A stretch of 64,000 bases of DNA from Clostridiales bacterium (GTDB lineage: Bacteria > Bacillota > Clostridia > Christensenellales > Aristaeellaceae). Below the pieces are notes generated by a model. That model was not told the DNA's origin. It was given only the letters and a program-made list of their open reading frames with translations, and made no database searches. The stretch is taken from positions 1 through 64,000 of the forward strand of contig SVGQ01000002.1 in the NCBI GenBank assembly GCA_015056245.1, written 5' to 3'. Both the position numbers and the translations under genes were made by a program. Position 1 is the stretch's first letter; each line of letters opens with the position of its first letter. Below are positions 1 to 64,000 of the stretch, piece by piece.

Positions 1-17
1 GATGTCGTACCTCCTGC

Positions 18-332
18 TTAGTTATTGAGCTTGATCTCGATCTCGACACCGGCAGGAAGATCCAGCTTCATCATGGCGTCGACCGTGCGGGGGTTGGGGT
101 TGTGAATGTCGATCAGGCGCTTGTGAGTGCGCATTTCGAACTGCTCACGGCTATCCTTGTACTTGTGGGGAGCACGCAGGATGGTGACGATCTCCTTCTC
201 AGTGGGCAGCGGGATGGGGCCGGAAACCTTAGCGCCAGTGCGCTTGGCGGTCTCGACGATCCGCTCGGAAGACTGATCGATCAGGTTGTGCTCGTAAGCC
301 TTCAGCTTGATACGGATTTTCTGGTTGGCCAT
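18..332 (-). CDS. rpsJ: 30S ribosomal protein S10
   Basis: [76 protein letters not shown]; internal Met chosen because an RBS (aaggagg) precedes it. Confidence 0.98.
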
Positions 333-557
333 TTTCGTTCCTCCTTGAATTTGTGGTCTCAAGTACACCGCGCCGGGTGTGTCCATCGACGGCTTTTTGG
401 AAAGCGAGGGGCCGAAGCCGCTCCCGCCTCAGGAGCCGTCCGACGGCGCATCCTTGCGCCGTGTCTTAAGTCCGTCGCCCGATTACCGGGCTGGTCCACG
501 ATAATTACCCGCCATGGCCATGGCGGCAACTTACCGCTTCATCCCTAAACAGACAGC
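333..557 (-). promoter_or_regulatory. Long structured 5' leader of rpsJ (putative r-protein leader)
   Basis: About 225 nt between predicted promoter and rpsJ start; contains palindrome CCGCCATGGCCATGGCGG (509-526) and hairpin GGCGCAaggaTGCGCC. Confidence 0.5.
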
Positions 558-563
558 CTCCGT

Positions 564-592
564 ATTATACGATATCCTGCTTTTGAATGCAA
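564..592 (-). promoter_or_regulatory. Sigma-A type promoter for the rpsJ operon
   Basis: Minus strand TTGCAT-N17-TATAAT. Confidence 0.6.
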
Positions 593-712
593 TACCTTTT
601 GCAAACTTTTTTCATTATTTTTTTGATGCAATGTGTGCATAACCCTGATAAACCGTTGTTTACCGAAATTGAGTATGTACACGTTACCGGGTGTGTCCAT
701 CACAAGAGATTA

Positions 713-761
713 TCAACGCGGAAGAATGCCTCCCAAATGTGACATTTTTCTTCCGCGTTGA
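713..761 (-). terminator. Inverted repeat, 14-bp perfect stem downstream of the GT39-like gene
   Basis: tcaacgcggaagaa ... ttcttccgcgttga with 21-nt loop; weak U-tract. Confidence 0.55.
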
Positions 762-787
762 CCTATTTTCTGCATCAAGATGCAGCT

Positions 788-2278
788 CTATTTATCGACA
801 ATCATCACCGTATCTTCCTCCGTCCGGAAGTAACACTGCTCGTAGAGCTGGTTGATCAGCTCCTGATTGCCTGCCTGACCGATCAGCAGAATCGCGTATT
901 CTTCATCCGCCAAAAAGGCTTCCGCGCCGCCATCCATACAGACCACATCGCCGTACATCAGAGCGGTGAGCATATCCGCCTGCATCCACTCGGTCACAGG
1001 CCATACGCTGGCTACCTCAGCGTTGTACTGCACATACATGTGAACGCCCTCATCCATATCCCGGTCCAGATTCTCCTGCATCACGATCTGGTAGGTATCC
1101 GACATGGTAATATTGCTGATCCGCTCTGCCTCCTGCCAGCCGAACAGACACATCACGGCAAAAGCGGCAGCCATCATTGCTGCTCTGATTGCTTTCCCCT
1201 TCTCTGCCTGAAGAAGCGCATGGGTCATGATCCCGGTAAGCACGCTCAGAGCCGCAAAGCCGGAGTAGACATACCAGACGAACTCCACGTTCATCAGCGT
1301 GTAGAAAGCGATCGGCACCACAAACCAGATCACCGTTCCGATCAGTGCGTCCTTGCATTCCGGACTCAGCTTCACTCTCAAGAGGATGCAAACAACTGCG
1401 CACAACGCACAGAAGATCGCCGCAACCACCAGCGCAGGACGGTCGTAAAACGCTTCCAGATACAACTGCAACGGAGTCAGTTCATTCTCATGCGCCGTTG
1501 CGCCCACACGACCCGCCACATCCGTCAGGAACATCTCTTTTAAGAAAGTGGAACCGTCCCGCGCATAGCGCACCGCTATCCAGATCCCCACCGGACCGGC
1601 GCCGCAAGCCAGCAGGCCAAGAATTCGCCGGGGTTTCAACTGCTTCAGCTTTCCTGTACAGACCACATACGCCAGACAAATGATGCCAATATTCAGCGCA
1701 TGGGTGGCCTTGGTGAGAAATGCCAGTGAAAAGGCCAGCGCGCTGCCGTAGAACCAGGCAAAGTTCTTCTGGCTCATGAGCATACACAGCATGGCAATGG
1801 TAAAGAACAGCTGGTAAACGCCATCCGCATCGCCAAAGCGGGAAAAATGCGGCGCATACATACCCCGGTTGCACACATAGGCGCACAGCGCCATCACCGC
1901 AGGCCAGATACCGAAACGCTTCACGCAAAGCACCGTTACCAGCACCATGCTGATCAGCGAGGACAAAGCGCTGAAAAACCGAAGACCCAGCGCATTGTAC
2001 CCGAACAATCTGTATCCAAGCACCACACTCCAGAAGGATATGGGCGGTTTCAGGTTCCAGTAATCCGTTTCGCCGCCGTAGGTGTGCACCACATACTCAT
2101 CGTTGCGGATCATTTCGTAAGCATTGACGCCGTGGCGCGCTTCATCATAATCGACGATAGCCTGCACACCCAGATTGGCAAACAGCAGCCACCCTGCCGC
2201 GCACAAAAGCGCCAGAAGCAGCGCAACACCCACTGCCTGCTGCCAACCAAAGGGCTTCTTTTGTAAGGTTTCAGTCAT
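788..2278 (-). CDS. ArnT/GT39-like membrane glycosyltransferase
   Basis: Multi-TM; DYDEARHGVNAYEMIRN and WNLKPPISFWSVVLGYRLFG typical of the ArnT/PMT fold. Confidence 0.8.
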   Translation of the reverse strand: MTETLQKKPFGWQQAVGVALLLALLCAAGWLLFANLGVQAIVDYDEARHGVNAYEMIRNDEYVVHTYGGETDYWNLKPPISFWSVVLGYRLFGYNALGLRFFSALSSLISMVLVTVLCVKRFGIWPAVMALCAYVCNRGMYAPHFSRFGDADGVYQLFFTIAMLCMLMSQKNFAWFYGSALAFSLAFLTKATHALNIGIICLAYVVCTGKLKQLKPRRILGLLACGAGPVGIWIAVRYARDGSTFLKEMFLTDVAGRVGATAHENELTPLQLYLEAFYDRPALVVAAIFCALCAVVCILLRVKLSPECKDALIGTVIWFVVPIAFYTLMNVEFVWYVYSGFAALSVLTGIMTHALLQAEKGKAIRAAMMAAAFAVMCLFGWQEAERISNITMSDTYQIVMQENLDRDMDEGVHMYVQYNAEVASVWPVTEWMQADMLTALMYGDVVCMDGGAEAFLADEEYAILLIGQAGNQELINQLYEQCYFRTEEDTVMIVDK

Positions 2279-4659
2279 TACGGTTCAACCTCCACAAAAT
2301 CCTCTGCGCCGGGAATGATCACTTCACCCAGTCCCAGCAGCGGTTCTTCCTCTTCATTATCAAGGTAGTACATCATGCAGCCGGCGGTATCGCTGTAGAA
2401 ATAGGCATCCAGCATGTCCATGTATGCTTCGTAGTACAGATCGTAATCAAAGGTCTCGATAGCGCTCATGCCCACATCAAAATCGTAGCATACGTAGTTT
2501 TCCAGAATCGCCGCCGGATCCTCGCCGTATTCCTCCAACAGTTCAGGGTATTCGTTCACATAATAATGGTAATTATACACAAGCCCATAGTCCACGCCTT
2601 CGTACTCCGCAGGCTTATACACAGGGCCTTCAAAGGCAAAGCGGATGTTCATCTCCGTATCACTGAGAGAGACAACCAGCACGGGCTGGTCATTCACCAT
2701 GGCGGTGGCATCCTGCGCAAAGGTGCTGCCGGGCCGGGCTTTCAATTGCACATCCACGGTGTAAACTGCCCGCCAGGGAGTCTCTTCCACAGGCTGACTG
2801 CTCCACTCAACCTGCGCCACATCCGTCCGCTGGAAAAGACTTGCGGGGGTCAACGTGGAACTGCCGGGTACATCCGCATTCACATAATTCAGCCGCAGAC
2901 CGGCCTGGTCGATCACTTCAGCAGACCACAGGGGCAGATCCTGATTCAGCCATGCCGTTCTTTCTATTATATAGGAAGTGAAAAAGTCCCAGTTCTCATC
3001 AAAGGTTTCAAACAGTGTATCATAGTTGATATTGTTGTAAGAACCGCCCAACTGCCACAGATCATAGTTCATGCGGCGGGAGGCTTCCGTGGCGGCATAG
3101 TAACCCGGAAGAGAAAGCAGATTACCCTGACGCGCCGTCTCATCACCCAGCACCACATTCCGGATCATGGGTTCCAGTTCCTCCTGCCACAGCTGCCGGA
3201 TGGCCTTCTGCACCACGGGAATGTCCATCACCTCATACACCCAGCGGTCGCCAGCCACATACCCATCCACGCCCACTTCATAAGGCCGGTTGTCCCGGAT
3301 GGCGTAGGCGATGTCAAAGTCCCACAGGGGACCCGCCTTGAACTGGGCGCTGCCCTCAGGCAGGTAAAGGTAAGTGGAGGTATAGCCGAAGTCGCAGGTC
3401 TTGGCTAACTGCTGGATCAGCAGATACCGTGCCAGAGAATCGATGTCGATCAAGTCCTCCAGCAGACGTCCATCCTCCGGATGCACGCCGTGGTTTTCGA
3501 TGGTCAGCATCAGATCGTTGGTCATGCGCTGTACATAGACCACATCCTCCCGGCCTGCATATTCCGGGCTGCGGATCTCATACTTGTCGCCCCGGGCTGT
3601 CTCGAACATACTTTCCTCATCGAAACCGCCATAGGAATCCAGCTCGATCAGATAAGCGCCCGCCTGACCAAAGGAAGCTTCCACTCCGGATACATAACGG
3701 ATATCACCAATGGCGTTCTTCTCTTCCACCACCGGGAACAGCTCTGCGTCTGCCACCTGCGGATAATGCTCTTCGATGAGATCATCCATCTCCAGAATGT
3801 TCAGACGGCCCGGCTTCACATTCACCTTTTCACACAGCAGATAGAAGCCGCAATAGTCGCCGTCATAGTACAGATCCACAGGCCTGAACTCCATGGTACC
3901 CTCCATGCCCATTTCCTGACCGATGTGCAGGGTAAGCATGTTGTGCACCAGCGTGGCATCGAAGGATTCCGCCATCAGCAGCCATGTGCGTTCTTCATTG
4001 TCCTCGTTGCCGGACTGGAGCAGATCGGTTTTCTCATCCAGCTTGATCTGATAAGGCTTCTTGATGCCCCACTCCCAAGTGGTATTGCCCCGGCCCCGCA
4101 ACTCCCGCAGATTGCCGTCATACACCACCTCGCCGGATTCGTCCAGCATCAGCAAGGCCGCATCCGTGATGGGATCGCTCTTGGGATCAGCAAGGCCGTC
4201 CACATAGGCACGGCCCCGGTTCACCGGATCGGCGCTGGTCAGATACAAACTGGCCTGATTCGCCGACTGCCGGATACGCAGGGGCTTGGGTTCAGCGCCC
4301 TCCCCTACCATGACCGTCAGGTTGTACACGCCTTCCTCATCCGGGCCATCCGGGAAGAGGGCAGCGATATCCACGTTCCCGCCGGAAGCTGACTGCGCCT
4401 CACCAGCCGCAAAAGTCAGGGTTTTCCCCTCTCCCTCCCCGCAGGCATACAGCTGCACCGCTGAAAGATCAGCGCAGGTGGGCAGGAACAGGGTATCCCC
4501 GTACTGGGTGGGCTGCGCATTCAGCACAGACTCCCCCACTCGCGCATGAATCCAGCAGACAAAGGGAGCTTCCCCCTCTATATCCTCCGCCAGTGCAGCC
4601 TGCGCAAACAGCAGCGCCAGCACGCACAGCAACATCAAACCGATGTGAAACCTTCTCAT
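2278..4659 (-). CDS. CotH kinase family secreted protein
   Basis: Signal peptide; LRGRGNTTWEWGIKKPYQIKLDEKTDLL and WDFDIAYA motifs of CotH proteins. Confidence 0.85.
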   Translation of the reverse strand: MRRFHIGLMLLCVLALLFAQAALAEDIEGEAPFVCWIHARVGESVLNAQPTQYGDTLFLPTCADLSAVQLYACGEGEGKTLTFAAGEAQSASGGNVDIAALFPDGPDEEGVYNLTVMVGEGAEPKPLRIRQSANQASLYLTSADPVNRGRAYVDGLADPKSDPITDAALLMLDESGEVVYDGNLRELRGRGNTTWEWGIKKPYQIKLDEKTDLLQSGNEDNEERTWLLMAESFDATLVHNMLTLHIGQEMGMEGTMEFRPVDLYYDGDYCGFYLLCEKVNVKPGRLNILEMDDLIEEHYPQVADAELFPVVEEKNAIGDIRYVSGVEASFGQAGAYLIELDSYGGFDEESMFETARGDKYEIRSPEYAGREDVVYVQRMTNDLMLTIENHGVHPEDGRLLEDLIDIDSLARYLLIQQLAKTCDFGYTSTYLYLPEGSAQFKAGPLWDFDIAYAIRDNRPYEVGVDGYVAGDRWVYEVMDIPVVQKAIRQLWQEELEPMIRNVVLGDETARQGNLLSLPGYYAATEASRRMNYDLWQLGGSYNNINYDTLFETFDENWDFFTSYIIERTAWLNQDLPLWSAEVIDQAGLRLNYVNADVPGSSTLTPASLFQRTDVAQVEWSSQPVEETPWRAVYTVDVQLKARPGSTFAQDATAMVNDQPVLVVSLSDTEMNIRFAFEGPVYKPAEYEGVDYGLVYNYHYYVNEYPELLEEYGEDPAAILENYVCYDFDVGMSAIETFDYDLYYEAYMDMLDAYFYSDTAGCMMYYLDNEEEEPLLGLGEVIIPGAEDFVEVEP

Positions 4660-4781
4660 CGGGCATCCTCCTTATCGATGGTTCCTTGGGATGATCCGGG
4701 TTCAGTATACCCAAGGCAGCGACGGGATGTCAAGGAAACCAGCGCAAGAAGCGCATCAGCCAAATTTCCCCTGCCGCCCTC

Positions 4782-4810
4782 TTGTATCGGACAATCCTCT
4801 GTGGTACAAT
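4782..4810 (+). promoter_or_regulatory. Sigma-A type promoter for DUF362-uvrA
   Basis: TTGTAT-N17-TACAAT. Confidence 0.5.
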
Positions 4811-4870
4811 CCAAACAGAACATATTTTCGCATTTGCTATGCCTGCAAATGCCACAGGAGGAATATTTTC

Positions 4871-5986
4871 ATGGAAAAATCCAAGGTCTATTACACCAGC
4901 TTCCGTACCACGCTGGACTGCAACATTCTGCAAAAACTGCGCAAACTGATCACCAGAGCCGGTATGCCCCAGATGGATCTGGACGGCAAGTTCACTGCGG
5001 TGAAGATCCACTTCGGCGAGCCGGGCAACATGGCCTATCTGCGCCCCGGCTACGTGAAGGTGGTCGTGGACATGCTCAAGGAGATGGGCGCGCGCCCCTT
5101 CCTGACCGACTGCAACACCCTGTACGTGGGCAAGCGCCGCAACGCTCTGGATCATCTGGAAGCCGCCTACGAAAACGGCTTTAATCCCTTCCAGACCGGC
5201 TGCCATGTGATCATCGCCGACGGCCTTGACGGCAGCGATGATGTGGCGGTGCCTATCGACGGCGAGTACTGCAAGGAAGCCTACATCGGCCGCGCTGCCG
5301 TGGATGCAGAGGCCATCATCAGCGTGAGCCACTTCAAAGGCCACGAGGGCGCAGGCTTCGGCGGCGCGCTGAAGAATCTTGGCATGGGCCTTGGCTCCTG
5401 CGCTGGCAAACGCCACATGCACCACGAGGGCAAGCCTCAGGTGAATCCTGACATGTGCGTGGGCTGCGGCATGTGCATCCGTCAGTGCGCCCACAACGCC
5501 ATCCGCTTTGAGGGCGAAGGCAAGGGTCGCAAGGCCGTCATCAACCACGAAGCCTGCCTGGGCTGCGGACGCTGCGTAGGCGCCTGCCGCAACCACGGCG
5601 CTATCACCGGCCCTGACAGCCGCACCGATATGCTGGTTCGCAAGATCAGCGAGTACGCCATGGCCGCCGTCAAGAACAAGCCCCACTTCCACATCTCTCT
5701 GGTGATGGATGTGAGCCCCTTCTGCGACTGCTACGGCGTTAACGACGTGCCGATCATCCCTGATGTGGGCATGTTCGCCAGCTTCGACCCGGTTGCGCTG
5801 GATCTGGCCTGTGCCGATGCCTGCAACAAGATGCAGCGCTGCGAGCACACCTACCTGACCGAGCAGGGCAACCATACCGACGATATTTTCCATGACACCC
5901 ACCCCGTCACCAACTGGCGCGCCGGCATCGAGCACGCCCAGAAGATCGGTCTGGGCAGCATGGACTACGAACTGATCGAGGTGTAA
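4871..5986 (+). CDS. DUF362 domain protein with two 4Fe-4S clusters
   Basis: [14 protein letters not shown] start; [16 protein letters not shown] and [17 protein letters not shown] ferredoxin motifs. Confidence 0.9.
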
Positions 5987-5990
5987 ATCT

Positions 5991-8900
5991 TTGCAGGACA
6001 AACTCATCGTTCGCGGTGCGCGCGAACACAACCTGAAAAATGTCACGCTGGAGATCCCCCGCAACAAACTGGTGGTATTCACCGGTCTGAGCGGCTCCGG
6101 CAAAACCTCCCTTGCCTTCGACACCATCTATGCCGAAGGTCAGCGGCGCTATGTGGAGAGCCTTTCCTCCTACGCCCGCCAATTCCTCGGGCAGATGGAG
6201 AAGCCGGACATCGATTCCATCGAAGGCCTCTCCCCCGCCATCTCCATCGACCAGAAGACCACAGGCCGCAACCCCCGCTCCACCGTGGGCACGGTGACCG
6301 AGATCCACGATTACCTGCGTCTGCTCTACGCCCGCATCGGCGTGCCCCATTGCCCCAAGTGCGGCAAGGAGATCAAGCAGCAGACCATCGACCAGATGGT
6401 GGATCAGATCTTCACCCTGCCGGAAGGCCAGCGCATGCAGGTGCTGGCCCCCATTGTGCGCGCCCGCAAAGGCGAGCATGTGAAGCTGATGGAGGATGCC
6501 AAGAAGCGGGGCTATGTGCGCATTCGGGTGGATGGCGAGATCTACGATCTGGATGAGCCGCCCACGCTGAACAAGCAGCTCAAGCACACGCTGGAAATCG
6601 TGGTGGACCGCCTGATCGTGCGCCCAACGGATGAGATGCGCAAGCGTCTGGCGGACAGTCTGGAAACCGCCGCCAAGGAAAGCGGCGGTCTGGTGCTCAT
6701 TGACCTGATGGGCGAGAGCGAGATGCTGTTCAGCCAGAACTACGCCTGCCCTGATTGCGGTGTTTCCATTGAGGAACTGGCCCCCCGCATGTTCTCCTTC
6801 AACAGTCCCTTCGGTGCCTGCCCCCATTGCAGCGGTCTGGGCACCATCATGCGCATCACCCAGGACAGCATCATCCCCAACCCGGCGCTGAGCCTGAACC
6901 AAGGCGCGTTGCAGGCCATGGCATGGAATGTGGCGGACAAGAGCAGCATGGCCCACACCTACTTTGTGGCGCTGGCGGAGAAGTACGGCTTCTCGCTGGA
7001 TACGCCGGTGAAGGATCTGCCCAAAAACGTGATGGATGTGATCCTCTACGGCAGCGAGGACAAGATCACCGTTCACTATCAGGGGGCCAACGGCGAAGGC
7101 CGCTACCAGACCACCTTTGAAGGCGTCATCCGCTCGCTGGAACGCCGCTATCAGGAAACCACCAGCGACGGCATGAAAGCCGCCTATGAGGAGTACATGC
7201 TGGAAAGCCCCTGCGAAGCCTGTCAGGGCCACCGGCTCAAGCCCGAGGTACTGGCGGTGACCGTGGGCGGGCTGAACATCAGCGAAGTGAGCAACCTGAG
7301 CATCTCCAAAGCCCGGGATTTCTTCCGCAGTCTGGAGCTTACCGGCAAGGATGCCATGATCGCCCGGCAGATCCTCAAGGAGATCGATGCCCGCCTTGGC
7401 TTCCTGGACAGCGTGGGCCTCAGCTACCTGACCCTGAGCCGGGCAGCCGCCAGCCTCAGCGGCGGCGAAGCTCAGCGCATCCGGCTTGCCACCCAGATCG
7501 GATCCAGCCTGATGGGTGTGCTCTATATTCTGGACGAGCCCTCCATCGGCCTGCACCAGCGGGACAACGCCAAGCTGCTGAATACCCTCAAACGCATGCG
7601 CGATCTGGGCAACACCCTGATTGTGGTGGAGCATGACGAGGACACCATGTATGCCGCCGACTACATCGTGGATGTAGGCCCCGGCGCGGGCGTGCACGGC
7701 GGCGAGATCACCGCCGAAGGCACCATCGACCAGATACTGGCAAACCCCAACTCCCTCACCGGGCAGTATCTCAGCGGCAAGCGGTTCATTGCCGTACCTG
7801 AGAAACGCCGCCAGCCCGAAAAATGGCTGCGGGTGGTGGGTGCCAACCAGAACAACCTGAAAAACCTGACCGTGGACTTCCCCTTGGGCGTGTTCTGCTG
7901 CGTCACCGGTGTCAGCGGTTCGGGCAAAAGCAGTCTGGTCAACGAGATCCTGCACAAGCATCTGGCAAAGGTGCTCAACCGGGCCAAGACCCATGCTGGT
8001 TCCTTCAGCCACATGGAGGGCGTGGAGCAGCTGGACAAGATCATCTGCATCGACCAGAGCCCCATCGGGCGCACGCCCCGCTCCAACCCCGCCACCTATA
8101 CCGGCATGTTCGATCTCATCCGCAAGATCTTCGCCATGACCCCCGAAGCCAAGGCCCGGGGCTACAAGGAAAACCGCTTTTCCTTCAATGTGAAGGGCGG
8201 ACGCTGCGAAGCCTGTTCCGGCGATGGTCTCATCAAGATCGAGATGCACTTCCTGCCGGATATCTACGTGCCCTGCGATGTGTGCAAGGGCGCGCGGTAC
8301 AACCGGGAGACGCTGGATGTGCGCTACAACGGCAAGACCATCCACGATGTGCTGGAGATGACCGTGGAGGATGCCCTCTCTTTCTTTGAGAACCACGAGC
8401 CCATCCTGAAAAAGCTGCAAACCCTCTACGATGTGGGTCTGGGCTATCTGAAGCTGGGCCAGCCCAGCACCCAGCTCTCCGGCGGCGAAGCCCAGCGCAT
8501 CAAGCTGGCAACTGAACTGAGCCGCCGGGCCACCGGACGCACGGTCTACCTGCTGGACGAGCCCACCACCGGCCTGCACATGGCGGATGTGGAGAAGCTG
8601 ATCGGCGTTTTGCAGCGGCTGGTGGAAGGCGGCAACAGCGTGCTGGTGATCGAGCACAATCTGGATGTGATCAAGACCGCCGACTACCTGATCGACCTTG
8701 GCCCCGAAGGCGGCGACGGCGGCGGTACCATCGTTGCCACCGGTGCCCCGGAGGAAGTGGCCCTGTGCGAGGGCAGCTATACCGGGCAATACCTGAAACC
8801 CATGCTGGAAAAGGGCGGCAAGGTGCTGGATGCGGCATCTGTGAAAAAGACAGCCGCCGGCAAAGCCACAGCCAAGGCACCCAAAGTTTCTGCCAAGGCA

Positions 8901-9002
8901 CCCGCTGGCAAAGCCCCGGCGACAAAACCATCTGACAAAGATGCCGCCGAACCCGTTCCTGATAAGCCCAAGCGGGGCAGGCCCCGGAAAACCGACAAAT
9001 GA
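5991..9002 (+). CDS. uvrA: Excinuclease ABC subunit UvrA (TTG start)
   Basis: [80 protein letters not shown]. Confidence 0.98.
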
Positions 9003-9029
9003 TCTATAGGCAGCGCAATGCCTGCGATA

Positions 9030-9072
9030 AACGCCCCGGTAACGGATGAAAATGATCCGTTGCCGGGGCGTT
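9030..9072 (+). terminator. Rho-independent terminator after uvrA
   Basis: aacgccccggtaacggatgaaaatgatccgttgccggggcgtt. Confidence 0.8.
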
Positions 9073-9151
9073 GTGTTTGGGAAGTATAGACAGGAAAAAC
9101 TGATCTGCCCCGCTGCCGGGGCTGCATCCCCGCGTATTTCAGCAGTCGGGA

Positions 9152-10123
9152 TCAGTTATTTGCCGCAGTAACAGCGGCGTTAGCGCCAGCAATGGCCGCC
9201 ATGGTGGCGATCTGCTGGCTGATGATCATAGAGAGCGTGCCAGATACAGCCGCCGCATCCAGCGAGGGATTGCTGGTATAGGCATTGGACACGATCATGG
9301 CGGCATGCATCAGCCGGGTGTGCTTGGACAGACCCCAGAAACCGTAGCCCTTCTGGCGGGAAAGCCAGGTATCCACATCCAGCATGTCCATGGCGATCTG
9401 CCGCACATCCACCGGCATGGTGGAAAGGGCAGCCAACGTAGGCAGCTCATAATACTTGCTGTACTTGAGGCCGGACTTCCTGAGGGTATCAAAGAGTTCG
9501 ATCAGCTTGCCGGTTTTCTCCGCAGGGGTGCCTTCGGATATAGCCAGCACGTGGGATACGGTCTGTGCGCTGTTGCCGTTGCGGAACTCTTTCTTCAGAA
9601 GCGTATAGCAGGCTTCCATATCGTCAATGAGGGTCTGGTTGTCCTTGTCAGAAAAAGCCATCATCACAGCGAACACACTGTCCTCCGTAGATGTCAGGAA
9701 GGGATGCTCTTTGCGCATGGTCTGATAGATCTCCCGACCACGGGCGATATACCCAGCCACATCCGTTTCGTCCTTGAGCAGGAAGGCAGCCATGGGCAGG
9801 TACGGTGAGGACATAAATTCCTTTTTCAAAAGATCATAAGCAGAGAGAGCCTTTTCCAAAGCCGTCTCCGGCTCTTCCTCCAGCGACAGCATACAGGCAA
9901 ACGCCAACTCCATGGCGCTGCGGAAGTTGGAAAAGACGCCCGTTTTTTTCCTGATCAGTTTCAGACAGGCTTTCAGCCGTTCCTCATCCACGGTTTTGCC
10001 CCGGGTGCAGAACAAATGCGCGCACACAGGTGGCAGATAGATACCGCACATCTTCTGGGTTTTCTTGACCAGATCCCGGTTCAGGATAAATTGTTCGCAC
10101 AAGGTCTGCAGCTTCGGATCCAT
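9152..10123 (-). CDS. DUF4003-like protein
   Basis: Cytosolic 323 aa; CEQFILNRDLVKK... and HTRLMHAAMIVSNAY resemble the DUF4003 family. Confidence 0.65.
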   Translation of the reverse strand: MDPKLQTLCEQFILNRDLVKKTQKMCGIYLPPVCAHLFCTRGKTVDEERLKACLKLIRKKTGVFSNFRSAMELAFACMLSLEEEPETALEKALSAYDLLKKEFMSSPYLPMAAFLLKDETDVAGYIARGREIYQTMRKEHPFLTSTEDSVFAVMMAFSDKDNQTLIDDMEACYTLLKKEFRNGNSAQTVSHVLAISEGTPAEKTGKLIELFDTLRKSGLKYSKYYELPTLAALSTMPVDVRQIAMDMLDVDTWLSRQKGYGFWGLSKHTRLMHAAMIVSNAYTSNPSLDAAAVSGTLSMIISQQIATMAAIAGANAAVTAANN

Positions 10124-10243
10124 TTGTATTTCCTCTTTTCCTGATTTGTTCCTGTTACGGCTTCCATTATAGCAAAAACTCCCTAAAATGGAAGGAACCC
10201 TTACCCAATTGTCAGAAGGAACGTTCCATTTGTCAATGAACTG

Positions 10244-10999
10244 TCACTTCCCGGCAATGATGGTAAACTCGCCGGGCAGGTCGCCATTGGTCCATGCAGG
10301 ATGCTCGTCCAGCCGCTGCAAGGAAAACCCTGCCCCGATGATCCCGTTGACGATCTCGCTCATGGTGTACAGGCGCAGCTGGCACTTGGGAAACTGCTGC
10401 CGGGTTTCTTCATCGTAAAAACGGGCGTGAGGCATTTCTCCTTCCAGAATATCGGTGGAGAAATAGGGCATGGCTGGCCGCTGAAAGGCCAGCACATCCA
10501 TAATTTTGGTCAAGGGATGAAAGTCGCTGCAAATCATCTTCCCGCCGGGTTTCAACAGCGCGTACATCTTGCCCATAAAGGCCGCAATATCATGGAAGTA
10601 ATGCAGAATACCTCCCTCCATAAATACCACATCAAAGGTACCGCCATAGGTTTGCAGGTCGATCTCCATCACATCGCATACTTGGTAATCAAGGCTCACC
10701 TGCGCTGCCTGTGCCATCTCAACGGCATAGCGGCAGTTTTCCGCAGAGATGTCAAAGACCGTTACCTCTGCACCCAGCACAGCCAGCGGAACCGCCTTTT
10801 TGCCGCAGGAACCGCAAATGTTGGCCACTTTCACACCATCAAAGGCATCAAAGTACGCCGCATACTTGCCCAGCCCCCGAAGCGGCTCTGCCAGAATAGC
10901 CTGCGCCCGTTGAGCCGGCACCCCTGCCTGCTTCACCCAGAAATCATAGGCATTGTACTCCCATGCAGCCTTGTTCTGCTTGCTACTGTTGATCATCAT
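10244..10999 (-). CDS. Class I SAM-dependent methyltransferase
   Basis: VANICGSCGKKAVPLAVLGAEVTVFDISAENCRYA SAM-binding motif. Confidence 0.85.
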   Translation of the reverse strand: MMINSSKQNKAAWEYNAYDFWVKQAGVPAQRAQAILAEPLRGLGKYAAYFDAFDGVKVANICGSCGKKAVPLAVLGAEVTVFDISAENCRYAVEMAQAAQVSLDYQVCDVMEIDLQTYGGTFDVVFMEGGILHYFHDIAAFMGKMYALLKPGGKMICSDFHPLTKIMDVLAFQRPAMPYFSTDILEGEMPHARFYDEETRQQFPKCQLRLYTMSEIVNGIIGAGFSLQRLDEHPAWTNGDLPGEFTIIAGK

Positions 11000-11202
11000 A
11001 GCACCTCCTTTTGATACCCCAGAAAAGAGAAAGCGCAGCTCCTTGCAAGCGGAAACTGCGCTTTTCAATTATCAATAGCACGATCCTCCCTTTGCGCCAT
11101 GAAATAGCGCAAAAAGCGGGATTCTTAAGGGCCTCAGGCCTTTAGCAGGGTGCAGGGGCAGCACCCCTGCCAACTTTCCAAAGAACAGCGCCCTTTGACC
11201 CA

Positions 11203-13293
11203 TCACACACCATTGAGCAGATCCTGATAGGTAGGCATAGGCCAATCCTGCTTGCCCACCATTACTTCCAGCGCATCGCCGGCAGCGCGGATACGGGTCA
11301 TGGCAGCGATAACGCTATCCCGGGTATGCTGGGCGCGGGTGAGGATATCCTCCGAACGATTGGCTTCGTCCAAAGCACATTCCAGCTCATCAATGCCGGT
11401 CTGGAGAGCCTCCAGCTGCTGATGCAGCCCGGTGAGCAGACGGCGCTCCACCGTGGGCTGCACCTCGGGGCATACGTCCAAGAGGCTGCGCACGGAGGCT
11501 GCCACCTTGCCGGAGAAGGAAATGGCGGCAGGAATGATCAGATGGCGGGCCATATCCAGCATGCTCAGGGCTTCGATATCCACCACCTTGACATAGTTCT
11601 CCATGTGGATATCGTAGCGGGAGTGCATTTCCTCCCGGGTGTAGACCTTCTGGCGCTCAAACAGGGCGATGTTGTGCTCATCCAGATAGTGAGGCAGCGC
11701 GTCCACAGTGGTGGGCAGGTTGGAAAGACCGCGGCGGGCGGCTTCCTGCTTCCATGCGTCATCGTAGCCGTTGCCGTTGAAGATGATGCGCATATGATCG
11801 CTCAGCGTACGGCGGATGAGGGCATCCACGGCAGCAGTGAAGTCGTCGGCGGCTTCCAGCTCGTCAGCCATCTTTTGCAGGGTATCGGCGATGGCGGTGT
11901 TCAGCACCACATTGGGTGCGCTGATGCTCTGGGCACTGCCCAGAGAACGGAACTCGAACTTGTTGCCGGTAAAGGCAAAGGGCGAGGTACGGTTGCGGTC
12001 GGTGGTATCCTTGGGGAACTTGGGCAGGATGTGCACACCCAGGCGCATGGCTTCCCGCTCGTGGGTTTCGTAGCGGCTGGCGCTGACAATGCTCTCAATG
12101 ATGGCGGTGAGCTCGTCACCCAGGAAGATGGATACAATGGCAGGCGGGGCTTCATGGGCGCCCAGACGGTGATCGTTGCCCGCACTGGCAACTGTGATGC
12201 GCAGCATGTCCTGATAATCATCCACAGCGGCGATGACCGCAGAGAGGAACAGCAGGAACTGAGCATTCTCGCTGGGGGTATCACCGGGATCCAGCAGGTT
12301 GATGCCAGTGTTGGTGGACAGGGCGTAATTGTTGTGTTTGCCGCTGCCGTTGATGCCGCCAAAAGGCTTTTCGTGAAGCAGGCAAACCAGATTATGCCGG
12401 TCAGCCACTTTCTTCATGATCTCCATGGTGAGCTGATTGTGGTCGGCGGCGATGTTGACAATAGAGAACACAGGGGCCATCTCGTGCTGGGCAGGAGCAG
12501 CCTCGTTGTGCTTGGTCTTGGACAGGACACCCAGCTTCCACAGCTCGTTGTCCAGATCCTGCATAAAGGCCTGCACCCGGGGCTTGATAACGCCGAAGTA
12601 GTGATCGTCCAGTTCCTGCCCCTTGGGCGGACGAGCGCCGAACAGGGTGCGACCGGTGGTGACCAGATCGGGGCGCTGCCGCCACTGATCCTTGTCCACC
12701 AGGAAATATTCCTGCTCCGCGCCCACGGTGGGGAACACCCGCACCACGCCGGTGTGACCGAAAAGTTTCAGAATGCGCAAAGCCTGCTTGTTCAGGCACT
12801 CCATGGAGCGAAGCAGGGGCGTCTTCTGGTCCAGCGCCTGCCCGCCGAAGGAGCAGAAAGCAGTGGGGATGCACAGGGTACCATCCTTGATGAAGGCATA
12901 GCTGGTAGGATCCCATGCAGTGTAACCGCGAGCCTCAAAAGTTGCGCGCAGACCGCCGGATGGGAAGGAGCTGGCATCGCTTTCGCCCTGCACCAGTTCC
13001 TTGCCGCTGAACTCCAACAGCACCGTGCCGTCCTTCTTGGGGGAAATGAAAGCATCGTGCTTGCCAGCGGTCACGCCCGTCATAGGCTGGAACCAGTGGG
13101 TAAAGTGGGTAGCGCCCTTTTCCAGCGCCCAGTCCTTCATGGCGTTTGCCACAATGCTGGCAATAGCCGGATTCAGGGAACGGCCTTCCTCGGTGGTGCG
13201 CTTGAGAGCCATATATGTTTCTTTGGGCAGACGCTTTTGCATCACATTATCATCAAAAACGTTCTCACCAAACAAATCGAAGGGATTGCTCAT
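11203..13293 (-). CDS. glnN: Type III glutamine synthetase (GlnN)
   Basis: KDGTVLLEFSGKELVQGESDASSFPSGGLRATFEARGYTAWDPTSYAF; KPFGGINGSGKHNNYALST. Confidence 0.95.
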   Translation of the reverse strand: MSNPFDLFGENVFDDNVMQKRLPKETYMALKRTTEEGRSLNPAIASIVANAMKDWALEKGATHFTHWFQPMTGVTAGKHDAFISPKKDGTVLLEFSGKELVQGESDASSFPSGGLRATFEARGYTAWDPTSYAFIKDGTLCIPTAFCSFGGQALDQKTPLLRSMECLNKQALRILKLFGHTGVVRVFPTVGAEQEYFLVDKDQWRQRPDLVTTGRTLFGARPPKGQELDDHYFGVIKPRVQAFMQDLDNELWKLGVLSKTKHNEAAPAQHEMAPVFSIVNIAADHNQLTMEIMKKVADRHNLVCLLHEKPFGGINGSGKHNNYALSTNTGINLLDPGDTPSENAQFLLFLSAVIAAVDDYQDMLRITVASAGNDHRLGAHEAPPAIVSIFLGDELTAIIESIVSASRYETHEREAMRLGVHILPKFPKDTTDRNRTSPFAFTGNKFEFRSLGSAQSISAPNVVLNTAIADTLQKMADELEAADDFTAAVDALIRRTLSDHMRIIFNGNGYDDAWKQEAARRGLSNLPTTVDALPHYLDEHNIALFERQKVYTREEMHSRYDIHMENYVKVVDIEALSMLDMARHLIIPAAISFSGKVAASVRSLLDVCPEVQPTVERRLLTGLHQQLEALQTGIDELECALDEANRSEDILTRAQHTRDSVIAAMTRIRAAGDALEVMVGKQDWPMPTYQDLLNGV

Positions 13294-13479
13294 GCTTTCA
13301 ACTCCCGTGCCGCACTGACGGCAAAATATCACGGCGGCGCGTGGAAGCAATCCATGCGCCGCGTTCTTTGCATTATAAGCGATGGACGATGGGCTGTCAA
13401 GGCATTGGAAGAAAGGTTGTTTCATGATGTATGGTTTGAAAAAGGCAAGTAACGGATTCTGCCAACGCTGCACAGGGAA

Positions 13480-13517
13480 GAAAAAAGATCCGCTCCTGGA
13501 CACACCGGAGCGGATTC
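13480..13517 (-). terminator. Rho-independent terminator
   Basis: Minus strand gaatccgctccggtgtgtccaggagcggatcttttttc. Confidence 0.8.
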
Positions 13518-13609
13518 TGACTGTCGATAAGCCTATGTTTGTTGTTCAAAGCCGCGCATCCTGCGCCATTGCTGTTCACCATGCTCATGGAAAAACGCAG
13601 CAGTGACTT

Positions 13610-13786
13610 GGTTGGCGGACTCTGCCCACACCCGGCAGGGCGATGGGGAGGAAATGCCTGCCATGTTTGCACTTGCGCAAACCGCAAAGCGACCCGCAGC
13701 CGCAAGCCAAAGCAGGGGCCGAACACGGTCGTGCCCTGACTGCTGACTGAGACTGCGAAACCTGATCCCCTGCACCCCGCACGTTT
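13610..13786. repeat. Dispersed palindrome-rich intergenic element (copy B)
   Basis: Shares CTCTGCCCACACCCGGCAGG and the GCACTTGCGC...GCGACCCGCAG...CCCCTGCACCCCGCAC module with copies at 38650 and 57540. Confidence 0.65.
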
Positions 13787-13790
13787 CTTT

Positions 13791-15488
13791 TCAGGCAGCC
13801 GGCTCTTCCTGCGCTGATGGCTCAGCCGTTTCAGCACCATCCGCAGGCTGTGCCTCCACAGCCGCCGGGTCAGCCTGCTCAGCTGCCGCCTCATCTGCAG
13901 GGCTGATCATTTCCGTGCTGCTCAGAAAGAAACTGACAGCCTTGCCGCCCTCGGTGAGCAAATTAGCCAGCAGGGCTTCCAGCTTTTCGCCGGAAAGGGT
14001 CAAGGCAGAGATGGCATTGCCCGGGACCGCCTCCACCTGCCACTGGCGGCGGGTCTGCCCCGCAAAGGTCAGATCGATCACCTGCGCCCGTTCCTCGCCG
14101 GAGATCTTCACCGCGATATCCACCTGAGTGGATGAGGTCTGGGGCGTTTTACTGCTGAAGCGGCTATCCACCTGCACCTGCAACGGCAGGAAAGCATCCG
14201 GAGCTGTTCCATTGGGGTTGGGTTCCAGCCGCAGCTGCCAGTTGTCAGTATAAACATTCCAGTCGCCGTCCTCCCTGGTCTGGACAGCCTGGCGGCTCAG
14301 GGTGAAAGCCACATCCGGCAGCGGCTTTGCCTCTTCATCGGGCTTGACGGCAAAGCTTTCAGCGCTCCGATCCGTCACTTTGAAGGTGCCCTGATACACC
14401 GTTACATCCGTCATGCTGCGGTACGTCAGGTAGGCGATCTCCGCGCTGCGCTCGCCGCTTTCCATGGTCAGGGTGTTGGTATCCGGCAGATCGCCTTCGC
14501 CCCGCTCCCGGTCATAACGCAGGGTCACAGGGCCGCCCTCTGCATCATAGAAAGGCAGGGACAGGTGCAAAGCCACGGTTTCGCCGTGCATGTCCAGTGT
14601 GCGGCTCAGCTTCATATCGCCCTGAAGAGGCAGGGCATCAATGGCAGCAAAATAGTAGGGCTGATACTCCGGGTTCAGCAGCAGCGCAGCGGTTTGATCA
14701 TCCAGATAACCGGCAAGGCTCTGGCGGGCGTATTCATCGCTGAGCAGATCCAACACCAGCTGACTGGCCTGCGCCTTGATGTTGGCAGGCGGTACCTGAT
14801 AGGTCACCGTGATGATCGCGCTGCCATCCTCCAACCGGCCCAACTCAGCATTCTGCCGGTAGCCCTCGATCCAGAGGTCCATCCGCAGGCTCATCTTCTC
14901 CACAATGGCTTCCAGCGATTCCCGCTGCGCTTCATCAGCAAAGCCTTGCAGATGAAGCAGCATCGGCAGCGCCAGCTTGAGCAGCGACGGCATGCCGCTG
15001 ATCTTCAGCGCGCTCTGCACACCGGGCAGTGCCTGTCCCAGCAGAGTGCTGTCGCCTTCATCGGCTGCTGGATTGAGCAGTTCCTCCACAGAAAGCTGCA
15101 TCCAATCCTCACCCAATAGCGGTGACTGTGCTGTCAGTACGCCATTCATCAGCTGAAAGTGCGCGTCCGTCACCGCAGTCTCTCCATCCATCAGCGCTGC
15201 ATCCAGACGATGCTGGGGCAGAGAATCGTTGGTGGGGCACACATAAATATAGTCCCAGTCCACCAGAAAAGGCTTGCTGGTCACCCTCGCCTCTCCCTGC
15301 ACGGCTTCGTTGGCAGAGAGGGCTACTTCCAGCGTGCCGCTGAAACCGCTGCCGGAGGCCAGCTGCCGGAACAGCTTATAAGCCATGGTGTAGTCTACCT
15401 GCGCCGCCAGCGCGGAGGTGATCAGGCTCAGGCACAGCACCAGCGCCATCAGCGCGCTGCCCAGACGGGCCAGTCGGTTGTTCTTCAT
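13791..15488 (-). CDS. Secreted protein of unknown function (565 aa)
   Basis: Signal peptide MKNNRLARLGSALMALVLCLSLITSALA; no recognised domain; acidic Ala/Glu/Pro tail. Confidence 0.7.
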   Translation of the reverse strand: MKNNRLARLGSALMALVLCLSLITSALAAQVDYTMAYKLFRQLASGSGFSGTLEVALSANEAVQGEARVTSKPFLVDWDYIYVCPTNDSLPQHRLDAALMDGETAVTDAHFQLMNGVLTAQSPLLGEDWMQLSVEELLNPAADEGDSTLLGQALPGVQSALKISGMPSLLKLALPMLLHLQGFADEAQRESLEAIVEKMSLRMDLWIEGYRQNAELGRLEDGSAIITVTYQVPPANIKAQASQLVLDLLSDEYARQSLAGYLDDQTAALLLNPEYQPYYFAAIDALPLQGDMKLSRTLDMHGETVALHLSLPFYDAEGGPVTLRYDRERGEGDLPDTNTLTMESGERSAEIAYLTYRSMTDVTVYQGTFKVTDRSAESFAVKPDEEAKPLPDVAFTLSRQAVQTREDGDWNVYTDNWQLRLEPNPNGTAPDAFLPLQVQVDSRFSSKTPQTSSTQVDIAVKISGEERAQVIDLTFAGQTRRQWQVEAVPGNAISALTLSGEKLEALLANLLTEGGKAVSFFLSSTEMISPADEAAAEQADPAAVEAQPADGAETAEPSAQEEPAA

Positions 15489-15511
15489 GCTTTCAGCCTC
15501 CTCGCATTCCT

Positions 15512-17107
15512 TTACAGATCGCCCAGCAGCGATAAGAATGCTGCATAGTCCACATCCGTCATGTTATCAATGAGCAAACGGAGAGGTTCGCCGGGCAGTT
15601 TGCCGAGTGCAATCAGCAATACGCCTGCGCCCCGCTGCGCCATCTCCTCCAGCAGCATATCCCGCTGTTCCTGCCCCACCAGATCCAGATCCACCGTCTG
15701 CATGGTTTCCGGTACTGGGTAGGACACCATGCCGATGGGCGGATTCCCTACCAAAAACCCTTGGAGAGAATCGTCGCTCCAAACCACATCCACATTCTGT
15801 GCAAGGCTGCTGCCCGCCACGGACGGATCCCGCGGATTCACATCCACCGCAAACAGGCTGCCGCTGGCTGCTGCTTCATCCAGCGCCTGCGCGGGTTCCT
15901 CATCCAGCAGGAAAGTCAGATCCCGGTAGACGGTTTTTCCCTGATGTTCTTCCAAATTCACCTGTCCGCTGAGCACTCCGCTGCCTTGGGCGCTGGTAAG
16001 GGTCAATTCCGGGGTGATGGTGGTGACCGTGGTCACGGTATCTCCGCCGGAGAGATCTTTCTCGGTGGTCACCACGCTGCCAGTCAAGGTCTGCTGGCTG
16101 CCGTCCCTGACCAAAGTCAGCTGGTCTTTGTTGATAATCGTTCCGTTGCGGCTGTCATCCTTGATGGTCAGCTCGCACTCCCGGCTCAGTTGCAGCTTTC
16201 CGTCTTCGCCGGTGGTGTTGGTCCGCTGCGCTTCAATGACCCGCTTGTGCTTGGGCGACTTGACCTCGACCAGCTCATAGCGGTAGGTATCCTTGCTTTG
16301 TTCCGCTTCCCGGGTAAAGGCCCACTGATAGGCCAACGTCCATTTATCCTCAGGAGTCAGATACACGCTGCCCTTCATGTACAACGCCAGCGGCGTACCG
16401 TTTTCCTCATCAAAATACAAGGCTACGGTAAATTGATCTGCACAGGTAAGGGTTTGCAGCTTTTCCCGGAAGGACTGCTCCATACCGCAGCCAAGCACCC
16501 GGATGATCTGCGGCAACAGCTTTTCGCTGTCCTGCTTGCTCAGGCGGGCCAAGCGTACCCAGCGGGCGTAGCCGATGCCGGAAATCTTATAATTCGCTGC
16601 TTTTTCCTCAGCATAGGGGGTAATGGCCTCCGTCAGCGCCTCATAGCAGTTTTCTGCATCGATGATGGCGGTGTGCAGATCAAAGGCAGGTTCCGCAGCC
16701 ATTTCATTCCCGCTGATCAGGTCCATGGGCGAACCGTTTGCTACCAGTACCCGATTGGGCAGCAAACTGGTGACCATCGCCATACGGTTGTCCCGCAGAG
16801 CCTCTTCAACAGTGAACACGGATTCACCGCCAGCGGTAAAGCTCATCTGGGTGCCGTCATCCAGAATGCGGGTCTCCACCCGGATATGCTCCAGCGTTTC
16901 ATTGAGCATGGAGGTGATCTCCTCGCCAAAGGGCTGGAGGGTGTTCAGCTGAATGCCCAAGGAAAAAGTGGTATCGCTGTTGATATCCAAAAAACCGGAC
17001 AGCTGATCATCCACCCAGCCAAGTTCAGCCAGCGCGCCGGTGCACAGAAGGCACAAGGCCGCCGCAAGGGCAAGCGCCCTTCTCCAGATCGGTTTCACAG
17101 CAGTCAC
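15512..17107 (-). CDS. Secreted protein of unknown function (531 aa)
   Basis: Signal peptide; adjacent to and distantly resembling the 565-aa neighbour. Confidence 0.7.
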   Translation of the reverse strand: MTAVKPIWRRALALAAALCLLCTGALAELGWVDDQLSGFLDINSDTTFSLGIQLNTLQPFGEEITSMLNETLEHIRVETRILDDGTQMSFTAGGESVFTVEEALRDNRMAMVTSLLPNRVLVANGSPMDLISGNEMAAEPAFDLHTAIIDAENCYEALTEAITPYAEEKAANYKISGIGYARWVRLARLSKQDSEKLLPQIIRVLGCGMEQSFREKLQTLTCADQFTVALYFDEENGTPLALYMKGSVYLTPEDKWTLAYQWAFTREAEQSKDTYRYELVEVKSPKHKRVIEAQRTNTTGEDGKLQLSRECELTIKDDSRNGTIINKDQLTLVRDGSQQTLTGSVVTTEKDLSGGDTVTTVTTITPELTLTSAQGSGVLSGQVNLEEHQGKTVYRDLTFLLDEEPAQALDEAAASGSLFAVDVNPRDPSVAGSSLAQNVDVVWSDDSLQGFLVGNPPIGMVSYPVPETMQTVDLDLVGQEQRDMLLEEMAQRGAGVLLIALGKLPGEPLRLLIDNMTDVDYAAFLSLLGDL

Positions 17108-17133
17108 TCCTTTATTTCGTCAGCCAACACGGC

Positions 17134-18090
17134 TCAATCCAACAGCCGCAGAAGCAGGTTATTGAGTTCATCCAACGATTTCGCCATGTTCAGTTCCCGG
17201 CGCAGGGCTGTAGCGCCCCGGAGACCGCCAATGTAATGCCCGATATGCTTGCGCATTTCCATCACGCCCAGCCGTTCCCCCTTGAAATCCACCATCCAAC
17301 GGGCATGGCTGAGGGCGGTATCCACCCGTTCCTGCAGGGTGACGGGCTGTGCCTCCGTGCCGCGGATGGCAGCCAGCGATTCCCGGAACAGCCACGGATT
17401 CCCCATGGCGCCCCGGCCGATCATCAGGCTGTCGCAGCCGGATTCCCGCAAAATACGCGCAGCGTCGCTGCCGGTGAACACATCACCATTGGCGATCACG
17501 GGAATGGTAAGCTGCTCCCGGATACGGGCAATGGCAGCATAATCCGCTTTACCGCTGTACTGCTGCTGGCGGGTGCGCCCATGGACGCACAGCCACTTGA
17601 GCCCAAGACTCTGGGCAGCTTTGCCCAGCTCCACCGCGTTCATGCTGTCCTCATCGTAGCCCAGACGGGTTTTCACCGTTACCGGCAGATGGGTGCTGTT
17701 TTTCACGGCCTCCATGATCTTGTATGCCAGATCCGGCTTGAGCAAAAGCGCGCTGCCTTCGCCGGAGTGCACCACTTTGCGGGCAGGGCAGCCCATGTTG
17801 ATATCAATGGACTGGAACCGGCCCAACGCGGTCACCCGCTGGGTAGCCTCCGCCATTACGGAAGGATCCCTGCCGAACAGCTGGCAGGCGGTGTTGGTTT
17901 CCTCGGGATGCACTTCCAGCAAATGGCGGTACACCATGTTGCCGGGCTTGGCGCACATCAGACCCATGGCGCTGACCATCTCGGAGCATGCATAGTTGGC
18001 CCCCATCCGGTAGCACAATACACGCATGGGCCAGTCGGTCATACCCGCCATGGGCGCTAATCCAAAAACGTTAGGCTGTTCCGTTTTCAT
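17134..18090 (-). CDS. dusB: tRNA-dihydrouridine synthase B
   Basis: LAPMAGMTDWPMRVLCYRMGANYACSEMVSAMGL; DINMGCPARKVVHSGEGSALL; VTVKTRLGYD; IPVIANGDVFTGSDA. Confidence 0.96.
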   Translation of the reverse strand: MKTEQPNVFGLAPMAGMTDWPMRVLCYRMGANYACSEMVSAMGLMCAKPGNMVYRHLLEVHPEETNTACQLFGRDPSVMAEATQRVTALGRFQSIDINMGCPARKVVHSGEGSALLLKPDLAYKIMEAVKNSTHLPVTVKTRLGYDEDSMNAVELGKAAQSLGLKWLCVHGRTRQQQYSGKADYAAIARIREQLTIPVIANGDVFTGSDAARILRESGCDSLMIGRGAMGNPWLFRESLAAIRGTEAQPVTLQERVDTALSHARWMVDFKGERLGVMEMRKHIGHYIGGLRGATALRRELNMAKSLDELNNLLLRLLD

Positions 18091-19754
18091 GCATCCTTGC
18101 TCCCGGTTGCGCAGGGGAAGGCGGCAATGCGGCCTTCTGCTCCCGCATAGGGGATCAGCGTCAGTTCATAGGCCTGACCCATGGCTACCCGCTGGGGCGG
18201 CGGCATGATGAAACCGCCCTTCTCCTTCCATTCAGGAGCAGCACAGGCAGCCAGCATCACCCGGGGATCGTTGCCATGCTGGTCAGGGGTCATGCGGTAT
18301 CCTTCCACAAGCGCATAGCGCCATTCCACACTGGTCTTGGGCAGGGAGAAAGCCATCAACTGATTGCCGCACCACACGGAGGCGCTGTTGCGATAGCCTT
18401 TTTCCAGACGGGGAGACAGATCGTAACTGAGCACAACCTCATCGCCGTTATGGAAGGTACGGCTGATGGCATACATTTCACCGGCTGCTGCCTCACGCCC
18501 GCTGACATCGCCGATGGACACACTGACATTCTCGGCATAGGCAGGCACACGGATCTGCAGCGCGAAACGGACTGGCTGACGGCTTTCCACCTTCACGGAC
18601 AACTGACGGTGCCAAAGGCCGCTCACCTTGGCAGTGAGGCGCACCGGCACGCCGCCAAAGCGGGTCACGCAGCCGCCATCCACTGGCAACATCAGCGACA
18701 CCGTTTCGTCATCCTTGGCGAGCCATACACTGCGGCGCAGGGCATAAAGGGCTCTGAGCAGGCTGGTCACCTGATCCTTCTCCGGCTTATGGGACTGGCA
18801 GGTATCATCATCTGCCAGACGGTTGGTGGGGGACAGATCCCGCACGCCGCCGTCGGTCATCATATCGCAAATTCCGTTCAGGAGCAGCTTTTCCAGACGG
18901 TCTGCCGCAGCAGGATCGCCGCTTGACAAAAGAATATCCAACCCGGCTTCGATCTGAGCGCACAGTGCTTCCAGCGATACAGCGCGGGCGGGGTCGCGGC
19001 CCGCCAGATAGGGATCCGCAGAGAATGCGCCCAAGGGCATACCATGGTAGCGCATCAAGCCAGCCATACCCGTCTGGGAAGCAGTCGCATCCCGTCCACT
19101 GCCGCTGTACTGGGCCAACAGAGCCGTCATGGCAAGGGAGTCCGCCATACCCTGACCTGCGGCAAAGCGTTCCATACGATCATAGTAAGCCTGCTCATCC
19201 GCGTTGGCGGCGGTGGTTTCAGGCCGGTATTCCTTGATAAAGGGGAAGGAATGCATCAAGCCGGAGGCATCCGGCAGGCGAGAGCGCAGCTTTTCCATCA
19301 GGCTGAGCAGGAACTGCTGACCAGTGCGGCGGTACAGCTCCACCGCCAGACGCAGAGCATCCGCGCCGATGGGAAACAGCTTTTCCTCACTGATGTGGGG
19401 CAGCGCATCCATAAAAGTACGGGTGGAATCCAGCACCCGCAGCATGCCTTCTTTGTCCCGGTTGGCAGCAGCGATCATCATGCCCGCCAAAAGCGCGCGA
19501 ACCAGCTCGTCTGCATTTTCGGGCAGCTGCTCCGCCAGATCCTCCAGCGGCGGCATGGGCGGCATCTGGGCATAGCCGCCCAGTTTGCTGGCAAGCACCG
19601 CATCCAGTGCGGACATATTGTTCAGATCGACCATGGTCAGCACTTGCTGACAGCGCTGGTTCCACTGACCATCCAGATGGACGGCGCTGTCCGGCAGGGT
19701 CACATAGGCGGGGTCAACCAAAGGGGCGCGGCGATAAGCGGTTGCGGTGGGCAT
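18087..19754 (-). CDS. GH127 (beta-L-arabinofuranosidase)-like protein
   Basis: C-terminal FALQIRVPAYAENVSVSIGD... region and QWNQRCQQVL N-term resemble GH127/DUF1680; some catalytic motifs not identifiable by eye. Confidence 0.55.
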   Translation of the reverse strand: MPTATAYRRAPLVDPAYVTLPDSAVHLDGQWNQRCQQVLTMVDLNNMSALDAVLASKLGGYAQMPPMPPLEDLAEQLPENADELVRALLAGMMIAAANRDKEGMLRVLDSTRTFMDALPHISEEKLFPIGADALRLAVELYRRTGQQFLLSLMEKLRSRLPDASGLMHSFPFIKEYRPETTAANADEQAYYDRMERFAAGQGMADSLAMTALLAQYSGSGRDATASQTGMAGLMRYHGMPLGAFSADPYLAGRDPARAVSLEALCAQIEAGLDILLSSGDPAAADRLEKLLLNGICDMMTDGGVRDLSPTNRLADDDTCQSHKPEKDQVTSLLRALYALRRSVWLAKDDETVSLMLPVDGGCVTRFGGVPVRLTAKVSGLWHRQLSVKVESRQPVRFALQIRVPAYAENVSVSIGDVSGREAAAGEMYAISRTFHNGDEVVLSYDLSPRLEKGYRNSASVWCGNQLMAFSLPKTSVEWRYALVEGYRMTPDQHGNDPRVMLAACAAPEWKEKGGFIMPPPQRVAMGQAYELTLIPYAGAEGRIAAFPCATGSKDA

Positions 19755-19809
19755 TGGATCTACTCTCCATTCAGGCGGTAAACGCCGATAATATACGCTA
19801 TTCTACACC

Positions 19810-19837
19810 ATTATAGCGCATTTTTCCCCAAGGTCAA
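19810..19837 (-). promoter_or_regulatory. Sigma-A type promoter for GH127-like/dusB
   Basis: Minus strand TTGACC-N16-TATAAT. Confidence 0.6.
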
Positions 19838-19843
19838 TACGCC

Positions 19844-19872
19844 TTGCCCCGGGATGTGAAAATGTGTATAAT
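19844..19872 (+). promoter_or_regulatory. Sigma-A type promoter
   Basis: TTGCCC-N17-TATAAT upstream of the 104-aa ORF. Confidence 0.5.
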
Positions 19873-19900
19873 ACCATCATATGCAAGGAGGGATCGGCTT

Positions 19901-20215
19901 ATGGCAGCCATGGACAATCAGGGCAAACTCTGGATTCGCTTATTGAAAAAGCACAAGGTGACCACCAGTCTGATGGTGCCCTGTACCCGGGACGACCCTC
20001 AGGAAGCGCTGCGGCTGGCGTTGCCCTCGCTGGATCTGAGCCAGCCCATGTGGCTGAGCCGCCACCAGAACGATTGGGATGAATACGCTCTCACCCGCTT
20101 CAAACCCGAGCATTTTGTGGACTCCGTGCCCTTTGACAGCATGGAGATCAGCTATGTATACGCGGAGGACGAAGGCAAAACCCAGCGCAGACGGCATGTG
20201 CTGGAGGATGTGTAA
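19901..20215 (+). CDS. Small conserved-looking hypothetical protein (104 aa)
   Basis: RBS aaggaggg then ATG; promoter upstream; product unknown. Confidence 0.7.
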   Translation: MAAMDNQGKLWIRLLKKHKVTTSLMVPCTRDDPQEALRLALPSLDLSQPMWLSRHQNDWDEYALTRFKPEHFVDSVPFDSMEISYVYAEDEGKTQRRRHVLEDV

Positions 20216-20260
20216 GCAATCGCTGTTTCCCCTCTCCCCCACTCCCAGAAAGGATGCGTG

Positions 20261-20842
20261 ATGAGCCCAATGAAACCGTTGATGCTCTGTCTGTTGATGC
20301 TGACTCTGCTGCTAATGCCCGTTTGCGGACTTGCCACCGCCGAAACGGCGGCAATTGAACCCGCCATCGAAACCCGCGTCTTCAAGGATATGGACATTCC
20401 AGCGTTCCTGCTTACCTCAGAAGACCTGCACGATGGCGCATGGGATCCCGTCATCGCCAAAACCAGCGACGGCTCCCTGTCCCCCCAGCTCAGCTGGGAG
20501 CACGTGCCCGGGGCTGCCTGCTATGTGATCTACATGGTGGATACCAACGTGATGGATTTCGTGCACTGGATGAGCAACAATGTAACCGAAACCATGCTTC
20601 CTCAGGGCTGGGCCGTTAAGGAAGAATACGTTGGTCCTTATCCCCCGCCCTTTGAAACCCACAACTATGATGTGTATGTGCTGGCCCTGCGGGAGCCTGT
20701 GGAAGCCATCAAGGGCACCTTCAACGCTGCCAATGTCTTTTTTGCCAAGAACGTGCTGTATCTGGATACCCCGGCGGAAGGCATCACCGGCAATCTGCTG
20801 GGGTATGGCTACCTGAGCGGCACCTATACCGGAAAAGAGTAA
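20261..20842 (+). CDS. YbhB/YbcL (PEBP/Raf kinase inhibitor-like) family secreted protein
   Basis: SPQLSWEHVPGAACYVIYMVDTN.MDFVHWMSNN; FETHNYDVYVLAL. Confidence 0.85.
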   Translation: MSPMKPLMLCLLMLTLLLMPVCGLATAETAAIEPAIETRVFKDMDIPAFLLTSEDLHDGAWDPVIAKTSDGSLSPQLSWEHVPGAACYVIYMVDTNVMDFVHWMSNNVTETMLPQGWAVKEEYVGPYPPPFETHNYDVYVLALREPVEAIKGTFNAANVFFAKNVLYLDTPAEGITGNLLGYGYLSGTYTGKE

Positions 20843-20850
20843 CAATCGAT

Positions 20851-20889
20851 ACAGAAACACCACCGGAAATCCTCCGGTGGTGTTTCTGT
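20851..20889 (+). terminator. Rho-independent terminator (probably bidirectional)
   Basis: acagaaacaccaccggaaatcctccggtggtgtttctgt. Confidence 0.8.
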
Positions 20890-20921
20890 ATTCTGTCATC
20901 TTTCAACGCGTGCGGTCAGTG

Positions 20922-21446
20922 TCAGACCAATCGCAGGTAGTACTCATCATCGCTTTCAAAGATACCTGTTTTCCTGAAACCATGCCGTTCGTAGAACCGT
21001 CCGGCTTGCTTGTTGTCCCGATGGACGCCCAAAGCCAGCGAACGTCTGCCGAATTCCTGATAGACCTGCTCAACCGCCATTTCCAGAATTTTGCCCCCAA
21101 GGCCTTGATTCCGCCAAGCACGGTCCACCACAAAGCCCATGACCCGATAGAATGGTTCTCTTCTCATTTCCGCAGGATCCGTCTCCCACGCAAGGGCTTC
21201 TCCTATCATGATCAAGCCAATATAGGCATCATTGATCCGGGCCAGGTAGGTATGACCGATCAGGTGGTTTGCAAGCCCATATTCGCTCTGTTCCATGATG
21301 GTCTCAGCTGTGTCCACCCATTCCTCGGGGATATCATCCCGATCGATCGCGCAGGCATAAGGGAAGTTTTCATGGGTCAGCTGCTCAAGGATCAACTGCC
21401 GCGGATGCGTTGATGGGTTGGGCTTGTTTCCATCTTTTGTTTTCAT
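20922..21446 (-). CDS. GNAT family N-acetyltransferase
   Basis: VMGFVVDRAWRNQGLGGKILEMAVEQVYQEFG...NKQAGRFYERHGF. Confidence 0.88.
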   Translation of the reverse strand: MKTKDGNKPNPSTHPRQLILEQLTHENFPYACAIDRDDIPEEWVDTAETIMEQSEYGLANHLIGHTYLARINDAYIGLIMIGEALAWETDPAEMRREPFYRVMGFVVDRAWRNQGLGGKILEMAVEQVYQEFGRRSLALGVHRDNKQAGRFYERHGFRKTGIFESDDEYYLRLV

Positions 21447-21479
21447 CCGTTCACCCCACGATTGACTGGTGGCGCTCGC

Positions 21480-21989
21480 TTATCCGATCCGCTGCTGAAT
21501 GCGCCGGAACACCGGAATCAGCACCGCGCCGATTACCACGCCGCCGATGCCCTGTACCACATTGGGCAGAACTGCGCCTGCTGCGGATGCCGCGCTGTAC
21601 ATCAGGCATTCCACAAGGAAATAGCCCAGCACCATTACCGCTTCCGCAGCGATCAGCACCAGCCATTCCACCCAGAAAGGCTTGTTGCCCCTGAGGCCGG
21701 CAAAGGCCACCAGCGCCACCAGCCCCTTGATAACAAACGTGGGCAGCAGGTACTGGAAATACCCGCCCAGCAAATCGGCCAGCATGCTGCCGATGGCAGC
21801 AGCAGCAACACCCAGCGGGCCGAGAATCGCCGCGCTCACCAGCACAAACGCGTCTCCCAGATGGATATACCCCTGGGTGATGGGCACCGGCAGCTTGAAA
21901 AAGCTGGTAGCGACGCACACCAGCGCTGCCATCAGACCGCCAAGAGCCAGCCGCTGCACATGAGATGCCGGATTTCTTTTATTGCTCAC
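21480..21989 (-). CDS. ECF transporter S component (COG4720-like; GTG start)
   Basis: LALGGLMAALVCVATSFFKLPVPITQGYIHLGDAFVLVSAAILGPLGVAAAAIGSMLADLLGGY. Confidence 0.8.
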   Translation of the reverse strand: MSNKRNPASHVQRLALGGLMAALVCVATSFFKLPVPITQGYIHLGDAFVLVSAAILGPLGVAAAAIGSMLADLLGGYFQYLLPTFVIKGLVALVAFAGLRGNKPFWVEWLVLIAAEAVMVLGYFLVECLMYSAASAAGAVLPNVVQGIGGVVIGAVLIPVFRRIQQRIG

Positions 21990-22020
21990 AGTTGAACAAC
22001 CTCTTTTCGTACACGAATAC

Positions 22021-22052
22021 AAAAGGGGCGTACTTTTCAGTCGCCCCCTTTT
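22021..22052 (-). terminator. Hairpin/terminator between ferritin-like gene and ECF S-component
   Basis: aaaaggggcgtacttttcagtcgccccctttt. Confidence 0.6.
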
Positions 22053-22072
22053 GCGCAGTATCTGGAACGGCT

Positions 22073-22537
22073 TCAGCCATTCATTTGTTCTGTCAGTTCT
22101 GCCAGATGGCGTTCTTCTTCCGCCGCGATATCCAGCAGCACTCCTTTAGCCTCATCGGAAGCGGTGGCAGCAAACTCCCGGTACTTTTTTACCGAGGCAG
22201 CCTCGCAGCTGGCGGCATAACGCAGCATACTTTCCACATCCTTCAGCAGACCTGCCCGGGCTGCGCCCATCAGGCCGCCCTCAAACAGGATCCCGTCGGC
22301 GACGGCAGCCAGCATCAGCTGATTTTCCACCTCCGCGTCCAGCCCGGTATACAGAGCGCGGAAACGCTGGAGATGGCTCATCTCCTCCAGCCGCATGGCG
22401 GCTATGGAGCGATAGATGGCTTCCTCCTGCCGTCCCTGACCCTCCAGTACCTGCATGGCTCGCTCATAGAGCTGCACAGCGGAACTTTCCATGGCGCAGG
22501 CGATGTACATGGCCTCCTGACCGGTTGTTACGCGCAT
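22073..22537 (-). CDS. Ferritin-like (rubrerythrin-type) protein
   Basis: ESSAVQLYERA...EEMSHLQRF...EAASVKKYREFA...AAEEERHLAEL. Confidence 0.8.
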   Translation of the reverse strand: MRVTTGQEAMYIACAMESSAVQLYERAMQVLEGQGRQEEAIYRSIAAMRLEEMSHLQRFRALYTGLDAEVENQLMLAAVADGILFEGGLMGAARAGLLKDVESMLRYAASCEAASVKKYREFAATASDEAKGVLLDIAAEEERHLAELTEQMNG

Positions 22538-22568
22538 GCCATCCCCTCCTTTCGGGCAAAACCCAAAC

Positions 22569-22772
22569 TTACGCCTTCTGGGCGAAATGAGCGTTCAGCT
22601 TTTCCACCAGCGCATTCACATCAGCGCCGTGAGCAGCGCAGGCATCCTGCAGGGACTCAGCCACAGCGTGGGGGCAGCCCAGGCAATGCATGCCAAAGCT
22701 CAGAAAGATGTTGGCGGTGGTGGCATCCATATTCAAAACCTGACCAATGGACATTTCCTTGTTAACAGTCAT
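22569..22772 (-). CDS. DUF1858 domain protein
   Basis: MTVNKEMSIGQVLNMDATTANIFLSFGMHCLGCPHAVAESLQDACAAHGAD. Confidence 0.9.
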   Translation of the reverse strand: MTVNKEMSIGQVLNMDATTANIFLSFGMHCLGCPHAVAESLQDACAAHGADVNALVEKLNAHFAQKA

Positions 22773-22857
22773 TTTCGTATCCTCCAAAAAACATTCTATT
22801 GCATCCAATGCTTGATGCCCTGCTATCTTAGCACCGGCGGGGACGGTTGTCAATCCG

Positions 22858-24357
<1,500 letters not shown>

Positions 24358-24395
24358 GTGATACCCTCCTATGTGTTTTATTCTGGGGGAGATGT

Positions 24396-24580
24396 GCAAG
24401 GGGCGCTGCCCCTTGCATCCCCGGCAGGAGGCAGTGCCTCCTGCACCTCCGAACTGCGCCCATTTCATGGGCGCAGAGGTTTCCTTTGTGTGTTAGCTTC
24501 CTTTTGCCCGTGCAAAGCACGGGCAATGAAGGGTCAAGGGGCATTGCCCCTTGTCAGGGGTCCGGGGGTGAAACCCCCGG
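24396..24580. repeat. Dispersed palindrome-rich intergenic element (copy C), six consecutive hairpins
   Basis: Stems at 24396-24416, 24424-24444, 24454-24476, 24505-24525, 24535-24553, 24562-24580. Confidence 0.75.
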
Positions 24581-24588
24581 CACGTCCC

Positions 24589-26103
24589 CTACCCCAAAAA
24601 CAGCGCCTTTTTCCGCTGCATCATTTCGTCCACGCGGTCGATGTAGACCTGCACGTTGGTAACGTTGGGGGCGCGTTCGATGCGCAGCTCCCGGTCGGGG
24701 AAGACCCGCTTGGAGATCGCGCCTGCGCCCATGGCAACGATGGAGGTGTTTTCCTCCATAATATCGATGTTGTACAGGCAGGCGCAGCCTTTGCGGGCGT
24801 AGCCCACGTTCTGCTGCTGGCCCGCCATGTATTTCTGGCGGTAGAGGTAATAGGGCCGCATGGAAAGGGCAGCGGCGGTTTCCTCGCCCATGCGCACCAT
24901 CTGGGCCGCCACATCCGCATCGGGCAGAGGCGCCTTTTCCAGATTGAGACGGCTGGAACGCTTGATGGCAAGGGTATGCACGGTCAGGCTGTCCGGGTTC
25001 AAACGCAGGATCTCATCCATGGTGTGACGGAAGTGAGCCGGGGTTTCTCCGGGCAGACCCACGATCACATCCATGTTGATATCATGGAAACCGATCTCCC
25101 GGGCCATTTCAAAGGCAGCCACGGTCTGGGCGGCGGTGTGATCCCTGCCGATGATACGCAGGGTTTCGTCGTTCATGGTCTGGGGATTGATGCTGATGCG
25201 CCCCACACCAAGGCGTTTCAGGGTTTCCAGCTTGCCCCGGGTGATGGTGTCCGGGCGGCCTGCCTCCACGGTATATTCCACCGCGCCGGGGAACAGCTCC
25301 ATGGTGCGGTCCATCAGGCGGGCAAAATCCTCCTCGCCAAGGGCAGAGGGGGTGCCGCCGCCCACATACAGGGCACGGAGACGCAACCCTGCTTCCCGCA
25401 TCACCTTGGCGCTCTCTTCCATCTCCCACAAAAGGGCGTTCAGATAGGGCGGGATCATCTTGCCTTTGCCCACAGCCTCGCCGGGGAAGGAGCAATAGGC
25501 GCAGCGGGTGCGGCAGAAGGGAATGGACAGGTATACATCCGCTTCCTCCACGGTGGGCAGCGGCAGGGTTTGCTGCACGGCAACGATTTCTCTAAGGAGC
25601 TGGGCTTTTTCGTGGGTCACATCGAAGGTGGCCTCCACCGCATCGGCGGCTGCTTCCAGCGACAGACCCCGAGCCAGACCCTCGTATACCAACCGGGTGG
25701 GCCGGATGCCGGTAAGGGAACCCCACGGCGGCTGATGCCCGGTGATCTGCTTGAGCAGCTGATACAGGGCGGTCTTGCTGGTGCGCTTGCGGACGCGTTT
25801 CAGCACGATGGCGTGGTGCTCCGCGTCATCCTCATCAGCGGGCAACGGAGCTTCCAGTGCATGGGACTGACCCCGGAATACAAAGGTGGAACACATGGTT
25901 CCATTGGCTTCTTCGTGGGTGTGGGTAATCAGTTCAGTAGCAAGACCGGTAATGGGATCAATAGCCTCGCTGGCGCAGCCCTCCGACCCCGCCTCCGGGT
26001 TGACCCAGAAAGCCTCCACCTTGAAAAACAGCTTCAGCACATCCGCATATTCGTTACTGAAACCGGGCAGCGCTGTTTCCAGCGCGATCTGTACACGTTC
26101 CAT
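24589..26103 (-). CDS. hemZ: Coproporphyrinogen dehydrogenase HemZ (radical SAM)
   Basis: VYLSIPFCRTRCAYCSFPG CxxxCxxC motif; ALYVGGGTPSAL; MDVIVGLPGETPAHFRHTMDEI. Confidence 0.9.
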   Translation of the reverse strand: MERVQIALETALPGFSNEYADVLKLFFKVEAFWVNPEAGSEGCASEAIDPITGLATELITHTHEEANGTMCSTFVFRGQSHALEAPLPADEDDAEHHAIVLKRVRKRTSKTALYQLLKQITGHQPPWGSLTGIRPTRLVYEGLARGLSLEAAADAVEATFDVTHEKAQLLREIVAVQQTLPLPTVEEADVYLSIPFCRTRCAYCSFPGEAVGKGKMIPPYLNALLWEMEESAKVMREAGLRLRALYVGGGTPSALGEEDFARLMDRTMELFPGAVEYTVEAGRPDTITRGKLETLKRLGVGRISINPQTMNDETLRIIGRDHTAAQTVAAFEMAREIGFHDINMDVIVGLPGETPAHFRHTMDEILRLNPDSLTVHTLAIKRSSRLNLEKAPLPDADVAAQMVRMGEETAAALSMRPYYLYRQKYMAGQQQNVGYARKGCACLYNIDIMEENTSIVAMGAGAISKRVFPDRELRIERAPNVTNVQVYIDRVDEMMQRKKALFLG

Positions 26104-26720
26104 CAGGCATCCTCCGCCCTGTCCCGCCCCACCACGCCGGGCACATCATGACCGGGCCACGCCTTGCGCTGGGGGCTTAATTGAAACAGCTTCCGGAAGG
26201 ATTCCTTCAGCTTCATAAAATCACCATCGGGGAAATCCGTACGCCCATAGCCATGGGCAAAAAGGGTGTCGCCGGTCAGCACGCCCGCGTCACCGGGCAG
26301 GATGTAGCACACGCTGCCGTTGCTGTGGCCCGGCGTATGCAGCACTTGTACCGGGAAACCGGCATAATCGATGATATCCCCATCCTCCAAAGGATTGCCG
26401 GGGGTCTGTACGGTCAGTTCCATCCCGAAAATCCCCGATACGTTGGCGTAGGCATCCGCCAATTTGTTCAGGTCGCCGGAATGGAGGTACAGCGGAACAT
26501 CGAACGCCTTGCACACCTGATCCACCGCGCCCATGTGATCAAAATGCCCATGGGTCAAAAGCACAGCGCGGGGCTTGCGGTCTCCGATCCAGCGGATGAT
26601 CCGCGCCCCTTCGTCGCCGGGATCCACAATCAGGCACTGATGGGTCTCCAGATTTTCCACCAGATAGCAGTTCACGCCCATTTCGCCCACGGGCAGACAA
26701 TCGACTTTGACCGGTACCAA
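26103..26720 (-). CDS. MBL-fold metallo-hydrolase
   Basis: VLLTHGHFDHMGAV; VLHTPGHSNGSVCYILPG; LTGDTLFAHGYGRTDFP. Confidence 0.92.
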   Translation of the reverse strand: MVPVKVDCLPVGEMGVNCYLVENLETHQCLIVDPGDEGARIIRWIGDRKPRAVLLTHGHFDHMGAVDQVCKAFDVPLYLHSGDLNKLADAYANVSGIFGMELTVQTPGNPLEDGDIIDYAGFPVQVLHTPGHSNGSVCYILPGDAGVLTGDTLFAHGYGRTDFPDGDFMKLKESFRKLFQLSPQRKAWPGHDVPGVVGRDRAEDA

Positions 26721-26750
26721 GGGACACGCCTCCCTGCTTTGTCAAATACC

Positions 26751-27200
26751 TCAGAACAGACGGCGGCTGTCCAGAAGGATGGTCACCGGGCCGTCGTTGA
26801 TCAGGCTCACCTGCATATCCGCGCCAAACTCGCCGGTTTCCACATGAATGCCCAGAGAGCGCCACTTTTCCACCAGCGCCTCATACAAAGGTACAGCAGT
26901 ATCCGGGCGGGCGGCGGCAGTGAAGCTGGGCCGGCGGCCTCCCCGTGCGTCTCCCAGCAGGGTGAACTGGCTGATGGCCAGTATCTGACCACCGATATCC
27001 AGCAGGGATCGGTTCATCTTGCCGGCTTCATCCTCAAAGATGCGCAGATTGGGCACCTTATCGGCAATGTAGCTGAGATCCTTCTCCGTATCCCCCACCT
27101 CCACGCCGATGAGTACCATCAGGCCCTGGGCGCTGCGGCCCACCACCTGACCCTCGATCGCCACGGAAGATTCCTTCACCCGCTGAACCACTGCGCGCAT
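26751..27200 (-). CDS. dtd: D-aminoacyl-tRNA deacylase
   Basis: [46 protein letters not shown]. Confidence 0.95.
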
Positions 27201-27224
27201 GGCTGCGCCTCCTTTGTTTTTCCG

Positions 27225-28772
27225 TTAAATGAGCTGATACAGCTCCCGTTTTTCCTGTTCATCCGTCGTGTAGAGGATGTAGTTTTCATAAATGTAGTCA
27301 AGGGTCTCATCGGTGAGGATGCCCCGGTACACTTCCAGATTGCCCTGCACCACCAGCCATGTGATGGGATTCTCCATCAGGTAGGCTTCAAAGTCCTCCG
27401 CCCGGTTCTGGCCCACATTGTTGAGGATGTAATTGACCAGATTGATGCACTTGTAGGCAGGCAGCACATCGTTGTACACATAGAACCGGCGGGGCACACC
27501 GATGCAGAATACCGTCTCTTCCGCTTCCAGATCGAAATAATCGTAGAATTCCTGCTGGAACTCGATTTCTTCCTCCATGACCTCGCTATTGGCGTAGGGC
27601 TTGGGTGCAAAGGAAAAAATGGAGTTGTTGATGAGCAAAAACGCGATCAGGATGCCCACAACGCCCAGAGGAATGCTCAGGACCTCCGTCTTCTGGGCAA
27701 TAAGGCGGTAAACAGCCGTCAAAGCCACCAACGCGTTCACCGCATGGCCCACAGACAGGGGAATCAGGTGCTGACCGTAACCGGTCAGGGACACATAGCT
27801 GTCCGCAAACAACGCCGCACTGAACACCACCGCAAAGGCTGCCATCAGCAGGGGATGGCCTTCCTTCCGGCGGCCTCCGATGAGCCAGCATACCACCGCG
27901 ATGGCAGCAGCGATCAGGGAGCCGATCACCGGCGCATAGGAGGTGGTGGCATAGCTATCCCCCTTGGTGATCATCGCCAGACGGGCCTCCACGAAGCCCA
28001 TCTCCTCTGCACCGCCCACATGGCTGAAATTGCTCAGGATATATTCCTCAAACATGGGGCCGATAGCGCCGTTCACGCCCAGATAGACGAACACCGGCAC
28101 AGCGATCAGCGCCATACCTGCCACGCAGGCAAAGAAATCCTTCCAGAAGGGACGCTTTTCCAGTGCCATCCAGATCAGGTAGAACAGAATGATCACACCG
28201 TAGGCGGGCACATCGCTCACCTTGATGAGGGCGATGGCAGCAAAGGCCAGACCCAGCAAAAACGGGCTGGCCCACTGGCGCTTCTTTTCGCCGGTGACAG
28301 CGCGCACCAGCGCCCACAGGCCCACCACCAGCAGGAACAGATTGTATTCCTCGCCAAAGTTGCCGCTGTTGATGGAGTTGGTCAGGGTGGCAAAGTACAA
28401 GCCCACGGGAACCACCGCGCAGAGTGCGCTGCGCTTCTCGCCCTGAATCTTCCGGGCAGCGTTCAGGATGAGCAGGGTCGCCCCCACCATCATCAGCGTT
28501 TCGATGATGAACACGCCCAGCGTACCCTCCATGAAGAACTGGGGCAGGGCATTGAGCAAAAACAGCACCGGGCCCTTGTTTTCCACGATGTCCACATAGG
28601 GCACCCAACCCTGCGTGATGGCCTTGCCCACAGTGAGGAAAATGGCGTTATCCGCACCGATTTCCAGAAACAGCGGGCTGTTGTTGGTGGCGATGAAAAA
28701 TGCCATCATCACCGCCAGCAGCACGCAGGCAATCTCGCAAAGCACATAGAAAAACCGGTTCAGCTTTTGCAT
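27225..28772 (-). CDS. GT39-like integral membrane glycosyltransferase
   Basis: GWVPYVDIVENKGPVLFLLNALPQ motif; multi-TM; internal start chosen. Confidence 0.7.
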   Translation of the reverse strand: MQKLNRFFYVLCEIACVLLAVMMAFFIATNNSPLFLEIGADNAIFLTVGKAITQGWVPYVDIVENKGPVLFLLNALPQFFMEGTLGVFIIETLMMVGATLLILNAARKIQGEKRSALCAVVPVGLYFATLTNSINSGNFGEEYNLFLLVVGLWALVRAVTGEKKRQWASPFLLGLAFAAIALIKVSDVPAYGVIILFYLIWMALEKRPFWKDFFACVAGMALIAVPVFVYLGVNGAIGPMFEEYILSNFSHVGGAEEMGFVEARLAMITKGDSYATTSYAPVIGSLIAAAIAVVCWLIGGRRKEGHPLLMAAFAVVFSAALFADSYVSLTGYGQHLIPLSVGHAVNALVALTAVYRLIAQKTEVLSIPLGVVGILIAFLLINNSIFSFAPKPYANSEVMEEEIEFQQEFYDYFDLEAEETVFCIGVPRRFYVYNDVLPAYKCINLVNYILNNVGQNRAEDFEAYLMENPITWLVVQGNLEVYRGILTDETLDYIYENYILYTTDEQEKRELYQLI

Positions 28773-28791
28773 GGTCACAACTCCTTGGTTA

Positions 28792-30990
28792 TCAGTTGGC
28801 AGAGCGGTACACATCCACCACGTCGCTGCGCTTCTGGATCTGCTTGATGAGGCGGTCCAGCTGCTCGCGGCTCTTAACCTGTACCACCACGGTGATGATA
28901 CTGGTCTTTTTGCGGTCATGCCGCTTGGCAGAGGCAGCTACAATGGGAATATCCATGTTGCCGATGGTCATTGCCAATTCGCCCAGCAGGCTCACATGAT
29001 CGTAAGCAACGATATTGATGCTGGCGTTGAACTCGGCATTGGCCTCCGGGTCAGCCCAGGAGACTTCCACCAGCCGCTCTTCCGCCTCGTTCTGCATGTT
29101 GGAACAGTCCGCTTTGTGAACCGTTACGCCGCGGCCCCGGGTGATATAGCCGATGATCTCATCACCGGGCAGCGGATTGCAGCAACGGGCAAAGCGCACC
29201 AGCATGCCGCTTTCGCCCTTCACATAGATGCCGTGGCTGGGCTTGCCCAGCTGGGCCTTCACTTCTTCTTCGGATACTTCCTGCACCTTGGGGGCAGCCG
29301 CAGTCTCGGCCTTGTGCTGTTCCTCCAAAAGACGGGAGATCACATACGCGCTGGCGATGCCGCCATAGCCCACTGCGCCGTAGATATCGTTGAGTTCCGC
29401 AAAAGCGTAGCGTTTGAGCAGGCCTTCGTAATACTCCGGCTTGGTGAGCGCATAGAGATCCACGCCCCGACGCTTGGCCTCGTGCTCCAGCATATCGCGG
29501 CCCTTCTGCACGTTTTCGCCCTTCAGTTCCCGCTTGAGGAACTGACGGATCTTGCTCTTGGCCTGCTGGGTCTTGACGATGCGCAGCCAGTCATTGCTGG
29601 GGCCTTTGGAGTTGGAAGAGGTGATGATCTCCACCCGGTCGCCGGTTTGCAATTCGGTTTCCAGCGGCACGATGCGCCCGTTCACCTTGGCGCCCACGCA
29701 CTTGTTGCCCACGCCGGAGTGGATGCGGTACGCAAAGTCGATGGGGGTCGCGCCGCGCTGCATGCTGATGATATCGCCCTTGGGGGTGAACAGCAGCACT
29801 TCTTCACTGAACAGGTCGGTTTTCAGGCTGTCGATGAATTCCTTGCTGTCGCGGGTATCGCCCTGCCAGTCCAGAATCTGACGCAGCCAGTACAGCTTGT
29901 CATCCAGCGAGCCGCTCTTGGAGCCTTCCTTGTAGCGCCAGTGGGCTGCCACGCCGTATTCCGCCAGCCGGTGCATCTCCCATGTACGGATCTGGATCTC
30001 AAAGGGGAAGGGCATCTTGCGCCCGCCGATCACTGTGGTGTGCAGGCTCTGGTACATATTGCCCTTGGGCACGCTGATGTAGTCCTTGAACCGTCCGGGG
30101 ATCTGGTTCCACAGGGTATGCACGATGCCCAGCACGGTGTAGCAATCCTGCACGGTATCCACCATCACGCGCACGGCGATCAGGTCGTAGATCTGGTCAA
30201 AGCTCTTGCCCTGACCATGCATTTTCTTGTAGATGGAATACAGATGCTTGGGCCGTCCATCCATATCATAGCGGATACCCTGCTTATCCAGTTTCTCCGA
30301 CAGTTCGGAGATGACCATGCGGATGTTTTCCTCCCGCTCCGTACGGCGCAGACCTACCTTCTGGGCGATATCGTGGAAGGCTTCCGGGTCGATATATTTG
30401 AAGGAAAGATCCTCCAGTTCACTCTTGACCGAGCCCATGCCCAGACGGTGCGCCAGCGGGGCATAGATATCCAGCGTTTCGTGAGCGATGGCCCGCTGCC
30501 GGTTCTCCGCCTGAAAGCGCAGGGTGCGCATGTTATGCAGGCGGTCCGCCAGTTTGATGATCACCACGCGGATGTCCTTGCTCATGGCAAGGATCATCTT
30601 GCGCAGACTCTCCGCCTGCTGCTCTTCCCGGTTGGTGAAGTCCAGCTTATCCAGCTTGGTGACGCCGTCCACCAGCTGGGCCACCTCATCGCCGAATTCC
30701 GCGCGGATGGTTTCCAGCGTCACTTCCGGGCAGTCCTCCACCGTATCGTGCAAAAAGCCCGCCGCGATGGTGGTGGCATCGATCATCAGATCGGTCAGGA
30801 TGCTGGCAACGGACACCGGATGGATGAAATACGGTTCGCCGCTTTTGCGCACCTGCCCCATGTGGGCATTTTCCGCAAATTCATATGCTTTTTTAACAAG
30901 CTGTGCGCTTTCGCCGCCGGGATGCTGCTTCTCCACACGGGCCAGCATTTTCTCCAGAGGCATGCATTCGTTGGTGATATAGGTCAGCAT
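28792..30990 (-). CDS. relA: Bifunctional (p)ppGpp synthetase/hydrolase
   Basis: HD domain AAGFLHDTVEDCPEVTLE; RVMVDTVQDCYTVLGIVHTLWNQIPGRFKDYISVPKGNMYQSLHTTVIG; TGS and ACT domains. Confidence 0.96.
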   Translation of the reverse strand: MLTYITNECMPLEKMLARVEKQHPGGESAQLVKKAYEFAENAHMGQVRKSGEPYFIHPVSVASILTDLMIDATTIAAGFLHDTVEDCPEVTLETIRAEFGDEVAQLVDGVTKLDKLDFTNREEQQAESLRKMILAMSKDIRVVIIKLADRLHNMRTLRFQAENRQRAIAHETLDIYAPLAHRLGMGSVKSELEDLSFKYIDPEAFHDIAQKVGLRRTEREENIRMVISELSEKLDKQGIRYDMDGRPKHLYSIYKKMHGQGKSFDQIYDLIAVRVMVDTVQDCYTVLGIVHTLWNQIPGRFKDYISVPKGNMYQSLHTTVIGGRKMPFPFEIQIRTWEMHRLAEYGVAAHWRYKEGSKSGSLDDKLYWLRQILDWQGDTRDSKEFIDSLKTDLFSEEVLLFTPKGDIISMQRGATPIDFAYRIHSGVGNKCVGAKVNGRIVPLETELQTGDRVEIITSSNSKGPSNDWLRIVKTQQAKSKIRQFLKRELKGENVQKGRDMLEHEAKRRGVDLYALTKPEYYEGLLKRYAFAELNDIYGAVGYGGIASAYVISRLLEEQHKAETAAAPKVQEVSEEEVKAQLGKPSHGIYVKGESGMLVRFARCCNPLPGDEIIGYITRGRGVTVHKADCSNMQNEAEERLVEVSWADPEANAEFNASINIVAYDHVSLLGELAMTIGNMDIPIVAASAKRHDRKKTSIITVVVQVKSREQLDRLIKQIQKRSDVVDVYRSAN

Positions 30991-31042
30991 TCAGGTCGCC
31001 TCCTTGCGCAACCGGGAATTAAATGAGGCAAAGCCGCCGCCA

Positions 31043-32863
31043 TCAGGGATGTACCGGCTGCAGCTTCGCGTCCCCGCCCTCTGCCACAAGCTGGTAAAGA
31101 GCGCCGCTGCGGATGGCATCCGCTTCGCCAAACAGAGAGCCATAAGCCTCCCGGAAGCGTTCATCCGCATCGAACAAATACAGGTGGGTGAAGCCATCCT
31201 TCACAAGGAAATTCATCCACTCTTCCGGCGTGCTTTCCGGCATGGCGGAGCGGACGATCTTCACCGGGGTAAACTCGTAACGATTGATCAGGAATGTCAG
31301 GTCATTGTTGGTGGCAGACAGATAGCATACCTTGTGCTCCGGGTTCAGCGTATCCAGCACTTCCTGGGAGGGGCCGTTCACCGCGCGGCTGATGGCAGCG
31401 CCCCGCACATATTCCTGATAGCCGATGGTGTTGTTTTCCAGCCGAGCCGGGTTGATCGCCACCAGAACGCAGAGCATCAGCAGCCAGCAACGCCCGTCGT
31501 TGCCTTCCTGCGCCGGGTGATAGCGGCTGCGCAGCACCACCAGCAGCGCGCCCGCCAGAAAGATTGCCGCAGTGGACAGGTACCGTTCGCTGGCCATGGT
31601 GACAGCCGCTTCCCGTTCGGAAAAATGGAAGAAGTAGGTCAGCAACAAAAACGCACTGTACGCAACCGCTGCCAAGGCCGCTGTTCCCAGCAGCCAGCGG
31701 TCGCGGCGCAGGGATGCATCTGCCTTGGCGCCCTTGGTAGCCACCAATGCAACAACCATAAATGCGCCCAGCCACAAAAGCAGCGAATGCTCCGTAAAGC
31801 GCTGCCAGACATCTGCCTCAACCAGCTTACCAAGATAGCTTTGCAAGCCTTGCTGCTGATAGGGTTTCAAACCATTGGTAACGATCTCCACAAGCCGGTT
31901 GGTATGGGTCTGCACCGCCACCTCCCCGGGCATCAGAATGCCCAGATAAGTCTCCCAGCTTACCTTGCCCGCAAGGGCGCTGCCAACCAATGCCAGCGTC
32001 TTCAGCAGGCGGACAAGCAGCGAACCCTGGCGCTGAAAGCACAGAAGATCCACCGCGATCACCAGTGCCACCAGCAGCGCGATGCCCACACCGGAAACCT
32101 TGGTGATGGACAACACCAGAAGCGCCAGGCAGCAAACCGGCAGGGTTTCGCCCTTCTCCGGCGAGGTATAGGCGAAATACAGCGGATACACCGTCATGCA
32201 GCCCAGCAGGGAATCCACCAACAGCGAATTATAGCAATCCCCATTGAATACAAGGGGCAACAGCACGCACACCGTACCAAGGGGCAGAATGCTCTTCCAA
32301 TTCTTCCAGCTGAGATGACTCGCCAGCGGCATAAGCATGCTGAACAAGAGCAGATTGATGGAGCGGAACATGTCTCCTTCGTTCAGCGCACCTGCCAGCC
32401 AGTTCCAGTAGTAAGCCAGCAGCGCCGTCGCCGGGGGATAATTGCGGAAATAGACCGTGGACTCTTCCATAGCATTGGGAATCGCGTTGAAAAGCACCAT
32501 GTTTTTGATTTCCAACACCCAATGGGAATAGTCATCGTAATGATCGGTCACCCGGTTGCGGCAGCAAACCAACTGCCAAAGAAGAAAAACCGCGAAAATC
32601 AACAGTCCCGGGGTCAGCAGATCAAAAAGCCGCCTTCCCCGTCCCTTGAATACCAGCATCAGGCACACCACGCCGCTGGCGGCCGCCAGCCCCGTGACCA
32701 CATACGCGCCAGTCTCCAGAAAACCAAACAGGCCAAAGCCATAGAGCACCGCAATGATGGACAGGTGGGAAAACCCAAACATTTCCTCGATCTTCCGCTC
32801 CCACAAAAGCGCCAGCGAGCCAGAGAGGCTTACGATTACGAGGCCCATCAAAATCGTGCTCAT
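31043..32863 (-). CDS. Large integral membrane protein, GT39/GT83-like
   Basis: VTDHYDDYSHWVLEIKNMVLFNAIPNAMEESTVYFRNYPPATALLAYYWNWLAG; about 12 TM helices by eye. Confidence 0.65.
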   Translation of the reverse strand: MSTILMGLVIVSLSGSLALLWERKIEEMFGFSHLSIIAVLYGFGLFGFLETGAYVVTGLAAASGVVCLMLVFKGRGRRLFDLLTPGLLIFAVFLLWQLVCCRNRVTDHYDDYSHWVLEIKNMVLFNAIPNAMEESTVYFRNYPPATALLAYYWNWLAGALNEGDMFRSINLLLFSMLMPLASHLSWKNWKSILPLGTVCVLLPLVFNGDCYNSLLVDSLLGCMTVYPLYFAYTSPEKGETLPVCCLALLVLSITKVSGVGIALLVALVIAVDLLCFQRQGSLLVRLLKTLALVGSALAGKVSWETYLGILMPGEVAVQTHTNRLVEIVTNGLKPYQQQGLQSYLGKLVEADVWQRFTEHSLLLWLGAFMVVALVATKGAKADASLRRDRWLLGTAALAAVAYSAFLLLTYFFHFSEREAAVTMASERYLSTAAIFLAGALLVVLRSRYHPAQEGNDGRCWLLMLCVLVAINPARLENNTIGYQEYVRGAAISRAVNGPSQEVLDTLNPEHKVCYLSATNNDLTFLINRYEFTPVKIVRSAMPESTPEEWMNFLVKDGFTHLYLFDADERFREAYGSLFGEADAIRSGALYQLVAEGGDAKLQPVHP

Positions 32864-32905
32864 CCGTTCGGTTCCTTTCGCTCCATGAAGTACTGATCCG
32901 TCAGC

Positions 32906-33640
32906 TTACAGATGCTTGACGTAGGTATACAGCGTATCGGAAATGGTCGCGCCAACGCTCACGTAAATCCGCAGCACCTTGGAGTTGTTGCTCACAAAGG
33001 TGGAAGTGAGCCGCTTGCAGTCGTAGGTGAAGCAGGTATCCAGCGTCTTTTTGTGAAGCAGCACGCCAAGGCCGCGGTCGTTGCGCTCATCGTACATGGC
33101 CATCAGCACCGGATCCACGGTGTTTTCATCCTTGCGCATGATGACAAAAAAGCCGATGGCCTTGTCCTTCTGATACACCTCGTAGAGATCCGCGCCCTTG
33201 ATGAGCATATTGCGCAGCCAATTGGCATAGCGGTTGCCGCCGATCTCCGGCGAAAACGCCGGATCCAGCGTGATACGGTCGCTGCGGAAGATGCCGGAAT
33301 GGATCTTTTCGAACACAGGCGCCCATTCCTCCGGGTTGGCGCAGTGCTTCACCGTCAGCCCCCGGTCAAAACGGGCGATGCCGTCCGGCGAATGGTAATC
33401 GCTGCGGCGCACCTCGATCTTGAAAACTGTCTCCACATAGGTATAGCCCAGCTTAGGCAGGCCAAAGAGCAAATGGGAGCAGTTGACCGGTGTTTTGAGC
33501 ACGATATACTCCGCGCCCTCTGCCGCCAGACGCTTTTCCTCCTCGGCGACAGCCTCAGGGGTATCCTGATCGCTTAGGAAGATCTCATAAGCGTTCACGC
33601 CCAGATTCTCTTTTTCCCACACGGCATGAATGGTCTGCAT
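32906..33640 (-). CDS. GNAT-like protein (putative acyl/acetyltransferase)
   Basis: VLMAMYDERNDRGLGVLLHKKTLDTCFTYDCKRLTSTFVSNNSKVLRIYVSVG pattern. Confidence 0.55.
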   Translation of the reverse strand: MQTIHAVWEKENLGVNAYEIFLSDQDTPEAVAEEEKRLAAEGAEYIVLKTPVNCSHLLFGLPKLGYTYVETVFKIEVRRSDYHSPDGIARFDRGLTVKHCANPEEWAPVFEKIHSGIFRSDRITLDPAFSPEIGGNRYANWLRNMLIKGADLYEVYQKDKAIGFFVIMRKDENTVDPVLMAMYDERNDRGLGVLLHKKTLDTCFTYDCKRLTSTFVSNNSKVLRIYVSVGATISDTLYTYVKHL

Positions 33641-33727
33641 GGTGTTGGCCTCCTTAGGAGAAAATGATGAAACAAGCTATTGATAGAAGCGCTGCTTGGA
33701 TTCGGCTGCGCAGGCCGATGGAGCGGC

Positions 33728-34723
33728 TCAGGCACCCAAAGCGGAGTTTCCTTCTGCTTCGGTGGATTCCACACACGAAGCGGCAGAAGGGGTCTGAAGA
33801 TCGCCGGAGCGCACCACTTCCCGCACCACAAACTGGGGATAGCGGTTGATGCTCAGATAGATGCGCCCGATATACTCGCCCACGATGCCGATCAGGCCGA
33901 TGATCAGGCCGCCCATGACCATGATCAGGGCCACAGTGCTGGCCCAGCCAGCCTGAATGGCAGGATCCACGATCTTGCGGATGATGGTGATCAGCGCGAA
34001 CAGGAAACCGATCGCCGCCACAATCCAGCCCAGATAGCTGGCCAGGCGCAGGGGCTTGATGGAGAAAGCGGTAACGCCGTTGAGCCACAAGCCGATGAGT
34101 TTTTTCAGATTGTAGCCGCTGCTGCCCTCCATGCGCTCCTTGTGCTCCACCCGCACATTGGCGTAAGTGCCCACACTCTGGAACAGAAGGCCCGTCACGT
34201 ACGGGAAGGGGTTGGGGTATTGCAGGGCGCTGTCCACCACAAAGCGGCGGCAGGCGAAATAGCTGTTGGCCTTCAGTTCCTTGGGCTGGGCAAAGAAGAA
34301 ATGGTTGCAGGCCGCGTTGAACTTGCTGCCCAGATTGCGGAAGGCGCTCTGCTTGCGCTCGCCGTACTCGGCAAACACGATGTCATGGCCCTCGTTTACC
34401 TTGTCGATCAGCTTGAGGCACTCGCAGGCAGGGGTCTGACCGTCATCATCCAGACAGATGATGATATCGCCCCGCACCTGATGGAAACCTGCCATCAGCG
34501 CGCTGTGCTGCCCGAAATTGCGGCTCAGATCCACCGCCACCACTTCCGGATGCTTCTGGGCCAGCGCCTTGATGGCATCGGCGGTATGGTCGGGGCTGCC
34601 GTCGTTGACCAGAATGATCTCACACTTTTCCTCCGGGCGGGCGGCGACGGTTTGCAGAATTTCTTCCACCACAATGCCTACGGTGTGTTCAGACCGGTAA
34701 CAGGGAATCACAAAAGATAACAT
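33728..34723 (-). CDS. Glycosyltransferase family 2 (DPM1/ArnC-like)
   Basis: LSFVIPCYRSEHTVGIVVEEI; ILVNDGSPDHTADAI; DLSRNFGQHSALMAGFHQVRGDIIICLDDDGQTP; two C-terminal TM helices. Confidence 0.93.
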   Translation of the reverse strand: MLSFVIPCYRSEHTVGIVVEEILQTVAARPEEKCEIILVNDGSPDHTADAIKALAQKHPEVVAVDLSRNFGQHSALMAGFHQVRGDIIICLDDDGQTPACECLKLIDKVNEGHDIVFAEYGERKQSAFRNLGSKFNAACNHFFFAQPKELKANSYFACRRFVVDSALQYPNPFPYVTGLLFQSVGTYANVRVEHKERMEGSSGYNLKKLIGLWLNGVTAFSIKPLRLASYLGWIVAAIGFLFALITIIRKIVDPAIQAGWASTVALIMVMGGLIIGLIGIVGEYIGRIYLSINRYPQFVVREVVRSGDLQTPSAASCVESTEAEGNSALGA

Positions 34724-34747
34724 GGTTCTTGCCTCTTTCTTTGATGG

Positions 34748-35947
34748 TCAGATTGCGTCGATCACCCGGCTCAGGGTACGGATCAGGTCGATGCCGTCCC
34801 AAGTCAGGGAAAAATCCATGGTTGCGCCCACCGGAGCGATACGGTCAATACCGGCAAGGCGGTTGTCCCGCACAAAACGGCGAAGCTCGTCTTTGTCCAG
34901 CCCCAGATAGCTCAGGGTCTGATATTTGCGCTTCACCACCGGGATGAGATCAGCAAGCGTGTCCGTGGCATATTCCAGAAAGAACCCGCCCGGGCAGCGG
35001 TTTTCCTCGATTTCGCCGGAAAGCTCTCGAAGCTGGATGCGCACGATCAGGTTATCCGGCATGGGAACGACGCGGCTCCCCGGCAGCTGCAAAGCCGCCC
35101 GGCAGGCTGCTGTCAGCTTATCCACCGCCACCACCGGCTCCAAGAGATACCGGCTGGAAGCATAGCGGTGCACCGCGTTCCAGAAGCGGTCCTGCGCCTT
35201 CGCCAGCGTTTCGCCCTCGCCCAGCCAGTAAACCAGCCGGGGGGAGGTACAGGCATTCTGGTCGGTGAGGTACGTATCGTTGTAGAAACCCTGCGCGGCC
35301 TTTTCCAGCTTCTTGTCGTCCATTTGCAGAACGGCTTCGGCACGGATCGCCAGCAGGCTGTAACGATCCGGGAAGGTGACCTCATTGGCGTGGGGCATCA
35401 GGGTTGCCATGCGCACCCGGCGCACGGTCTCATCACCGCCCCAGATGATGCGGCTGTCACAGGCAGCGGACAGCTGCTCCGTGATGTCCTGCCGTTCCCT
35501 GGGGTAGATGACCACATTCACATGATCCCGCAGGGCCTTGTGAGCATCGTCCAAAAGCTGCTTCATGGCAGCGCAGACGATGCGGGTCTGGGGGAAATCC
35601 TGACTGGAGGCTTTCACCACACAGGCATTGCCTGCCAGCAGGGCAGCCACCAGAGAGTACGCAAAGTTGATGGGCACATTGCTGGGGGCAATGTGAAAGC
35701 TGAGTCCCCGGCCCAGCCTGTTATCCAGCGCATCCTGATATTGACCGCGCAACTGTTCCAGATGCGCCCGGCGGCAAAAAAACGCGAAGGTGACCACATC
35801 CGGGTAGGGACGGGCAGCCGGGGTTTTCATCAGCAGCGCGGACAGGTCGGACAGGAAGGAGAGCACTTCATCGGCAAAGGGCGCAAGGGGCTGGGCTTTT
35901 TCCCAATCGCCGCCGCACAGGAGGGTGCCAAGATCATTTCTGCTCAT
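34748..35947 (-). CDS. Acyl-CoA reductase, LuxC-like
   Basis: Catalytic-Cys-type motif LTDQNACTSPRLVYW; LSFHIAPSNVPINFAYSLVAALLAGNACVVKASSQDFPQ. Confidence 0.88.
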   Translation of the reverse strand: MSRNDLGTLLCGGDWEKAQPLAPFADEVLSFLSDLSALLMKTPAARPYPDVVTFAFFCRRAHLEQLRGQYQDALDNRLGRGLSFHIAPSNVPINFAYSLVAALLAGNACVVKASSQDFPQTRIVCAAMKQLLDDAHKALRDHVNVVIYPRERQDITEQLSAACDSRIIWGGDETVRRVRMATLMPHANEVTFPDRYSLLAIRAEAVLQMDDKKLEKAAQGFYNDTYLTDQNACTSPRLVYWLGEGETLAKAQDRFWNAVHRYASSRYLLEPVVAVDKLTAACRAALQLPGSRVVPMPDNLIVRIQLRELSGEIEENRCPGGFFLEYATDTLADLIPVVKRKYQTLSYLGLDKDELRRFVRDNRLAGIDRIAPVGATMDFSLTWDGIDLIRTLSRVIDAI

Positions 35948-37016
35948 AGGTATCGCTGCACCCCCTGACCTCAGCCCGCTTGATGCGGCCCAGAATCTCG
36001 AATGTTTTGCCCTTGCGGCCGCAGGGGCAGTCATCCTCGCCGAGGATGCGGCCCTCGTCCTCAGTGAGCAGTACATGGCCCGGATAGCTGCGGGGCAGCA
36101 GGCTGCTGACCTGAATCAGGCCGGTCTCCCCCACATCCGCTACGGAAAAGTCCCCGGGACGGCGGATGGTGATATCAGACCACACCGGCGCATGCAGATG
36201 CCCGCATTCGCACTCCATATAAACGGTGCCGGTCTGCTCCACCATGCCATAGTAGTTATGCACCCGGGTAAGACCGCAGGTATCCCGCAGCGCATTTTTG
36301 AACTGCTCCGTGGTGATGTACTGATCCGCCAGCTTCTTCCAGCCGCCGCCGTGCACCAGAATGCCCCGGCTCAGATCCGGCTGGTAGCCGGTCTTTTTCA
36401 GCTGGTCGATGAAATGCTGCCAGATCATAAAGGTAAAGCCGAACAGGAAGATGTCCTCTCCCTGATGCTTCTCGAGGAACGCGGTCAGGCCGTCCACATC
36501 CAGCTGCATGTTTTCATCCAGCGCATACAGCTTATCCCGGGCGAACATGCTGAACCCCAGAATGCCCGCGCCCCGGGCAGAAAACATGGCCCGGTTCTTG
36601 ATCACCGCCGAGGTATCCAGAATGATCATGGGCAGGCGCTGCTTCCCCAGAAAATCCGCCATGATGGCAGCCAGCACCTTGCTTTGCAGCGTGCTGGTCT
36701 CCCGGTCCAGAAAAATGCGGCTCACCTGCTGGCCCGTGGTGCCCGAGGAGGTCATGGTGCGGTGCAGGTCTTCCTCCGGCACGCTTTTGAGGCTGAATTC
36801 CTTGAACAGGCGCACCGGCAGCGGCGGCAGTTTCTCAAAGGACTGGATGCCCGCCGGATCGCAGCCCATGGCTTCCAGCATGCGGGCATACTCCGGGCAC
36901 CGGGCCGCGTGATGCAGACTCAGGGCCTTCAATTCCTCAGTGAGAAATGCCCGTTTTTCTTCCTTTGCCATGCCATAGGGCGGCAGAGTGTGCAAGGTGC
37001 TTACCTCAATGGACAT
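35934..37016 (-). CDS. Acyl-protein synthetase, LuxE-like
   Basis: LPPLPVRLFKEFSLKSVPEEDLHRTMTSSGTTGQQVSRIFLDRET; LVHGGGWKKLADQYITTEQFKNALRDTCGLTRVHNYYGMVEQTGTVYMEC. Confidence 0.9.
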   Translation of the reverse strand: MSIEVSTLHTLPPYGMAKEEKRAFLTEELKALSLHHAARCPEYARMLEAMGCDPAGIQSFEKLPPLPVRLFKEFSLKSVPEEDLHRTMTSSGTTGQQVSRIFLDRETSTLQSKVLAAIMADFLGKQRLPMIILDTSAVIKNRAMFSARGAGILGFSMFARDKLYALDENMQLDVDGLTAFLEKHQGEDIFLFGFTFMIWQHFIDQLKKTGYQPDLSRGILVHGGGWKKLADQYITTEQFKNALRDTCGLTRVHNYYGMVEQTGTVYMECECGHLHAPVWSDITIRRPGDFSVADVGETGLIQVSSLLPRSYPGHVLLTEDEGRILGEDDCPCGRKGKTFEILGRIKRAEVRGCSDTYEQK

Positions 37017-38412
37017 ACTGCTCCAACTCCCGGTACAGGGTCTTGCCTGCGTCGTTCTTGGGGATCGCGTCAAGCGGCTGGGTATGGAAACCAGCTATGT
37101 TCAAACCGGTTTTCTGGGACAGGAACGTGCGCATCTCCGGCAGCACATCCTCCCGGGTGGCAAACAGGTACAGGTGGTCATCCCGACCGCCGCAGGCCAC
37201 ATCCATGCCGGGAAACTGACCTTTCAGCATGCCCTCCAGCTCATCCAGATTCACCCGGTTACCGTACATCTTCAAAAAGCGCTTCTTGCGTCCCACGATG
37301 GTGAAGTAACCGTCCGCGTCCATCTGGGCCATATCGCCGGTTTCCAGCACGCCGCCCCGCTCGTCGCCCAGAGAAAGGTCGGCAGCACAGGTGGCATAGC
37401 CCAGCGTCACATTGTCACCGTGATAGCGGAGTTCACCCGTTACGCCGGTTTCGGTGATGGGGTTGCCGTTCACATCGATCAGCTCGAACCGGCCTCCGGG
37501 AATGGCGATGCCGATGGCGCCGATCTTTTCCAGACTGCGCTCCCAGGGCAGATACGCCATGCGGGCCGTGGCTTCGCACTGACCATACATCACAATGAAC
37601 TGCTTGCCCACTTCCCGGCACCAGTTCACAAACTTGCCGTGAAGCTCCGGCTGCAGCTTGCCGCCGGCCTGGGTCATGGTGCGCAGGGAGGGCAGATCCA
37701 TCCGCATGAAGCGCATCCGATCCAGCATTTCGTAGGTATACGGCACGCCGCCGAAGCTGGTGGCCTCCTCCTGACGGAAGAAGGTCCAGAAATCCCGCTG
37801 AGCGATGCCGCACTCCGTCATCAGAATGGTGGCACCCACCATCAGGTGGCTGTTGAGAATGCTGACGCCGTAGGTATAGTTCATGGGCAGCGTGGTGATG
37901 GGACGCTCGCTGGCATCCAGCTTCAGGTACTCCACGATGCTTTGGGTATTGGCTTCGATGTTGCGGTAGCTCTGGCGCACAAACTTGGGGCTGCCCGTAG
38001 AGCCGCTGGTGGTCAGCAGCAGGGCCAGCTCATCGTTGAGGCGGGTTTCCGTCCCGAAAGGGGTTTTCAGTAGATGATAGCCCCACAGGCTGTACACGCT
38101 CTCGCAGCCATCCCACGCAAAGCCTTCCGGCGCCCACAGGTACGCCGGATGATAGGCCTCGTACAGGCCGGTGAGCATATCCCGGTCCAGCTCCGCGTTC
38201 AAAAGCGCAGGCACCACGCCGTTCTCCACCAGACCCGCATAGCCCAACAGGCTGGCGGGGGTGTTCTTGCACAGCGTGAACACAAGGCAGCGGCCGCCCA
38301 TGGCATCCCGCAGCTTGCGGGCTTCCTGCGCCAGCTGGGCATAGGTCACCCGCTGACCATTTTCGCTGATCAGCGCCAGCGCGTCACCGTAGCGATCAAA
38401 GTTCCACATCAT
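37006..38412 (-). CDS. AMP-dependent acyl ligase (ANL superfamily)
   Basis: LLLTTSGSTGSPKFVRQSYRNI P-loop; VMYGQCEATARMAYL; ETGDMAQMDADGYFTIVGRKKRFLKMYGNRVN. Confidence 0.93.
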   Translation of the reverse strand: MMWNFDRYGDALALISENGQRVTYAQLAQEARKLRDAMGGRCLVFTLCKNTPASLLGYAGLVENGVVPALLNAELDRDMLTGLYEAYHPAYLWAPEGFAWDGCESVYSLWGYHLLKTPFGTETRLNDELALLLTTSGSTGSPKFVRQSYRNIEANTQSIVEYLKLDASERPITTLPMNYTYGVSILNSHLMVGATILMTECGIAQRDFWTFFRQEEATSFGGVPYTYEMLDRMRFMRMDLPSLRTMTQAGGKLQPELHGKFVNWCREVGKQFIVMYGQCEATARMAYLPWERSLEKIGAIGIAIPGGRFELIDVNGNPITETGVTGELRYHGDNVTLGYATCAADLSLGDERGGVLETGDMAQMDADGYFTIVGRKKRFLKMYGNRVNLDELEGMLKGQFPGMDVACGGRDDHLYLFATREDVLPEMRTFLSQKTGLNIAGFHTQPLDAIPKNDAGKTLYRELEQYVH

Positions 38413-38632
38413 ACTTGGCAAGGATCTCCTTCCCCTTTTCAAAGGAGCTCAGGTCAATGATGTCATCCATATCCACCATGATGTCGAAAGCGTCTTCCAG
38501 CGCAGCAATCAGGGTCATGTGACCCACGCTGTCCCAGGCAGGGCTTTCGCCGTACACAAGGGTGGAAACCTCAGCAGCAGGAACCTCCAGCGCTTCGGCA
38601 AAGGCATTGATGTACTTTTCCAGATTGGTCAT
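38396..38632 (-). CDS. Acyl carrier protein
   Basis: SPAWDSVGHMTLIAALEDAFDIMVDMDDIIDLSSF, phosphopantetheine Ser in DSVGHM. Confidence 0.9.
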   Translation of the reverse strand: MTNLEKYINAFAEALEVPAAEVSTLVYGESPAWDSVGHMTLIAALEDAFDIMVDMDDIIDLSSFEKGKEILAKYDVEL

Positions 38633-38649
38633 GGTTTGTCATCCTTTCT

Positions 38650-38958
38650 GTGATAGGGGGACGAGATGCGGGGCTCTGCCCCGCGCCCCGGCAGGGGAGA
38701 CGGAGGGAAGCGCGTGCCCAGTGGCGACGGAGGGAAGTGTGTGCCCAGTGGGCACTTGCGCGAAGCGCAAAACGACCCGAAGTCGTCAACCGAAACGAGT
38801 GTAGGCTACGGCAGTAGCCTGCATGAAGATTGAGGTTGCGGAACACAACGGCGAAGCCGTTAGCGACCCGCAGTCACGGGCCGAAGCGAGGGCAGGGCAC
38901 GGTTAGTGCCCAGAACACCGACTGAGGTTGCGGAACGATCCCCCTGCACCCCGCACAT
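38650..38958. repeat. Dispersed palindrome-rich intergenic element (copy D, long form with internal duplications)
   Basis: 27-bp tandem pair 38699-38725/38726-38752; two related units of about 84-92 bp each ending in TTGAGGTTGCGGAAC / CTGAGGTTGCGGAAC; many small stems. Confidence 0.75.
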
Positions 38959-39013
38959 GGGGTAATAATCCTTCGTTTAGTATAAGGTACTTGGGTTGTG
39001 AAGGTACTGTATT

Positions 39014-39757
39014 TTACAATATCCCGCCATCCACCCGCCAGACCTGACCTGTCACATAACTGGCCCGGTCGCTGGCCATGAAGGCGGCTACCTCGGCGAT
39101 CTCCTCCGGCTGAGCCTTGCGATGCATCAGCACCTTTTCCAGCTGTTCGGCTTCCACCTTTTCGCTCAGATCCTTCACCAGATCGGTGTCCGTCAGGCCC
39201 GGGGCAATGGCGTTGACCCGGATGCCCAGCGAGATCATCTCCCGGGCCAGCTTCTTGGTGGCAGCGATCAGCGCGGCTTTGGAGGCAGAGTAGTCCAGAC
39301 GGCTGTCGCCATCCAGACCTGCAATGCTGGCAACATTCACCACCGCGCCGCTCTTGGCCCGGGCCATCAGACGGGTGGCGGGGCGGGTCAGTTCCAGCGT
39401 GCCGAAGAAGTTGGTATCGAAGATGGCGCGCATCTCCGCTTCGGAGGTCATCTGGAACATCTTGTCCTCGTCCATGCGTCCGGCGTTGTTCACCAGAATA
39501 TGCAGAGGCTGCTTATCCGCCATCACCTGTTTGAAAGCGTCCTTGATGGCGGCAGTATCGCTCAGGTCGCAATAGACGGGTTTGATCCACACGCCGTACT
39601 GTTCCGCAGTGGCGCGGCAGTCAGCCTCGAAGGCTTCGCTGGGGGTGCGGGCAAAGGCCCAGATGTTGGCCCCTTCCCGGGCAAACACATGCAGCATGGC
39701 ATTGCCGATCCCCCGGGCAGTGCCGGTGATCAGGGCGTTCTTTCCGCTAAGCAGCAT
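39014..39757 (-). CDS. SDR family oxidoreductase (FabG-like)
   Basis: ALITGTARGIGNAML; ILVNNAGRMDE; LDYSASKAALIAATKKLA; MASDRASYVTGQVWRVDGGIL. Confidence 0.95.
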   Translation of the reverse strand: MLLSGKNALITGTARGIGNAMLHVFAREGANIWAFARTPSEAFEADCRATAEQYGVWIKPVYCDLSDTAAIKDAFKQVMADKQPLHILVNNAGRMDEDKMFQMTSEAEMRAIFDTNFFGTLELTRPATRLMARAKSGAVVNVASIAGLDGDSRLDYSASKAALIAATKKLAREMISLGIRVNAIAPGLTDTDLVKDLSEKVEAEQLEKVLMHRKAQPEEIAEVAAFMASDRASYVTGQVWRVDGGIL

Positions 39758-39758
39758 G

Positions 39759-41273
39759 TTATTCCCCCTTTTCGATGGTGACGCTGTCCTTCAGGTAGTA
39801 CTCTGCATACAGGTTCTGTACATACTCGCCCATTTCATCCACAGGCGCGTCGCCCATAAAGGCGGCGGGAATAGTGGTTACCGGGCGGAGAACCGCATCC
39901 GTGATGGCGGGATCGTTCATCTCCTGATCCCGCTGATCCATGGCTTCGTCATAGGCGGCAGCCTCGCCGCTGGCAAGGGAGCGCAAAGCGCTTCCGCTGG
40001 CCATGTTCTGGGGGCCATAGCTCAGTGTACCTTCAGGATGGTAGCAAATGCAGCCTACCACCAGCAGCGCTGCCAGCGCCAGCACTGCCATCACCCGGAT
40101 GCTTTCGCTGTCCGGGCAGCTGAGCCAGCTCAGCTCGCCGTTTTCCTGCTTGCGAATCAGCCAGCCGGCCCAGTACAGCACCAGCCCGGTGGACAGCAGC
40201 ACATAGCAGAAATAGTAGGTGTTCACCGTGCGTCCATCGCCCAGATAGTTGCCGGTAAACAATGTTGGGGTCAGCTGGGCGCAGAACAGGCAGATGCCCA
40301 CCGCAGTCACCAGCAGGGGATATCGGAAGCTGAGACGGCTATTTTTCAGCGCGCCGCTGAGCTGCCAAATGGCAATGCCCCACACCGCCACCAGCGGCAG
40401 GGAGAACCAGTAGCCCAGCAAAGAAACCCCGAAGAACATCGCCTGAGCGATTGCCACTACCGGGTTCAGGCCGCCGCCAAGGGTGGCGGCGCGCACTGCA
40501 TTGCCCGGCGCCATGGCGCTGAACACCATCAGCGCTGCCATCACCAGCGTGGACAGCAGCTGCGCAAAGCGCAGGGGGCGCTTTCCGTGGAAGGCATAGA
40601 TCAGCAGCAGCACATCTGCCAGCAGGGCAAAGAGCACCGTGGAATACTTGCTGCCGCCCACCAATCCGGAGAAAATCAGCAGCACCACAGACCAGATCAC
40701 CTGTCCGGCCTTGCTGCCGGCCCTCTCCATCCGCAGCCAGATGGCGAGCCGCACCAGCATCAGCGACCACATCAGCGTATAGGCCACACCGCCGTTAAAC
40801 CAGAAGAACGCTTCGCTCAGATCCGGCACAAACTGGATCATCACAAAGGCGGCGCAGGCAAGCACCAGCCAATAGGCCTGAGCGGATGCGCCCAGCCGGA
40901 AGCGGATGCTTTCCCGCAGGAAGCACCACAGGCTGAACAGGAAAAACGTCAGCAGAACAGCCGTGGTGATCCAGTAGTTGCCCTCGCCGAAAATGGCGGG
41001 CTGCAACGCGCTGATAAAGGAAGAAGTATACGTGCCTTCCCATGTGTTGCGGATCGCAACCGTATTCTCAAAAGCAGCCTTCACTGCTCCAGGAAAACCG
41101 CCGCCCTCCCGCACCGCTGCATGGGTACGGATGGAAAAGCCGAAATCATCGTAGCAGGCGTGATTAAAAAGCGAAATCGCATACAGAGGCACCAGACTGA
41201 CCAGCAGCATGGCAATCAGCACAAGGCATAAGAGCCGGCTTGAAATGCGCCATTTCATCAGGGGATTCTTCAT
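39759..41273 (-). CDS. DUF6056-like multi-TM protein (paralog 1)
   Basis: YAISLFNHACYDDFGFSIRTHA; WEGTYTSSFISALQPAIFGEGNY. Confidence 0.7.
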   Translation of the reverse strand: MKNPLMKWRISSRLLCLVLIAMLLVSLVPLYAISLFNHACYDDFGFSIRTHAAVREGGGFPGAVKAAFENTVAIRNTWEGTYTSSFISALQPAIFGEGNYWITTAVLLTFFLFSLWCFLRESIRFRLGASAQAYWLVLACAAFVMIQFVPDLSEAFFWFNGGVAYTLMWSLMLVRLAIWLRMERAGSKAGQVIWSVVLLIFSGLVGGSKYSTVLFALLADVLLLIYAFHGKRPLRFAQLLSTLVMAALMVFSAMAPGNAVRAATLGGGLNPVVAIAQAMFFGVSLLGYWFSLPLVAVWGIAIWQLSGALKNSRLSFRYPLLVTAVGICLFCAQLTPTLFTGNYLGDGRTVNTYYFCYVLLSTGLVLYWAGWLIRKQENGELSWLSCPDSESIRVMAVLALAALLVVGCICYHPEGTLSYGPQNMASGSALRSLASGEAAAYDEAMDQRDQEMNDPAITDAVLRPVTTIPAAFMGDAPVDEMGEYVQNLYAEYYLKDSVTIEKGE

Positions 41274-42769
41274 GGCTGCGCCTCCTCTCCCACGATGTGG
41301 ATCACATCTTTCTGATAATACCAGCACAGGGATGGACGCACATCGTATATGGCATCCGGCACCACCAGATCATCCATGAAAACGTCCGGTACCGCCGTCA
41401 GAGGCGCAAGGGTGATCTCCTTCTGGGTGGCATCGTTGAGCACCACCTCGCGGGCGGTCATCTCCACGTCATACTGGGCAGCTTCCCCGGTGACGATGCT
41501 CAGGGCGGCCTTCATGCCCTCCAGATTCTGCGGACCGTAGAGCACTTCCCCCTGAGGCTTGTAGCCGCACAGCCCCACCGCCAGCACGCAGGCCATCACA
41601 AAGGCAAAGAGCTTTTGCAGGTTGGCAGGAACCCTTACCTCCTGCGGCAGATGCTTCTGCACAAAGCCGGTCAGGTAGAAGGCGTACAGCAGGAAAAAGA
41701 TCACATAACTGATAAAATACGTATTCACAATGCGCCCGCCGCCGATGTGCACACCGGAGAACAGGGGCGGGGTCAGCTGGGTGCAATAGAGACAGATGAT
41801 CAGCGCCAACACCAGCCATGGATGGCTGAACTTCCATGTGGACTGCTTCGCAGCCTTCCAAAAGAAGGGAACCAGCAAGCCCGTCACGCCCACCAGCGCC
41901 AGGGTAGTATAACTGCCCATCAGCGCTACACCGTAATAGAAAGACTGGATGACCGCTTTCACCGGGGAACTGGTGTTGTTGATCATCAGAGCGCGCTTGT
42001 TGTTACCGGGGGCGGACATGCTGTACAGGAAGCACAGCGCCAGCACCAGAGCGGCAATCGCCAACAGGAAGCCTCTTTTCTGCTTCTTTACCAGCGACCA
42101 CAGCAGGGCCGTTGCCAGCAGGCACAGGCTGAACAGGCCGCCGCCGTAGCTGCCGCCGCCCAGCACCACCGCCAGCAGCACCAGCGCCACGGTAAGCAGA
42201 GCCGTTTTTGCCTTGGATTCGGCTTTCCACATCCGAACCGCCAACGCGGCAAAAAGCATCATCAGGGAATAGATAAACACATTGCCCACGCCGCCGTTGA
42301 ACCAGTACCAGGCCTCGCCGCTGTCCGGCATCAGCTGCAGCAGCAAGGAAAGGGTCAGGCAGCACAGAATGAACACCTGCCAGCGGTCCAGTCCCAGCCC
42401 CTTCTGACCGAACACCGTGCCGAGGAAGAACCAGCCGCACAGCAGAAACGCCGTCAACAGAATCAGGGAGGCCACAAAATACAGGCTTTCCGAGAAAATA
42501 CCCGGTTGCACATTGGTCAAAAGCGTGCCGGTATAGTTGCCCTGCCAGTTCTGGCGGGTTTCTTTGGCACTCTGGATGGCTTGACGGAGCACCGCGCTCA
42601 GGCTGCCGGTTTCCTGCCACACCTGATGCACATCCGCAGAAAAGCTGTAATCATCATAATAGGGGTGATTATACACAGAAATGGCGTACAGCGGCAGCGC
42701 GCTCGCCAGCAAAGCCAGCGCGCACAAGACAGCTGCCAGCCTGCGCAGAAAACGATCATCAAGGCGCAT
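41270..42769 (-). CDS. DUF6056-like multi-TM protein (paralog 2)
   Basis: YAISVYNHPYYDDYSFSADVHQ; WQGNYTGTLLTNVQPGIFSESLYF; ATGA overlap with paralog 1. Confidence 0.7.
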   Translation of the reverse strand: MRLDDRFLRRLAAVLCALALLASALPLYAISVYNHPYYDDYSFSADVHQVWQETGSLSAVLRQAIQSAKETRQNWQGNYTGTLLTNVQPGIFSESLYFVASLILLTAFLLCGWFFLGTVFGQKGLGLDRWQVFILCCLTLSLLLQLMPDSGEAWYWFNGGVGNVFIYSLMMLFAALAVRMWKAESKAKTALLTVALVLLAVVLGGGSYGGGLFSLCLLATALLWSLVKKQKRGFLLAIAALVLALCFLYSMSAPGNNKRALMINNTSSPVKAVIQSFYYGVALMGSYTTLALVGVTGLLVPFFWKAAKQSTWKFSHPWLVLALIICLYCTQLTPPLFSGVHIGGGRIVNTYFISYVIFFLLYAFYLTGFVQKHLPQEVRVPANLQKLFAFVMACVLAVGLCGYKPQGEVLYGPQNLEGMKAALSIVTGEAAQYDVEMTAREVVLNDATQKEITLAPLTAVPDVFMDDLVVPDAIYDVRPSLCWYYQKDVIHIVGEEAQP

Positions 42770-42894
42770 GGAGCCATCTCCTTTCTTCGGTGAATGCGGG
42801 GGCAGAAATAGCTGCTAACCCAACTTACATTATAACATTGTTTTCTCCGATTGGCTATAGCGGCGAAGAAATTCGCAGGGAAGGGCGGGCAGAA

Positions 42895-42932
42895 GAAAAA
42901 ATCCCGCCCAATGCACAGCGCACAGGCGGGAT
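42895..42932 (-). terminator. Rho-independent terminator of nagA
   Basis: Minus strand atcccgcc...ggcgggattttttc. Confidence 0.75.
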
Positions 42933-43026
42933 AACAGGCTCTATGAGATTGACTTTATACGGGTATTCATCAGCCGCCCGCCAAAGGGACAAATCCCAAC
43001 AGCCGCAGTTCGGGCAACGGATGGGC

Positions 43027-44148
43027 TTACTCTACAATGCCCTTCATTTCCCATGCTTCCGACCAGCGGGTCAGGGGCAGGGGCGCACCGGGCTGAATGC
43101 GTCCTGCCAACGGTTCGCCAATGGATTCTGCCGGGGTTTGGGTACACATGCGCACTGCATCCTCCGGCGCTGCGCCGAAGCGATGAATCAGGTTTTCCAA
43201 AGCTTTGCGCATCGTCAGCACAGAACCTGCCAGGGTGCCGTTCATCAGACGGGCTTCGCCGTTCTTTACCTCCACCCGATAGCCGCCCAGTGCATAACGT
43301 CCTTCCGGTACACCGGCTGCCTCCATGGCATCGGTGATGGCAACGGCTTTCGCCGCCCCTTTGACGCGGGTCAGCAAACGCACGGTATCCTCATGGAGAT
43401 GCACGCCATCGGCAATCAACTGGCAATAGTAGCGGTCATCCACAAGGGCTGCGCCGGGCACACCGGGCGCACGATGCCCCAGCGGTGTTTGCGCGTTGAA
43501 TGTATGGGTGATCTGGGATGCGCCCCAGTCCGCCGCCTGATGGGTCAGCTCCGCGCTGGCGGCAGTATGCCCCAGTGATACCGTCACACCTGCCTCCTTC
43601 ATGGCGCGGATGAATTCCTCCGCCCCTTTGCGTTCCGGCGCCAAAGTGATCATTCGGATCCCTTCCAGACTGCCGCCGGTCATCGCCAGCATCCTGTCCA
43701 TGGCAGGATCGCAGAAATACCGCTTACGCTGCGCGCCTGCTCTGTCGCTGTTGAGGAAGGGAGCCTCCATGTGCACACCCAGCACCTTTGCGCCGCGGGT
43801 CTCGGGAGAAACCATCACCGCACGGGTACCTGTCACTGCCTGCAAGGTCTCCGCAGGGGATGCGCTCATGGTGGTGGGCAAAAACGCTGCCACACCCTGA
43901 TCATACAGATCCCGGCTCATGGCGCGGATGGAGGCTTCCCCTTCCATGGTGTCGTGCGCTTTGTAGCCGTGAATATGTACATCCACAAAGCCTGGCAGCA
44001 GGTAATCGCCCTGCAGGTCCAGCACCTCCTCGCCGGGGTCTGGCTGCAGATCCACCCCCGTAGCCTGTACTGTCCCCTCAGCGATGCGTACCCGCATGGA
44101 TTCAACAAATGCGCCGTCCAGATAGGCTTTGGCGTTGATAATCAGCAT
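43027..44148 (-). CDS. nagA: N-acetylglucosamine-6-phosphate deacetylase
   Basis: LLPGFVDVHIHGYKAHDTMEG; GVHMEAPFLNSDRAGAQ; ITHTFNAQTPLGHRAPGVPGAAL; AVAITDAMEAAG. Confidence 0.95.
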   Translation of the reverse strand: MLIINAKAYLDGAFVESMRVRIAEGTVQATGVDLQPDPGEEVLDLQGDYLLPGFVDVHIHGYKAHDTMEGEASIRAMSRDLYDQGVAAFLPTTMSASPAETLQAVTGTRAVMVSPETRGAKVLGVHMEAPFLNSDRAGAQRKRYFCDPAMDRMLAMTGGSLEGIRMITLAPERKGAEEFIRAMKEAGVTVSLGHTAASAELTHQAADWGASQITHTFNAQTPLGHRAPGVPGAALVDDRYYCQLIADGVHLHEDTVRLLTRVKGAAKAVAITDAMEAAGVPEGRYALGGYRVEVKNGEARLMNGTLAGSVLTMRKALENLIHRFGAAPEDAVRMCTQTPAESIGEPLAGRIQPGAPLPLTRWSEAWEMKGIVE

Positions 44149-44242
44149 CAGGATACCTCCTATGAAATATGAAACGATCGCTTTGCTTTCATCTTACTCT
44201 ATGACGGCGGCAATAGCAAGACTTTACCCAAAAAAGCCAACA

Positions 44243-44280
44243 GCAAAGCCCTCCCTGCATGGTGCAAGGGAAGGCTTTGC
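44243..44280 (-). terminator. Rho-independent terminator
   Basis: gcaaagccctccctgcatggtgcaagggaaggctttgc. Confidence 0.7.
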
Positions 44281-44289
44281 GACATCTGT

Positions 44290-45354
44290 TTATTCAAACA
44301 AAAGCGATTCCTGATTTTCCTCAGGCCAGTACCATACGGCATTGGGCTTGAGTTCCTGCTGCCGCAGCGCTTCCTGAAACGCTTCCGGCGAGGTTCTTTC
44401 GCCATTGACGACAAAAATCTGCTGATCATCCTGCCAATCGCACAGGGCAATGGTGCCTGTTGCCGAATCGCCATTCCAATCATCCCGCCAGCCAAAGCCC
44501 GTATTTCCCGCGCCGTTGGCCCATGTGGCGGTGCCGTCGGTTTTCAGTTCCATTAAGCCGCGGGCAGGCATTTCATAGCCGTACACCATGCCGCCCCGTT
44601 CATCCAGCAGCAGATAGCAGAAGGGGTAGCCTCCTGCCAACACCTCCACCGCCGCTTCCATTTCCGTGTCCTGATCCAGATCAACGATGGCATACCGGCC
44701 TATACAATGGCCGATGTCTTCCACTTCCGGGTTGTACTGGGAGAGAAAAACATCCTGTCCGGTTACGGCTGCCCGGTAAGGGATCCGGTCGCACAGCACC
44801 TGCCAGTACAGCCGGGAAGCCCTGACCGCTGGCGCAGCAGACCTTTCAACGAGCTGAATCGCATCCGCATCCACATACAAGGGCAGACCGGCAGCCTCCA
44901 CATAATAGAAACCATCCACTGTTTCGCCCAGAACAGTCAGCACGGCGTTTCCATTGATCCAGCCGTCCGCCTGCCCGGAAACGGGGTGAGCATACCAGAC
45001 CGGAATGTCCTGCGTATCGTCCTTCAGCACGCCGCGGGGCTGACAGCTGACGACCAGCTGAGGCTCCGTACCAATATACAGATACTTCTTCATCATAAAG
45101 CCCCGCTGGGAACCAATCTCCACCTGAGCCCATTGTTCATCGAATTCGCCCAGCCAATTCACCTCTGTGCCGGTGAAAAACAATCCCAGCGAAGCCGCTG
45201 ACTGGCTGGGTTCCAACCGCAGATGAACCCTGGATGCATCGTTCCCGTCGATAACAGCCGTCGGAACCCTGCTTTCTGCCATTGCTGCGGTAACGAACGA
45301 TACCCCAAGGATGACCACCAGCGCCATCCAGAACCATACATGTTTTTTTCTCAT
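44290..45354 (-). CDS. Secreted SH3-like protein of unknown function
   Basis: Signal peptide; VHLRLEPSQSAASLGLFFTGTEVNWLGEFDEQWAQVEIGSQRGFMMKKYL SH3b-like segment. Confidence 0.65.
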   Translation of the reverse strand: MRKKHVWFWMALVVILGVSFVTAAMAESRVPTAVIDGNDASRVHLRLEPSQSAASLGLFFTGTEVNWLGEFDEQWAQVEIGSQRGFMMKKYLYIGTEPQLVVSCQPRGVLKDDTQDIPVWYAHPVSGQADGWINGNAVLTVLGETVDGFYYVEAAGLPLYVDADAIQLVERSAAPAVRASRLYWQVLCDRIPYRAAVTGQDVFLSQYNPEVEDIGHCIGRYAIVDLDQDTEMEAAVEVLAGGYPFCYLLLDERGGMVYGYEMPARGLMELKTDGTATWANGAGNTGFGWRDDWNGDSATGTIALCDWQDDQQIFVVNGERTSPEAFQEALRQQELKPNAVWYWPEENQESLLFE

Positions 45355-45540
45355 TAGTACTCCCTCCCTTTGCCATAGAAACGAACCGCAAATGCCGTTT
45401 CATCCCATGCAACAAAACTCTCCGGCCTTTTTGCGATGCCCTGCGCCCAAACCATGGGAGCAGCACGGTATTTTCATACGGAAATGATATTCTTTGCCGG
45501 GGGGCGTTGTCAAGAAGCGATTCCGGTCTTGGGTCTTCCC

Positions 45541-47097
45541 TCAGCGTCTCCACAGGATTACCCGCTGCCCGTCGGTGGCCTCTGCACCATCGAGCACAGG
45601 GTTCATGGCCCGGAGGCTGTCGCAGCTGACCCGGTAGCGTTTGGCAATGTCCCAGACACTTTCCCCGGGCTGGCTGAAATAGATGAGAATGCCGCTGTCA
45701 TCAGCGGGGGCGGGCTGATGGGACAGATCCGTTACGAAGGGTTCTTCCCCAAGAGCCACATCATAGCTGGACAGATGCAGGATGTACTTGATCTCCACCC
45801 GGTCGCTGGTAACGCAGGATACCTCCACGCCGGTGGTTTGCAGGGTGAGGGCGTCAGGCTGGCACAGGTCGCAGGCAAAGGCTGTACGGAAGGGTTCCTC
45901 TGTGCAGTAGGACTGGGGCGCGGCGGTATCGTCGGTCATGTAGAGGAAGCAGACTTCCATCATACCTTCCACGGTGAGCTTGCCGCCTGTGCGGGTCACA
46001 TCAGTAACGATGGGACGCAGATGCGCCGTCAGCGGGGTACGGGCAGGGGGCTCACCATCCAGCAGCAGCGTCATTTTGCCGCTTTCAGCGGTGCGCACCT
46101 GCCGCTGGGCCAGCACCCGACGGGTGGGCTGCATCTGCGGACAAATCAGATCCCCGCTGGTGGTGTAGGCATCCAGCAGGAGACACACATCCCGTCGCTT
46201 GGTCATTTGAGCGGTCAGGCCAATAAGCACTTCCGCCCGCAGGGTGCGCTGTCCTTCCTCCTGCCCCTCCTGAGACAGCACTGCCACATCCCGGATGACC
46301 GCGTCTGCGGTGAGCAGGTCCCCTTCCTCGCCGGTAAGGGGCAGGGTCTCCTCAAAAGGAATGGAATGACGGGTGATCACCAAAGGCCGGGACGGCATAG
46401 CGCTGAGATGGTATACCTCCAGATCGATCACCCCGGAGATGGTGACCCGTTCCTCGCCGCCCATCACATCCTGCACGCTGGCGGCGGCAGTGGCGTAGAG
46501 TGTGTCGGTGATCTGGAGAACATCGCTTAGCTCGCACTCGTCCCGCACCAGCACATCCTGCTGCCCAAGGGCCACTGTGCGGCAGGTTTGCAGGGTCTCG
46601 GTTTTCTGCATCAGGCCATCGGCGGGGCGCAGACCGCCCACCATGCGCATAGGTTCCTCGCCAAACAGCCGGGCATAGATTTTCAGAATGGCCATCAATT
46701 TCAGCCGCCCGCCCTGAGCGGAGGCTTCCACATGCTCGGTGGTCAGGCTGACGGGCACATTCATGCCGGGGCGGGCTTTGGGCAGCTCAATGGTCTGGCT
46801 GAAATCGGCGGCGGCTTCCAGCGTGTTGATGCGGGTGGGATCCCCCTGGGTGTACAGCACATGAAAGATCACTTTGCCGTCCACATCGGCCCGCCCGGAC
46901 TGAACCGTCACCTTCTCCACCACCGCCATGGCCTGAGCAGACAGAATAACCGTTTCCTCCCGCAGTCCGCCGGGCAGCGCCACTTCTCCCTCCACCACAG
47001 CCTGGCGCAAACTGTCGCCCAGATACTGGCACATCGCAATTTCTTCCCAAAGGATCTCGGGCGCTTTGCCCATCTTGTCCTGCTGTTTCTGATCCAT
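45541..47097 (-). CDS. DUF3794 + LysM protein (SipL-like, sporulation)
   Basis: Repeated VVEGEVALPGG...VIFHVLYT / VISGVIDLEVYHL-type DUF3794 segments; C-terminal LysM FSQPGESVWDIAKRYRVSCDSLRAMNPVLDGAEATDGQRVILW. Confidence 0.8.
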   Translation of the reverse strand: MDQKQQDKMGKAPEILWEEIAMCQYLGDSLRQAVVEGEVALPGGLREETVILSAQAMAVVEKVTVQSGRADVDGKVIFHVLYTQGDPTRINTLEAAADFSQTIELPKARPGMNVPVSLTTEHVEASAQGGRLKLMAILKIYARLFGEEPMRMVGGLRPADGLMQKTETLQTCRTVALGQQDVLVRDECELSDVLQITDTLYATAAASVQDVMGGEERVTISGVIDLEVYHLSAMPSRPLVITRHSIPFEETLPLTGEEGDLLTADAVIRDVAVLSQEGQEEGQRTLRAEVLIGLTAQMTKRRDVCLLLDAYTTSGDLICPQMQPTRRVLAQRQVRTAESGKMTLLLDGEPPARTPLTAHLRPIVTDVTRTGGKLTVEGMMEVCFLYMTDDTAAPQSYCTEEPFRTAFACDLCQPDALTLQTTGVEVSCVTSDRVEIKYILHLSSYDVALGEEPFVTDLSHQPAPADDSGILIYFSQPGESVWDIAKRYRVSCDSLRAMNPVLDGAEATDGQRVILWRR

Positions 47098-47209
47098 AAC
47101 GTATCCGCTCCTTCTGATGGCTTTGGAAACAGGGTATGTGCGGCAGATGGGGAATATGACCGGGTTTGTCCTCTTTGGTAAAGAATCAGATAAAGAAGTT
47201 CAACAGGAA

Positions 47210-47238
47210 TTGACATTCTTTTGCCGCGGGAGTACAAT
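47210..47238 (+). promoter_or_regulatory. Sigma-A type promoter for the antiporter operon
   Basis: TTGACA-N17-TACAAT. Confidence 0.7.
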
Positions 47239-47327
47239 GCATCGGGTCTTTCGTTTTCTTCCTATTAAAAGGATGGCAACCGTGATGAACGGGACGAAAA
47301 TATCCTTTGACTGCTAAGAAAGGAAGC

Positions 47328-47834
47328 ATGGTTATGCTGCTTGTGTTACTGGCGCTGTGGATTCTCTTCAATGGGCGGCTGACGCTGGAAATATTCCTCA
47401 TCGGTCTGCTGCTCACATCCGCATTGACTTGGTTCTGCTGGAAGTTTCTTGATTATTCTCCCAAAATGGAAAAAACCGCGTTCCGTCTGGTTGGCGGTGT
47501 GCTGGGCTATGTGTGGCTGCTGCTTTGTGAGATCGTCAAGTCCAATCTGGCGATGATGAAGTACATCTACGGTGGCAAGCGAGAGTTGAAGCCCAAGCTG
47601 GTCACCTTCCACACGCCGCTGAAAAGTCAGCTGGCCCGCAATGTGCTCTCCAATTCCATTACCTTGACGCCGGGCACCATCACCGCCATGCAGGAAGGCC
47701 AGAAGCTGACCGTACACTGCCTGGATGAAGCCATGGCAGAGGGCATTGAGGATCAGGCTTTCCAACAAAAACTGTTGAAGCTGGAACAGACAGCGGGCGC
47801 AGGCTCCGCAAAGGAAAAGGAGGCGGCAAAGTGA
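47328..47834 (+). CDS. Na+/H+ antiporter subunit E (MrpE/MnhE)
   Basis: LVLLALWILFNGRLTLEIFLIGLLLTS; VLSNSITLTPGTITAMQEGQKLTVHCLDEAM. Confidence 0.92.
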   Translation: MVMLLVLLALWILFNGRLTLEIFLIGLLLTSALTWFCWKFLDYSPKMEKTAFRLVGGVLGYVWLLLCEIVKSNLAMMKYIYGGKRELKPKLVTFHTPLKSQLARNVLSNSITLTPGTITAMQEGQKLTVHCLDEAMAEGIEDQAFQQKLLKLEQTAGAGSAKEKEAAK

Positions 47835-48145
47835 TGCAGGTTTCACAGGCTTACAGCATGCTCTGGACGGGCGCGCTGATCGTGCTGGCAGTGCTGACGT
47901 TGGGCTGCCTCATCCGTTCGGTGATCGGCCCCCGCATCGCTGACCGGATCGTATCCATCAATATGATTTCCACCCTGTCGCTGGCGATGATCGCCATCCT
48001 CACCCGGGTGCTGGGCGAAGGCTATCTGGCGGATGTGGCGCTGATCTACGCGCTGTTGGGCTTTTTGGCAGTGGTGGTGCTGTGCAAGGTGTTCATGGGC
48101 ATCGCGCTGGAAAAGAAGGAACAGGAGGAGAAGAAAAATGGGTGA
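47834..48145 (+). CDS. Antiporter subunit F (MrpF)
   Basis: LIRSVIGPRIADRIVSINMISTLSLAMIAIL...YLADVALIYALLGFLAVVVLCK. Confidence 0.9.
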   Translation: MQVSQAYSMLWTGALIVLAVLTLGCLIRSVIGPRIADRIVSINMISTLSLAMIAILTRVLGEGYLADVALIYALLGFLAVVVLCKVFMGIALEKKEQEEKKNG

Positions 48146-48461
48146 GTGGATCCTGTTTGGTATCTCCGCGCTGCTGATGGTCACCGGCCTGTTTTTGATG
48201 CTCAGCGCGGTGATCGGTCAGTACCGTTTTCACTATGTGCTCAACCGTATGCACGCCGCTTCCATGGGCGATTCCATGGGGCTGGGTCTGGTGCTGCTCT
48301 CCCTGTGCGTGGGCAACCCGGATGGCTGGCTGATCGCCAAGTACCTGCTGGTGGTACTGTTTGTGTGGTTCACCAGCCCCACGGCGGGCCACTTGATTGC
48401 CCGGCTGGAGATCGCCACGGACAGTCAGTATCAGGACGAGATGGAGATGATCGAAAAATGA
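48138..48461 (+). CDS. Antiporter subunit G (MrpG/MnhG)
   Basis: GLFLMLSAVIGQYRFHYVLNRMHAASMGDSMGLGLVLLSL. Confidence 0.9.
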   Translation: MGEWILFGISALLMVTGLFLMLSAVIGQYRFHYVLNRMHAASMGDSMGLGLVLLSLCVGNPDGWLIAKYLLVVLFVWFTSPTAGHLIARLEIATDSQYQDEMEMIEK

Positions 48462-48727
48462 ATGTGTTTATCATCATGATTCTTGGCTTTCTGGTGGTCT
48501 GCGCCATCTCCACGGCACTGACCAAGAGCCTTTTGGCCAGCGTAGTCATCTACATGGCCTACAGCGTTCTGATGTGCATCGTCTGGATGCTGCTCCAGTC
48601 CCCCGATCTGGCGGTGACGGAAGCGGCTGTGGGCGCAGGCGTTACCAGTGTGCTGTTCTTTATTACGCTGAAAAAAATCCACGCCATCCGGGGCGATGAG
48701 GAGGAGGATCATCATGAAGAAAAGTGA
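48458..48727 (+). CDS. DUF4040 (MbhD/MrpA C-terminal-like) protein
   Basis: TKSLLASVVIYMAYSVLMCIVWMLLQSPDLAVTEAAVGAGVTSVLFFITLKK. Confidence 0.88.
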   Translation: MNVFIIMILGFLVVCAISTALTKSLLASVVIYMAYSVLMCIVWMLLQSPDLAVTEAAVGAGVTSVLFFITLKKIHAIRGDEEEDHHEEK

Positions 48728-49724
48728 TTCCCTCTGGCGGCGTCTCCGGGCGCTGGACGAAGTATCCTGGGAAAACCCGCTGGATGCCCAGCTGACCGCC
48801 GCTGCCACCGACGAGCCGGACAGCGAATTGCGCCGCCGCGCACCCTTGGATTTCGCCATGGCAGAAGCCCGGCACGAGGAAATGCGCGAAGCCCTCTATA
48901 CGGAAGAGCAGCTGCAGGTGAATAACCTGCACCTATGGGTAGGCCGTCAGGGCAAAAAGTGGCTGCAGATTGCCTATCGGATCACGGCGCTTTTGTTCTG
49001 CGCGGTGATCATCACCTTCCTGATGACCACGGTGGTGCAATTGCCGCCCTTTGGTGCGGTGGAGAACCCCACCAACAACGAGGTGGCGCAGCGTTATCTG
49101 GAAAAGGGTCTGAAGGAAACCGGCGCTGTGAACATGGTGGCTGGTATGATCCTTGACTACCGCGCCTTTGACACCTTTGGCGAGAGCACGGTGCTGTTTG
49201 TGGCAGCGTGCAGCGTTCTTTTGCTGCTGAAGCTGGGCGAGCACAGCCCGGATGCGCCTTCTCCCGCCATGCTGGAAGCCGAGTGGGACGACCGCCACCA
49301 TGAACCCAAGAACGATGCCATTTTGCAGATGGCTGCCCGCATTCTGGTGCCGGTGATCCTGCTGTTCGGCATGTATGTGGTTTTGGCAGGCCACTTAGGC
49401 CCGGGCGGCGGCTTCAGCGGCGGCGCGGTGATGGGCGCAGGTTTGATCCTGTACCTGAACGCTTTCGGTTTTGAAAAGACAGGCCGCTTCTTCACCTACA
49501 AGACCTTCCGCTGGGTCACTTTCATCGCGCTGATGACCTACGCGCTGCTCAAGAGCTATTCCTTCTTCTGCGGCGCCAACCATCTGGAAAGCGGCATCCC
49601 GCTGGGCACGCCCGGAGCCATCCTGTCCTCGGGCCTCATCCTGCCGCTGAATATCTGTGTGGGCATGATCGTCATGTGCACCATGTACGCCTTCTACACC
49701 CTGTTCAGAAAGGGAGGTATGTGA
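48714..49724 (+). CDS. MbhE-like/MnhB fusion subunit
   Basis: QLPPFGAVENPTNNEVAQRYLEKGLKETGAVNMVAGMILDYRAFDTFGE plus MnhB region GHLGPGGGFSGGAVMGAGLILY; long soluble N-terminal extension. Confidence 0.85.
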   Translation: MKKSDSLWRRLRALDEVSWENPLDAQLTAAATDEPDSELRRRAPLDFAMAEARHEEMREALYTEEQLQVNNLHLWVGRQGKKWLQIAYRITALLFCAVIITFLMTTVVQLPPFGAVENPTNNEVAQRYLEKGLKETGAVNMVAGMILDYRAFDTFGESTVLFVAACSVLLLLKLGEHSPDAPSPAMLEAEWDDRHHEPKNDAILQMAARILVPVILLFGMYVVLAGHLGPGGGFSGGAVMGAGLILYLNAFGFEKTGRFFTYKTFRWVTFIALMTYALLKSYSFFCGANHLESGIPLGTPGAILSSGLILPLNICVGMIVMCTMYAFYTLFRKGGM

Positions 49725-49726
49725 AC

Positions 49727-50098
49727 ATGGAACTGTTTGCCACCCATCTGGAAGAGGTGGTGGCGGTGCTTTTGTTCGGCGTTGGGTTTACCACGCTGCT
49801 GCTTCACCGCAACCTGATTAAGAAGATCATCGGCCTCAACATTATGGATACTGCCATTTACCTGATGTTCACCTCTGTGGGTTATGTGGATGGTCGCACC
49901 GCCCCCATCATGGTGGACGGCATCACCGATGCTGCCCATTACATCAACCCCATCCCCAGCGGTCTGGTGCTGACGGGCATCGTGGTCTCCGTCAGCGTGA
50001 CAGCGCTGATGCTGTCCCTGACGGTGCGCCTCTACCGCCGCTACCATACCCTGAACATCGACCGCATTACCCTGCTGATGAAGGGAGAGGACGACTGA
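49727..50098 (+). CDS. MrpC/NuoK-like subunit
   Basis: LLFGVGFTTLLLHRNLIKKIIGLNIMDTAIYLMFTSVGY...LVLTGIVVSVSVTALMLSLTVRLYRRY. Confidence 0.9.
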   Translation: MELFATHLEEVVAVLLFGVGFTTLLLHRNLIKKIIGLNIMDTAIYLMFTSVGYVDGRTAPIMVDGITDAAHYINPIPSGLVLTGIVVSVSVTALMLSLTVRLYRRYHTLNIDRITLLMKGEDD

Positions 50099-51591
50099 TG
50101 CCGCTGATTCGCAACTTCCCCTTCTTCTGCATCATGCTCAGCATGATGTGCGGTATCTCTTCTGCCATGCTGCCGGGCAAAATCGCCCGCAAGCTGACGG
50201 TGGTTCTGGCGGCGGTGGTGGCCTGCCTGAATACTACCGTGCTGGTGCACCTGATGAAGGCCGGGGAGAGCTACCACTTTCTGATGGGCCATTTCCCCGC
50301 CCCTTGGGGCAACGAGATCCGCATCGGGCCGCTGGAAGCCCTGCTGTGCACCATGTTCAGCATCGTGCTGATGCTCAGCGCGCTGGGCGGCATGTACCGT
50401 CTCAAGCGGCAGGTGGACCCCAAAAAGGAAAACATCGTCTGTGTCATGCTGGACCTGGTGCTGGCGGGTACCCTGTCCATGCTGTACACCAACGACCTGT
50501 TCACCGGCTACGTGTTCATCGAGATCATGACGCTGGCCTCCTGCGCACTCATCATGTGCCGCCAGAACGGCCGCACCATGGTCAGCGCCATGCGCTACAT
50601 GATCATGAGCCTGCTGGGTTCCGGCATGACGCTGATGGCGATCATGCTCACCTATACCCTGACAGGTCATCTGCTCATTGAAAACATCCACGAGGCGGTT
50701 GCTGCCCTGTATGCTTCCGGCGACTACCGCACGCCCCTGACCGTGACCATCGGCCTGTTCTTTGTGGGTCTGGGCATCAAGAGCGCCCTGTTCCCGTTCC
50801 ATACCTGGCTGGCGGATGCCTACGGCTACTCCACCCCTGCCGCCTCCGCGGTGCTGAGCAGCATCGTCAGCAAGGCGTATATCCTGCTGCTGCTCAAGAT
50901 CTTCGTGCGCATGATCGGCATGGACGTGGTACGCGGCCTGCACCTGAACGACCTGTTCTTCGCTTTTGGCGTTATCGCCATGGTGATGGGCAGCCTCAGC
51001 GCCATGCACAGCCACGACCTGCGCCGCATGGTGGCCTACAGTTCCGTGGCTCAGATCGGCTATATCTACGCTGGTATGGGCATGGGCATTGAGGCGGGTC
51101 TGGTGGCTGCCATCTACCATATGATGATCCACTCCGCTGCCAAGAGCTCCCTGTTCATTTCTTCTTCCGAACTGGCGGATGCTTCCACCGGCAGCAAGCG
51201 CTTCTCCGACCTGCGCGGCGCAGGCAAGCGCAGCCCGCTGGCGGGCGTGTGCTTCACCGTCAGCGCCATGAGTCTGGTGGGTGTGCCCGTGCTGGGCGGC
51301 TTCATCAGCAAGCTGATCTTCAGCGAGGCTGCCTTCGAGTACGGCGGCATCCACATGTGGGTGATGCTGCTGGCCTTGGCGGTCAGTACCGTGCTCAACG
51401 TGCTCTACCTGATGAAAACCGTCATCACCCTCTACCGCCCGGCCCGGGATGGTTTTGAATGCGTGGTGGAGAAGCCTGATACGGCGGGCATCTGCGCCAT
51501 GGTAGGCTTTGTGGTGCTGAATGTGCTGCTGGGCGTGCTGGCCCAGCCGGTGCTGACGGTGATCCGCAATGGACTTCAACTGTTTGTGTAA
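50098..51591 (+). CDS. Proton-translocating antiporter-like subunit (MrpD/NuoN-like) 1
   Basis: FVGLGIKSALFPFHTWLADAYGYSTPAASAVLSSIVSKAYILLLLK; DLRRMVAYSSVAQIGYI. Confidence 0.92.
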   Translation: MPLIRNFPFFCIMLSMMCGISSAMLPGKIARKLTVVLAAVVACLNTTVLVHLMKAGESYHFLMGHFPAPWGNEIRIGPLEALLCTMFSIVLMLSALGGMYRLKRQVDPKKENIVCVMLDLVLAGTLSMLYTNDLFTGYVFIEIMTLASCALIMCRQNGRTMVSAMRYMIMSLLGSGMTLMAIMLTYTLTGHLLIENIHEAVAALYASGDYRTPLTVTIGLFFVGLGIKSALFPFHTWLADAYGYSTPAASAVLSSIVSKAYILLLLKIFVRMIGMDVVRGLHLNDLFFAFGVIAMVMGSLSAMHSHDLRRMVAYSSVAQIGYIYAGMGMGIEAGLVAAIYHMMIHSAAKSSLFISSSELADASTGSKRFSDLRGAGKRSPLAGVCFTVSAMSLVGVPVLGGFISKLIFSEAAFEYGGIHMWVMLLALAVSTVLNVLYLMKTVITLYRPARDGFECVVEKPDTAGICAMVGFVVLNVLLGVLAQPVLTVIRNGLQLFV

Positions 51592-51606
51592 GGGAGGCTG
51601 TTTGAT

Positions 51607-53073
51607 ATGCAATCCATCCTTCTTTGTCTGATTCCGCTGTTTCCCGCGCTGGCTGCGCTGGTGCTGGGACTGCTTCCCCTGAAGGACAACAGCCGCCGCA
51701 TCCATCTGGCGGCGGGCATCGCCATGGCGGTGAACTTCGCCCTGTGCGTGTGGCTGATGTTCCTTGGCGATGCGGAAGTGGTGTTGTTCTCCTTGGGTGA
51801 AAACCTGCCCATTGCCCTGCGCAGCGACCTGACGGGCCGCCTGTTCCTGCTGCTCTGCGGCGGCATGTGGCTCAATTCCGGCGTGTTTTCCTTCGGCTAT
51901 CTGCCCCATGAGGGCCACGAGCAACGGTATTTCATCTTCTACCTGCTCACCATCGCCGCCATCAACGCCATCTGCCTCAGCGCCACGCTGGTGACCATGT
52001 ACCTGTTCTTTGAGCTGATGACGCTTTTGTCCATGGCGCTGGTGGTGCACAACATGTCCAAGGAAGCCGTGGCAGCGGGCATCAAGTACCTGCTGTACTC
52101 CATCGCAGGCGCTATGATGGGCCTGTTCGGCATCTTTGTGTTCTCCACCCAGATGGCCTCTCCCTATTTTGTGGCGGGTGGCGCTATCGCTGAGGGCAGC
52201 CCCCTGATCCTCTGGGCTACCCTGATCACCGTCATCGGCTTTGCCACCAAGGCGGGTATGTTCCCCATGCATGGCTGGCTGCCCACGGCGCACCCCATTG
52301 CGCCCGCCCCTGCCAGCGCGGTGCTCAGCGGCGTGATCACCAAGATGGGCGTTCTGTGCGTGGTGCGCGTGCTGTTCTTCACGGTGGGTGCTGCCAATCT
52401 GCGGGGCACCTTTGTGCAGACCGTGCTGCTGATCCTTGCCCTGTGCACGGTGTTCATGGGCTCCATGATGGCTTTCAAGACCACTGGCTTCAAGAAGCGT
52501 CTGGCCTATTCCACCGTGTCTCAGGTCAGCTATATCCTCTTCGGTCTCTTCCTGATGACCCCGCAGGCCTTTGCTGGCGCGGTGGAGCATATGTATTTCC
52601 ACAGCATCATGAAGAACGCCCTGTTCCTGTGCGCCGGCGCAGTGATCCTGAAAACCGGCTCAACGGAGGTCTCCCAGCTGCGGGGCATGGGTAAGCGTAT
52701 GCCGCTTACCATGTGGTGCTTCACCATTGCGGGTCTGGGTCTGGTGGGTGTGCCGCCCCTCAGCGGCTTCTTCAGCAAGTGGGATCTGGCGCAGGGTTCC
52801 CTCTCCAGCGGCATTGCGGTGTTCAGCTGGCTGGGCCCGGTGGTGCTGCTCATCTCTGCTCTGCTGACCGCTGGTTACCTCCTGCCCATCAGCATTGACG
52901 CGTTCTTCCCCGGTCACGCCCATGGCGAGACGCTGGCGGAAGAACCCCGCTGCGAAGTGGGCGCTGTGATGGCGATCCCCCTGCTGGTGCTGACGGTGCT
53001 CAACTTCGTGCTGGGCATGTTCCCCGGTGCGCTGAACAGCGCAGCCAACGCGCTGGCAGCGCTGCTGATGTAA
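51607..53073 (+). CDS. Proton-translocating antiporter-like subunit (MrpD/NuoM-like) 2
   Basis: GFATKAGMFPMHGWLPTAHPIAPAPASAVLSGVITKMGV; FKKRLAYSTVSQVSYI. Confidence 0.92.
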   Translation: MQSILLCLIPLFPALAALVLGLLPLKDNSRRIHLAAGIAMAVNFALCVWLMFLGDAEVVLFSLGENLPIALRSDLTGRLFLLLCGGMWLNSGVFSFGYLPHEGHEQRYFIFYLLTIAAINAICLSATLVTMYLFFELMTLLSMALVVHNMSKEAVAAGIKYLLYSIAGAMMGLFGIFVFSTQMASPYFVAGGAIAEGSPLILWATLITVIGFATKAGMFPMHGWLPTAHPIAPAPASAVLSGVITKMGVLCVVRVLFFTVGAANLRGTFVQTVLLILALCTVFMGSMMAFKTTGFKKRLAYSTVSQVSYILFGLFLMTPQAFAGAVEHMYFHSIMKNALFLCAGAVILKTGSTEVSQLRGMGKRMPLTMWCFTIAGLGLVGVPPLSGFFSKWDLAQGSLSSGIAVFSWLGPVVLLISALLTAGYLLPISIDAFFPGHAHGETLAEEPRCEVGAVMAIPLLVLTVLNFVLGMFPGALNSAANALAALLM

Positions 53074-53085
53074 GGAGGCGGGACG

Positions 53086-54536
53086 ATGCTTCTGCTTTCG
53101 ATCCTGATCCCTCTGGCGGGGCGGCGCTTCTGTTCCTGCTCCGGCCCAAGAACGCCACGGTGCGCAGTCTGCTGGTGATGGGTACTGCCCTGATGACCTC
53201 AGCCATGGTGGCGGTGTGCCTGTTTACCCCCGGCGACCATGGCATCGTGCTGCTGCGCCTGTCCACCCTGCTTACTGTCAGCTTCAAGCTGGATGGACTG
53301 GGCCGGGTGTTCGCCGGTCTGGTGGCCTTCCTGTGGCCTCTTGCCAGCCTGTACGGCCTTGAATACATGCGCCATGAAGGCGGCGAAAATCATTTCTTCG
53401 GGTTCTATCTCATCAGCTACGCAGTTACGCTGTCCATTGCTTTCAGCGAGGATCTGATGAGCCTGTATGTGTTCTATGAGCTGCTTTCCCTGTCCACCCT
53501 GCCCCTTGTGATGCACGGCATGAAGGCCAAGAATGTGCATGCAGGCCGCACCTACACCTACTACTGCCTGGGCGGCGCGGCGCTGGCCTTTCTGTCGCTG
53601 GTAACGGTGATCCACTACGGCGGCTCCAGCAACTTTACCCCCAGCGGCATCGCCGGTCTGGCGGCTGCGCCTCAGGGCGTGGTGCTGACCATGTTTGTGC
53701 TGGGCTTCTTCGGTTTTGGCGTGAAGGCGGCCATCTTCCCCCTGCACCGCTGGCTGCCGGATGCGGGCGTTGCGCCCACGCCGGTGACGGCGCTGCTCCA
53801 CGCGGTGGCGGTGGTCAAGGCGGGCGTGTTCGCCGTGACCCGTCTCACCTATAGTTGCTATGGCGCGGAGCTGCTCCGTGGCACCTGGGCTCAGACCCTG
53901 TGCCTGTGCGTGGCGCTTTTCAGTATCCTCTTTGGCAGCAGCATGGCGGTCAAGGAACAGCACATGAAGCGCCGTCTGGCCTATTCCACCATGAGCAACC
54001 TGAGCTACATCCTCTTTGGCGTGCTGCTGATGACTCCTCAGGGCCTGACCGCAGGCCTGACCCACATGCTCTACCACGGCCTGATGAAGATCGTGCTGTT
54101 CTGCTGTGTGGGCGCTATCATGATCTACACCGAGCGCAGCGATATCCGGCAGATGCGCGGTCTTGGCAGGGTGATGCCCTTCACCACGGCCCTGTTCCTT
54201 GTGTGCGCCGTGGCGCTGGTGGGCATCCCGCCGCTGATCGGCTTCGGCAGCAAGTGGGCGCTGGCGACGGCTGGCGTTGCTTCCGGCAACTGGCTGGGCG
54301 TGGCTGGCGCGGCGGTGCTGCTGATCTCCGCTGTGCTCACCGCCATTTATGTGCTGGTGCCTGCGGTATCGGCCTATGCGCTGCCCCTGACCGGCGAGAC
54401 CCCCAAGCCCAACTGTGACCCCGGCTGGATGATCAAAACCGCCCTGTGCGTGGTGGTGGCAGCCGTTGTGATCCTCAGCTTTGCCTCCCAGCCCCTGACC
54501 AGCTATCTGGCGCAGGTGGCAGCGGGCATCTGCTAA
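53086..54536 (+). CDS. Proton-translocating antiporter-like subunit 3, apparent 1-nt frameshift near 53118-53121
   Basis: RBS aaggaggcg + ATG at 53086 reads MLLLSILIPLAG in one frame; continues as AALLFLLRPKNATVRSLLVMGTAL in the frame of the ORF listed from 53160; LPDAGVAPTPVTALLHAVAVVKAG; MKRRLAYSTMSNLSYI. Confidence 0.85.
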
Positions 54537-54554
54537 GAAAGGAGTGGTTCAGTC

Positions 54555-56645
54555 ATGAACGGAAATATTCTCTTGCCGCTGGCTGCGCTGCTCCCCATGC
54601 TGGCAGCCCCCTTTGTGTGGCATCTGGGCTCCAAGAACAAGCAAAGCGGCCTCAATGGCATGTCGCTGGTGTGTCTGCTGCAGCTGATACTGGCAACGGT
54701 GATCGGCTTTGAGATGCTGCAGGGCAAGGAAATGGCCTTTGAGCTGGCAGGTTTCTGCGGACAGGGCCTTCGTATGCGGGCGGACGGTTTCCGCAGCCTG
54801 TATGCGCTGGTGGCCTGCGGCATGTGGTTCATCAGCGGCGTGTTCAGCCGGGATTATCTGGCCCATGAGCACGCGGTAGCCCGCTACTGCTTCTTCACCC
54901 TGATGACGCTGGGCGCGGTGTGCGGCATGTTCTATGCGGACAGTCTGTTCAGCATCTTCATTTTCTTCGAGATCATGTCCCTTGCCAGCTATCCGTGGGT
55001 AGCCCACGAGGAAGACAAAGCCGCCATGCGGGCTGGCGAAACCTACCTGTATATCGCTGTCATCGGCGGCCTGACCATGCTGATGGGCATCTTCCTGCTG
55101 CCCCAGGGCATGGCGGCGGCCTCCCTTGGCGATCTACCTGCGCTGGCCTCTGGCCAGAACCTGTGGCTGTCCGCCATCCTGATGCTGGTAGGCTTTGGAG
55201 CCAAGGCGGGCGCGTTCCCGCTGCATATCTGGCTGCCCAAGGCCCATCCGGTGGCTCCGGCTCCTGCCAGCGCGCTGCTGAGCGGTCTTTTGACCAAGGC
55301 GGGCGTGTTCGGTATCCTGATCCTTTCCACGCTGGTGATGCGGGAGGTTTCCGGCTTTGGCGACCTGCTGTTCCGGCTGGGCGTGATCACCATGCTGCTG
55401 GGCGCGGTGCTGGCGATTTTCTCCCTGAACCTGAAGCGTACGCTGGCCTGCTCTTCCCTGAGCCAGATCGGCTTTATCCTCATCGGCGCGGGCCTTTGCA
55501 ACCTGCTGGGCGAGCATAATGGGCTGGCTCTGTACGGCACCATCGGGCACATGGTCAACCACAGCCTGTTTAAGCTGGTGCTATTCCTGTGCGCCGGTGT
55601 GTTGGCGATGAACACCCACCAGCTGGAACTGCGCGATGTGCAGGGCTATGGACGCAACAAGCCCTTCCTGCATGTGTGCTTCCTGCTGGGCGTGGTGGGC
55701 ATCGCCGGTGTGCCCGGTTTCAGCGGCTTCCTGAGCAAATCCCTGCTGCATGAGGGCATTGTGGAGCTGATTGCCCACTTGGCTGAGCATGGTCACGCCA
55801 CGGGCATCTACAAGGTATCCGAGTGGCTGTTCCTGCTGGCAGGCGGCATGACGCTGTGCTACATGCTCAAGCTCTACTTCTGCCTGTTCTGGATGAAGAA
55901 TGATCAGTACCAGCAGGATTATGACCAGAAGGGCAGCTACCTGAGCCTGCCCGCTCGGATCGCGCTGGGCTTTGCCGCCGCGCTGATTCCTGTGATCGGC
56001 CTCTTCCCGGGGCAGACCATGAGCCGCCTTGGCGCGCTGAGTCAGAGCTTCCTGCAGGGCGGCGTGCCTGCCCATCTGCCCATCCCGTATTTCAGCTTTG
56101 AAAACTTGAAGGGCGCAGCGATCTCACTGGTGATCGGCCTCTGCCTGTTCGGCCTGCTCCTGCTGTCGCGGAAAGCCGGTCTGCGCAAGAAGATCCCCTT
56201 CCGTTTCGATCTGGAGGACATGGTGTACCGTCCCCTGATCGGCTTGCTGATCACCATCGGCGGGGGCTTCGCTTCCCTGTGCGACAAGCTGATGGACTGG
56301 CTGACCGCCTTGCTCAAAGGCACCGGCGGCATCACCGCCAAAGTGCTGGACTCCGCGGTGGATCATACCGCCGCACTGGCGGGCCGCACGGCTTTCCAGC
56401 CGGTGCATGAGCACGAAACCGTGCCCGTGGGCAACCGTACCACCTACACCCTCGGCACCTGGATGGACCGGGCTGCCAAGCTTTTCCATGGCGGCAAGGA
56501 AAGCGAGCACAGCTTCGTCACCTCGCTGGCTGCCCTATGGGAGGAATGGACCGGCCGCTGGCGGCAGATGGCCCGTTCCGTCAGTTATGGACTGGTGCTG
56601 TTCTGCCTTGGCCTGATGATGACGCTGGTCTATTTGCTGTGGTGA
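54555..56645 (+). CDS. NuoL/MrpA-like proton-translocating subunit 4
   Basis: GFGAKAGAFPLHIWLPKAHPVAPAPASALLSGLLTKAGVFGI; LKRTLACSSLSQIGFI; long C-terminal extension. Confidence 0.92.
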   Translation: MNGNILLPLAALLPMLAAPFVWHLGSKNKQSGLNGMSLVCLLQLILATVIGFEMLQGKEMAFELAGFCGQGLRMRADGFRSLYALVACGMWFISGVFSRDYLAHEHAVARYCFFTLMTLGAVCGMFYADSLFSIFIFFEIMSLASYPWVAHEEDKAAMRAGETYLYIAVIGGLTMLMGIFLLPQGMAAASLGDLPALASGQNLWLSAILMLVGFGAKAGAFPLHIWLPKAHPVAPAPASALLSGLLTKAGVFGILILSTLVMREVSGFGDLLFRLGVITMLLGAVLAIFSLNLKRTLACSSLSQIGFILIGAGLCNLLGEHNGLALYGTIGHMVNHSLFKLVLFLCAGVLAMNTHQLELRDVQGYGRNKPFLHVCFLLGVVGIAGVPGFSGFLSKSLLHEGIVELIAHLAEHGHATGIYKVSEWLFLLAGGMTLCYMLKLYFCLFWMKNDQYQQDYDQKGSYLSLPARIALGFAAALIPVIGLFPGQTMSRLGALSQSFLQGGVPAHLPIPYFSFENLKGAAISLVIGLCLFGLLLLSRKAGLRKKIPFRFDLEDMVYRPLIGLLITIGGGFASLCDKLMDWLTALLKGTGGITAKVLDSAVDHTAALAGRTAFQPVHEHETVPVGNRTTYTLGTWMDRAAKLFHGGKESEHSFVTSLAALWEEWTGRWRQMARSVSYGLVLFCLGLMMTLVYLLW

Positions 56646-56652
56646 TTATGCG

Positions 56653-56685
56653 ACCCATTCCGCTTCGGCGGGATGGGTTGTTTTT
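56653..56685 (+). terminator. Rho-independent terminator of the antiporter operon
   Basis: acccattccgcttcggcgggatgggttgttttt. Confidence 0.85.
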
Positions 56686-56696
56686 ACACACCAATA

Positions 56697-56724
56697 TTGA
56701 CATACACCTCAAAAATTGTATAAT
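56697..56724 (+). promoter_or_regulatory. Consensus sigma-A promoter
   Basis: TTGACA-N16-TATAAT. Confidence 0.75.
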
Positions 56725-56766
56725 AATAGCGGATTCTATTGAAAACACAGAAGGAGATACATAACG

Positions 56767-57390
56767 ATGAAGAAAATCATTTCCATTATGATGGTCCTCG
56801 CCCTGCTGCTGATGCCGGTGCTGTCTCTGGCTGAAGCTGCCGAAGAACTGGCTGCCTACGAGAGCTATACCCACACCAATGATCAGTTCACCATCCTATA
56901 CCCCAACAACTGGTTCCTGCTGAATGCCGAGAACATCACTACGGTTCTGGAATCTGTTGATGATACTCAGGACGAACAGCTGAGCCAGCTGATTGCCACC
57001 TACAGCCCTCAGATCCAGCAGCTGGATATGGTTATGTTCCTGAGCGAAACCGGTTTGACCAATATTAATATTGTCTGTCAGGAAGTCGGCGTGGCTCTAA
57101 CGGGCGATATGCTGATGACCATGGCTCCCACCCTTGTTGCCCAATTGTCCAGCACCATGGAAGGCATCGAGTTTACCGACGAGGGTTCTCTCCTTGAGAT
57201 CAACGGCGTTGAGTCCTTGATCGTAGAGTATACTAATGAACTGGCCGGTGAGCAGATGCAGGGCGCTCAGGTATATGTTCCCGGTTCCTCCAGTCTGTGC
57301 ATCTTCACCCTCACCTGCCTCAATGCGGACGAGTTTACCGCCACCAGCGAAGCATTCGGCATCATGCTGAACACTCTGGAAGTCAAATAA
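56767..57390 (+). CDS. Secreted protein of unknown function (PsbP-like N-terminal pattern)
   Basis: Signal peptide MKKIISIMMVLALLLMPVLSLAEA; YTHTNDQFTILYPNNWFLL. Confidence 0.7.
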   Translation: MKKIISIMMVLALLLMPVLSLAEAAEELAAYESYTHTNDQFTILYPNNWFLLNAENITTVLESVDDTQDEQLSQLIATYSPQIQQLDMVMFLSETGLTNINIVCQEVGVALTGDMLMTMAPTLVAQLSSTMEGIEFTDEGSLLEINGVESLIVEYTNELAGEQMQGAQVYVPGSSSLCIFTLTCLNADEFTATSEAFGIMLNTLEVK

Positions 57391-57426
57391 TCACAGCGAA
57401 TGATGCAGCTCCGCATCCATTCAAAA

Positions 57427-57652
57427 GGGGGAATACCTTCGCGGTGTTCCCCCTCAGACAGTCGAAAAACCCATACTTCTGTTCAAAAGTCGCACATCTT
57501 GCACCTACGGTGCTCGCTGTGCTTGCTGAAAAGCGCTGCGGCGCAGGGTTTGTGGGCTCTGCCCACACCCGGCAGGAAACTGAGTTTCCTGCACCTTCCC
57601 CTTTTTTGACAACCTAAGGGGGAACACCTTCGCGGTGTTCCCCCTTAGGTTT
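57427..57652. repeat. Dispersed palindrome-rich intergenic element (copy E), bounded by two near-identical hairpins
   Basis: gggggaataccttcgcggtgttccccc (57427-57453) and cctaagggggaacaccttcgcggtgttcccccttagg (57613-57649); internal CTCTGCCCACACCCGGCAGG. Confidence 0.75.
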
Positions 57653-57657
57653 ATCGC

Positions 57658-58116
57658 TTACACCGGGCAGTACAGTGAACAGGGATTATGCCTGCTCTGA
57701 TAAGGCACACTCTCCCACCCGCCGCCGGAAATCGCTTTCTGGATCATGGTCTTGGTCAGGTCCGGCACATCCTCACGCTGGAGGGCTTCCTGCGGATCCA
57801 TCCAGATGACCTCGCTGTTCTCTTCCCCATCGGATCTGGCTTCCCCGGACACATACGCCGCCCGGAATACCACATACCAGTCATGGGTATTGAAACGAAC
57901 GCCAATCAGTTCCCGGGGCTCAACAACAATGCCGGTTTCCTCCAGGAATTCGCGCTTCACTGCATCCTGCGGAGCCTCCCCGTTTTCCACATAACCGCCG
58001 GGGATAATCAGCTTCCCATTGCCGGCTCCATAGGTATGGCGAGCCAGCAGTACCTTTCCCTCCCGCAGGCAGACTGCCGCCGCGCTCTGGCTCCAGTTGG
58101 TGTTTTCATGGGACAT
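57658..58116 (-). CDS. NUDIX hydrolase
   Basis: GGYVENGEAPQDAVKREFLEETGIVVEPRELIG Nudix box. Confidence 0.93.
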   Translation of the reverse strand: MSHENTNWSQSAAAVCLREGKVLLARHTYGAGNGKLIIPGGYVENGEAPQDAVKREFLEETGIVVEPRELIGVRFNTHDWYVVFRAAYVSGEARSDGEENSEVIWMDPQEALQREDVPDLTKTMIQKAISGGGWESVPYQSRHNPCSLYCPV

Positions 58117-58227
58117 GGACATCTCCTCCTTTACGGATTGATTGCTCCGCTGCCCATAGTGTACGCCTGTCAGGCTCATCTTTCAAGCGGCTGGCTCCAT
58201 GCCCGCCGCCCTCATTGCGCATTCCCC

Positions 58228-58256
58228 TTGACGGAACCCGCCCACTTGGTTATCAT
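58228..58256 (+). promoter_or_regulatory. Sigma-A type promoter for the GH43-like gene
   Basis: TTGACG-N17-TATCAT. Confidence 0.55.
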
Positions 58257-58298
58257 TACAGGTAGCAACCAAACCTGAATACAAAGGAGATCTACACG

Positions 58299-59639
58299 AT
58301 GAATCCTATCCTGCCCCTTTGGGAATGCATCCCCGACGGCGAACCCCGCCTTTTTGGCGACCGGGTCTATCTCTACGGCTCCCATGACCGCTACGGCGGC
58401 ACCGAATTTTGCGACTACAAGCTCAAAGTCTGGTCCGCATCCGTAAACGATCTGAACCATTGGGTCTGCCACGGTCACAGCTTCCACACCCTGCCGGATA
58501 CCGACCATCCCTCCAGCGTGCCCCATACCGACCACGCCCTCTTTGCGCCCGATGTGGTGGAGAAGGACGGCAAGTATTACCTGTACACCTACATCGTAGG
58601 CGCTAAGGGCTGCGTCAGCGTCAGCGACAAGCCGGAAGGCCCCTTCACCTTCCTGTCCACCTACGACTACGCTCCCGAGGACGGCGGCGACGACGGCATC
58701 TTCAACGATGTGGGCGTATTGGTGGATGACGACGGCAAGGTGTATTGCTACTATGGCTTTGAAGGCTCCCATATGAATCAGCTGGACGGCGAAAGCATGG
58801 TCAAGGTGATTCCCGGCAGCTTGATCAGCCCCCTGATGGACGCCAGCGAGAACCAGCCCATCGAGCGTCGTTTCTATGAGGCATCCTCTCCCCGCAAGGT
58901 GGGCGATACCTACTACCTGATCTACTCTCCCCGCAAGGGCAGCCAACTGGCCTACGCCACCTCCGACTCCCCCACCGGCCCCTTCACCTACCGGGGCTAT
59001 ATCATCGACAACGGCGTGGATTATCCCGCCGGCAACAACCACGGCTCCATCTGCCAGATCAATGGGCAGTGGTACGTGTTCTATCACCGCATGACCAACA
59101 ACTCCATCACCTCCCGCCGTGCCTGCGTGGAAAAAATCGAGATCCTGCCCGACGGCACCATCCCGCCGGTGGAGATGACCTGCCTTGGCTTTGAGGACTC
59201 CCTCAGCCCCTACGAACCGGTGAGGGCTGAGATCGCCTGCGTGCTTACCGGCGGCTGCTTCGTTACCGAGAAGGATGTGTTCCGCCGCGTGGTGATGAAG
59301 GTGACCGACGGCTGCGTACTGGGCTACAAGTACTTCGATTTCGGGCTGGATACCAGCACCAAAACCATGGAATTCGCCATCAAGGTCATCGGCGGCGGTC
59401 AGCACGGCAAGCTGCACGTCATGATCGACGCGCCCACCGAGGAAGCAGGCGGCAAGGAGATCGGCGTGGTGACCATCGGCCTCAATGACGGCGTATACCG
59501 CGCCCGTGTGGAGAACGTGACCGGACGCCATGCCCTCTACCTGCGTGCCGAGATGAACCAGCCCAAGAGCGACTGGATGATGCCCTTCTTTGAAGGCAGA
59601 GTGATCTGCGATGTGGAGGAGTTTGTGTTTCTGAAGTAA
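58299..59639 (+). CDS. GH43-like family glycosidase
   Basis: GEPRLFGDRVYLYGSHDRYG; ALFAPDVVEKDGKYYLYTYI; YYLIYSPRKGSQLAYATSDSPTGPFTYRGYIIDN; NNHGSICQINGQWYVFYHR. Confidence 0.9.
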   Translation: MNPILPLWECIPDGEPRLFGDRVYLYGSHDRYGGTEFCDYKLKVWSASVNDLNHWVCHGHSFHTLPDTDHPSSVPHTDHALFAPDVVEKDGKYYLYTYIVGAKGCVSVSDKPEGPFTFLSTYDYAPEDGGDDGIFNDVGVLVDDDGKVYCYYGFEGSHMNQLDGESMVKVIPGSLISPLMDASENQPIERRFYEASSPRKVGDTYYLIYSPRKGSQLAYATSDSPTGPFTYRGYIIDNGVDYPAGNNHGSICQINGQWYVFYHRMTNNSITSRRACVEKIEILPDGTIPPVEMTCLGFEDSLSPYEPVRAEIACVLTGGCFVTEKDVFRRVVMKVTDGCVLGYKYFDFGLDTSTKTMEFAIKVIGGGQHGKLHVMIDAPTEEAGGKEIGVVTIGLNDGVYRARVENVTGRHALYLRAEMNQPKSDWMMPFFEGRVICDVEEFVFLK

Positions 59640-59655
59640 GAAGGAGATTTGCTGA

Positions 59656-60207
59656 ATGCATCTAACGGGCACGCCCATTCTGAAGACCAAGCGCTGCGTC
59701 CTGCGGAGGATCGTTCCGGATGACTATCGGACGATGTATGAAAACTGGGCACGCTTCGAAGAAGTATGCCGTTTCTTTCCCTTTCATCCGATACCCGATA
59801 GCGAAATCTACCGGGAAAAAGTAAACAAGTGGTGCAGCAGCTATGCGTCCCCTTCCTATCTTCATTGGGTGATAGAATGGAACGAGAGCGGCGAGGTAAT
59901 CGGCACCATCAATCTGGGAAACGTGGAAGAAACCTCCGAGATGGCTGATACTGCCTACATGCTCTCCCCGCGTTACTGGAACATGGGGATCATGACGGAA
60001 GTGCTTCAGGCGGTATTGACCTATGCCTTTGAAGTGGCTGGTTTCAACCGCATTCAGGCTGAAGTTTTTGATGGGAATGCAGCCTCCGCCCGCGTGTTGA
60101 CCAAATGCGGCATGCAGTTGGAGGGTATCGCAAGGCAGAAATACCACAAGGATGGACAGCGGATCGATGCAGCCCAGTATGCCATATTAAGAAAAGATTA
60201 TGAGTAA
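59656..60207 (+). CDS. GNAT family N-acetyltransferase (RimJ-like)
   Basis: ILKTKRCVLRRIVPDDYRTMYENWA; AYMLSPRYWNMGIMTEVLQAVLTYAFEVAGFNRIQAEVFDGNAASARVLTKCGMQLEG. Confidence 0.92.
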   Translation: MHLTGTPILKTKRCVLRRIVPDDYRTMYENWARFEEVCRFFPFHPIPDSEIYREKVNKWCSSYASPSYLHWVIEWNESGEVIGTINLGNVEETSEMADTAYMLSPRYWNMGIMTEVLQAVLTYAFEVAGFNRIQAEVFDGNAASARVLTKCGMQLEGIARQKYHKDGQRIDAAQYAILRKDYE

Positions 60208-60220
60208 ATAGGTGGAATGA

Positions 60221-60255
60221 AGCCCTCTGTCCGGTGACGCACTGGACAGAGGGCT
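60221..60255 (+). terminator. Rho-independent terminator
   Basis: agccctctgtccggtgacgcactggacagagggct. Confidence 0.8.
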
Positions 60256-60295
60256 TCTGTTATGGGTTGCTATTGTATGATGAAACAGTTCATCA

Positions 60296-61666
60296 TCAGA
60301 TTGTCGGCAGCTTCGCCACCGCAGCTGCCAGTTCCTCATCGGTAGGAATATAGTCGCTCATCTTGCCATCATGGAACTTCTCATAGGACATCATATCGAA
60401 GTAGCCGGTGCCGGTCAGGCCGAACAGGATCGTCTTTTCCTCGCCGGTTTCCTTGCAGCGCAGGGCTTCATCCATGGCTACCTTTATAGCGTGAGAGCTT
60501 TCCGGCGCGGGCAGAATGCCCTCCACCCGGGCAAACCGTTCCGCTGCTTCAAACACTTCCGTCTGCTTTACGGAGACAGCTTCCATTAGGCCATCATCAT
60601 ACAGCTTGGACAGGATGGGGCTCATGCCATGGTAGCGCAAGCCGCCTGCGTGGCTGGCAGAAGGAATGAAGCCGCTGCCCAGCGTGTACATCTTGGCAAG
60701 GGGGCACACCATGCCCGTATCGCAGTAATCGTAAGCATATACGCCCCGGGTCAGGCTGGGGCAGGATGCGGGCTCCACGGCGATGAAACGGTAATCCGCT
60801 TCGCCCCGGAGCTTCTCGCCCATGAAGGGAGCGATCAGGCCGCCCAGATTGGAGCCGCCGCCCGCACAGCCGATGATCACATCCGGCTTTACACCGTATT
60901 TGTCCATGGCAGCTTTGGCTTCCAGACCGATCACCGACTGGTGCAGCATCACCTGATTGAGCACGCTGCCCAGCACATAGCGGTAGCCTTCGGTGTTCAC
61001 AGCGGTCTCCACTGCTTCGGAGATGGCGCAGCCAAGGCTGCCCGTGGTACCGGGATGCTCTGCGAGGATCTTCCGGCCCACCTGGGTTTCCATGGAGGGA
61101 GACGGCGTGACGGACGCGCCATAGGTACGCATCACTTCCCGGCGGAAGGGTTTTTGTTCATAGCTGCACTTGACCATATACACCTTGCAGTCCAGCCCCA
61201 AATAGGCACAGGCCATGGACAGCGCCGTGCCCCACTGGCCCGCGCCGGTTTCCGTAGTAACGCCCCTGAGACCCTGTTTTTTGGCGTAGTAGGCCTGCGC
61301 GATGGCAGAGTTCAGCTTGTGGCTGCCGGAGGTATTGTTGCCCTCGAATTTGTAGTAGATCTTCGCCGGGGTCTGAAGTTTCTCTTCCAGACAGTAGGCC
61401 CGCACCAGCGGCGCAGGACGGTACATCTTGTAAAAGTCCAGAATCTCCTGAGGAATATCGAAATAGGCAGTGTCCTCGTCCACTTCCTGCCGGGCCAGTT
61501 CCGCGCAGAATACGCCGGACAGTTCCTCCGCCGTCATGGGCTGGAGGGTATCGGGATTCAGCAGGGGCGCGGGCTTGTTTTTCATGTCGGCACGCAGGTT
61601 GTACCAGGCCTTGGGCATCTCGTTTTCGTCCAGATAGATTTTGTAGGGAATCTGCTTGTTTGCCAT
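60296..61666 (-). CDS. trpB: TrpB2-type tryptophan synthase beta-like PLP enzyme
   Basis: RPAPLVRAYCLEEKLQTPAKIYYKFEGNNTSGSHKLNSAIAQAYYAKKQGLRGVTTETGAGQWGTALS; GCAGGGSNLGGL; long N-terminal extension typical of TrpB2. Confidence 0.93.
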   Translation of the reverse strand: MANKQIPYKIYLDENEMPKAWYNLRADMKNKPAPLLNPDTLQPMTAEELSGVFCAELARQEVDEDTAYFDIPQEILDFYKMYRPAPLVRAYCLEEKLQTPAKIYYKFEGNNTSGSHKLNSAIAQAYYAKKQGLRGVTTETGAGQWGTALSMACAYLGLDCKVYMVKCSYEQKPFRREVMRTYGASVTPSPSMETQVGRKILAEHPGTTGSLGCAISEAVETAVNTEGYRYVLGSVLNQVMLHQSVIGLEAKAAMDKYGVKPDVIIGCAGGGSNLGGLIAPFMGEKLRGEADYRFIAVEPASCPSLTRGVYAYDYCDTGMVCPLAKMYTLGSGFIPSASHAGGLRYHGMSPILSKLYDDGLMEAVSVKQTEVFEAAERFARVEGILPAPESSHAIKVAMDEALRCKETGEEKTILFGLTGTGYFDMMSYEKFHDGKMSDYIPTDEELAAAVAKLPTI

Positions 61667-61707
61667 GGTTCTGTCCTCCTCTGTTTTTGGTCGCTGAGAG
61701 GAGGCAA

Positions 61708-61995
61708 CAAAAAACCTGTCCCCTCAGACAATGGTTGTCTGCTGGGACAGGAGTATATTTCATCCTGCGGTGCCACCCGGCTTGACGCGCCTGTTGACGC
61801 GCCCACTTTACGCATACTGACATATGCCGACGGTTGATCACGGAGAGTCCAGCTCCGTCTCGCATACTCCGGTCAACCCGTTTCTGCTCGCCCTCGGAAG
61901 TCCATTCAGCCTCGCATTCTCCGCCGCAATCCCACTATCTGCGGCTCTCTGGGGGAAAAGAGGGGTGGCTTACTCACTCTTCCTCAACGGTTTAG
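61708..61995 (-). ncRNA. T-box riboswitch leader, predicted Trp-specific (TGG specifier)
   Basis: Minus strand: T-box core GGGTGGCACCGCAGG (61764-61778); AG-type motif CAGAGAGCC; CTGAA-TGG-ACTTCCGAG specifier region (TGG at 61902-61904); terminator cctgtcccagcagacaaccattgtctgaggggacagg + T-run (61715-61751). Confidence 0.9.
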
Positions 61996-61999
61996 GGGA

Positions 62000-62028
62000 A
62001 TGATACATCATCACTTTAGTGTTGTCAA
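62000..62028 (-). promoter_or_regulatory. Sigma-A promoter driving the T-box/trpB2 transcript
   Basis: Minus strand TTGACA-N17-TATCAT. Confidence 0.75.
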
Positions 62029-62068
62029 GCGGAAAATTTTTGGAGGATGCGGGATAGGCTTTCTCTCC

Positions 62069-62959
62069 TCAGCCCTCTTTTTTTCCAAACAGGCCGGCGT
62101 TGATCAGTTCCCTGTCGATCCACTCAGGCGAATAAAACGCGGTTTTGGCGTCCGGCTGATAGTCCTCGTGCACCTGCGCCCCGGGCTTCTCATCCTGGGT
62201 GTAGACCAGCGTCACCTTATCGCCGTTCTCAATGGCGTACCAGTGATAATAACGGTTTTCATGAATCCGGTCGTATGAGTCAAAACAAGGGAAACGCTCC
62301 CGGAAGTACAGCACCCGGCGGCCGAAGGCATCCCGGTACACCGGCACTTTGTAGCCCCGGTAGAACACGCCGTCCAGTTCACCTTCGCTTTTCGCCTTGA
62401 GCTGCGCAACGGTCAGATAAGATCTCCCGGCGGCAACAAACAAGCTTTCATCCTCTTTCGTGGACTCCGTAAGCATTTCATCCCCTGACTGATCATCAGC
62501 CGTCTTAAGTGGTTCGATCAGTCCGGCAGCGATCAGTTCTCCGTCAATCCACCAGGGAATCTCAAACGCTGTCTCCGCTTGCGCTGTGTAGTTCTCGTGC
62601 ACCTGTACGCCCGGCGTATCATCCTTTTGGTATACCAGCGTCACCTGCTGGCGATCCGCGATGGCATACCAGTTGCTATAACGGTCTTCATACAAGGAAT
62701 CAAAGCTGTCTAAGCCCGGAAACTTCTCCCAGAAATGCAGCACCCTGCGCCCATGGATATCCTCGTACACAGGAATTTTGAACATCTCATGCTCGGCAGA
62801 CGCAAGGGCTTCCCGCTCTCTGGCCTTCAGCTGCCTGACAGACCGATAGGCTTTCCCGGCAGCTTCAAAGGTATCGGCAGGATCAGCCGGGGTCCATCTG
62901 TCCCTGATACCGGCAAGCCATCTTTTTGTACTCCGAAACCATTTGCTGAACATCCACAA
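62069..62959 (-). CDS. Hypothetical protein with two tandem copies of a ~115-aa domain
   Basis: KIPVYEDIHGRRVLHFWEKFPGLDSFDSLYEDRYSNWYAI... and KVPVYRDAFGRRVLYFRERFPCFDSYDRIHENRYYHWYAI... Confidence 0.75.
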   Translation of the reverse strand: MWMFSKWFRSTKRWLAGIRDRWTPADPADTFEAAGKAYRSVRQLKAREREALASAEHEMFKIPVYEDIHGRRVLHFWEKFPGLDSFDSLYEDRYSNWYAIADRQQVTLVYQKDDTPGVQVHENYTAQAETAFEIPWWIDGELIAAGLIEPLKTADDQSGDEMLTESTKEDESLFVAAGRSYLTVAQLKAKSEGELDGVFYRGYKVPVYRDAFGRRVLYFRERFPCFDSYDRIHENRYYHWYAIENGDKVTLVYTQDEKPGAQVHEDYQPDAKTAFYSPEWIDRELINAGLFGKKEG

Positions 62960-63075
62960 TGCCCCCTTTGGCTATAAATTGCAAGTATGGTAGCACATAT
63001 CCACGGCAATGGCAACAGCTGTTTTGGCATGACGCTTTTTTCTGCCGGTTTTCTCCAAAAAAGTACTTCGACCCC

Positions 63076-63104
63076 TTGCGCATCCCATAAGGTTGTGCTA
63101 TACT
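63076..63104 (+). promoter_or_regulatory. Sigma-A type promoter for rpsB
   Basis: TTGCGC-N17-TATACT. Confidence 0.5.
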
Positions 63105-63207
63105 CTATCCGATTACGCACCTTTGCGGTTCGCATGCTTGTGCCGCCCAATGGCGGTGGCTGTGCGGTGTGGCCCAAGGGGTGGAAAAAACAAGGAGGAT
63201 ACCCAAA

Positions 63208-63948
63208 ATGGCAGTTATCTCTATGAAGCAGCTCCTGGAAGCGGGCGTGCACTTCGGTCACCAGACCCGCCGCTGGAACCCCAAAATGGCTCAGTACATC
63301 TTCACTGAGCGCAACGGCATCTACATCATCGACCTGCAGAAGACCGTCCGCAAGGCCGACGAAGCCTACAACTTCGTGCGTGACCTGGCTATGGAAGGCA
63401 AGAGCATCCTGTTCGTCGGCACCAAGAAGCAGGCTCAGGAGTCCATCGCTTCCGAAGCTCAGCGCTGCAACATGTACTATGTCAACAACCGCTGGCTGGG
63501 CGGCATGCTGACCAACTTCCGCACCATCCGCACCCGCGTGGAGCGCCTCAACCAGATCGACAAGATGGAAGCCGCCGGTCAGTTCGACGTGCTGCCCAAG
63601 AAGGAAGTCATTAAGCTGCAGCATGAGCGCGAAAAGCTGGAAGCCAACCTGGGCGGCATCCGTGAGATGAAGAAGCTCCCCGGCGCCCTGTTCGTGGTTG
63701 ACCCCCGCAAGGAGCACATCGCTGTTGCCGAAGCCCGCGCTCTGAACATCCCGATCGTGGCTATCGTTGACACCAACTGCGATCCCGATGAAATCGACTA
63801 CGTCATCCCCGGCAACGACGACGCTATCCGCGCCGTGAAGCTGATCGCCGGCAAGCTGGCTGACGCTGTGCTGGAAGGCAAGCAGGGCGAGCAGGATGCC
63901 ACTGGCGAAGCCGCTCCCGAAGAGGAAGCCGCCAAGGTTGAAGAATAA
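63208..63948 (+). CDS. rpsB: 30S ribosomal protein S2
   Basis: [49 protein letters not shown] aaggagg. Confidence 0.98.
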
Positions 63949-64000
63949 TTTCTGAATATACTGGCACGGGCGCAGCAAACCTGCGCCCGGCCCCAACGAT

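Follow-up and report, generated by a model that had tools for sequence, protein, structure and literature searches.

We found that a reductase set of LuxE and LuxC type lies inside a glycan operon in the window (the whole 64,000-nucleotide stretch of DNA analysed, from a gut bacterium), as the first-pass annotation had proposed, and we tentatively read this operon, with a probability of roughly 0.4, as making an unusual small acyl group and attaching it to a cell-envelope amino sugar. LuxE would activate one carboxyl of a small acid, LuxC would convert the activated carboxyl to an aldehyde, an SDR would take the aldehyde to the alcohol, and an ANL ligase would load the resulting hydroxy acid onto an ACP. 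A WecD-like GNAT would then move the hydroxyacyl group from the ACP to the amino group of a nucleotide sugar, an ArnC-like GT2 would pass the sugar to undecaprenyl phosphate, and GT-C-like membrane proteins would transfer it outside the cell. We infer every one of these reactions, as well as the acid and its size, the sugar, the acceptor, the order of the steps and the direction of flow, and we prefer this tetronate-type reading because under it neither activating enzyme is left idle, nor is the acyltransferase.

The cassette itself comprises five genes, all on the minus strand, namely a FabG-like SDR (39014..39757; PF13561 6e-56, with TGxxxGIG, NNAG and YxxxK), an ACP (38396..38632; DSVGHM, PF00550 E 1.7e-4, barely past the cut-off), an ANL acyl-adenylate ligase (37006..38412; PF00501 4e-42, with TSGSTGSPK, YGQCE, TGD and GKT), a LuxE-like acyl-protein synthetase (35934..37016; PF04443 3e-48) and a LuxC-like acyl reductase (34748..35947; PF05893 2e-32). 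The last four had been described as overlapping by about 11–17 nt, and both their coordinates and their overlaps are confirmed (17 nt for ACP/ANL, 11 nt for ANL/LuxE and 14 nt for LuxE/LuxC), with Pfam supporting each assignment. Directly 3' of LuxC, and thus placing the cassette with a glycosyltransferase, lies an ArnC/PgfS-like GT2 (33728..34723, minus strand; PF00535 1e-26, two C-terminal membrane spans), followed on the same strand by a WecD-like GNAT-fold N-acyltransferase (32906..33640; no Pfam match, structure model pLDDT 92) and by a large membrane protein, also without a Pfam match (31043..32863), that is found in some relatives and missing from others. Upstream of the SDR, and again on the minus strand, are DUF6056 membrane protein a, which is putatively GT-C-like (39759..41276; PF19528 E 1.8e-11, model pLDDT 86.5), and multi-spanning membrane protein b (41270..42769). 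Both had been called DUF6056-like at first pass; the call stands for a, while b falls below the family cut-off (PF19528 E 1.2e-4), yet is syntenic in relatives. An extended -10 promoter-like site lies upstream of the operon (42829..42857, minus strand; 10/12 matches, TG before the second hexamer), a weak signal given that 5 such sites were observed against 3.7 expected. Near the glycan locus, the window also encodes a protein with SipL/SPOCS and LysM domains (45541-47097).

SDR and ACP are separated by 381 nt, a gap occupied by a dispersed repeat (38667-38958, minus strand), and a single transcript across this gap is a prediction. The repeat has 53 matches in its own assembly, itself counted, and recurs in 14/17 genus genomes. 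Evaluated as RNA, it folds better than 199/200 shuffles (z -2.73), and Rfam returned no match for it, nor for any other part of the window.

The catalytic residues of the cassette are intact. Besides the ANL, ACP and SDR motifs, all in place, LuxE aligns with the LuxE of the solved lux reductase 7xc6 as far as its C-terminal GCS, such that the cysteines of the LuxE RGCS and the LuxC DQNAC both align with that structure, and the LuxC cysteine (Cys233) is invariant across 8 diverse LuxC proteins. The likeness to the bioluminescence reductase thus covers both enzyme families and their cysteines, but the window locus lacks luxA/B/D, and the curated equivalog cut-offs were missed by a wide distance (65.8 of 550 bits for LuxE, 58.5 of 750 bits for LuxC). 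In the LuxE tree, window-type LuxE proteins form a clade of their own (support 96/96), distant from 7xc6, which sits on a very long branch that leaves its own position unsure. In lux chemistry, LuxD releases the acid for LuxE and LuxC. The absence of a luciferase gene, noted at first pass for this locus, extends to the host assembly (81% complete), where Bac_luciferase PF00296 had no match, and we reject bioluminescence on this ground.

We then consider conservation, where the first-pass annotation had suggested looking for a shared gene order. LuxC matches above 60 bits were found in 13/17 genus genomes searched, the window's own included, and the order DUF6056b-DUF6056a-SDR-ACP-ANL-LuxE-LuxC-GT2-GNAT is kept in the twelve others, with two contigs ending inside it; the identical order also occurs in one genome from another genus. 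Most syntenic relatives carry SpoT next after the block and an ACP that is 76-94% identical. Because this synteny is conserved, a chance origin of the gene grouping is untenable. Among the four genus genomes without LuxC (one 80% complete, three 93-95% complete), GNAT and DUF6056a had no match and the best ANL matches were only 22-29% identical, compared with 71-91% in two positive-control genomes. The simplest reading is that LuxC, GNAT, DUF6056a and the ANL orthologue are all truly missing from these genomes, and since they are missing together, the block behaves as one unit. Across the phylum, a LuxE match at E 1e-20 was seen in 6/300 genomes drawn, again including the window's own, so the cassette is common in the genus and sporadic outside it. 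Candidatus Limiplasma, a genus placed in Clostridia, is among the closest named records.

The genes that flank the cassette would suit a lipid-carried amino sugar. Among PDB structures, the GNAT model has the WecD fold as its best match (2fs5, TDP-fucosamine acetyltransferase; E 2.2e-15, TM 0.68/0.74), and against the curated WecD model NF008212 the protein scores 31.7 of 219 bits, under the cut-off. The GT2 most resembles ArnC and PgfS (NF007986 1e-52, NF047588 2e-46, both under the curated cut-offs), and the best PDB folds for the DUF6056a model are the GT-C proteins STT3, AftA, EmbB and Pmt4, a weak likeness with E of at least 1.9e-3 and TM of at most 0.37. Compared with the Arn-type undecaprenyl amino-sugar route, the locus shares an ArnC-like GT2 and, putatively, GT-C-like proteins, and some of its relatives encode an EamA-like small protein 3' of the GT2/GNAT pair; it differs in that ArnA, ArnD and ArnT were not identified at the window locus. 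DegT genes are likewise missing from the window locus, which we count against the main reading, and are present elsewhere in the host genome.

Published gene clusters already contain the block, and the proposal of an undescribed system made at first pass is therefore not supported. In Aeromonas group II flagellin glycosylation islands, genes for an ACP, a 3-oxoacyl-ACP reductase and an AMP-dependent synthetase accompany luxE and luxC, and a GT2 gene lies 3' of luxC (PMC7874193), and enterobacterial flagellin islands hold overlapping families, i.e., ACP, LuxE, LuxC, a CaiC-type ligase and FabG (PMC4875605). Judged from published gene descriptions, the Aeromonas island thus shares the five-gene set and the GT2 after luxC with the window locus, but has pseudaminic acid genes and a flagellin target of its own, whereas the window locus has the two DUF6056 proteins, the WecD-like GNAT, the ArnC/PgfS-like GT2 and no flagellin found. 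The closest functional guide is V. cholerae O1, where RfbN, a protein with a LuxE domain, takes part in making tetronate (PMC4772473) and where VC0249 to VC0252 correspond to RfbL, an iron-containing alcohol dehydrogenase, RfbN and an acetyltransferase (PMC9201469). By description, this rfbL-rfbO/wbe cluster resembles ours in an ANL-size RfbL/WbeL (471 aa), a reductase, a LuxE-domain protein and an acetyltransferase, and in a product that acylates amino sugars, as we propose for the window locus; it differs in that RfbN is annotated as a single synthase/reductase protein and in that the dehydrogenase is iron-containing rather than an SDR. In that organism tetronate acylates the amino groups of perosamine and wild-type O antigen requires wbeL (VC0249), both of which we count in favour of the hydroxyacyl model. 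Tetronate, the product of the nearest case in which the product is known, is a C4 hydroxy acid, leaving the earlier description of the acyl group as 'fatty' unsupported. A tetronyl unit, C4H6O3, has a computed mass of 102.03 and would fit the unexplained unit of 102 Da (nominal mass) in the A. piscicola flagellin glycan, as would O-methylglyceryl and other formulas. What is new here is a genus in whose searched genomes no flagellin was found and the WecD-like fold of the protein first labelled only 'GNAT-like'.

Beyond the genus, a scan of named genomes returned at least 563 LuxE relatives, from which we assessed 51 distant loci, a non-random sample made up of those with enough flanking DNA among the best 80 by similarity. 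Partners were counted via tblastn where possible, as ORF calling sometimes took antisense frames in high-GC loci. These loci belong to Bacillota, Bacteroidota, Pseudomonadota and other phyla, most of them combine ACP, ANL, LuxE and LuxC, and ANL (50 loci), ACP (48) and SDR (41) are the commonest partners, ahead of a DegT aminotransferase (27), a thioesterase (16) and a WecD-like GNAT (12). Two activation steps would explain why LuxE and the ANL/ACP pair are retained together to this extent. Across 50 of the loci, DegT was present in 10/11 with a WecD-like GNAT against 16/39 without (Fisher p 0.005, in a test that ignores kinship and was picked after seeing the data), a co-occurrence that we count for amino-sugar acylation. 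On a Deinococcus plasmid (L132), exopolysaccharide genes adjoin a set that encodes ACP, SDR, ANL, LuxE, LuxC and an acetyltransferase. In 8/51 distant loci, a gene of the lactate/malate-dehydrogenase family lies directly 3' of LuxC (e.g., L088, 10265-11230).

These same loci bear on the direction of flow. Were it the reverse of our proposal, running from acyl-ACP to an aldehyde as the first-pass annotation had inferred, the ANL would load an acid on the ACP, the SDR would act on the ACP-bound acyl group, and LuxE and LuxC would then yield an aldehyde or alcohol to be joined to a glycan or lipid. Such a flow agrees with lux chemistry and suits the thioesterase genes, which often stand right before LuxE, as well as the KAS III or FabZ genes of some other loci, all of which we count against the main reading; a liposugar product has also been suggested by the authors of both flagellin papers (PMC7874193, PMC4875605). 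It is nonetheless the less likely direction for the window locus, which has no thioesterase, ketosynthase or dehydratase, and where the WecD-like GNAT would be left without an obvious donor made by the cassette; in addition, the sole relative with a known product yields a C4 acid.

More doubtful still is that the aldehyde serves as a carbon-chain precursor, to be extended by a split transketolase or by an ALS-like enzyme with NeuB and then aminated by DegT, with the partner enzyme coded elsewhere in the window version. Split transketolase genes (TktN + TktC) do adjoin ACP, ANL, LuxE and LuxC in 28/51 distant loci (e.g., L079, L062, L069 and L108) and an ALS-like enzyme with NeuB is found in 7/51, with Pfam confirming Tkt/ALS representatives, and a split transketolase is present elsewhere in the host genome. 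Yet this host pair, at 36-39% identity, may have a housekeeping role, and neither ThDP partner is present in 14/51 loci or in the window type.

Last, we consider it very improbable that the cassette serves flagellin glycosylation of the Aeromonas and Kosakonia kind, since despite the matching gene set and a Kosakonia cassette (L091) beside fliA and fliZ, no flagellin was found in any of the 13 genus genomes searched, i.e., the window's own (81% complete) and 12 others, in a search whose controls recovered E. coli and B. subtilis flagellin. The fliZ/fliA position of L091 is the one occupied by published flagellin glycosylation islands. The L091 locus shares its families with the enterobacterial islands and the window locus, has a LuxE 59% identical to the window's, and additionally carries NeuD, a second SDR and the split transketolase; its LuxE and LuxC genes had no match in E. 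coli at the DNA level.

Returning to the small-hydroxyacyl reading, a gene block that had been linked to flagellin 'liposugar' synthesis in earlier discussion is now seen with fixed partners where flagellin was not found, and its neighbouring predicted amino-sugar acyltransferase yields a concrete prediction of the chemistry that the flagellin papers left open, including for the 102 Da Aeromonas unit. At its broadest, and as a possibility that we hold with more doubt than the main reading, the cassette may make an N-acyl group new to Gram-positive envelope glycans, destined for a lipid-carried amino sugar, and its core, widespread across several phyla of gut bacteria, may in general supply surface glycans with reduced acyl units, often coupled to chain extension of the transketolase type.
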